37,688 nt of DNA, from NCBI GenBank assembly GCA_013415565.1, contig JAAEET010000020.1:1-37688 (forward strand). The letters run 5' to 3'. Below the pieces are notes generated by a model. It saw nothing but the letters and a program-made list of their open reading frames with translations, did not search any database and was not told the DNA's origin. The stretch's first letter is position 1. Each line of letters starts with the position of its first letter. Made by a program: the position numbers and the translations under genes. Source of the DNA: Methanomicrobiales archaeon (lineage in GTDB: Archaea; Halobacteriota; Methanomicrobia; Methanomicrobiales; Methanospirillaceae). Shown piece after piece: positions 1 to 37,688 of this stretch.

Positions 1-9
1 CCGGAAGAG

Positions 10-1245
10 ATGTGGTACGACGAGGGGGATACCGCGTATCTCTACGACAATACCGGAACCCTGGTGAGTACCTACAGGAGCACAGGGGCCGGACCGACGA
101 CGGTCCCCACCACCGTTCCGACCACAGCCCCGACCCCGGTGCCGACGACAACCAGTTCCGGAACGCTCTCGGTGACATCCACTCCGGGCGGAGCCATGGT
201 TTTTCTCGATGGTGTATTCAAAGGAATTACTCCGATAACTCTAACCGGGGTGCCGGCAGGAACCCACCAGCTCAAAGTGCATCGAATCGGATATGACGAT
301 TATTCGACCAGTGTCACGGTCCTGCCCGGCCAGACCGTGTCAGTCCCTGTTTCCCTGAACCCTTCTTCCGGACCGACGACGGTTCCCACCCCCGTTCCGA
401 CCATAGCCCCGACCCCGGTGCCGACGGGAACCGGGACCGGAACGCTCTCGGTGACATCCACTCCGGGCGGAGCCATTGTTTTTCTCGATGGCGTATTCAA
501 AGGAATCACACCGACAACTCTAACCGGGGTGCCGGCAGGAACGCACCAGCTCAGGGTGTATCGAATCGGATATAACGATTATTCGACCAGTGTCACGGTC
601 CTGCCCGGCCAGACCGTGTCAGTCCCTGTTTCCCTGAACCCTTCCGGACCGACGACGGTTCCCACCCCCGTTCCGACCACAGCCCCGATCACAGCCCCGA
701 TCACAGCCCCGACCCCGGTGCCGACGGGAACCGGGACCGGAACGCTCTCGGTGACATCCACCCCGGGCGGAGCCATGGTTTTTCTCGACGGCATATTCAA
801 GGGAATCACTCCCAAAACCATGACCGGGGTGCCGGCAGGAACGCATCAGCTCAGGGTGTACCGAAGCGGCTACGAAGAATATTCGACCAGTGTCACGGTC
901 CTGCCCGGCCAGACATTGGAGGTTCCCGTTGCATTGGGGGTTCCTTCAGGGCCGACCCTGGTCCCCACCATTGTTCCGACCACAACCCCAACCCAGGTGC
1001 CGACGGGAACAGGAACGCTTGTGATTACGTCCAGCCCGACCGGAGCTAAGGTCATCCTCGATTTCTCATTTATTGGTTATACTCCACTGACCGTGCCTGA
1101 CGTCCCTGCAGGACCACACAGGATCAGCATAAGAAAATCAATGTATCGAATTAATTCAACGACGGTCATGGTAGAACCCGGCAAGACAACTACCGTTTCG
1201 GTAACCCTCCATCATATCTGGGAGGGAATTAATCCATTTAATTAA
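10..1245 (+). CDS. PEGA-domain repeat surface protein (probably truncated at the 5' window edge)
   Basis: Four PEGA-like units (GTLSVTSTPGGAMVFLDGVFKGITP.TLTGVPAGTHQL...GY..YSTSVTVLPGQT) separated by TVPTTVPTTAPTPVPT linkers. The frame is open to base 1, so the N-terminus may lie outside the window. Confidence 0.85.
   Translation: MWYDEGDTAYLYDNTGTLVSTYRSTGAGPTTVPTTVPTTAPTPVPTTTSSGTLSVTSTPGGAMVFLDGVFKGITPITLTGVPAGTHQLKVHRIGYDDYSTSVTVLPGQTVSVPVSLNPSSGPTTVPTPVPTIAPTPVPTGTGTGTLSVTSTPGGAIVFLDGVFKGITPTTLTGVPAGTHQLRVYRIGYNDYSTSVTVLPGQTVSVPVSLNPSGPTTVPTPVPTTAPITAPITAPTPVPTGTGTGTLSVTSTPGGAMVFLDGIFKGITPKTMTGVPAGTHQLRVYRSGYEEYSTSVTVLPGQTLEVPVALGVPSGPTLVPTIVPTTTPTQVPTGTGTLVITSSPTGAKVILDFSFIGYTPLTVPDVPAGPHRISIRKSMYRINSTTVMVEPGKTTTVSVTLHHIWEGINPFN
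160..925 (+). repeat. Three near-identical PEGA-encoding DNA repeats (unit about 280-300 bp)
   Basis: 'ggaacgctctcggtgacatccactccgggcggagcca.ggtttttctcgatgg' recurs near 160, 439 and 739. Differences are mainly in linker length. A fourth, diverged unit follows. Confidence 0.8.
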
Positions 1246-1361
1246 TTTTTTAGAATGATACGACAAAGGGTCGCCACCCTCTTTTTCAAATTTACAGGAT
1301 TCCGGATTTTCCCTTCCCGTATCTCCCAAAAGATATTTAATCCACTGCGCAACTCTCCTTG

Positions 1362-2852
1362 ATGCAGCAGGATGCAGAAGCAGCTGAACGCATCGTGCGC
1401 CTGCTGAAAGCCCGTCCACGGGGAATGACCATCTCCGAAATCTCACGAAAATTACATATTACCAGGAATACCGTGGCCAAACACCTGGGGGGGCTCCAGC
1501 TTGCCGGACGGGTGGAACTGGAAGTTATCGGGAATGCCAAGGTCTACCGCTCTGCCCAGAGGATCCCTATCTCGTCATTCCTGAAATTTACCAAAGATGC
1601 CATCCTCGTACTTGATGCCAACCAGAGGGTCGTCCAGGCAAACGATCAGCTGCTGACCGCATTCGGGTGGAATATGGAGGAAATCCAGGGCCGGAAGATC
1701 GAAGATCTCGATATTCCCCCAACCTTTCCCCAGGAATGGACCGGAACGTCCGGGGGATTGCTTGAAAAAGAAGAGGTCATCCCTCATCTCGAATACCGGA
1801 CCGGAGGGCAATCCATCCATTACCGTGCAAAGATCATCCCGGTGGTCTTTGAGCACGGAGGAAAAGGGACCACCGTTATCCTCGAGGATATAACCCAGGC
1901 CTATGAAAAAGAGCAGCTTGAACAGCTCTATGCGCACAATATGGAATTTCTCGCGCGGGCGGCCATGAAATTCATCCGGCTCAAAGACGATGAGGAACTC
2001 TACGCCGTGATCGGTGAGGGAATGAAGGAGCTCGTTCCCACGGGAATCATCCTGGTCAAGATCTTCAATCCCCGGGATATAACCTTCAGGACCCGGCTCG
2101 TAAAAGGCGTACCTTCCCGGAATGGAGTCTACAGAATGATCGAAGAGGAACTCATCGGTGTCACGGAGAAAGCCCATGACCAGGTCATCCGGGATCTCAC
2201 CGACACCCTCACGCTCCACCAGCCGGAAATTGACGGCCGGAAAGTCTCCAGCCTCTTTGAATTCTTCCAGGGAGAGGTCTCCGAAAAGATATGCAGGGCT
2301 ATCGAAAAGGCATTCTGCATTGATAAAATCTATGTCGGGGGACTCATCTGGAAGGGAAGCCTGTATGGGAAAGTCGCCATTCTGCTCCCGAAGGATGTGC
2401 CACTCCGGAACGAGGAGATCATCAATCAGTTTCTCAGACAGGCGTCCATGGCCTTCCAGCGGAGAATTTCCGAGGCCCGGCTGGAGCAGGCCGAGTCCCA
2501 GATCCGGAAGATCGCCGACCTGATTCCTTTACCGGCAACTATCTTCAGTCCTGAAGGGAAATGCCTCTATCTCAACCGTACCTTCAGCGAATGGTTCGGA
2601 TATTCGATCGATGACATGCCCCTGATGGAGGAGTTCTTTTCATCGCTCAGGGATCCGCAAGCCGGTCAGGTTCTGTCCGGCACCCGCCAGATCACGCAGG
2701 AGGATCCAGGATCCGGGGATATAACGGTAAGGATGGACACGATCGCGTGCCGCGACCAGAGCATGAAGGAGATTCTGTTCAGCACCCTGGTTCTGGAGAA
2801 TTTCAACCGGTTTATCCTCTGCCGTGAAGGTGGGTCACCGCCATGCTCCTGA
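1362..2852 (+). CDS. Cytosolic PAS-domain regulator with N-terminal helix-turn-helix domain
   Basis: N-terminal ArsR/MarR-like wHTH (RIVRLLKARPRGMTISEISRKLHITRNTVAKHLGGLQLAGRVE), then PAS-like segments (DAILVLDANQRVVQANDQLLTAFGWN; LIPLPATIFSPEGKCLYLNRTFSEWFGYS). No TM segment or histidine-kinase core seen. The tracked ORF begins at a TTG; ATG is at 1362. Confidence 0.75.
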   Translation: MQQDAEAAERIVRLLKARPRGMTISEISRKLHITRNTVAKHLGGLQLAGRVELEVIGNAKVYRSAQRIPISSFLKFTKDAILVLDANQRVVQANDQLLTAFGWNMEEIQGRKIEDLDIPPTFPQEWTGTSGGLLEKEEVIPHLEYRTGGQSIHYRAKIIPVVFEHGGKGTTVILEDITQAYEKEQLEQLYAHNMEFLARAAMKFIRLKDDEELYAVIGEGMKELVPTGIILVKIFNPRDITFRTRLVKGVPSRNGVYRMIEEELIGVTEKAHDQVIRDLTDTLTLHQPEIDGRKVSSLFEFFQGEVSEKICRAIEKAFCIDKIYVGGLIWKGSLYGKVAILLPKDVPLRNEEIINQFLRQASMAFQRRISEARLEQAESQIRKIADLIPLPATIFSPEGKCLYLNRTFSEWFGYSIDDMPLMEEFFSSLRDPQAGQVLSGTRQITQEDPGSGDITVRMDTIACRDQSMKEILFSTLVLENFNRFILCREGGSPPCS

Positions 2853-3160
2853 AGCGATAGCCATTTTTCAGAATACCCCCTCCTGCAGCAACGGCCGAAT
2901 GTGTTTCCTGCCGGACATCCGGGGTAAAGACCGCCGTCTCCCGCTGCTGCTCATCATTGCCACGCACTGTAGAACAGGCCCTGCCGTGCAATCCGGCTGC
3001 GCTGACCTGGTTCGCATAACATCTTTTCATCGGCCGCTTCAGGTTCCATTGATGCTCCGGGCCGGGATCTCCTGGAATACCGGCCTGGAACAGATATGGC
3101 ACTCCCTGATCTCCGGTAAGATCAGGGGAAGATTATCAAACTGACAGGGGGTGAAGTACC

Positions 3161-3265
3161 ATGAGCGACTCTTCACGGATAACCATCTTCAACGCCCACG
3201 TTATGGTAATGCGGCTGCTGCTCATCGCCACACTGCTGGTTGTCCTTATCGTCATGGCACGGTAG
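3161..3265 (+). CDS. Possible 34-aa single-TM small protein (MSDSSRITIFNAHVMVMRLLLIATLLVVLIVMAR)
   Basis: ATG preceded by a GGGGGTGA ribosome-binding-like sequence. The C-terminal half is a plausible hydrophobic helix. Below the ORF-track length cutoff. Confidence 0.4.
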   Translation: MSDSSRITIFNAHVMVMRLLLIATLLVVLIVMAR

Positions 3266-3552
3266 GACGTTCGGCAACGCCGTCGGACCTGGAGACAATG
3301 CGCGAGCCAATCCGGAAAATCACGAAATCACCGGCCGGAGCGGTATGATTCCGGGCCGGGATCCGTTGCGATCAGATCCGCGGGTCTGATACGGTTTTGC
3401 AGCAGTTCCGGAAGGAAAAAGAGCCCGAATTTTCGATTTTATTTCCTTTTCACTACGGGTATGTATCGGGCGGGGCTCCCTGAGCACCCGGCGGGATCCG
3501 GATGCCCTGACCCCTACTATTTTAACCCATCCTGTTCAATTCAGAGGTATTC

Positions 3553-4503
3553 ATGGGGTTGGATCTCAGAGCACCGATACTCCCGAAAATCGGGAGGTAC
3601 CGGTTTCTCTCCATCATCGTTTTTCTCGGCCTCCTCAATGCATCGCTGGGCTTTGCATACGTGGAGGGCCAGAGCTCCGAGATCACCGTCCTATACATCG
3701 ACGGAGCCCCGAATGACATCGTCGTCATCGCCGACCCCCATCTCCGCGAGGAGAATATCGATCATACCCGGGAGGTGGTGGACGAGATCAATGCCCTCGA
3801 TCCCTCCATGGTGCTGATCCTCGGGGACTTTGTTTATAAGGACGGGGAGGACCTGCATCTCCAGGAGGTCTGGAGCGGGATCGATGCCCCGGTCTACGCG
3901 ATCCTCGGCAACCATGATTATAAGTCAGGGATTGACGGGGTGAGCTGGGTGCAGAAGCATAGCGCAGTATCCTCGGCATGTCTCGATGCTGAGGGCTATG
4001 ATGTCACCTGTCTCCGGGATGGGACGACCGACCTCGCATATGCCGAAGAGGTGGTCGGTGCCCTGGAGGAAAATGGTGTCACGGTGCTCAGGAACGAGTA
4101 TGTTCCCCTCAACCTGGAGGGGACCGATCTCCTTCTGGTCGGAGTGGATGACGGCTGGGCGGGGATGGCGGATCCACCGGTGATCCCGGAGACGGACGCC
4201 TTCGTCCTCTACATGATCCACGAACCGGATTGCAGAGCCGACTGGGATGCCGACCTCGTCATCGCCGGGCATACCCACGGCGGCCAGTTCCTCCCCCAGG
4301 GAACCCCTCTCCCGGGCAAGGAACTATCCGGTCTCTATGAGCGGAACGACAGATTCTGTTACGTGACCCGCGGGATCGGAACCTCCAACTTCGGCGTGGA
4401 ACTCCGCCTGTTTGCCACCCCGGAGATCGTGATCATCAATCCAAGTGTGCCTCCCGAAGACCTTCTCCCCGGAAAGAAGGTCGTGCACATCACCGTTGAA
4501 TAA
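3553..4503 (+). CDS. Calcineurin-like metallophosphoesterase (YkuE-like), N-terminal membrane anchor
   Basis: Motifs DIVVIADPHLR, VLILGDFVYK, AILGNHDY and LVIAGHTHGGQF. Confidence 0.88.
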   Translation: MGLDLRAPILPKIGRYRFLSIIVFLGLLNASLGFAYVEGQSSEITVLYIDGAPNDIVVIADPHLREENIDHTREVVDEINALDPSMVLILGDFVYKDGEDLHLQEVWSGIDAPVYAILGNHDYKSGIDGVSWVQKHSAVSSACLDAEGYDVTCLRDGTTDLAYAEEVVGALEENGVTVLRNEYVPLNLEGTDLLLVGVDDGWAGMADPPVIPETDAFVLYMIHEPDCRADWDADLVIAGHTHGGQFLPQGTPLPGKELSGLYERNDRFCYVTRGIGTSNFGVELRLFATPEIVIINPSVPPEDLLPGKKVVHITVE

Positions 4504-4632
4504 TAAAAGGACTCCGTTTTTATTCCCCGTCCGGGATATCTCCATACCGGATCCCCGGTCCCGACCACAATCGTTGCCACGAATGCCACGATTGCTGCAT
4601 CCCGTGATCTCAGAGAGAAAAGAATAAGGTAT

Positions 4633-4654
4633 TTGCTATGCCTTAGCATAGCAA
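4633..4654. promoter_or_regulatory. Perfect 9-bp inverted repeat (TTGCTATGC-CTTA-GCATAGCAA) abutting the ribosome-binding site of the downstream gene
   Basis: Read directly. The 3' arm ends at 4654, inside the AAGGTG ribosome-binding-like sequence before the ATGs at 4662/4665. Confidence 0.6.
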
Positions 4655-4661
4655 GGTGCCG

Positions 4662-5969
4662 ATGATGGACAGGAACATCATATTCATTGGAATCCTGCTT
4701 GCCGGCCTCCTTTTCGCTGGATGCTCCCAGCCCGAGGCAGGCGATGAACTGAAGATTGGTGTTGTTGCTTCAATGACCGGACCAGCAAGCACCACAGGAA
4801 AGGACATCTGGCAGTCAGCGGTGATTGCAGCAGAAGAAATCAATGCTGACGGTGGGGTCTATGTCAAAGATCTCGGCAAGAGCATCCCCGTTACCGTAAT
4901 CCTGGGAGACGATGAGTCAACGCGGGAAGGCGGGCAGAAAGCAGTCACCCGGCTGATCACCGAAGATAAGGTGGATGCCCTGGTCGGGGGTTTCTCAAGT
5001 GCGGTGGTTTCTGCCCATGAATCCATCGTCTCGGAAAATGGTGTCCCCTATATTGTGACGGGTGCATCCAGTCCGGTTATCACGCACCGGACCGATGTCG
5101 ATACGAGCAGCATATTCCACCATTGTCCGACTACTGATGATTACGGGCGTCAGACCACGTTATTTGCCAGTGAGATCATCAGGCCTGCGATCAACGAACA
5201 ATTCGGGTTCCCTGACAATCGCCCGCTCAGACTGGCACTGCTCGTCCAGGACAGTCCGTATGGAAAGGGAGTGGAGAGTGCGGTTCTCGCAACCGTCCAA
5301 ACGGAGAATCTCCCGATCATTATCGTTGCCAATGAGACCTTTAAAATGGGGGAGACCGACTTCCGGACAGTTCTCACCTCGATCAAGGCTGCCGGTCCCG
5401 ATGTCGTCTATCCGGCAGCGTTCCTGAACGAACAGATCCCGATGATCATCCAGGCCCGGCGGGATGTCGGCATGAACGCCATATTCCTTGCCGTGGAATG
5501 CAATGATGACCCTGATTACTACAGCGGTATCGGGCAGTATGGTGAATATTCGATCATAGAATCCCGTTTCAGTCCCTATGTCATTCCGCCCGGACCACTC
5601 TCACCAGATATAGCGGCGTTCAAGGATAGCTTCAACACACGGTGGGGAGGATTCCCCGGCATGATGGGGGCCTCGACATACGAGGGAGTCTACATTATAA
5701 AACAGGCAGTGGAGAATGCAGGAACCAGGGACAAACCTGCGGTGATTGATGCGCTGAAGACGCTGAACATGCCCGAGATTATCGAGGCAATGCAGGGCGG
5801 GGCCATCACCTTCACACCCGACTTCCGCGAGTCCAAATTTGAGCTGTATATGGAACAGCTCCTGTGGAACGAGACCGAGCAGGCGGTACGACCGGTAATC
5901 GTATGGCCCGCAAGTCTTCAGCAGCAGCCGTTCGGTCTTCCAGACTGGTTTGAACCGGGTGGAGCCTGA
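4662..5969 (+). CDS. ABC transporter substrate-binding lipoprotein, branched-chain amino acid (periplasmic binding type I) family
   Basis: Lipobox LLFAGCSQP. Leu/Ile/Val-binding-like fold motifs: LKIGVVASMTGPAS.TGKDIWQSAVIAAEEINADGGV, VDALVGGFSSAV. The tracked ORF starts at GTG 4656. Confidence 0.88.
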   Translation: MMDRNIIFIGILLAGLLFAGCSQPEAGDELKIGVVASMTGPASTTGKDIWQSAVIAAEEINADGGVYVKDLGKSIPVTVILGDDESTREGGQKAVTRLITEDKVDALVGGFSSAVVSAHESIVSENGVPYIVTGASSPVITHRTDVDTSSIFHHCPTTDDYGRQTTLFASEIIRPAINEQFGFPDNRPLRLALLVQDSPYGKGVESAVLATVQTENLPIIIVANETFKMGETDFRTVLTSIKAAGPDVVYPAAFLNEQIPMIIQARRDVGMNAIFLAVECNDDPDYYSGIGQYGEYSIIESRFSPYVIPPGPLSPDIAAFKDSFNTRWGGFPGMMGASTYEGVYIIKQAVENAGTRDKPAVIDALKTLNMPEIIEAMQGGAITFTPDFRESKFELYMEQLLWNETEQAVRPVIVWPASLQQQPFGLPDWFEPGGA

Positions 5970-5991
5970 AACCAGTCTATTTTTCAGGCTC
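5962..5991 (+). terminator. Hairpin terminator overlapping the stop codon of the substrate-binding protein
   Basis: GAGCCTGAAA (5962-5971) pairs perfectly with TTTCAGGCTC (5982-5991), followed by a T-rich tract. Confidence 0.65.
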
Positions 5992-6133
5992 GTCTCTCTT
6001 TTACGGGTTCCATCCAGCTCAACGGTAGGGCTCGCTTCGCGGAATCAGCCCGCGTCCACGCCATGAAAGAAACATCCTGCATCAGTCCTTTTATCTCATG
6101 AGAGAGCGATATTTCCTGAAGGAGACTTGAGCC

Positions 6134-6358
6134 ATGTGCATTGCAGTGCCTGCTGAAGTGATCGGGAAGAAAGAAGGGAATATCGCGGTAGTCGATTACG
6201 GGGACCTGCAGCAGGAAGTGCGACTTGACCTGGTCGATGTTGATATCGGCGAGTTTGTCCTCGTCCATGTCGGATTCGCCATCCAGAAGCTTTCCCGCGA
6301 AGAAGGACTTGAGACGCGGGAGATTTTCCGGCAGGTCTATGCGACCATGGAGGAATAG
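6134..6358 (+). CDS. hypC: HypC/HupF family hydrogenase maturation protein
   Basis: MCIAVPAEV N-terminus with Cys2, followed by an OB-like sequence (VDYGDLQQEVRLDLVDVDIGEFVLVHVGFAIQKL). 74 aa. Confidence 0.9.
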   Translation: MCIAVPAEVIGKKEGNIAVVDYGDLQQEVRLDLVDVDIGEFVLVHVGFAIQKLSREEGLETREIFRQVYATMEE

Positions 6359-6493
6359 CGTTAGCGCTCTCCTTACCTGCTCCCGTCCCCGGACACCATC
6401 GTTCTGCCAGAAACATCAGAAACCTGTTTTTCTTCCGAGCAATACCCTTATGTAACCCAGAAGAGGATATAGTGAGGTAACGGAGGAAATGAA

Positions 6494-6673
6494 ATGGATA
6501 AAACAGGCCTTGCAAGTCTCGTGGGGGGGATTCTGCTCCTGGGTCTCGGCGGATACGGGATATGGGTATTCCTTCCTGAAGTCATATCGGTGGTGAAGGG
6601 GTCCATCGGTATCATTGCGGTCATCATCGGCATCTTTCTCGCCATCTTCGGGGCTATTTTGATCAAAGATTGA
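6494..6673 (+). CDS. 59-aa membrane protein, two predicted TM helices
   Basis: Translation MDKTGLASLVGGILLLGLGGYGIWVFLPEVISVVKGSIGIIAVIIGIFLAIFGAILIKD*. Upstream GGAGGAAAT ribosome-binding-like sequence. Just below the ORF-track cutoff. Confidence 0.65.
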   Translation: MDKTGLASLVGGILLLGLGGYGIWVFLPEVISVVKGSIGIIAVIIGIFLAIFGAILIKD

Positions 6674-6797
6674 TTATCCGCGTTGGGGCAGGCGGCAGGA
6701 TCCGCAGGATGCCCCTTTCCGTAATAGTCATATTTTAAACGTGATAAGGGCCTAAATACGTGTATATACCAACCCGATCCCAAATTGGGAGGTGCTT

Positions 6798-7586
6798 ATG
6801 AACAGGGAACACGTGCTCGCAATCATCCTGGCATTATCACTCTGTGCCAATATATATCTCGTATTCACCGACAATTCCTCCCTGGACCATGATATCAACG
6901 GGATAGTCCACCGTGCCCTCCTCTATCCTGAGCCGGTTGCCAGCGATAATTCATCACCGGACCTTTCTCCCGATACCGTGCCGGAAGATGATATACCGGA
7001 TACCGCCGTGGAGACCCCGGTCATCACCCCGGAAACGACGGTTCCGACACCCACGCCCACAACGGACGGATGGACGAAATACTCCAGTCAAAAATATGCA
7101 TTCTCTTTCAGGTATCCGGTAACCTGGGAGCTGAACGACGGGGCGACCGGATCGCCGTCAAGAATGGTGGTTTTGACCGCTCCTCCCGAAACCGAATGCG
7201 ACCCCATCAGCGCCCAGTGTTACAAGTACATAGCTACCATGACTTTCGATATCGATCGGGATCCCCAGACTCTCAACCTCGAGGAGTACTTCAACAGTGC
7301 CGTGGCGTCTCTCCAGAGGGAGTACGCCATTACCTCGACCAGCAGGAGTGCATCGTGCATGCTGTCCGGCAACCGTGCCTACCAGATCGAGTTCTATACG
7401 AGGGATGACCGGGGGAATCCCGACCGGAGCTACATGCAGTACTATACCCTCATCGACAAGAAGGGGTACATCATCAGCTATACCGGGCCGTTCTCAAACT
7501 GGGAGAATGTATTTTCGATCAACAAGGGAGATGCCCAGCGGATTATCGACTCCTTCGTGGTTGAACGGAACTACGAGATCGTCTGA
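6798..7586 (+). CDS. Membrane-anchored PsbP-like domain protein
   Basis: N-terminal TM (HVLAIILALSLCANIYLVF), a Pro/Thr linker, then WTKYSSQKYAFSFRYPVTWEL... typical of PsbP-like proteins. Upstream GGGAGGTG. ATG at 6798 preferred over the tracked 6792 start. Confidence 0.65.
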   Translation: MNREHVLAIILALSLCANIYLVFTDNSSLDHDINGIVHRALLYPEPVASDNSSPDLSPDTVPEDDIPDTAVETPVITPETTVPTPTPTTDGWTKYSSQKYAFSFRYPVTWELNDGATGSPSRMVVLTAPPETECDPISAQCYKYIATMTFDIDRDPQTLNLEEYFNSAVASLQREYAITSTSRSASCMLSGNRAYQIEFYTRDDRGNPDRSYMQYYTLIDKKGYIISYTGPFSNWENVFSINKGDAQRIIDSFVVERNYEIV

Positions 7587-7683
7587 AATAATCACTTTTT
7601 TCCCCGGGCCATCTGTATTCCTCTGATTGCGAATATTTACGTAAATAAAAAAGAAAATCACGGGGGATTTTAAACGGAATATC

Positions 7684-7740
7684 CCTGCGGCACACGAACG
7701 GTCGTTTCCGATCAGGAAGGAACGTCCGGGGTTCCGCAGG
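7684..7740. other. Potentially structured intergenic element
   Basis: CCTGCGG (7684-7690) pairs with CCGCAGG (7734-7740). Inside, GGTCGTTTCC (7700-7709) can pair with GGAACGTCC (7719-7727) with one mismatch and one bulge. Confidence 0.35.
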
Positions 7741-7764
7741 TTTAAAATATACCCTGCTTAATAT

Positions 7765-7788
7765 CCATAAAACCGCATTTTTTTATGG
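7765..7788. promoter_or_regulatory. Inverted repeat CCATAAAA-N8-TTTTATGG upstream of the 79-aa ORF
   Basis: 8-bp perfect arms between a TATA-like TTTAAAATATA (7741-7751) and ATG 7809. Confidence 0.45.
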
Positions 7789-7808
7789 TTTCCCCCCGTG
7801 TGAGATGA

Positions 7809-8048
7809 ATGCGTCCGACGCTCAAAGAGGAGCTCGAGTATGCCCTCTGGAAAATAACCGGAATGCCTCTCCGGTTCGATGACCAGGTCATCCCCTGCCT
7901 TTCCCGGGAAATCTCGAAGAAGACAGGAGAGGATTCGGCTGTTATCGGCCAACGCCTCATTCAGCAGATCCAGATGATCGTGAATGAGGATGTGGACCGG
8001 CAGATGAACAGGTGCCGTCCCTGCAGAAAGCATCCGCTAAAGCCCTGA
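7809..8048 (+). CDS. Hypothetical 79-aa soluble protein
   Basis: Coherent charged/helical sequence MRPTLKEELEYALWKITGMPLRFDDQVIPCLSREISKKTGEDSAVIGQRLIQQIQMIVNED..., with a TATA-like element upstream. Confidence 0.6.
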   Translation: MRPTLKEELEYALWKITGMPLRFDDQVIPCLSREISKKTGEDSAVIGQRLIQQIQMIVNEDVDRQMNRCRPCRKHPLKP

Positions 8049-8104
8049 ATTCCCTGCCGCTATCCCCCGGCCGAAGGAACGCAGACGGGGCCGTCTCCAT
8101 GAAG

Positions 8105-9550
8105 TTATCCCGGGGCTGGTGAAGCCCTGGCTGCCCTCCCGGACGGTATCACCTGGAGTTTTGTGAGCAGCAGAGCAGCCGCATCGGTGAGATAATAGTG
8201 GTTGGCTCTTCCATCCGGTTCATTCCTGATGATACCTTCCGATGAGAGCTCCTGAATGTGCCGGGTTACGGAAGGGCCGGTTATCCCGAGGACTTCCGCA
8301 AGATCTTTTCGCGATACGCCCGGGCGTTCGGATACCAGCATGATGATGCGCCCGGCGGTTCCCGCATTGAGATAGTGGAGGAAGATCTGTTCAAAGGGGG
8401 AGAACATCCCCTGGTTCAGGTAGTAGCGGACCGTTCCAGGGCGCGCAAGATAGGTGATCTTGTCGAAGACAAGGAGCTGGGTCAGGTGATACCGGAGCGT
8501 GTTGATATTCATCTCCAGTCTCCGGGAGAGCGAGACCGCATCAATACCGGGTGCATCGGCAATTGCCTGGAACACCGCTTTTCTGCAGTCGTTTTCAAGC
8601 ACGTTCTTTTTCCTGATTCTCCTGAATCCGAACAGGGAAAATATGAAAAATAATGCTTTTCCAGGAACAGAACCGGGGTCACGGGGAGGTTCTCCCCACG
8701 GATAGGGTGCCGACGGGCTATCCTGCTCCTCCTCCCGTTTCCCCTTGGACCTGGAAGGGGACCCGGAATTCTCCGGCTCGATCCTGGCCGGAGTTTCCGG
8801 GGGGACATTCCGATGGGCCGTATCCCGGTGCGGGTCCCGGGGGGGCTCATGACCCCCTTCCCGCGCAGGGGACCCGAAACTCCCATCTCCCCGGGCGAAC
8901 CCCTGCATGGTATCGGAACCCCATGCCAATCCGCCGGCGGCACCAACAACAGCGATTCCTGCCGAAGGACCAATATTTCCGGCTTGGCCGGATCCGCGGT
9001 CATCACCGGAATTCCTCTGTACCATGCCGGGCACATCCGCGCCTGCACCTGCACCCGGACCGGCGGATTCCACCTTATGTTCATCCATGAAACCGGCTTC
9101 CGTCATCCGGGCCGATCCGGCCGGCTCACCCGGGCCCGGTATTGACACCCGGTCATCGCCTCCATCGCCGGAATCCATGGGTGATCCCCTTCCCTGGCCG
9201 GGGTCCGGGGACGGCCCGGAATCTTGCTGCCCGGACGTCCCTCTGCCGGTATCTCCGGAAATTTCTCCCGGTTGCGGGATGCCGGATCCCATCCCCCCGT
9301 TCGCATCGTTCCCCGGCGCCGTTCCTTCAGCCATGGCCCCCGCCGGGGCTCCGGGGTCCGCGGAAGAAGTGGAAGAACCGGAACCCGAAGGTCCGGATGA
9401 TTCCGGGCCGGCAGCACCGGAAGGTCCGACAGCGTCTGATCCCGCGGTTCCGCTTCCCGCGGCTGAACCGTGCGCCGATGCAGCGCCGGGTACGCAGAGG
9501 ATCAGCACTGCCGTGCATACCAGCAGCAGGAAGAGCCGTGATCGGTGCAT
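8105..9550 (-). CDS. Membrane-tethered transcription regulator: signal sequence, low-complexity ectodomain, one TM, tandem winged-helix domains
   Basis: N-terminus MHRSRLFLLLVCTAVLILCVPGAASA. Long Gly/Ser/Pro/Asp-rich segment. TM-like GKALFFIFSLFGF. Two wHTH units: AIADAPGIDAVSLSRRLEMNINTLRYHLTQLLVFDKI and MLVSERPGVSRKDLAEVLGITGPSVTRHIQELSSEGII. Confidence 0.75.
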   Translation of the reverse strand: MHRSRLFLLLVCTAVLILCVPGAASAHGSAAGSGTAGSDAVGPSGAAGPESSGPSGSGSSTSSADPGAPAGAMAEGTAPGNDANGGMGSGIPQPGEISGDTGRGTSGQQDSGPSPDPGQGRGSPMDSGDGGDDRVSIPGPGEPAGSARMTEAGFMDEHKVESAGPGAGAGADVPGMVQRNSGDDRGSGQAGNIGPSAGIAVVGAAGGLAWGSDTMQGFARGDGSFGSPAREGGHEPPRDPHRDTAHRNVPPETPARIEPENSGSPSRSKGKREEEQDSPSAPYPWGEPPRDPGSVPGKALFFIFSLFGFRRIRKKNVLENDCRKAVFQAIADAPGIDAVSLSRRLEMNINTLRYHLTQLLVFDKITYLARPGTVRYYLNQGMFSPFEQIFLHYLNAGTAGRIIMLVSERPGVSRKDLAEVLGITGPSVTRHIQELSSEGIIRNEPDGRANHYYLTDAAALLLTKLQVIPSGRAARASPAPG

Positions 9551-9699
9551 GTCAGCTCGGGTTTATCAGAAAGGATAAAGAAATTTTTGATGCCGGAAGC
9601 TACCTGTTTGAGTACGCGATCTGCCGGGTTGATCCGTGAAGCTGGACGTATGGGATCCCCGGGACCGCTTCCTGCACCGGATTCGGGTTCCAATCGTAA

Positions 9700-9990
9700 A
9701 TTTCATGGGAGGTCAGGAAAAACTCACCGGCTGGGGAATCCCTGCTCATTGAGGCCGATTATACCAGTGTCTGCGGTTTTTGCGCCTATCGCCCCGTTAT
9801 CGACGAGGTTCTCTGCCAGCGTTGCGGAACCTGTGCCAGGTTCTGCCGGAAGCACTGCATCAGACAACAGCACGGCGGGATGTACCGGCCCGATGACAGC
9901 TGCTGTATCGGCCTCGGCCGGTGCGTGCTTGCCTGCCCGGCGAACACCATCGAACTGGTGCGGGTCGGGGGAATCATGGGCGGGGCCTGA
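9700..9990 (+). pseudogene. Ferredoxin-like Cys-rich ORF without canonical start codon; possible frameshifted or decaying gene
   Basis: Translation ...EADYTSVCGFCAYRPVIDEVLCQRCGTCARFCRKHCIRQQHGGMYRPDDSCCIGLGRCVLACPANTIELVRVGGIMGGA*. First CxxCxxCxxxC motif intact, second has Leu for a Cys. No ATG/GTG/TTG in frame before the Cys cluster. An out-of-frame ATG lies at 9705. Confidence 0.5.
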
Positions 9991-10147
9991 AGGAATCCCT
10001 GCGTCAGTCCCGGCTCTCCGTGTGCGAGATACAGTTCCGCGCCACGCATCCGGCAGTCCGCTCCCCGACCCGGATCGGAACGGTCGCCTGGAAGAACCGG
10101 TTGTTCAGCGGCAAATAACACGGGGGTGGGCCGGAGGCCCCGCGCAA

Positions 10148-10972
10148 TCACGCTGCATATCCTTCGACCAGGTCCCGGGCCGTGATAATCCCGGCAAAAC
10201 CACCTTTTCCGGTGAGCGGCAATCTCCTGATATGGCGCCCGGCCATGATCCGGGCCGCTTCGTGGATGCTGATGCCGGCCGGGGCGGTGATGAGCGGGGA
10301 AGAGCAGGCCTCTCCGACAGGAGTGTCAAGGGATCGACCCTGCGCAAAGAATTTTGAGAGAAGGTCCCGCTCGGTGAAAATCCCGTCCGGCATCCCGTCA
10401 TGGGTGACGATAACGCTCCCGATTCTCCCCTGCCCCATCACCACCGCCAAGTCGGCGACGGTCTCGTTCTCATCCGCGGTGATGATTCTCTTTGTCATAT
10501 AGTCATCGACGGTCAGGGATGATTCCGGTGCGTCAGGCATTTCCCGGATGAGGTCTGCAGCGGTGATGATCCCCGTCATCTCGCCGCATTCGAAAACGAC
10601 AAGACGCCCTTTCTTCCGGATCATGGTTCGTGCCGCCTCCCGTATCTCGGTGTTCGGGCAAATGGTAATGAGGGGATAGGACATGACCTGCTCAACGGCC
10701 GTCTCTTCCAGGATCAGGCCTCCTGCAAGGACGGTAGAGAGCAGGTCACGCTCGGTTACAATGGCCACAGGTCTTCCGTACTTCACCACTACGAGACTCC
10801 CGATCCGCAGCTCCCCCATGGTGCGGGCCGCTTCCTTCATCGTGGTCTCTGTCGTGGTGGTGACAACATCACGACTCATGATGTCGGTGACTTTCAGGTG
10901 CCGCTTGTATTCCCGGTAGGCACGGTCAACAACGCTGGGGAATGTCATCCCGGGTTTACTCGGTGATACCAT
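10148..10972 (-). CDS. CBS-domain protein (four CBS motifs)
   Basis: Repeated CBS signatures: VTDIMSRDVVTTTTETTMKEAARTM, VEQVMSYPLITICPNTEIREAARTM, VDDYMTKRIITADENETVADLAVVM, VGEACSSPLITAPAGISIHEAARIM. Confidence 0.92.
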   Translation of the reverse strand: MVSPSKPGMTFPSVVDRAYREYKRHLKVTDIMSRDVVTTTTETTMKEAARTMGELRIGSLVVVKYGRPVAIVTERDLLSTVLAGGLILEETAVEQVMSYPLITICPNTEIREAARTMIRKKGRLVVFECGEMTGIITAADLIREMPDAPESSLTVDDYMTKRIITADENETVADLAVVMGQGRIGSVIVTHDGMPDGIFTERDLLSKFFAQGRSLDTPVGEACSSPLITAPAGISIHEAARIMAGRHIRRLPLTGKGGFAGIITARDLVEGYAA

Positions 10973-11172
10973 AGGATTTCCCTCGTATTCCAGAGAAGCT
11001 GGTGATAATTTAAACCTTTCTGCGAACCGGCCCGGATGGAAGTCGCGGGCCGGAGGATTTCCCGATGATGATGGTATCCCGCAGGGGTATCTTTTACTGG
11101 TTCAGGGTTCCTGGTCATCGACCCCTCCGGACATTCTCCCGAACCCTGCTCTTTAACTCCCGGTAGATCAGA

Positions 11173-11970
11173 ATGCTCATGGATATGCCCGAACCGTTTC
11201 CTGCAGGGATGGACCAGGTACCCTCCCGAAGCCCGTATCCGGGTGCGGTGTTCTTTCTCCTCCTCTTCTTTCTCCTCTCGATTCTCGGCGGGGGAGTCGC
11301 CGGATCCCTCATCCGGGATCCTCTTGGCCTCCTGATGCTCTCGTATCTCTTCATTGGAGCGGGGGCCGTCGTGCTCCTGTCGTGGCTTGGATGGTGGGCC
11401 AGGGCAGGGTTCAGCAGCCTGGGCCGGCGGCAGGATCTCCTTCTCTACCTTCTGCCGGCAGCAGTCGCTCTCGTCTCCCTCACCGAGGGAGTTTCGGCAG
11501 CAGGATGGCATGAGGTCGCAATGTTCGCCATATTCTCCCTCATCGTTGCATGGACCGAGGAAGCATTCTTCCGGGGACTCATCCTGCAGACCCTGCTCCC
11601 GGCAGGAACCAGGATTGCGGTCGTCGTTTCCGCTGTCCTTTTCGGCCTTCCCCACGTCCTGAATGCATTCGGGGGATTATGGGATCCCCTGTTCGCGATC
11701 GCCAACACCGTCGCCGCCTTCGGCATCGGCATCACGCTCGCGGCTCTCGTGGTCAGGACCGGCACGATCTGGCCTCCGATCCTGATCCATGCCCTGGTGA
11801 ACTTCACCGCCCTGCTTTCCCTCGGATCTCTTGTCGTCCCGGTGCAGACCCCCCTGCAGCTAGCCCTGACGATTTCCGCTGGCGTGGTGCTTGCGGCCTA
11901 TGGAATGTTCCTGATTCGGGGTACAGGTGCACCCGGCGGTGTGAAGGAGGGCCGGGAGAGGAGGATGTAG
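11173..11970 (+). CDS. CPBP family intramembrane glutamic endopeptidase
   Basis: Multi-TM protein with EEAFFRGLIL, LFGLPHVLN and PPILIHALVNF motifs. Confidence 0.88.
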   Translation: MLMDMPEPFPAGMDQVPSRSPYPGAVFFLLLFFLLSILGGGVAGSLIRDPLGLLMLSYLFIGAGAVVLLSWLGWWARAGFSSLGRRQDLLLYLLPAAVALVSLTEGVSAAGWHEVAMFAIFSLIVAWTEEAFFRGLILQTLLPAGTRIAVVVSAVLFGLPHVLNAFGGLWDPLFAIANTVAAFGIGITLAALVVRTGTIWPPILIHALVNFTALLSLGSLVVPVQTPLQLALTISAGVVLAAYGMFLIRGTGAPGGVKEGRERRM

Positions 11971-12127
11971 TTTTTAAAGAATACACAGTTGATTGTTACC
12001 TGATTAAAAATTGATTTGATTGGATTCAAATCTCCATATCGGCACTTTCATTCGCGGTTTTATTCTTTTGCCTCTTCAGTATTACGAGAATACCATCAAT
12101 TCCCGGTTCAATCGTTTACTCCAAGGA

Positions 12128-12140
12128 TTTATATATAATT
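12128..12140 (+). promoter_or_regulatory. Archaeal TATA box upstream of the DUF3303-like gene
   Basis: TTTATATATAATT in an AT-rich intergenic region, about 70 bp before ATG 12204. GGTGGAGG ribosome-binding-like sequence near the start. Confidence 0.5.
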
Positions 12141-12203
12141 TAATGAATATTTATCGGCAACCTATCCCGAAATGAGAGGGTAGGTGAGAGGTGGAGGTAT
12201 CCC

Positions 12204-12461
12204 ATGCTATTCATGACCATGTTCCAGTGGGAACCGGGAAAGACAGAAGAAGTTATGCAGATGCGAACGAAGGAGACTCATCATCCTGGAAGAAAAATAG
12301 TGAAAGAATGGGTCGCACTTGAGACAAATCTGGTTTTCAGGCTGGTAGAAATCACCGATCCTGCAGCTCTTCTCAAAGCGAGCAGCGGCTGGAGCGATCT
12401 TGGTTATATCGAAATGCATCCTGTCATGGAATCAGAAGAAGCTCTCAAGCTGCTGAAATAA
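12204..12461 (+). CDS. DUF3303-like small protein
   Basis: MLFMTMFQWEPGKTEEVMQMR...IVKEWVALETNLVFRLVEITDPAALLKASSGWSDLGYIEMHPVMESEEALKLL resembles the DUF3303 pattern. Confidence 0.7.
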   Translation: MLFMTMFQWEPGKTEEVMQMRTKETHHPGRKIVKEWVALETNLVFRLVEITDPAALLKASSGWSDLGYIEMHPVMESEEALKLLK

Positions 12462-12751
12462 AGAAGAAGATACCATAATTTTTTCATGGTTTCCCGATTC
12501 CCCGAATTCAAAAGCGCCATATCAGTATGAAATTTTTCGTTTCCGGCCTGAATTGTACCGGATCTCTCTTCATGCATGCAGGGAACTGAGAATCCCATCA
12601 GAATCTTCCTCATACTATGCCTTTTTGAGATACTAACTCTTTATCAAAGGGATTTTACGGATTCAAGATTTAATACCCTATATCTTTGGATTCAGAACCC
12701 GGATAACAATTAAAACGAAAATTATATTGCCCCCTCGATTCTTTTCCCTTT

Positions 12752-12773
12752 CATGCTGATGAACATCAGCATG
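12752..12773. promoter_or_regulatory. 22-bp palindrome CATGCTGATG-AA-CATCAGCATG just upstream of the exported-protein gene
   Basis: Perfect 10-bp arms with a 2-nt centre; ends 17 bp before ATG 12791. Confidence 0.6.
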
Positions 12774-12790
12774 GTTAAGGGAGGGATGTA

Positions 12791-13612
12791 ATGAAAAAAC
12801 TCGCACTTGTTATCATCATCCTGGCTCTCGTTGCCGGGTATGCGGTCGCAGACCGCGGTATACCCCCGGTACCGGAGACCCAGGGAGTCGTCACTTCCAC
12901 GTCGGTAAATGTGGTCGGCAATTTCGCCTCTGCGACCGAGCTCCAGTGGAGGATTACCACGTATCCTGGCGGACTGCCCGGAATTCTTGGAGACCCCTGG
13001 GACCAGCGTGAGATCTATGAGTCCACCTACACCGAGGACACCCAGACCCAGGGAGTCGGCCTGATGCTCTATGACAAGGAGATGGATGTCGAGACATCCG
13101 GCCAGATCAGCGGGCAGTGGAATATCGAGGCGACCAAGCAGATCGCATTTATCGGCATTGATGGTGCATACGTCGTCTCAAGCGACAACATCATGGTCGA
13201 TGGCGCCGGGTATGATGAGAACACGGAGGACTACGTGATTTGTCCGTTTGCTCCGGCTACCATCACGAGCTTCCCGATGTTCTGTAACCGGGCCGAAGCG
13301 GGCAGTACCATTGATATGACTGTTGCCAACGTCAGGACCACCACCACCGACCGGTTCGTCATGCCGTCGAGCGACCACCCGGTTGAGCTCAACCATGATA
13401 TCCGTGTTTCCGAGCTTGTATCGGATGTGCCGTCCGTCGGCATGGCATCTGCATACATGGAGGTGCTGATCCAGGAAGGCCGCAGCAGTGGTCAGGGCTT
13501 TAACCCCGAGTCCCTCTACGAACGCATAGAATTCAGTGAGGAGACAACCGCTGATGGTGCAATCACGCTCTTTGAGAAACTGATGCACTACGAGTCCGGA
13601 ATGGTACGGTAA
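12791..13612 (+). CDS. Exported protein of unknown function
   Basis: Signal peptide MKKLALVIIILALVAGYAVADRG. Ser/Thr/Asp-rich beta-type sequence. No recognised domain. Confidence 0.75.
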   Translation: MKKLALVIIILALVAGYAVADRGIPPVPETQGVVTSTSVNVVGNFASATELQWRITTYPGGLPGILGDPWDQREIYESTYTEDTQTQGVGLMLYDKEMDVETSGQISGQWNIEATKQIAFIGIDGAYVVSSDNIMVDGAGYDENTEDYVICPFAPATITSFPMFCNRAEAGSTIDMTVANVRTTTTDRFVMPSSDHPVELNHDIRVSELVSDVPSVGMASAYMEVLIQEGRSSGQGFNPESLYERIEFSEETTADGAITLFEKLMHYESGMVR

Positions 13613-13622
13613 GGAAAATAAC

Positions 13623-13650
13623 CCGGGACAGCATCCCGGTCCATTTTTTT
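13623..13650 (+). terminator. Hairpin plus T-run after the exported-protein gene
   Basis: CCGGGA (13623-13628) / TCCCGG (13634-13639), then a T7 tract at 13644-13650. Confidence 0.65.
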
Positions 13651-13855
13651 AAAAACAAAATTATGTCAGAGAAGAAGTTGAGGAATTGAAAAAAGAATTA
13701 CGACGGTTACCATGGGGTTCTATAGAATTTTACCTACGTACCATTTTATTCCCATATCGTATTTTGTTGAGTCGTGATACGGTATGATAAAGTGCTGTTA
13801 TTCCGGAGCATTAACCATGTAAAACTTAATAGATTGACAATGGAGAGAGAAGAAT

Positions 13856-14053
13856 ATGAATAAATTTAGTTGGGTTTTAATTGAAAGTGTTTTGGCAGGT
13901 CTCGGGTTCGGATATGCATTGCTTGTTTATTTAGAGCACTATTCGTCTACATATGTCGAAAGGAGTTATGCATTGACCGTCGCAATGAGTTTTGCATTTG
14001 GAGTGATAATGTCATTGATCGTTATCGGAATGTCATCATCAAGAAGTCGCTAA
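13856..14053 (+). CDS. Small membrane protein, two TM helices
   Basis: MNKFSWVLIESVLAGLGFGYALLVYLEH...ALTVAMSFAFGVIMSLIVIGMSSSRSR. ATG preceded by GGAGAGAG. Confidence 0.55.
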   Translation: MNKFSWVLIESVLAGLGFGYALLVYLEHYSSTYVERSYALTVAMSFAFGVIMSLIVIGMSSSRSR

Positions 14054-14173
14054 TTTTTATAATGACGCATTATTCAATTGAATTTCGTTTCCAGGAATCA
14101 AATAAGATTTATTTTAAAGGCTATTCCGTATAGATTCACCATGAAAGCAGGAATAACACCGCGAATGAAAAGT

Positions 14174-14247
14174 GCTGCTATGGGGATTCGAACCCCAGTC
14201 GCGGGCGTGAGAGGCCCGCATGATTGGCCGGACTACACTATAGCAGC
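14174..14247 (-). tRNA. tRNA-Glu (anticodon CTC)
   Basis: Reverse complement GCTGCTA...CGGGC-CTCTCAC-GCCCG...GGGGTTCGAATCCCC-TAGCAGC. Seven-bp acceptor stem pairs. T-arm GGTTCGAATCC. Anticodon loop CT-CTC-AC. Confidence 0.93.
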
Positions 14248-14448
14248 AGGTGCTCTATTATATTCGTAATGTTCGTACTTAAATCTGTTGTTTTCGGTCC
14301 TGCCCGGGGAAAATCCCGGCAGGCTATTGCCGTTTCAGGTTCAGGCCGGTATGTTCCGGCCGGAACCGCGTTCACCGGGCCCGGCAGTCGTACCACCTGA
14401 CCGGCAACGATAAGTTAGTATTTCTGCCCGCACTATAGGTTTAGAACA

Positions 14449-15561
14449 ATGGCGGGCCTTGAGGACGAGATCCGGGAGCTGGAAGAGGAACTCCAGCGGA
14501 CGCCCTACAACAAGGCCACGGCGAAGCATATCGGGCGGGTCAAGGCAAAGATCGCCAGGATGAAGGACGAGGCCGTCGCCCGTGCCATGAGGTCGGCCGG
14601 CGGCGGGGAAGGCTACTCGGTCAAAAAGTCCGGCGATGCAACGGTGGTGCTGGTCGGGTTTCCGTCAACCGGGAAGAGTACGCTCCTCAACAGACTGACC
14701 GGGACCAAGAGCGAGGTGGGAGCCTATGCCTTCACCACGGTCACCGTCGTTCCGGGTGCAATGGATCACAAGGGTGCAAAGATCCAGATTCTCGATATCC
14801 CGGGACTGATCGCCGGTGCGGCAATGGGAAAGGGCCGAGGGAAGGAAGTCATCGGCGTGGTGCGGAGCGCTGATATGATCGTTATGCTGGTCGACGTCTT
14901 CAACTCTTCCCACGTCGACGTGCTCATGAAAGAACTCTACGATGCCGGGATCAGGATCAACAGGCCCAGGCCGGATATCACCATCAAGAAGACCTCGCAC
15001 GGGGGTGTCCGGGTGAGTTCCGTCGGGACCCTCGATCTCGATACCGATGAGATACGGTCCATTTTCGCTGAAAACAAGATGATGAACGCCGACATCCTGA
15101 TCAGGGGCAATGCCACCCAGGACGAGGTCATCGATGCAATGCTCGGAAATCGCATCTATGTACCGGCCATCATCGTCGTGAACAAGATCGATCTCGTCGA
15201 GGAGAGCGAACGAGAGGAGATCATTGCGGATCTCAAAAGCAGGTTCTCTTTCAACCCGGTGATGATATCTGCCCAGACCGGATTCCATATCGGGCAGCTC
15301 AAAGACCGAATCTACGATACGCTCGGGTTCATGCGGGTGTACCTGAAACCCCAGAGCGAGGCGGCCGACCTCGAGGAACCGCTGATCATCCGGAAGGGGA
15401 GCACCATCGAGGACGTCTGCCGGAAACTCCACCGGGACTTCGTCGAGCGGTTCCGGTATGCCCGGGTGTGGGGGCATTCGGTCAAACATCCCGGACAGAG
15501 AGTTGGACTGCCACACCACCTGAAAGAAGGCGACCTGGTCACCATCATCATCGAGCATTGA
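14449..15561 (+). CDS. DRG/Obg-family GTP-binding protein
   Basis: G1 GFPSTGKSTLLNRLTG, DIPGLI, NKIDLV, C-terminal TGS-like domain (GSTIEDVCRKLHRDFVERFRYARVWGHSVKHPGQRVG...EGDLVTII). Confidence 0.93.
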   Translation: MAGLEDEIRELEEELQRTPYNKATAKHIGRVKAKIARMKDEAVARAMRSAGGGEGYSVKKSGDATVVLVGFPSTGKSTLLNRLTGTKSEVGAYAFTTVTVVPGAMDHKGAKIQILDIPGLIAGAAMGKGRGKEVIGVVRSADMIVMLVDVFNSSHVDVLMKELYDAGIRINRPRPDITIKKTSHGGVRVSSVGTLDLDTDEIRSIFAENKMMNADILIRGNATQDEVIDAMLGNRIYVPAIIVVNKIDLVEESEREEIIADLKSRFSFNPVMISAQTGFHIGQLKDRIYDTLGFMRVYLKPQSEAADLEEPLIIRKGSTIEDVCRKLHRDFVERFRYARVWGHSVKHPGQRVGLPHHLKEGDLVTIIIEH

Positions 15562-15823
15562 GTTTTTGTTTCCCTTTGGTATTCAGACGTTCGTAGCGGA
15601 AAAACTGTCCTGAATGTACAGGTTGATGCTCCCGAAAGGTTTTTTCGTCACCTGCCAGGCCATTCCCGGGATACGATAGATCCGCCCCGGACTCTTTTTT
15701 ACCATTCAAGCCTGCAGACTCAGGTCCACTCTTTCCGCTCCATGGCTTCCCCTCGGGAGGATACCATCCCGTGTCGAAAGCGGGGGAGCATCGATATTCG
15801 GATCGACAGGATAGTTTTCCGTC

Positions 15824-16939
15824 CTATTCTCCGGTCAGCACGGACATGATCAGCTGCCAGGGTGCATCGGTCCTTATACCCGTCCCGGAATAGTGGGTCC
15901 TTCCTGCCCGGAATCCTGCGTCCCGGATCCCTGCGATAACCTCATCGATGGGGGGTGGCGAGACCTTCCCCCGCTTCGCGAGGACATGGTAATCGTAGAA
16001 CGAGGATGTAGGCAGTTCGTCCCGAAGGGTGTGGAGGAGGGATCCAAGTTCCCGCCCGGTATTCAGGACATGGTCCGGCAGCCGGTCCAGCATCGCAGCT
16101 AGGATTCCGGGATCCTGGACAGGTCCCAGCCAGAGGGGCCCGATGGGGACGGTCGGACTCCCGCAGGAACGACACGGCCCGCACACGGGAAGAATCCCGT
16201 GCTGCTCGGTCCGGTCCGGGCAGCCGGTACACTGGTGGATGTAGCCGATCCGGGCAACCGCGGTATCGGCTCTCCCGGCCCCGTTTTCCAGGAGAAAATG
16301 GGCCCGGACATAGTGTTCACGGGAGAAACAGAAGAGTGGCCGGATACCGCGGTCGTACTTCACCGCTTCCCGGACCACGAAACCAAGCAGGGTCCGCAGG
16401 CCGGTCTCGGCATGGTACTCGGTGTTGACCGGGTGCGCAAAGTAACGGCGGATACCCGCTTTTTTATGGGCGCCGCAGAGCGGTGCGGTATCGGTGGCCG
16501 TGACCATCAGGTAGCGGAGGGTTCCGCGGATGGCGGAATCACAGAACGGTGCAGGAGAACCGAAAGGATCGAGGTCAACGGCATCGAACCGCCGGCAGGA
16601 GAGGAGCGTATGAATATTCATGCCGGTTACTTCAACCTGCAGGTCTGCAAGGGCTGCGTTCTTCCGGATGAGTTCAACGGCTTCCGGATCCCGGTCATTG
16701 ATGGTCACAGGAATTCCGCATTCTGACGCAACCCTGATTCCCCGTGCACCGGTGGCACCCATGGCATCGAGGTATTCCCGGGGGTTGAGGACAGATGCCA
16801 GGAGGACCGTTGCATCCCTGTTCAGCTCCATCCGCCGATTATAGAAGATGCGGCCCGTCCCGGGGGGGAAGGCATGACCCGAGTCCTGGCGTGGGACAAA
16901 AAAACGTGTCGTTCCCTCCTCTGCTTCGATTACATCCAT
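15824..16939 (-). CDS. trm1: tRNA (guanine26-N2)-dimethyltransferase
   Basis: FYNRRMELNRDATVLLASVL, DAMGATGARGIRVASE, DAVDLDPFGSPAPFCDSAIR, and a Cys cluster CTGCPDR...CGPCRSCG. Confidence 0.92.
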   Translation of the reverse strand: MDVIEAEEGTTRFFVPRQDSGHAFPPGTGRIFYNRRMELNRDATVLLASVLNPREYLDAMGATGARGIRVASECGIPVTINDRDPEAVELIRKNAALADLQVEVTGMNIHTLLSCRRFDAVDLDPFGSPAPFCDSAIRGTLRYLMVTATDTAPLCGAHKKAGIRRYFAHPVNTEYHAETGLRTLLGFVVREAVKYDRGIRPLFCFSREHYVRAHFLLENGAGRADTAVARIGYIHQCTGCPDRTEQHGILPVCGPCRSCGSPTVPIGPLWLGPVQDPGILAAMLDRLPDHVLNTGRELGSLLHTLRDELPTSSFYDYHVLAKRGKVSPPPIDEVIAGIRDAGFRAGRTHYSGTGIRTDAPWQLIMSVLTGE

Positions 16940-17160
16940 TTTTGACCCTGTCCTGTATTAATAATGGATAACTAATTCTTTCATTCTGTTGACAAAAAGA
17001 TGCTGACTGAAGTTGTTGTTCCCTGCCTGTCACAGAACCGGTTGTAAACCGGGAACAATTCTAAAATATTTTTTAAGATATATTATTCATCGATAATACT
17101 ATATATAACGGGATATATTTACGATTGCAAGTGACCTTTTAGCACTTATCGATACCCATA

Positions 17161-17190
17161 AGAGACAGAAAAAAACAGTGTCTCTGTTTT
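17161..17190 (+). terminator. Hairpin plus T-tract in the long region upstream of atpK
   Basis: AGAGACA (17161-17167) / TGTCTCT (17179-17185), then GTTTTT. TATA-like sequence lies at 17098-17108. Confidence 0.4.
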
Positions 17191-17431
17191 TCATGTGACA
17201 CACGACGCTGAAGGAAGTGGTAGATGACAGAAAAATTTCCCCCTGCAAAAAGCCTCCGCGTTATCAATTAACCAGGATCCAGGATCGTCTGTCGTTTGAG
17301 GATAGTGGAGTCAGACCCATCAGGAGACAGCTCGCATTTCACGACTGTATAACGGGGGCAGCACATCATCGGAATCAGGTTGTGAACATGGCGTAGTACA
17401 TGATTATACCAGGGAATGAAGGGGTGATTTG

Positions 17432-17647
17432 ATGGTAGATTGGGCAGTACCTATTGGGGCAGGCATTGCTTTTTTTGGTGGTGCAATTGCGTGTGGCTGG
17501 GCACAATCAAGAATCGGTGCAGCCGGGGCAGGTACGGTAGCAGAGAAACCGGAAACTGCCGGTGTCATCATTATTCTTGAAGCTCTTCCAGAAACCCTTG
17601 CCATTTTAGGTTTTGTTGTCGCGACGTTGATCATTTTAATGTCCTGA
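17432..17647 (+). CDS. atpK: A-type ATP synthase subunit K (proteolipid/c-like), single-hairpin form
   Basis: MVDWAVPIGAGIAFFGGAIACGWAQSRIGAAGAGTVAEKPETAGVIIILEALPETLAILGFVVATLIILMS. Two TM helices, with ion-binding Glu in EALPET. Tracked ORF begins at TTG 17429. Confidence 0.88.
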   Translation: MVDWAVPIGAGIAFFGGAIACGWAQSRIGAAGAGTVAEKPETAGVIIILEALPETLAILGFVVATLIILMS

Positions 17648-17796
17648 AGGGGTTCGTGAAGTGTCAGCATCCCTGGCAGATACCGGATAACCCCTTTTCA
17701 CAGGAAGGGATCCAGCGATATATTTTTTCCACAGAACCACATCAGTCATTTTCATCCTTGCCAACCAGACCTGCGGCCGGACTTTGCGTGGAATGA

Positions 17797-18006
17797 CATC
17801 GGTCCTGGATACCTTGTTCGTGGAAAAATCACCCGGAGGTTGTCTTCGGAAGAGATACGAAGTGGACAAATGATGTGACGTTGTTCACCCTTCCCCTGGA
17901 TGAATATGAAGTATCACCGCGATATCATGCATTCATGGACCTTCTGAGCGCCATTCCCAAGTTCTATGAGCGGGGCGTTGGAGCCTGTGAACCGGATTCC
18001 GGATAA
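17797..18006 (+). pseudogene. Possible decayed coding fragment between atpK and tRNA-Arg
   Basis: Open frame ...VFGRDTKWTNDVTLFTLPLDEYEVSPRYHAFMDLLSAIPKFYERGVGACEPDSG* without a good start. A second protein-like frame (DFAWNDIGPGYLVRGKITRRLSSEE) sits just upstream and out of phase. Confidence 0.25.
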
Positions 18007-18073
18007 TAACTTCGATTCGTTCCATGGATGTTCGGTAACCTTATACCTTCTTTTCATCTATAGATAATGGCGG

Positions 18074-18148
18074 GGGCGTGTGGCCTAGTCAGGACAGGGC
18101 GGTAGCCTCCTAAGCTATAGGTCGGGGGTTCAAATCCCTCCACGCCCG
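18074..18148 (+). tRNA. tRNA-Arg (anticodon CCT)
   Basis: GGGCGTG...GTAGC-CTCCTAA-GCTAT...GGGGGTTCAAATCCCTC-CACGCCC-G. Cloverleaf arms pair. Anticodon loop CT-CCT-AA. Confidence 0.93.
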
Positions 18149-18285
18149 TTCTCGTTTTCGGAAAGCACTATTCTGCATCGGAAAAATTGGTCAGATGCCG
18201 GGGAACGATCGGAGCCACGAACAGCTCTGGGTTTATAGGGAAAGGCGGTGAACAGATCAGTACAGGCCTCCGGAGGAACTGGCGA

Positions 18286-19125
18286 GTGAAAATTCCCGGC
18301 ATACTACGGATCATGAGACCGGCAAACGCGGTGATTGCCGGATTTGCGGCGATCCTCGGTTACTTCATCGCTTCGGGAACGCTGGTTCCGGGGGTTTTGC
18401 TGATATGGGCGGCCGTTGTGCTGGTGACAGCCGGGGGAAACACCATCAACGATTATTTCGATGCCGGAATCGATCGCATCAATCGCCCCGACCGCCCTAT
18501 CCCCTCCGGGGAAGTCAGGGAGAGGGAGGCCTGGAACCTTTCCTTCGTCCTCTTCGCCGCGGGCATCCTCATGACCGCGTTCACCAACATCCTCTGCGTG
18601 GTAATCGCTATCTTCAATTCTCTCCTCCTCTTCCTCTACGCCGCCCGGCTGAAACGGTCCTGCCTTTTCGGAAATCTCGCGGTCTCGTACCTCTCGGCCT
18701 CGATATTCCTGTTCGGGGGGGCTTACCTTGGCTGGGAGGGAGCGATCAGGGTGCTCCCGATAGCCCTCATCACCTTCTTTGCCATGGTGTCCCGTGAACT
18801 GCTCAAGGATGCGGAAGACGTGGAGGGCGACCGCCCGGCAGGAGCAGAAACGGTACCGGTCCGTTACGGGGTGAAGGCTGCAGTTATCCTCTCACTCGTA
18901 TGTGCCGTTGGTGCCGTGGCAGGGAGCATCTATCCGGTCAGCTGGTGGGGGATCTGGTACCTTGCGGGAATTCTCCCGGTCGATGCGATCATCATCGTTG
19001 CCGCGATCCGACCCCTCCCCTGCAGGGACCCGCAGTGCATAAAAACGAGCCGGGCAACCGGCCTGCTGAAGACCGGGATGTTCGCTTCGCTGGTCGTCTT
19101 CTTCGTCGCAGCCCTTCTTGCGTGA
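18286..19125 (+). CDS. UbiA-family digeranylgeranylglyceryl phosphate synthase (archaeal lipid biosynthesis)
   Basis: MRPANAVIAGFAAILGYFI, GGNTINDYFDAGIDRINRPDRPIPSGEV, SRELLKDAEDVEGDRPAGAETVPVRYG. GTG start at 18286 with upstream CGGAGG. Confidence 0.9.
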   Translation: MKIPGILRIMRPANAVIAGFAAILGYFIASGTLVPGVLLIWAAVVLVTAGGNTINDYFDAGIDRINRPDRPIPSGEVREREAWNLSFVLFAAGILMTAFTNILCVVIAIFNSLLLFLYAARLKRSCLFGNLAVSYLSASIFLFGGAYLGWEGAIRVLPIALITFFAMVSRELLKDAEDVEGDRPAGAETVPVRYGVKAAVILSLVCAVGAVAGSIYPVSWWGIWYLAGILPVDAIIIVAAIRPLPCRDPQCIKTSRATGLLKTGMFASLVVFFVAALLA

Positions 19126-19127
19126 AC

Positions 19128-19835
19128 CTAGGAGGCGGGAACCTGATCTCCCGGGGGAAGATCGGGAGGGATGCGGGAAGGGTCGACCCCGAGCACGGCG
19201 ATCTCGAGCACGTCATCCCAGTTCACCAGGGTCTCCACGCACCCGTCCTTCAGGGTTACCACGCCCATCGAGATGAGACCGAGCTTGTCCGACATCTCGA
19301 GTCCCTCCTTGACCTCGGCGAGGCAGCCGACCCCGATGATGGCCCTGGGGCGGTATTTTCTGACCATTCGCTTGATGAAGGATGATCCCGGTACCGAGAA
19401 GACACGGTATCCCATCCGTTCAAAGACCGGGCGCCAGGCGCCGATGGTGCACAACCCGCAGCACTTGCACTTCAATCCCTCGGGAGTGAGATGGGCCGGG
19501 CACCGCGAGGACCGGAGGCACTGGGGAAGGAAGATTGCCCGTTCGGTGACCGGCACGCCCTCAAACGCTTTCTTGTTCATGGTGTTGTGGAGCTGGATGA
19601 AGAAGGAGTGGACCTGGTTGTCCTCGAGCCCGAAGAGCCGGAAGATTGCCCTCGTGAGCCCTTCGAGGAGTACCATCCCGGCCTTCAGGAATGAAGGAAA
19701 ATAGATCCTGCCCCTCCGGATGGAGAGGATAGCGAGGCAGACCATCACCAGGGCGATGAAAAAGATTCCCAAAATGAGGACGAGCGTAATCTCCCCCACA
19801 ATGTATACGATCTGGTTCAGGAGGGAGATATCCAT
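19128..19835 (-). CDS. DUF116 family protein
   Basis: N-terminal TM region, then Cys-rich PQCLRSSRCPAHLTPEGLKCKCCGLCTIG and PRAIIGVGCLAEVKEGLEM, characteristic of DUF116. Confidence 0.82.
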   Translation of the reverse strand: MDISLLNQIVYIVGEITLVLILGIFFIALVMVCLAILSIRRGRIYFPSFLKAGMVLLEGLTRAIFRLFGLEDNQVHSFFIQLHNTMNKKAFEGVPVTERAIFLPQCLRSSRCPAHLTPEGLKCKCCGLCTIGAWRPVFERMGYRVFSVPGSSFIKRMVRKYRPRAIIGVGCLAEVKEGLEMSDKLGLISMGVVTLKDGCVETLVNWDDVLEIAVLGVDPSRIPPDLPPGDQVPAS

Positions 19836-19865
19836 GCTTATTCTTGAGGAACGTGGCTCCGGATT

Positions 19866-20909
19866 TTATATAACCCTGCGGGTACGCGCAATTTCATCCC
19901 AGTCGAGGGGAGGGCGGTGGACACCCGATTCGCTCACGATCGCGCTTACCAGTTCGAGCGGGGTTGCATCGAATGCAGGATTCCGGACCGGAACTCCCTC
20001 GGGAACTGTTGCATGGCCGCCGTAGAAAGCCACTTCATCGCGGTCCCGCTCTTCGATCACGATCTCGCTGCTGCCATGCACCGGATCAAAGGTTGAGAGT
20101 GGTGCGGCGACATAAAAAGGGAGGGAATGGGCACGGGCGCAGATGGCATGCATGTACGTCCCGACCTTATTGAAGACCGCATCATGGGTTATCCTGTCGG
20201 CTCCGACAACCACGCAGTCGATCCCCCCGCTCCGCATCAGGGAAGCGGCGGCCGAATCGGGGATCACGGTCACCCCGATATTGTCCCGTTTGAGCTCCCA
20301 TGCAGTGAGCCGGGCTCCCTGGAGCAGCGGACGCGTCTCGCAGGCGATCACCTTCACCTCTTTTCCCGATTCGATGGCCGACCGGATAATGCCGAGAGCC
20401 GTTCCCCATTCCCGGCAGGCCAGCGCACCGGCATTACAGTGGGTGAGCACCGTTGATCCGTCAGCGATGAGGGTCGAGCCGTGGTCTCCGATGGCATGGC
20501 AGGAACGGGAATCCTCTTCAGCCACGCGATGGGCCTCCTTGAGCGAGAGAAGCCGTGCCTCGGCAATCGAGCCGGACCGGTTGATCCGGGAAAGGACCCG
20601 CTGCACCCCCCAGGAGAGGTTCACTGCGGTGGGCCGGGCATGAGCAATGGCACGTGCAGCGGTCTCGACCTTCTCAAGGTAGCGGGGAAACTCCTTCTCC
20701 TTCACCGTGCCGGCTGCCAAGGCAGCCCCGTACGCACCGGCGACCCCGAGAGCCGGTGCCCCCCTGACCTCGAGGCGGCGGATAGCGGTGATGAGACGGT
20801 CGACCGTCCGGCACCGGACGACCCGGTACGAGAGGGGAAGCATGGTCTGATCGATCAGGACAATCGAGGAGGTATCGTCGTCCCACCGGATCGTCTCGAT
20901 TGCCTTCAT
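19866..20909 (-). CDS. mtnA: S-methyl-5-thioribose-1-phosphate isomerase family protein
   Basis: RRLEVRGAPALGVAGAYGAALAA, STVLTHCNAGALA, CVVVGADRITHDAVFNKVGTYMHAICA. Confidence 0.9.
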   Translation of the reverse strand: MKAIETIRWDDDTSSIVLIDQTMLPLSYRVVRCRTVDRLITAIRRLEVRGAPALGVAGAYGAALAAGTVKEKEFPRYLEKVETAARAIAHARPTAVNLSWGVQRVLSRINRSGSIAEARLLSLKEAHRVAEEDSRSCHAIGDHGSTLIADGSTVLTHCNAGALACREWGTALGIIRSAIESGKEVKVIACETRPLLQGARLTAWELKRDNIGVTVIPDSAAASLMRSGGIDCVVVGADRITHDAVFNKVGTYMHAICARAHSLPFYVAAPLSTFDPVHGSSEIVIEERDRDEVAFYGGHATVPEGVPVRNPAFDATPLELVSAIVSESGVHRPPLDWDEIARTRRVI

Positions 20910-22186
20910 GATGTCTCATCCCGGACCGCATCGAGGAATGCCCGCATGGCCGCCGCCTGGGCCTGGGCGACGCAATCGGGAATGTCGCGTGGTGAAACCG
21001 CCGTACCTGCAATGTAGATCCCGGGCTGGATCGTGGCCACGGTATTGACCTTCTCGTCAAGGGATTTGAAAAAACCGGTATCTTCGACCGGAATCCCGCA
21101 ATGTGCGGCGATGGATGAGGCATCCTTTGCCGGCTCCAGTCCGACCGAGAGCACCACGAGTCCGGGGTGGAGTTCCTCGATGGCGCCCGTCTCAGTATTC
21201 TCTACCCGGATCAGCATCCCGCTCCTGTTGGCGATGACTTCTGCCGGCATGCCCCTGACAAACTCGACGCCCATCGCTTTTGCCCGCTCGAAATACTCCT
21301 CGTATCCCTTGCCATATGCCCGCACATCCATGTACAGGATAGTCACCCGCGTGCCCGGGTACTTTTCGCGGAGGAGCATGGCATTCTTCATGGCATACAT
21401 GCAGCAGACCCCCGAGCAGTACGGACGGGAGAGCGGGATATCCCGTGAGCCCACGCACTGGACAAACACAACATGGTCCGGGGTCTTCCCATCGGAGAGT
21501 CTCCTGATGGATCCTCCGGTCGGTCCGCTGGCATTCATCATCCGCTCGAATTCGAGGCTGGTGATGACATCGGGATAGCGGAGGTAACCGAACTGTTCTT
21601 TTCGAGCTGCGTCAAAGACGTCGTAACCGGAGGCGATGATGATGCTTGCTGCCCGGATCTCCTCTTCCCGTGGCGTATCCTCCTTCCGGATCGCCTCCCT
21701 GCCGCAGATGTCATAACATAATCCGCATTCGATGCAGTGCTCGTTATCCTTGATAACAATGTCCGGGACTGCCTGGGAATGGGGTTTGTAGATGGCCTTG
21801 CGGACACCGATCCCGGCATCGAACTGGTTGTAGACCTCGACCGGGCAGATCTGGATGCAGTCTCCACAGCCATTGCAACGTTCCTCATCGACATACCGGG
21901 GATTCCTCCGGATCCGCACCCGGAAATCGCCCACCTCTCCCTCGATCCCTATCACTTCGGTGCAGGTGGAGATCCTGATATTGGGATGGCGTGAGACATC
22001 AAGCATCTTGGGGGAGAGGATGCACATGGAGCAGTCGTTGGTCGGAAAGGTCTTGTCGAGCTGCGCCATGTGACCGCCGATAGAAGGCTCCCGCTCGATC
22101 AGGTGAACGACGATTCCATGGTCCGCCAGGTCCAGTGCTGCCTGGATGCCGGTCACCCCTCCCCCGATGATGACCACATCACTCAT
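20906..22186 (-). CDS. Short HdrA-like FAD / [4Fe-4S] oxidoreductase
   Basis: FAD motif VVIIGGGVTGIQAALDLAD. HdrA-type NDCSMCILSPKMLDVSRHPNI. Two Fe-S motifs, CNGCGDCIQICPVEVYN and CIECGLCYDICG. YCSGVCCMYAMKNAMLL. Internal ATG at 22186 preferred over the tracked 22285 start. Confidence 0.9.
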   Translation of the reverse strand: MSDVVIIGGGVTGIQAALDLADHGIVVHLIEREPSIGGHMAQLDKTFPTNDCSMCILSPKMLDVSRHPNIRISTCTEVIGIEGEVGDFRVRIRRNPRYVDEERCNGCGDCIQICPVEVYNQFDAGIGVRKAIYKPHSQAVPDIVIKDNEHCIECGLCYDICGREAIRKEDTPREEEIRAASIIIASGYDVFDAARKEQFGYLRYPDVITSLEFERMMNASGPTGGSIRRLSDGKTPDHVVFVQCVGSRDIPLSRPYCSGVCCMYAMKNAMLLREKYPGTRVTILYMDVRAYGKGYEEYFERAKAMGVEFVRGMPAEVIANRSGMLIRVENTETGAIEELHPGLVVLSVGLEPAKDASSIAAHCGIPVEDTGFFKSLDEKVNTVATIQPGIYIAGTAVSPRDIPDCVAQAQAAAMRAFLDAVRDETS

Positions 22187-22670
22187 GCAGGTAGCTCCTC
22201 GCGAGGTTCCAGTAATTCCGGGCATTCTCAACGATATGGCTCCGCTGATCCGGTGAGATCTCCTTGACCACTCTCCCCGGGACACCGACGACGACCGATC
22301 CGGACGGGACGACCGTCCCCTCGGTCACCACCGCACCCGCACCAAGCAGGGAATCCTCTCCGATACGGGCACCGTTCAGCACAATTGCCCCCATGCCGAC
22401 CAGGACCCTGTCGGCGATGGTGCATCCGTGCAGGATGGCACCATGACCGACAGAAACATCGGATCCCATCAGCACCGGGTGTCCTGCACTGGTATGGAGT
22501 ACCGCATTGTCCTGGATATTTGACCGGTTCCCGATCACGATCCGATCCTTGTCAGCCCGGACCACGGCGCCGAACCAGATACTGACCTCGTCCCCGATGG
22601 TCACGTCACCCCGGATGGTCGCATTCTCCGCAATAAAGGACCCGGTATTCCGCCCGCTATCAGCAGCCAT
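22179..22670 (-). CDS. Gamma-carbonic anhydrase-like hexapeptide-repeat protein
   Basis: FIAENATIRGDVTIGDEVSIWFGAVVRADKDRIVIGNRSNIQDNAVLHTSAGHPVLMGSDVSVGHGAILHGCTI. Confidence 0.92.
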   Translation of the reverse strand: MAADSGRNTGSFIAENATIRGDVTIGDEVSIWFGAVVRADKDRIVIGNRSNIQDNAVLHTSAGHPVLMGSDVSVGHGAILHGCTIADRVLVGMGAIVLNGARIGEDSLLGAGAVVTEGTVVPSGSVVVGVPGRVVKEISPDQRSHIVENARNYWNLARSYLHE

Positions 22671-22700
22671 AATAACATAGGAAGTTAATTATGAAGCACG

Positions 22701-23165
22701 ATGAAGGTTATGGTCGGGGGAACCTTCGATCCCTTCCACGACGGTCACAAACGCCTTATCTCCCGGTCCTTTGAACTGGCCGGGAAGGAGGGGACGGTGA
22801 TCATCGGCCTCACCACCGATGCATTCGCCAGCCGGAAGAGCCACCCGGTCCAGGAGTACGGGCAGCGGAAGGACAGGCTCGAGGGGTTCATACGGGATCA
22901 CGGCTTTTCCGCCGGCTATACCATCGAGCCGCTCAACGACCGGTTCGGGAGTGCCATTGATGAGGAGTTCGATGCCCTTGTCGTCAGCGAGGAGACGCTC
23001 CCTATCGCTCATGAGATCAATATCCTCCGGAGACGGAAGGGGAAACGGAAGGTCGATATCCACCAGATCAGCTGTGTACTCGCCGAGGACGGCAGGTGGA
23101 TATCGAGCACCAGGATTTACCGCGGTGAAATCGATGATCATGGCAGGCTTCTGCAGCATACCTGA
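22701..23165 (+). CDS. coaD: Archaeal phosphopantetheine adenylyltransferase
   Basis: MKVMVGGTFDPFHDGHKRLISRSFELAGKEGTVIIGLTTDAF; LVVSEETLP; ISSTRIYRGEID. Confidence 0.93.
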   Translation: MKVMVGGTFDPFHDGHKRLISRSFELAGKEGTVIIGLTTDAFASRKSHPVQEYGQRKDRLEGFIRDHGFSAGYTIEPLNDRFGSAIDEEFDALVVSEETLPIAHEINILRRRKGKRKVDIHQISCVLAEDGRWISSTRIYRGEIDDHGRLLQHT

Positions 23166-23223
23166 CGAGGGGGCAGTGCACCGGCCCACGATCGGATCCC
23201 GCGAATGGGGGAGATGAAGGGGT

Positions 23224-23718
23224 ATGGATTACCGGGACGATCCGCGGGAAAGGCAGACCGGAGAAAAAAGGGCCGACATCACCACCATTGTTGCCCGGGA
23301 TATCATGTCCCCGGATTTCGCCCGGGCTGCACCCGACACGTCTCTTTATGATATCATCACCCGGTTTTCAGAAACGGTGTGCCAGGATCTCGTGGTCACC
23401 GACCACGAGGGGATATTCCGGGGGGTGATCACCCCCTTCGACCTCATGACCCACCTCAATCCGATCATCGGGGTAAGGACAAGGAGAAAGGTCTCCTGCA
23501 TCGAGTGCATAGTCATGGGTGACGCCTCGGTTGCCGGGGATATCATGACCCGGGGGCATCTGACGGTACGGGAGGATACCCCGATCGTTGAAGTCCTCAG
23601 GCTGCTTGAGAAGTACCACCACCCCGATCTCGTTGTGGTCGATGAACGGGGAGTGGCGCTGGGAGTGGTCAGTATCTGTGCGATCCTCTCCCACCTCAGG
23701 ATTATCGGGCACCTCTAG
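23224..23718 (+). CDS. CBS-domain pair protein
   Basis: VARDIMSPDFARAAPDTSLYDIITRF...FRGVITPFDLM; VAGDIMTRGHLTVREDTPIVEVLRLLEKYHHPDLVVVDERGVALGVVSI. Confidence 0.9.
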   Translation: MDYRDDPRERQTGEKRADITTIVARDIMSPDFARAAPDTSLYDIITRFSETVCQDLVVTDHEGIFRGVITPFDLMTHLNPIIGVRTRRKVSCIECIVMGDASVAGDIMTRGHLTVREDTPIVEVLRLLEKYHHPDLVVVDERGVALGVVSICAILSHLRIIGHL

Positions 23719-24865
23719 CCTGTTCCATCGAACGGAATCCCCACGTCAGGAGGAACGGGGTGGAGATGATGGTCGCCAGGACCATGAGAACGATCGATGA
23801 ATAGAGGACGGAGCCGATGATCCCGGCAGTCAGCGCGACCTTTGCGACCACGAGCGTTATCTCTCCCCGGGGACAGAGCCCGATCCCGACGAGGAGAGGA
23901 GCGGTTCTCCCGGCAAGGAACGGCCGTGAACCGGCATACCCTCCGATTATTTTTCCTGCAAATGCCACGGCCACGAAGGGGATGAGGAAGACCGATACCA
24001 CTTCGCTTGTGAACGGAGGGAAGAGGAGACCGACATAGACAAAGAAGATACTTACGAAGAAACCGAAGGCAAAGTCGGATATGCTGTCAAACAGGCTCCT
24101 GTCCCTTCGGATGCTGTCACCGAGAATCAGTCCGGCGATGAAGGCTCCGATTGAGTAGTGGAGACCGACGCCGTGAGCGAGAGCGGCGGTGGCGAGTGCG
24201 ATGATAATTGCCGCAGAATACGGCATCTCGTGGGTATGAGCCCGGGAGGTCTTCTCGAACAGCCAGGGGATAAATCTCCGTCCCGCATACACCACCACAA
24301 TCAGGAAGATGATCGTCAGGAGTACCGGCAGGAATACGGCGGGTCCTGCCGCGGTTCCTGCCGCCAGGGCCATCAGGATTGACAGGAGGAGAATGCCGAT
24401 GATGTCATCAATTACGGCGGCACTGACGATCAGGGTGCCGGCATCGGATTTGAGCTGCCGGAGATCGACAAGGGTCCGCACCGAGATGCCGATGGAGGTG
24501 ATCGAGAGCGTGATGCCGATGAGCAGTGATACCGTCAGAGTCAGGCCTGACAGTATCCCGAGAACCATGCCGAGGATAAAGGGGACGGCGATCCCCCCTG
24601 CCGCCGTAACCGTCCCCGCCTTCTCGGACCGTGAAAATGTACGGATGTTCAGCTGAGCCCCGCTGATAAAGAGAAGGGCGATGATCCCGATGTCGGAGAA
24701 GATCTCAAGGGTCTCCCCCGGGACCACCAGTCCCAGGAGTGCCGGACCAAGCAGAATCCCGGCAGAAATCTCTCCCACCAGCGATGGAAAACCCGATCGC
24801 TCAGCGAGTTCCCCGAGCACCTTTGCACTGACGAGGATGAGGATAATCTCGATCAGGGGGCTCAT
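23702..24865 (-). CDS. CPA2/KefB-type Na+/H+ antiporter-like membrane protein
   Basis: About 12 TM segments; LAERSGFPSLVGEISAGILLGPALLGLV; GEITLVVAKVAL. Start set at the second Met (24865). Confidence 0.9.
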   Translation of the reverse strand: MSPLIEIILILVSAKVLGELAERSGFPSLVGEISAGILLGPALLGLVVPGETLEIFSDIGIIALLFISGAQLNIRTFSRSEKAGTVTAAGGIAVPFILGMVLGILSGLTLTVSLLIGITLSITSIGISVRTLVDLRQLKSDAGTLIVSAAVIDDIIGILLLSILMALAAGTAAGPAVFLPVLLTIIFLIVVVYAGRRFIPWLFEKTSRAHTHEMPYSAAIIIALATAALAHGVGLHYSIGAFIAGLILGDSIRRDRSLFDSISDFAFGFFVSIFFVYVGLLFPPFTSEVVSVFLIPFVAVAFAGKIIGGYAGSRPFLAGRTAPLLVGIGLCPRGEITLVVAKVALTAGIIGSVLYSSIVLMVLATIISTPFLLTWGFRSMEQARGAR

Positions 24866-25034
24866 TGATGGAGGATGGGAGAGCAAACTATAAAAAAGCG
24901 AAGCGGATACAGGAATGAACCCCGGAGTCCGTTTATTGAACTGCGGCCATCAGGTGATTATATATGCGGTGACAGGAGACCGCAGCACTGATACTCAAAG
25001 CATCTTCTTTTTCCCCGGTGCAGGGGGATTATAT

Positions 25035-25667
25035 TCACTTCCTGACTCTCGCACATTGCAGGAATACTCCGGCCAGGACAACCCCTGCACCAACCAGGGC
25101 GATCGGAACCGCCGCCGCAGGAGTGGGCGAAAGGGCGAGTGTTGCCGTCTCGCGGTTCTTCGCTGCCTCAGTGGAGGTCGGATCGCGGGCAAGTGCCTCA
25201 TCCGAGGCAGCACGTGCCTCTTCATACCGTTCAAGCCCGATCAGCGAACTTCCCCGGTTCACCCATCCTTCGACCAGGTCAGGGTCGAGCGAGACTGCAG
25301 CATCGGCGGCAGCAAGTCCCTCATCGTACCGGCCCAGCTGGTTGAGGGCGAAGGCCTTGTTGTTCCAGGCGGCAGCTTCGCCGGGATCCAGGAGAAGGGC
25401 CTGATCGGCGGCATCGATTGCCTCCGGGTACATTCCGAGGGCGTTCAGGATCCCCGCCTTTGTCACCAGGGCCAGGGTGAAATTGCTGTTCTCTTCCAGT
25501 GCTCTGTCGATGAATACGAGGGCTTCGCTGTACGCTCCTTCATAAGCGAGGTCGACTCCCCGGTTGTAGTACTGGATTGCAAGCAGGTTATCAGCACTGC
25601 CGGCCGCACAGAAGCCGAGTGCGATGAGGATAAGAACGGCACATACCGGACGACCCCTGGCATTCAT
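25035..25667 (-). CDS. Exported/membrane-anchored TPR protein
   Basis: Signal-like N-terminus, TPR units (AIDAADQALLLDPGEAAAWNNKAFALNQLGRYDEGLAAADAAVSLDP), C-terminal TM (VPIALVGAGVVLAGVFL). Confidence 0.88.
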   Translation of the reverse strand: MNARGRPVCAVLILIALGFCAAGSADNLLAIQYYNRGVDLAYEGAYSEALVFIDRALEENSNFTLALVTKAGILNALGMYPEAIDAADQALLLDPGEAAAWNNKAFALNQLGRYDEGLAAADAAVSLDPDLVEGWVNRGSSLIGLERYEEARAASDEALARDPTSTEAAKNRETATLALSPTPAAAVPIALVGAGVVLAGVFLQCARVRK

Positions 25668-25676
25668 GATCAGTCC

Positions 25677-26141
25677 TCAGATCAGGTGGCTGGTAATATC
25701 TTTTGTTATGATCCAGTCGCAGTACAGGCAGTGGAGTCCTTTCGTGAGCACTTCGAACTTGGAATCGATCGGCTCGTTGGTATTGGAGATGCAACCGGGG
25801 TTCGGACACCGTACAACGCCGGTCAGGATACTGGGTATCTCGACCCCTTTCTTCTCGAAAACCTCGAAGTTCCGGATAATATTGATCGAAGCGTTCGGTG
25901 CGATGAGGGCAATCCGGTTCACCTCTTCTTTCAGGAGCTCCCGGTTTTCGATCTTCACGATATCCTTCCGCCCCATCTTTCCGGATTTGACATTGGTTGC
26001 GACCGAGATCGATTCCGTGGTCGCCCCGGTGATACCGATGATCTTGAGCACGTTCAGCGCTTCTCCCCCCGTGATATGATCGATCACCGTGCCGTTCCGG
26101 ATCGGGCTGATGAGCAGACCCTCCCGTGCATCGCGCTTCAT
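25677..26141 (-). CDS. pyrI: Aspartate carbamoyltransferase regulatory chain
   Basis: LLISPIRNGTVIDHITGGEALNVLKI; zinc-site Cys pattern CPNPGCISN...CLYCDW. Confidence 0.96.
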   Translation of the reverse strand: MKRDAREGLLISPIRNGTVIDHITGGEALNVLKIIGITGATTESISVATNVKSGKMGRKDIVKIENRELLKEEVNRIALIAPNASINIIRNFEVFEKKGVEIPSILTGVVRCPNPGCISNTNEPIDSKFEVLTKGLHCLYCDWIITKDITSHLI

Positions 26142-27038
26142 TCAGCCCATCACCTTCCGGAGCATCGCCATCCTTACAGGGATGCCATTGCGTGACTGTT
26201 CGAAATACCGGGCGTAGGGGAGCTGGTCGACTCCCGGGTCAATCTCGTCGAGCCGGGGGAGGGGGTGGAGGACGATGAGGCGCTCCCGTACACCGGTCAG
26301 GAGGTCGGGGGTCACCCGGTAGCTCGAAGCGACCTTGAAGTACGATGCAGAGTCGGGGAACCGTTCCCGCTGGATCCTGGTGACATAGAGGACATCGAGT
26401 GTTCCGATGATCTCCGAAACATCCCGGTGTTCGACAATCTCGGTCCCTTTCTCCCGGAGTTCATCCGCAATCGATGTGGGAAGCTCCAGTCCCTTGGGGG
26501 AGATGGTATGGAGCGTGGCTCCATAGAGGGAGAGGGCGTATGCCAGGGAATGGGCGGTCCGGCCATACCGGAGATCACCGAGGAGCCCTACGGAGATGCC
26601 TTCAAGGGGCATGGACTGCCGTATGGTATAGAGATCAAGGAGAGTCTGCGAGGGATGCTGTCCTGCCCCGTCTCCGGCGTTTATAACCGGTACGCTTGCA
26701 AATTCGCTTGCGAGCCTTGCGGCTCCTTCTTTCGGGTGCCGGAGCACAATGGTATCGGCGTACCCGCTCACGACCCTGATCGTGTCGGCCAGGGTCTCAC
26801 CCTTTGCCATGGAACTGGCCTCCACGCTGTCAAGGCCGATGGAGGTTCCCCCGAGGCGCGCCATGGCCGCCTCGAAGGACATGCGGGTACGGGTGCTTGG
26901 TTCAAAGAAGAGGAGTGCAAGAATCTTACCCTTCAGACTCTGGTCGAAAGAAACGGACGAATCGATGCGGGAAGCCTCGTCGATCAGCTGATCGATCTCG
27001 GTCCGGCTCAGATCTCGGATGGATATGATATGGTTCAT
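26142..27038 (-). CDS. pyrB: Aspartate carbamoyltransferase catalytic chain
   Basis: FFEPSTRTRMSFEAAM, DGAGQHPSQTLLDLYTI, GDLRYGRTAHSL, HPLPRLDEID. Confidence 0.97.
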   Translation of the reverse strand: MNHIISIRDLSRTEIDQLIDEASRIDSSVSFDQSLKGKILALLFFEPSTRTRMSFEAAMARLGGTSIGLDSVEASSMAKGETLADTIRVVSGYADTIVLRHPKEGAARLASEFASVPVINAGDGAGQHPSQTLLDLYTIRQSMPLEGISVGLLGDLRYGRTAHSLAYALSLYGATLHTISPKGLELPTSIADELREKGTEIVEHRDVSEIIGTLDVLYVTRIQRERFPDSASYFKVASSYRVTPDLLTGVRERLIVLHPLPRLDEIDPGVDQLPYARYFEQSRNGIPVRMAMLRKVMG

Positions 27039-27146
27039 GGCAATGCCCCGGGCCCGGCAGGCAGGGAGACCGGCCGTCCCGTTCCGGCACGTTCACCAGC
27101 CGGATCTCCCCCTGTATACAGAGGTAGGCAGTGCAACGTTTTGAGA

Positions 27147-28661
27147 CTATTGGCCGGGAGCGTTGCCTTCAGGTTCTGCGGCAAGCACCTGTGTTGTCCG
27201 GGAGACGAAGAGGTTCCACGCCTGGTGCTTCTGGTTGTACCGGACCAGGACTTGGCGGAGTTCGACGAGTGACGAGTAGGATGCAGTGAGGAGGTACCGG
27301 TTATCAGGCGTGCAGTGATACCGGGGAAGAACCGCATAGACCGGCCTGCTCTGGGTCCCGTCACAGAGGAGGAAGACATGGGTCCCTGCATCGCCGATAT
27401 CGGCGGACATGACCGCGCCGACCACATTCACCCGCTTTCCGGTGTGCCGCGGGAGCGCGGAAAACGGAAGGAACGGTGCGTTCCCCGGTACGGTATACGG
27501 ATGCCTCCTCCGCGAATCCCGGACAAGGACGGCATAGCTGTACTTGATATCGGTATTTTCAAACCGGTATGCCTCATGCTCACCCGAAAGCCGCTGCATC
27601 AGCCGGGTCGGGCGGAGCGACGGCCGGACGACGAAACTCCAGCAGTTGTCGGGACGGCACTGTCTCCCCCGGATAAAGGAACAGGGACTGTGGATCCGGA
27701 GATCCGGACCGAGTGCGGCAGCAACCGTGATGCGGAGCCCTGTCGAGCTTTCGCGGTCGGCAGGCTCGGTGATAAGAAGGCAGCCTCCGGGGGCAAGCAG
27801 CCGGGAGAGCGAGGTGACAATCGCGGCTTTATCCCCGGGAGTTCCGGGAAATTCGTTGAGAACATTCTGGAGTACGATCAGGTCGAGGGACGAGGGGAGG
27901 AGCAGGGTGTCCGTCTCGCGGAGATCCCCCTGGATCGGGGGGTGGATCGTGAGCGAGTCCATTCCTGCCGAATAGCGGGGAGCAAGGAACCGGTAGGCTT
28001 CGATGAAGGGGTCGGATCGTTCGAGTGAAAAGATCTCTGCCGAAAAACCGGGCATTGTCCGGGCAAACCAGGTGGCTGCAAGCGGGAAAACCCCGGGACC
28101 GGTCCCGGCATCGAGGATCCGTGCCCGGGCAGGGAGAAGACGGTCACGGGTGAGCATCAGGAGGAGATGGGCGGACTGGGTGACATAGACCGGGGTATGG
28201 TAGGCAAGGTAGGCGAGCACGGCGTAGCCCTTCCGGTATCCGATCTTCCGGGCTTTCCCCTCCTTCCAGTACTGCCCTTTCTGCTGCATGATCGCCGACC
28301 GGATCCTCTGGAGAACCACCGGGTCATCCCAGTCTTTGCCGGTGACCTGTACTATGTAGCGTTCGATAAGGTTCTGGAGGTCGTCGTCGAAAATCCCGGT
28401 GGACAGGCGGGCCTCCATCATGGCGACCGTTTCCCGGGGGAGTAAGAAGGGAGCCTGGGCCGGGAGAGAAAAGATCCGGAAATCGCTGCTTCCCCTGGTC
28501 TCCCATCCCAGCCTGAGCCGGGAAAGGGCGGGGAGGAGCGTGGTGAGCAGCACCGGTAGTTCGATTCCGGGATAAAACCGGGCGGCAAACTCGCTTAAAA
28601 GAAATTCCTCGCGGGACGCAGTCATGTCCCTGAGTGCCTGGAGCGACCCGGTTCCGGTCAT
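27147..28661 (-). CDS. Rsm22/METTL17-like SAM methyltransferase with an added C-terminal domain
   Basis: RILDAGTGPGVFPLAATWF, LIVLQNVLNEFPG, GGCLLITEPADRESS, CSFIRGRQCRPDNCWSF, DIKYSYAVLVRD. C-terminal possible OB-like domain RVNVVGAVMSADIGDAGTHVFLLCDGTQSRPVYAVLPRYH. Start uncertain (28661 or 28625). Confidence 0.78.
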   Translation of the reverse strand: MTGTGSLQALRDMTASREEFLLSEFAARFYPGIELPVLLTTLLPALSRLRLGWETRGSSDFRIFSLPAQAPFLLPRETVAMMEARLSTGIFDDDLQNLIERYIVQVTGKDWDDPVVLQRIRSAIMQQKGQYWKEGKARKIGYRKGYAVLAYLAYHTPVYVTQSAHLLLMLTRDRLLPARARILDAGTGPGVFPLAATWFARTMPGFSAEIFSLERSDPFIEAYRFLAPRYSAGMDSLTIHPPIQGDLRETDTLLLPSSLDLIVLQNVLNEFPGTPGDKAAIVTSLSRLLAPGGCLLITEPADRESSTGLRITVAAALGPDLRIHSPCSFIRGRQCRPDNCWSFVVRPSLRPTRLMQRLSGEHEAYRFENTDIKYSYAVLVRDSRRRHPYTVPGNAPFLPFSALPRHTGKRVNVVGAVMSADIGDAGTHVFLLCDGTQSRPVYAVLPRYHCTPDNRYLLTASYSSLVELRQVLVRYNQKHQAWNLFVSRTTQVLAAEPEGNAPGQ

Positions 28662-28795
28662 GAATTCCGGTAGGCGCCCTGCGGGGATTAGCTTTTGGCA
28701 CCTCCGCGCCTGATCGGGTACCGGCTCCTTTCGCGGATATGAATGGGAATGATTATGGTAGGTCTTCGCGCACCGGATTCTGGGCAGGCGATCAG

Positions 28796-30874
28796 ATGGA
28801 GAAGCCAGAGTTGCTGACCGAAGACGAAGGGTACAGGATACTGGCCGGTTTCGGAATCCCGGTACCGGCCTTCGAAGTGGCAACCACCGCAGACGCTGCC
28901 GCGGAGGCGGCAGGACGTATCGGGTACCCGGTGGTGATGAAAGTCGTATCTCCGGGGGTGATCCATAAAAGCGACGTGGGAGGCGTGATCACCGGTATCG
29001 TGGGCGAACAGGAGGTTCGGGACGCATTCGGGCGGATCATGGAACAGGTGGCGGGAGAGCTGCCCGATGCGGATATCACCGGGGTTATCATCGAATCCGA
29101 ACTGCCTCGCGGACTGGAACTTTTCATCGGAGGGAAGACCGATCCTGCGTTCGGCCGGGTTCTTACCTTCGGTCTCGGGGGAACCGCGATCGAGATCTTC
29201 CGCGATTTTTCGCTCCGGGTTCTCCCGGCAGGGGGAGACGAGCTGGCTGCCATGGTCAGGGAGATCAGGGGTTACCCGCTCATCGCCGGATACCGGAATT
29301 CTCCGCCGCTTGACGAGGACGCGCTTCTCCGTTGCCTCGAAGGTGCAGTCGCCCTCTTTGAGGAAGGCACCGGGATCACCGAGTTCGATATTAATCCTCT
29401 CATCCTCTATGAAACCGGTGCATGTGCCGTGGATGCCCGCATCTACCGGTCCAAAGTCCGCCGGGAAGCCCGGAACGAGCGGCAGGAATTTGACCCCCTG
29501 CTCCTTTCGCCGGAATCGATTGCGGTCATCGGCGCATCGGCCGATCCCGGAAAGATCGGATATGCCGTCTTCAGGAACCTCCTCGCCTTTCCCGGAAGAC
29601 TCTATCCGGTGAATCCGTCCCACGATATGGTGCAGGGGAAGAGAGCCTTCGCATCGGTCTCGGAGATTCCGGAACCGGTTGACATGGCGGTTATCGCTGT
29701 CCCGGCCAGACTTGTTCCGGGTATCGTGGAAGAGCTCGGAGCCCGGGGGACGCGCCTCGTCGTGATCATCTCCTCGGGATTCCGGGAGACCGGAGAGCGG
29801 GGTGAGGAACTTGAAAGGGAGATACTGGCGTGCGCACGGAAATCCGGAGTCCGTGTTATCGGTCCGAACTGCCTGGGAGTGGTTCTTCCCCACCAGATGC
29901 TGAATACGACTTTTGATCCGACATCGCCGAGGAAAGGACACATCGCATTCATCTCGCAGAGCGGAGCAATCATCACCACTATTATCGACTGGAGTGTCCC
30001 CGAGGAGATTGGTTTCTCCGCGGTCATCAGTGTCGGTAACCAGCTGGACCTCGATTTCATCGATTTCCTGCGGTTTGCCGCAGGAGACGGTGAGACACGG
30101 GCCGTGATCCTCTACGTCGAGGAGATCCGGGACGGCGCACTGTTTCTCGATACGGTCCGGGAGATCAGCGGAAAAAAACCGGTGATCGTGCTCAAGTCCG
30201 GTTCGTCCGCCATCGGCCGGAGGGCAGCAGCTTCGCATACCGGGTCCCTGGCCGGAGATTTCGAAGTATACCGGGCCGCATTCGTACAGGCCGGGGCAAT
30301 TCCCGTATACTCCCTCCGTGAAGCCTTCGATGTCGCCGAGCTGATGGTGTCCCAGGGCTATCCTGATGGCCCCCGTGCCGTGGTGATCACCACGGCAGGC
30401 GGATTTGCCGTGCTTGCATCCGACTATGCCGAACGATTCGGGGTGGATCTCCCCCCTCTCCCCCCTGCCCTCCTTGAAGCACTCGATTCGTTTCTCCCTC
30501 CGATATGGAACCGGGCAAATCCCATGGATATCATCGGTGACGGGGGTGCCGAGCGGTTTGCCCGGGTACTCGATACTCTCGTCCGGCACGAGGATGTATT
30601 TGATATCGCCGTCGTCATCGCCGTACCTTCCGCTGTGCTCGATCCAACCCTGCTCGCCCAGGAGATCGCACGGTTTTCGCAGAATACCAAGATGATGGTG
30701 ATCGGCTGCCTGCTCGGTGGTGATACCATGAAGGGCGGTATGCGGGTTCTCCGCCATCACCGGATACCCAATTATGAGGATATCGAGAGTGCCTTCCGGG
30801 CTGCCGGACGCAGTATCAGGGCATCAGGCCACGGAAAGGCCAAGCAGGACCGGGATCCCGGATTATCCGGATGA
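28796..30874 (+). CDS. ADP-forming acetate/acyl-CoA synthetase, fused beta-alpha order
   Basis: ATP-grasp part MEKPELLTEDEGYRILAGFGIPVP...GYPVVMKVVSPGVIHKSDVGGV. CoA-ligase part SIAVIGASADPGKIGYAVFRNLL...GPNCLGV, SQSGAIITTIIDW, SHTGSLAG. Confidence 0.9.
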   Translation: MEKPELLTEDEGYRILAGFGIPVPAFEVATTADAAAEAAGRIGYPVVMKVVSPGVIHKSDVGGVITGIVGEQEVRDAFGRIMEQVAGELPDADITGVIIESELPRGLELFIGGKTDPAFGRVLTFGLGGTAIEIFRDFSLRVLPAGGDELAAMVREIRGYPLIAGYRNSPPLDEDALLRCLEGAVALFEEGTGITEFDINPLILYETGACAVDARIYRSKVRREARNERQEFDPLLLSPESIAVIGASADPGKIGYAVFRNLLAFPGRLYPVNPSHDMVQGKRAFASVSEIPEPVDMAVIAVPARLVPGIVEELGARGTRLVVIISSGFRETGERGEELEREILACARKSGVRVIGPNCLGVVLPHQMLNTTFDPTSPRKGHIAFISQSGAIITTIIDWSVPEEIGFSAVISVGNQLDLDFIDFLRFAAGDGETRAVILYVEEIRDGALFLDTVREISGKKPVIVLKSGSSAIGRRAAASHTGSLAGDFEVYRAAFVQAGAIPVYSLREAFDVAELMVSQGYPDGPRAVVITTAGGFAVLASDYAERFGVDLPPLPPALLEALDSFLPPIWNRANPMDIIGDGGAERFARVLDTLVRHEDVFDIAVVIAVPSAVLDPTLLAQEIARFSQNTKMMVIGCLLGGDTMKGGMRVLRHHRIPNYEDIESAFRAAGRSIRASGHGKAKQDRDPGLSG

Positions 30875-31226
30875 CCTGCCCGGCAGGTTCAACCGTGCGG
30901 TTCAATCATTGTCATACTCGTTCCGGGTGGTCAACCGGGGTTATGGATTCATTTAATGAACCCGAACCTCCAGATGAGGTTCTGGTGGAGCATGCCGTTG
31001 CACCCGGGGATCTTCGTGCGATAATCGGCAGGGAAGGGAGATGTTCAACCCGGGCGGCACTCCACAGCACCGGGGACTGCCGCATGCGGCGTCCCTCGTA
31101 TCACCGCTTCATCCAATGCAGCACCAATTCCGAACTGCTCGGGGAAGAGTCGTGTGGCGGGAAACCGGGATTCGGGGTTTTCTTCCGGTTTCCGCGGCTG
31201 CTCTTCCCGACTCCGTATTCATGTTC

Positions 31227-33782
31227 TCACGGCAGATCGTCTTCAAATACTTCGTAGCCGCCTGACTCCAGCTGCTGTGAGATGAACCGGTCAATCGCCG
31301 CAATCAGGTCCTCTGCCCGCTGGAACCGCTGATCCTTGTTTTTCTCAAGGCAGCGTCCGACGACTTCATCAAGGGGGGAGCTGCCCGGGACCTTTGCCGA
31401 AGGAAGCGGCGGGTTCTCACCGATGATCCGCCCGGTGACCTGGGAGATATCCTCTCCGGCGAAGGGTAGCTCGCCGGTCAGCAGCTCGTAGAAGACCACA
31501 CCAAGCTGGTAGATGTCCGTCCGCTGATCGGTATCACCGAATCTGTCCGGAGAAATCTGTTCAGGTGCTGCATACGAGAGGGAAAATCCGGTGATGGTGT
31601 GGGGGAGGTACGCACCCATTACCTTGCTCATTCCCCAGTCGGTGATTTTCGGGACCATGTCGTCGGTGATAAGAATATTCTGCGGTTTGATGTCCCGGTG
31701 AATGATCCCCTGTGAATGAGCATACGCGAGCCCTTTCGCTATTCCCCGCACAATCCGGGCGGCTTCTTCAGGAGGGAGCGGCTTTTCCATGTCGGCAAGC
31801 GATCGCCTGATATACTCCATCTCCACGTAGGGAACCGGCAGAATGTTCACTTCGTGAATATTGACGATATTCTCGTGGTTGAGATCCTCCCAGGCTTTGA
31901 TCTCTTTCATGAAGCATTTTCCTGCGGTTTCATTGAACTGGACCGGTATCTTCAGAGCCACACTCTCTCCCGTGCCGGTGTTCTCTGCACGGAACACCCG
32001 GGCGATACCCCCCACCCCGATCAGTTCAGGACCGGCATACTTCTCGAAGAGCTCGGTCGGAAACGAGGAAGGGGTCGTCGGCGTGGTCCGGGACGGGATA
32101 AAGGTCGCATGGGGACCGGTATCGCTTACCGGCCCGGCCGGAGCCTCAGGAGGTTCCCCGCCACTGGAGGTGAGGGAGACATACTCCCAGCGTGCTCCGA
32201 AACCGCCGACGAGTGCCGCCCCGAAGCAGATCAGGATCGGAATCCTGAGATCGGGGGATGAACCGATTACGGCGAGGGCGGCCGTGAAGGCAGCGATCAG
32301 CGATATCAGGATATGCCCGCTGAGGGTCCATTTCAGCGGGTGGGAGAGGAGGGTTCCCGCGAAAAGGGCAAGACCCGAGATCAGCAGATACCCTGATACC
32401 GGGATCAGGATACTGATGAAGGGAGGGATGTCCTGCACACCCTGCAGCTCACGGGAAAATAACAGGAGCGCCCCAATCAGGCCACCGATGACTGCCAGGT
32501 ATGCCAGGAACAGGAAAGCCCTCCGGGATAGCGGTATCGATGATCCCGGTGGCTGTTGCGAGAAGAGGTCGACCATCACAAGGCCAGCACAGAGCCCCCC
32601 CATCAGCATGAGCGCGGAAATACCGCTCATCCCGCGAATCCAGGGAGGGAGAACGGGACCGGTGATATTCCCTCCACCGGTCGGGACGGTGGTGGAAACC
32701 GATGTCACCATTGGCGTGGTTGCCGTGGTGGTGAAGGACGGAGACGTTCTTGTTGTCCACGTGGTGACCGTCTGCGTTGTAGGCGACGTGGTCGGAATCG
32801 TGGTCACGAGGGTAGTTCCAGTCGTGACGGGGGATGTGGTGGGGGTTGTTGTAGGCTGGGTCGTTGCGGTGGTGGTGGGGATAGTCGTTCCCGTCGTTGT
32901 CGGCACCGTTGTCACGGTGGTCGAGACCGTGGTGGTGGGTTTGGTCGTTGCCGTGGTGGTCGGAACGGTAGTGGTGGGAGAGGTGGTCGGAACGGTAGTG
33001 GTGGGAGAGGTGGTCGGGACCGTGGTGGTGGGTAGGGTCGTTGCCGTGGTGGTCGAAGTGGTCGGGACCGTAGTGGTCGGAACGGTAGTGGTGGGAGAAG
33101 TGGTCGGGACCGTAGTGGTCGGAACGGTAGTGGTGGGAGAGGTGGTCGGGACCGTGGTGGTGGGAACGGTAGTGGTGGGAGAAGTGGTCGGGACCGTGGT
33201 GGTGGGAACGGTAGTGGTGGGAGAAGTGGTCGGGACCGTGGTGGTGGGGGTTGCTACCGGGATGAGCCTGATGAGGGAGATGACCGTGGTCCCCCCTTCG
33301 TTCACCTGTACCTGCTGGTTCCAGACTTCGTACCCTTCCAGCCGGAGCTCGATTGCCCGCATTCCCGTCGGGACATTCTCAATGACCAGGGGTCCCTGGA
33401 CCCGGGTCTTTCCCGCATAAGACCCGTCGATGTATACCGATGCTCCCGGAGGCTGCGATTCTACCGAGATCGATCCGGTGAGCCTGACAAAGATTGCAGA
33501 TATGGTGTGATCGGCTGCAACCGAATAGAACGTGTAGACCTGGACAGGACCGACGGGATTACCGTCGACATATGCCATACCGATCCTGTACCCGTCGTCC
33601 GGTGTGATGGCAAATATCTGCGTGCCGCCTTCCCTGACCCAGAACTCCCCCGAGGGAATGATGGACCCGCCCGGTCCGGCAGTTGCAGCAATAATGTAGT
33701 AGTCCTTGACTGCTGCCACGGAACCCGCCACTCCTGCGAGGAGGATACATCCGATCAGGAACCAGGTCAGGCGGGTGTTCAT
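31227..33782 (-). CDS. Membrane Ser/Thr protein kinase with extracytoplasmic InlB-like repeat and PEGA domains
   Basis: Signal peptide; AATAGPGGSIIPSGEFWVREGGTQIFAITPDDGYRI..AYVDG; PEGA SISVESQPPGASVYIDGSYAGKT; Thr/Pro/Val linker; about five TM helices; kinase motifs GVGGIARVF, VALKI, HRDIKPQNILI, DWG, YAAPEQ, DIYQLGVVFYELLTG. Confidence 0.92.
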   Translation of the reverse strand: MNTRLTWFLIGCILLAGVAGSVAAVKDYYIIAATAGPGGSIIPSGEFWVREGGTQIFAITPDDGYRIGMAYVDGNPVGPVQVYTFYSVAADHTISAIFVRLTGSISVESQPPGASVYIDGSYAGKTRVQGPLVIENVPTGMRAIELRLEGYEVWNQQVQVNEGGTTVISLIRLIPVATPTTTVPTTSPTTTVPTTTVPTTSPTTTVPTTTVPTTSPTTTVPTTTVPTTSPTTTVPTTTVPTTSTTTATTLPTTTVPTTSPTTTVPTTSPTTTVPTTTATTKPTTTVSTTVTTVPTTTGTTIPTTTATTQPTTTPTTSPVTTGTTLVTTIPTTSPTTQTVTTWTTRTSPSFTTTATTPMVTSVSTTVPTGGGNITGPVLPPWIRGMSGISALMLMGGLCAGLVMVDLFSQQPPGSSIPLSRRAFLFLAYLAVIGGLIGALLLFSRELQGVQDIPPFISILIPVSGYLLISGLALFAGTLLSHPLKWTLSGHILISLIAAFTAALAVIGSSPDLRIPILICFGAALVGGFGARWEYVSLTSSGGEPPEAPAGPVSDTGPHATFIPSRTTPTTPSSFPTELFEKYAGPELIGVGGIARVFRAENTGTGESVALKIPVQFNETAGKCFMKEIKAWEDLNHENIVNIHEVNILPVPYVEMEYIRRSLADMEKPLPPEEAARIVRGIAKGLAYAHSQGIIHRDIKPQNILITDDMVPKITDWGMSKVMGAYLPHTITGFSLSYAAPEQISPDRFGDTDQRTDIYQLGVVFYELLTGELPFAGEDISQVTGRIIGENPPLPSAKVPGSSPLDEVVGRCLEKNKDQRFQRAEDLIAAIDRFISQQLESGGYEVFEDDLP
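32980..33245 (-). repeat. Tandem repeat array, about 42-bp unit, encoding the (TVPTTTVPTTSPTT)n linker of the kinase
   Basis: Repeated ggaacggtagtggtgggaga(a/g)gtggtcgggaccgt(a/g)gtggt(g/c) blocks on the plus strand. Confidence 0.8.
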
Positions 33783-33805
33783 GGCAGGGACCGGTAGGGT
33801 GGTGA

Positions 33806-34585
33806 TCAGGGGAGAATGACGAGGAGTCGTGCTCCATGGGCTCCTTTCCCGAGTTCGAGGAGGTCACCGTCATGGAGCACGGCAGGTTGTCTCTTCTGCA
33901 ACTCGGTGCTGTTGAGGTAGGATCCGCCGCTGCTCCCCCTATCTTCGAAATAGTAGTTCTGTCCTTCTTTCCTGAAGATACCATGGGGCTTTGAAACACG
34001 GCTGACGGAGGAGTATTCTTTGGAGAGGATAATGTCGGATGCCAGGTCGGCAGATTCGGGACGGGACGGGTCGATACGCCCGACCCGGGTGTCCGCCTTC
34101 TCGAGGATGAAGAGTTTTCCATCATCAGTGCCCCCGAGAAGTATCACCATCGGTTTCTTTCCGGCGATCTCTCCTTCCACGGCTTCCCGGACTTCATCGA
34201 GCCTCTTCTTCAGATCGGCATCATCGATGTTGATGCGCATGTTCGAGAAGATGCCGAGATTCCGGACCACCGCCTCCATGGCGCCGGGAACAAGCGAGTA
34301 TTTCCAGACCGGGTGCACCCCTTTGGAGGTCTGCTGGCCGAGGCCCACCTCCTTCCGGATCAGCCCCATCCCGATCAGCTTGTCCAGGTGCTTCTTGGTA
34401 TTCTCGTAGCTGGTATTGATCTCCGATGCGATCATCCTGACATCCTTCGGCCGTTTCTCAAGGATCTTCAGGATCTTGAGGCGCTGGCTGTTGGAGAGTA
34501 CTTCGAGGTACTCCGAAAGTTCGTTGAAATAATCAGGCACCTGCTCGAGTACAACCGTTCGTGCTTCTTCCTGATGCTCCGGCAT
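33806..34585 (-). CDS. Winged-helix (ArsR-like) regulator with C-terminal FHA domain
   Basis: wHTH: YLEVLSNSQRLKILKILEKRPKDVRMIASEINTSYENTKKHLDKLIGMGLIRKE. FHA-like: ADTRVGRIDP...SDIILSKEYSSVSRVSKPHGIFRKEGQNYYFEDRGSSGGSYLNSTEL. GGAGGGAGGACC upstream of ATG 34585. Confidence 0.85.
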   Translation of the reverse strand: MPEHQEEARTVVLEQVPDYFNELSEYLEVLSNSQRLKILKILEKRPKDVRMIASEINTSYENTKKHLDKLIGMGLIRKEVGLGQQTSKGVHPVWKYSLVPGAMEAVVRNLGIFSNMRINIDDADLKKRLDEVREAVEGEIAGKKPMVILLGGTDDGKLFILEKADTRVGRIDPSRPESADLASDIILSKEYSSVSRVSKPHGIFRKEGQNYYFEDRGSSGGSYLNSTELQKRQPAVLHDGDLLELGKGAHGARLLVILP

Positions 34586-34658
34586 CCCTGGTCCTCCCTC
34601 CTGTATAAAAAATCGACCTGATGCAACAAAAACATTCTCTGATCGACGGGATTCAATG

Positions 34659-34678
34659 ATTGAACCTTCCGGTTCAAT
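34659..34678. promoter_or_regulatory. 20-bp perfect dyad ATTGAACC-TTCC-GGTTCAAT upstream of the wHTH-FHA gene
   Basis: 8-bp arms, 4-nt centre; 74 bp from ATG 34585 and 82 bp from the divergent EndoV-like gene. Confidence 0.55.
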
Positions 34679-34759
34679 AAAAGGAGCCCCTGTCACCCCC
34701 CCCTCACCCGTAAGACCGGAGGGACAGGTTCATTACCGGTTGTCGCGTCAGGTACGCTC

Positions 34760-35434
34760 ATGCAGGTGTTCGGGAAGAGCGGAGAAGAACGTCTCCTGGA
34801 AGGAGCGCGGGCTGTCCAGCTTCGCATGCGGGACCGTTGCCGGTGCGGCCAGGGCGACATCCCGTCACCACTACGAATTATCGGGGGAACCGATGCAGCC
34901 TATACCGGGCAAAAGGGGATCGGCGTAGTTGCTCTGTACACCTTTCCCGGACTGGAGCCGGTCGAATACGCCGTTGCCGTCCGGCACCTCCTCTTCCCGT
35001 ACGTCCCGGGTCTGTTTGCCTTTCGCGAGCTGCCCATCTGCCTTGCCGCCTGCGAAAAGCTCACTACCGGATTTGACCTCCTCATGGTCAACGGGCACGG
35101 ATATGCCCATCCGCAGAGGTTCGGGATGGCCTGCCATGCAGGCGCCCTTCTCGGAGTCCCCACGATCGGAATTGCTTCCCGGCCGCTGTCAGGCCGGAGC
35201 GGACAGCCGGGCCGGGCCCGGGGTTCCTGCTCACCCCTCATGGATCGCGGGGAAGTGGTGGGCATGGCTGTGAGAACCCGGGAAGGATCGCGGCCGGTGT
35301 ACGTATCAGCCGGATACGACACCGATCTCTCCTTCGCGGTGGAAATAACCCTTGCCGCCGCCCGGGATCGGACCATGCCGCTCCCCCTCCACGGAGCTGA
35401 TCGCCTGGCCAGGGAATACCGCCGGATGATGTAA
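34760..35434 (+). CDS. Endonuclease V-like protein with altered active-site positions
   Basis: IIGGTDAAYTGQKGIGVVALYTFPGLEPVEYAVAVRHLLFPYVPGLFAFRELPICLAACEKL...LLMVNGHGYAHPQRFGMACHAGALLGVPTIGIA follows the EndoV pattern. Confidence 0.85.
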   Translation: MQVFGKSGEERLLEGARAVQLRMRDRCRCGQGDIPSPLRIIGGTDAAYTGQKGIGVVALYTFPGLEPVEYAVAVRHLLFPYVPGLFAFRELPICLAACEKLTTGFDLLMVNGHGYAHPQRFGMACHAGALLGVPTIGIASRPLSGRSGQPGRARGSCSPLMDRGEVVGMAVRTREGSRPVYVSAGYDTDLSFAVEITLAAARDRTMPLPLHGADRLAREYRRMM

Positions 35435-35560
35435 GGTCTGTCGTTTGATTCACGTATTGCAGCGTTCACTCACGGGCGATTGACTGACAGAACATCCTGT
35501 ATGGAGTGTCCGCCTGATCGACCGGTTGGGTTCAAAGATCCCGCATAAACCGGGCGCGAT

Positions 35561-37351
35561 TCATTTCAGCACATCATAGAGGTAGTACAGGAACGCGATT
35601 ATGCTGACAAGAATAAGTCCGTACCCGCTCCCCCTGATTCCCAGCTTCTCGTCCGGGTACCGCTCCCGCATGCTGGTGAGCGCTGCAACGTATGCATTAG
35701 TGGATGCAGGGTCGGAAAGAGCCCGTACAAACGGAAGAGCGAAAGTCCGCCCAGTGATTCGGGTTGCCATGACGGGATTGCGGGAGATCCAGGTCACCGA
35801 GGACGTGATCCTGCTGACCATCCGGTTGACGGACCCGGTAGTTCCAGAGAGAGGGCAGGTGACAAACCATACGAGCGCGTGTCCTGCTGCACAATAGACC
35901 CTGTCGATATCCGCTTCAAACGACCATCCCGGGAACCGGAGCGGTCTGACAAGGAGAAGAAGGAGCCCTGCTGACAGGAAAACTGCGGCGGTTTCAGTGA
36001 GGTACCCGGATGAAAACGGATGTGCGTACGTCCCGCCAGGGAGGAGAGCGGTCAGGAGGAACGGGAAGAGGCCGAAGAGGAGGCAGCATCCTGCGGCAAC
36101 CGTCATCGCGGCCAGCATCGCCACCGGCGCCTCATAAATACCTCCCTTGTTGAGGCTCACAGGCGCCGTGCGGAAGAAGACAAAATAGAGGAACCGCACG
36201 ACGTAGAGTACGGTGATCACCGCCGCGATAATGAGGAGGGGGGCCAGGTACGGTATCCCGGCAGCAGCCTCGATTACCATCGCTTTGCTGAGCGAACCGT
36301 TCAGCCCCGGAAGACCGGCAAGGGCAAAACCCCCGACCACAGCTGCGACTGTTGTGAGCGGCATGGTCCTGGCCATCCCTCCCAGGTGTGACATCCGCGA
36401 TGTGCCCGTGCGGTAGATGACCGCGCCGGCCGCCATGAACAGGAGCGACTTGAACAGGATGTCGTTTGCCATGTGGGCAAGGGCTGCATCGATGCCCGCG
36501 ACGGTCCCGACTCCGATGGCAGCGACCATGTACCCTACCTGGCTTATCACGGAATAAGAGAGAAGTCTCCGGACATCGTCCTGCAGCAGGGCAAATACCG
36601 CCCCGTAGATGGCCATAGATGCACCCATCCAGGCAACAGCCTGACCCCATCCCCCTGTAACCACGAAGAGGAAGACTGCCGCCTTGGTGGTGAAGATGCT
36701 GAGAGCAACCGAACCGGTGACGCTGGCCCGTGGATAGGCATCCGGGACCCAGGTATGGAGCGGGATGAAGGCAGCATTCACCCCTATCCCGATTGCAATG
36801 AGGAGATACCCTGGACCCGGGACCACCGGGCCGAGGAGGGTACTCCCCGATACTACCACCGTTATCGCACACCCGGCCAGGAGGCAGGCACCGCCGAAGA
36901 TGTGGTAGAGCAGGTAACGGAACCCGGAACCGCCCGATCCGGGTGCTGACCATATCATGAGGAGTGAAGCAAGAGCAAGGAGTTCCCAGAAGATGAAGAC
37001 AGTGATGAAGTCACCGGCATATACGATCCCGAGCGCAGCACCTCCTGAAGCCAGTATCCCCATGGTCTCAACAGCAGGAAGGTCCCGGAACAGGGCGTAC
37101 AGGATTGCCAGGAGTGTCGCACCTGCAAACACCATCCCGGCATAAGCCCTCACGGGGTCGACCGTAAAAAGTACCATCTCGATCCCGGGGGCGAGGGTAA
37201 ACGACAATTCGGATGTCCCCGTGGATACGGCCAGGACAACAGCCACAATGCCGCCAGCTCCTACAGCAGTGACCCAGATCTTCCGGCCCGTCCCGTGGAG
37301 CAGAGGTACAGCAAGGAGCCCGGCAAGGATGATAAAGGCCGGCGGGATCAC
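35561..37351 (-). CDS. NuoL/NuoN/MrpD-family proton-conducting membrane subunit
   Basis: About 14+ TM helices; FIFWELLALASLLMIW, GIGVNAAFIPLHTWVPDAYPRASVTGSV, LLSYSVISQVGYMVAAIGVGT, HMANDILFKSLLFMAAGA, GLPGLNGSLSKAMVI. Confidence 0.9.
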   Translation of the reverse strand: MIPPAFIILAGLLAVPLLHGTGRKIWVTAVGAGGIVAVVLAVSTGTSELSFTLAPGIEMVLFTVDPVRAYAGMVFAGATLLAILYALFRDLPAVETMGILASGGAALGIVYAGDFITVFIFWELLALASLLMIWSAPGSGGSGFRYLLYHIFGGACLLAGCAITVVVSGSTLLGPVVPGPGYLLIAIGIGVNAAFIPLHTWVPDAYPRASVTGSVALSIFTTKAAVFLFVVTGGWGQAVAWMGASMAIYGAVFALLQDDVRRLLSYSVISQVGYMVAAIGVGTVAGIDAALAHMANDILFKSLLFMAAGAVIYRTGTSRMSHLGGMARTMPLTTVAAVVGGFALAGLPGLNGSLSKAMVIEAAAGIPYLAPLLIIAAVITVLYVVRFLYFVFFRTAPVSLNKGGIYEAPVAMLAAMTVAAGCCLLFGLFPFLLTALLPGGTYAHPFSSGYLTETAAVFLSAGLLLLLVRPLRFPGWSFEADIDRVYCAAGHALVWFVTCPLSGTTGSVNRMVSRITSSVTWISRNPVMATRITGRTFALPFVRALSDPASTNAYVAALTSMRERYPDEKLGIRGSGYGLILVSIIAFLYYLYDVLK

Positions 37352-37688
37352 GGGAGACCACCTCCGGTTATCTCGGCCAGAGCGATACCGGAGAGGTCAA
37401 GGAAGGGCACTGCCGGAGAAAAGAAGAAGGCGATGGATGCTATGACAGTCAGGATGATCGGGATGAGCATGAAGAGCGGAGCTTCCCTGACCGTATCGAG
37501 CGCCCGCTCATCAGAAGGCCGGGCGATGAGCATCGTGTAGATAATGGGGAAGAAGTACGCTACATTGAGGACCGAACTGGCAATGATAACCCCAAGCAGA
37601 ATGAGTTCCCCTGCCTGGACGGCGCCAAGCGAGAGGAACACCTTGCTGATCAGGGTGCAGAATGGTGGCAGGCCACAGATCCCTACAG
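37348..37688 (-). CDS. NuoL/N/MrpD-family membrane subunit, C-terminal part only (runs off the right edge)
   Basis: Frame continues beyond the tracked ORF as ...CGLPPFCTLISKVFLSLGAVQAGELILLGVIIASSVLNVAYFFPIIYTML. Overlaps the next start by 4 bp. Confidence 0.82.
   Translation of the reverse strand, partial: VGICGLPPFCTLISKVFLSLGAVQAGELILLGVIIASSVLNVAYFFPIIYTMLIARPSDERALDTVREAPLFMLIPIILTVIASIAFFFSPAVPFLDLSGIALAEITGGGLP

Follow-up and report, generated by a model that had tools for sequence, protein, structure and literature searches.

A conserved transmembrane kinase and wHTH-FHA regulator gene pair in Methanomicrobiales, a candidate phosphothreonine relay from cell surface to promoter

We analyzed a stretch of 37,688 nucleotides from a Methanomicrobiales archaeon (the window, meaning this whole stretch). 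On its minus strand, a gene for a regulator combining a winged helix-turn-helix (wHTH) with an FHA domain is followed, after a gap of 23 bp, by the gene for a transmembrane Hanks-type kinase (Table 1). The regulator start codon is an ATG preceded by GGAGG. Hydropathy supported a signal segment at residues 7-25 of the kinase, and from the same hydropathy we infer that residues 26-387 lie outside the cell and the kinase domain inside. The catalytic residues K, HRD and APE are all present, the DFG motif reads DWG, and a pattern search recovered the same motifs in most homologues. By its Pkinase domain together with Lys, HRD and DxG, the protein qualifies as a Hanks-type (eukaryotic-like) kinase; that it phosphorylates Ser or Thr is inferred.

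The original prediction, which had been made from sequence alone, was exact in its gene coordinates, strand and 23-bp spacing. Its wHTH-FHA and PEGA/kinase domain calls were upheld by Pfam, its signal peptide and about five TM helices by hydropathy, and the K, HRD and APE motifs it listed were found. The InlB-like repeat that it placed in the kinase held only in part, since the sole match was sub-threshold (PF18998, E 0.021).

Table 1. Features of the kinase/regulator locus, in positions of the window.
Feature	Position	Strand	Details
wHTH-FHA transcription regulator	33806..34585	-	259 aa; Pfam FHA 1.8e-10, HTH_5/ArsR 1.3e-7
Codon of Thr10, proposed phosphoacceptor	34556..34558	-	invariant Thr in variable N-terminal tail predicted to be disordered
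ArsR-type winged helix-turn-helix of regulator	34292..34537	-	aa 17-98
FHA domain of regulator	33815..34150	-	aa 146-257
Transmembrane Hanks-type Ser/Thr kinase	31227..33782	-	851 aa; Pfam Pkinase 2.3e-42 (aa 586-821)
PEGA domain of kinase, extracellular by prediction	33276..33476	-	aa 103-169; Pfam E 3.3e-14
Five predicted TM segments of kinase	32193..32621	-	within aa 388-530; hydropathy
Cytosolic kinase domain	31320..32027	-	AxK, HRDxKxxN, DWG, APE
Palindrome TTGAACC-GGAA-GGTTCAA, proposed operator of the regulator's own gene	34660..34677		sole 0-mismatch match in genome
Conserved AGAATRTTTTTGTT element, likely BRE/TATA promoter region	34625..34638	-	seen by eye in relatives' upstream sequences; assignment inferred
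Second palindrome, 1 mismatch	30888..30905		between convergent acyl-CoA ligase and kinase genes

The FHA call rests on a PF00498 match of 41.5 bits against a cut-off of 20.7. An AlphaFold2 model of the regulator predicted that a helical linker connects a wHTH to an FHA fold, and a Foldseek search with this model was led by the FHA domains of GarA and OdhI (GarA E 6e-8); the two methods agree with the earlier claim that this region folds as an FHA domain. Among solved structures GarA was the best match by both sequence and fold; OdhI came nearly as close by fold, and EmbR was also among the fold matches. In the FHA pocket Arg170 and His201 are invariant and position 198 is always Ser or Thr. 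The canonical FHA Asn (the Asn of NG) is replaced by Gly220 in 54 of 57 family members, so the binding mode may differ from the canonical one.

The residue corresponding to Thr10 is a Thr in every regulator homologue that we scored, 60/60 in one set and 80/80 in another. Homologue starts were chosen by script, which does not affect the count, because the Thr was scored by how far it lies from the conserved LSEYL; the search anchor differs in one homologue (L297), whose Thr was read by eye. First-pass starts excluded the residue from two others (L047 and L056), which carry it once the starts are corrected. The tail around it varies in length and sequence, with the positions just around Thr10 only 16-44% conserved, and the Thr keeps a fixed distance from the start of the helix. 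In nearly all homologues it is followed by I, V or L. Model confidence is low there (pLDDT below 50 over residues 1-16), which fits a disordered tail. An FHA protein that has an invariant Thr in such a tail and a Ser/Thr kinase gene next to its own matches, by analogy, the arrangement of a GarA/OdhI-like switch; both the phosphorylation and the binding of phosphorylated Thr10 by the FHA domain are inferred.

Regulator homologues were present in 135 of 199 Methanomicrobiales genomes, and a phylum-wide sample yielded no full-length homologue outside this order. The kinase was close to the regulator in 59 of 60 fetched loci, the remaining locus being cut by a contig end; it lay downstream on the same strand in 57 of the 60 and on the opposite strand in 2. 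A second collection, drawn from named records, gave 72/72 among loci with room to be scored; it overlaps the first, and the two counts are therefore not independent. The adjacency is thus conserved across the order, as the original prediction had required. The genome under study (1.69 Mb, 93% complete) has the regulator as its sole FHA protein, the paired kinase as its sole Hanks kinase above the Pfam cut-off, and a single PP2C phosphatase.

Kinase and regulator occur and vanish together. A full kinase was found in 16 of 17 genomes with the regulator versus 3 of 28 without it (Fisher p 2e-8, relatedness not removed), and the Mantel correlation for the pair was r 0.77, from which shared species history was not removed. 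In one Methanoculleus genome (G063), the regulator, the kinase and one neighboring gene are missing in a single clean deletion relative to a close relative (G072), to which the flanks are 97-98% identical.

A PP2C gene was found near the pair in 12 of the 60 loci, directly adjoining it in several, and these loci include two genera of the window's own family. At one locus (L068, genome G047) the PP2C gene is flanked by two wHTH-FHA genes, with the kinase next to them. Two others (L080 and L081, genomes G159 and G097) have a second paralogue of the wHTH-FHA gene; there the kinase lies on the opposite strand, and an inverted form of the palindrome (CCGGTTCAGNCCTGAACCGG) is found upstream.

Upstream of the regulator gene lies the palindrome TTGAACC-N4-GGTTCAA, 74 bp before the start codon, with the AGAATRTTTTTGTT element falling between the two. 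Several relatives, and a member of another genus (L073), have a related palindrome ahead of their regulator orthologue. Across 628 kb of module loci we counted 16 sites where 0.30 were expected, with none in the control, an enrichment of about 50-fold over the genome-wide rate; the expectation assumes a mean genome size of 2.2 Mb. The palindrome was first spotted by eye at this locus, so only the counts from other genomes are independent. Within Methanoculleus, sites were present in 24 of 26 regulator-bearing genomes and in 2 of the 9 that lack it. The unchanging palindrome is consistent with the invariant NTKKH (N62-T63-K64-K65-H66) in helix 60-72 of the regulator; that the regulator binds this palindrome is inferred.

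The second palindrome is the only one-mismatch match in this genome and occupies the same place in two relatives (L035 and L037). It has no recognised target gene. The ADP-forming acyl-CoA ligase gene (28739-30874, plus strand) converges with the kinase gene, and the palindrome begins 14 bp past its stop codon. An alignment with relatives gave no convincing small gene in the convergent region at 30905-31226.

Sites and regulator do not coincide everywhere. One genome that is 95% complete (G100) has three exact sites and no regulator. G063, which at first looked like a counter-example, also keeps its sites despite having lost the pair; because its flanks are still nearly identical to those of its relative, the deletion must be recent and undecayed sites are not decisive. 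Conversely, G004, G010 and many genomes of a Methanoregula-like genus (g4) have the regulator and no site at one mismatch or fewer, and a palindrome close upstream is missing from most of the 60 regulator genes.

Elsewhere, sites are frequently found 50-140 bp ahead of genes for small proteins that begin with a signal-peptide-like segment. Under strict criteria, 19 of 41 sites had a signal-peptide-like ORF 40-160 bp away compared with 3.4% of random positions, many of the 41 being orthologous repeats. When targets were grouped manually, which added groups that the strict filter had missed, 8 of 12 groups were secreted against a background of 20% (p 6e-4). One target, a small signal-peptide-like protein encoded between mutL and phrB, is found in this genome too, where its site (C6:43294) is a symmetrical variant of the palindrome with two mismatches. 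Other site-linked targets are a 148-aa protein, a DUF11 protein and a signal-peptide-like protein of Methanoculleus, whose site abuts a TATA-like TTGTATAAA.

One class of Methanoculleus sites (class C) precedes a conserved hairpin located downstream of the site between convergent genes. The hairpin, GTGGAYGGGG-TTYG-CCCC-CCAC, is at L147:2145-2245 and has equivalents in L146, L152, L153, L157 and L163. It shows little covariation. It may be a small RNA, a suggestion that we offer as a lead only; a search of Rfam found no family in the class B and class C site loci, and within the window only two tRNAs.

We made several further observations around individual sites. In six Methanoculleus loci (L144, L149, L151, L155, L160 and L162) the site coincides with the 3' end of a TfuA-like gene, or follows it closely, in an apparent YcaO-TfuA pair, names that were assigned by eye and not by Pfam. 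About 96-98 bp downstream of the site in the first of these, and of a different site in L161, begins a small secreted protein that contains Cys. In L041 and L044 a response-regulator-like gene, Pfam-confirmed in L044, starts less than about 130 bp from a site located after the kinase gene.

Our preferred reading, which the evidence favors by a modest margin, is that the pair forms a phospho-relay of one kinase and one regulator, running from the cell surface to promoters by way of Thr10, the FHA domain and the palindrome. The PEGA-bearing outer part of the kinase would sense the state of the envelope or the extracellular surroundings and control the cytosolic kinase domain, which would phosphorylate Thr10 in the flexible tail of the regulator. 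The FHA domain would then bind phosphorylated Thr10, in cis or across a dimer, and so change the binding of the ArsR-type winged-helix dimer to TTGAACC-N4-GGTTCAA. The PP2C phosphatase would reset the switch, and the regulator would control its own operon together with genes for small secreted or envelope proteins. With the sites placed immediately before the TATA region, we think an activator more likely than a repressor, although this is a guess from site position. The signal and the direction of regulation, like the phosphorylation and both binding steps, are inferred without biochemistry.

A pathway leading from a surface kinase to a promoter was the central claim of the original prediction. 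It is supported as the best reading because of the invariant Thr10, the co-loss, the PP2C neighbors, and the conserved palindrome, which stands in front of the regulator gene and also of genes for secreted proteins; phosphorylation and the binding of phosphopeptide and DNA remain inferences. A bolder version, which we consider as likely to be wrong as right, is an order-wide, one-step phosphothreonine relay that switches a small secreted or envelope regulon, possibly including a small RNA. If true, it would be an archaeal counterpart of the two-component system made of Ser/Thr signaling parts.

Three other explanations were considered. The first is docking as in EmbR/PknH, in which the FHA domain binds phosphothreonines of the kinase, in its juxtamembrane segment or activation loop; the regulator would be recruited to the membrane and phosphorylated elsewhere or held off DNA, and Thr10 would have a different role. 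In its favor, EmbR needs its FHA domain both to interact with PknH and to be phosphorylated (reviewed in PMC4601284), and the juxtamembrane segment and activation loop of the kinase described here contain Thr residues. We consider docking unlikely as the full account, since it leaves unexplained why an otherwise variable, disordered tail keeps one Thr without exception. It is nevertheless compatible with the Thr10 switch, and both could act.

The second is that some other regulator uses the palindrome, with the kinase/wHTH-FHA pair acting on different genes or in a different process. The exact sites remaining without the pair in G100 and G063, and the many g4 genomes with the pair and no close sites, speak for it. 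Against it are the enrichment of the palindrome around the module, its position at the promoter of the regulator gene in at least two genera, the way in which sites follow the presence or absence of the regulator in Methanoculleus, and the match of invariant HTH residues to an unchanged site, and we regard it as improbable. The third, that kinase and regulator are merely conserved side by side with no functional link, has in its favor that no experiment connects them and is very unlikely given the pairing across paralogues and genera, the co-loss, the Mantel correlation (with its caveat of species history) and the PP2C linkage; chance neighborhood was likewise rejected on conserved pairing, co-loss and the invariant Thr10.

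The signal or target is known for only a few Ser/Thr kinases of archaea. The phospho-relay that we prefer proposes a kinase, an acceptor residue, a reader domain, a phosphatase and a DNA site in one module, and does so in methanogens, about whose regulation little is known. If it is correct, the palindrome serves as a search motif for the regulon.

A search for an archaeal wHTH-FHA/kinase pair in a body of literature that lacked most subscription papers returned only the Arn system of Sulfolobus and unrelated papers, and no report of the pair described here. There an FHA protein of the ArnA/ArnB system is phosphorylated by Hanks-type kinases (ArnC/ArnD), with effects on transcription (PMC6509490, PMC13286277, PMC10470591). 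ArnA has an FHA domain, a zinc finger and a vWA partner and lacks a wHTH, whereas the regulator described here has a wHTH and no zinc finger match in Pfam, and is not of the ArnA type.

By PDB fold and sequence, the nearest relatives of the regulator FHA domain are GarA and OdhI of Actinobacteria (6I2P, 2KFU, 2KB3). GarA binds its own phosphothreonine with its own FHA domain (PMC5448819). Unlike the regulator with its wHTH, GarA and OdhI lack a DNA-binding domain and have metabolic enzymes as their targets; the residues flanking the Thr are also different, and against the OdhI model NF041660 the regulator scored 25.7 bits, below the cut-off of 200. The regulator is therefore not a member of the GarA/OdhI type.

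The closest known pair is PknH/EmbR of Mycobacterium tuberculosis (structures 2FEZ and 2FF4), in which the DNA-binding domain is of a different kind; the original prediction had noted in general that Hanks-type kinase/FHA pairs are established in bacteria. PknH phosphorylates EmbR, which increases EmbR binding to DNA at cell-wall genes, and the phosphatase MstP reverses this (PMC4601284). Both pairs consist of a Hanks kinase and an FHA-containing DNA-binding regulator. The DNA-binding domain of EmbR, a SARP-family protein, is of the OmpR type and is accompanied by a BTA domain, whereas the archaeal regulator carries an ArsR-type wHTH and a helical linker; Pfam found no BTA domain in it and the ArsR HTH_5 instead, so it is not a member of the EmbR family. 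The archaeal pair further differs in its invariant N-terminal Thr, its PEGA-bearing kinase and its hosts. By analogy, then, it would resemble PknH/EmbR in its working without belonging to the same family, and the proposed surface-to-promoter phosphothreonine pathway, if true, would run parallel to PknH/EmbR. We regard the pair as an archaeal variant of the known kinase/FHA-regulator principle.
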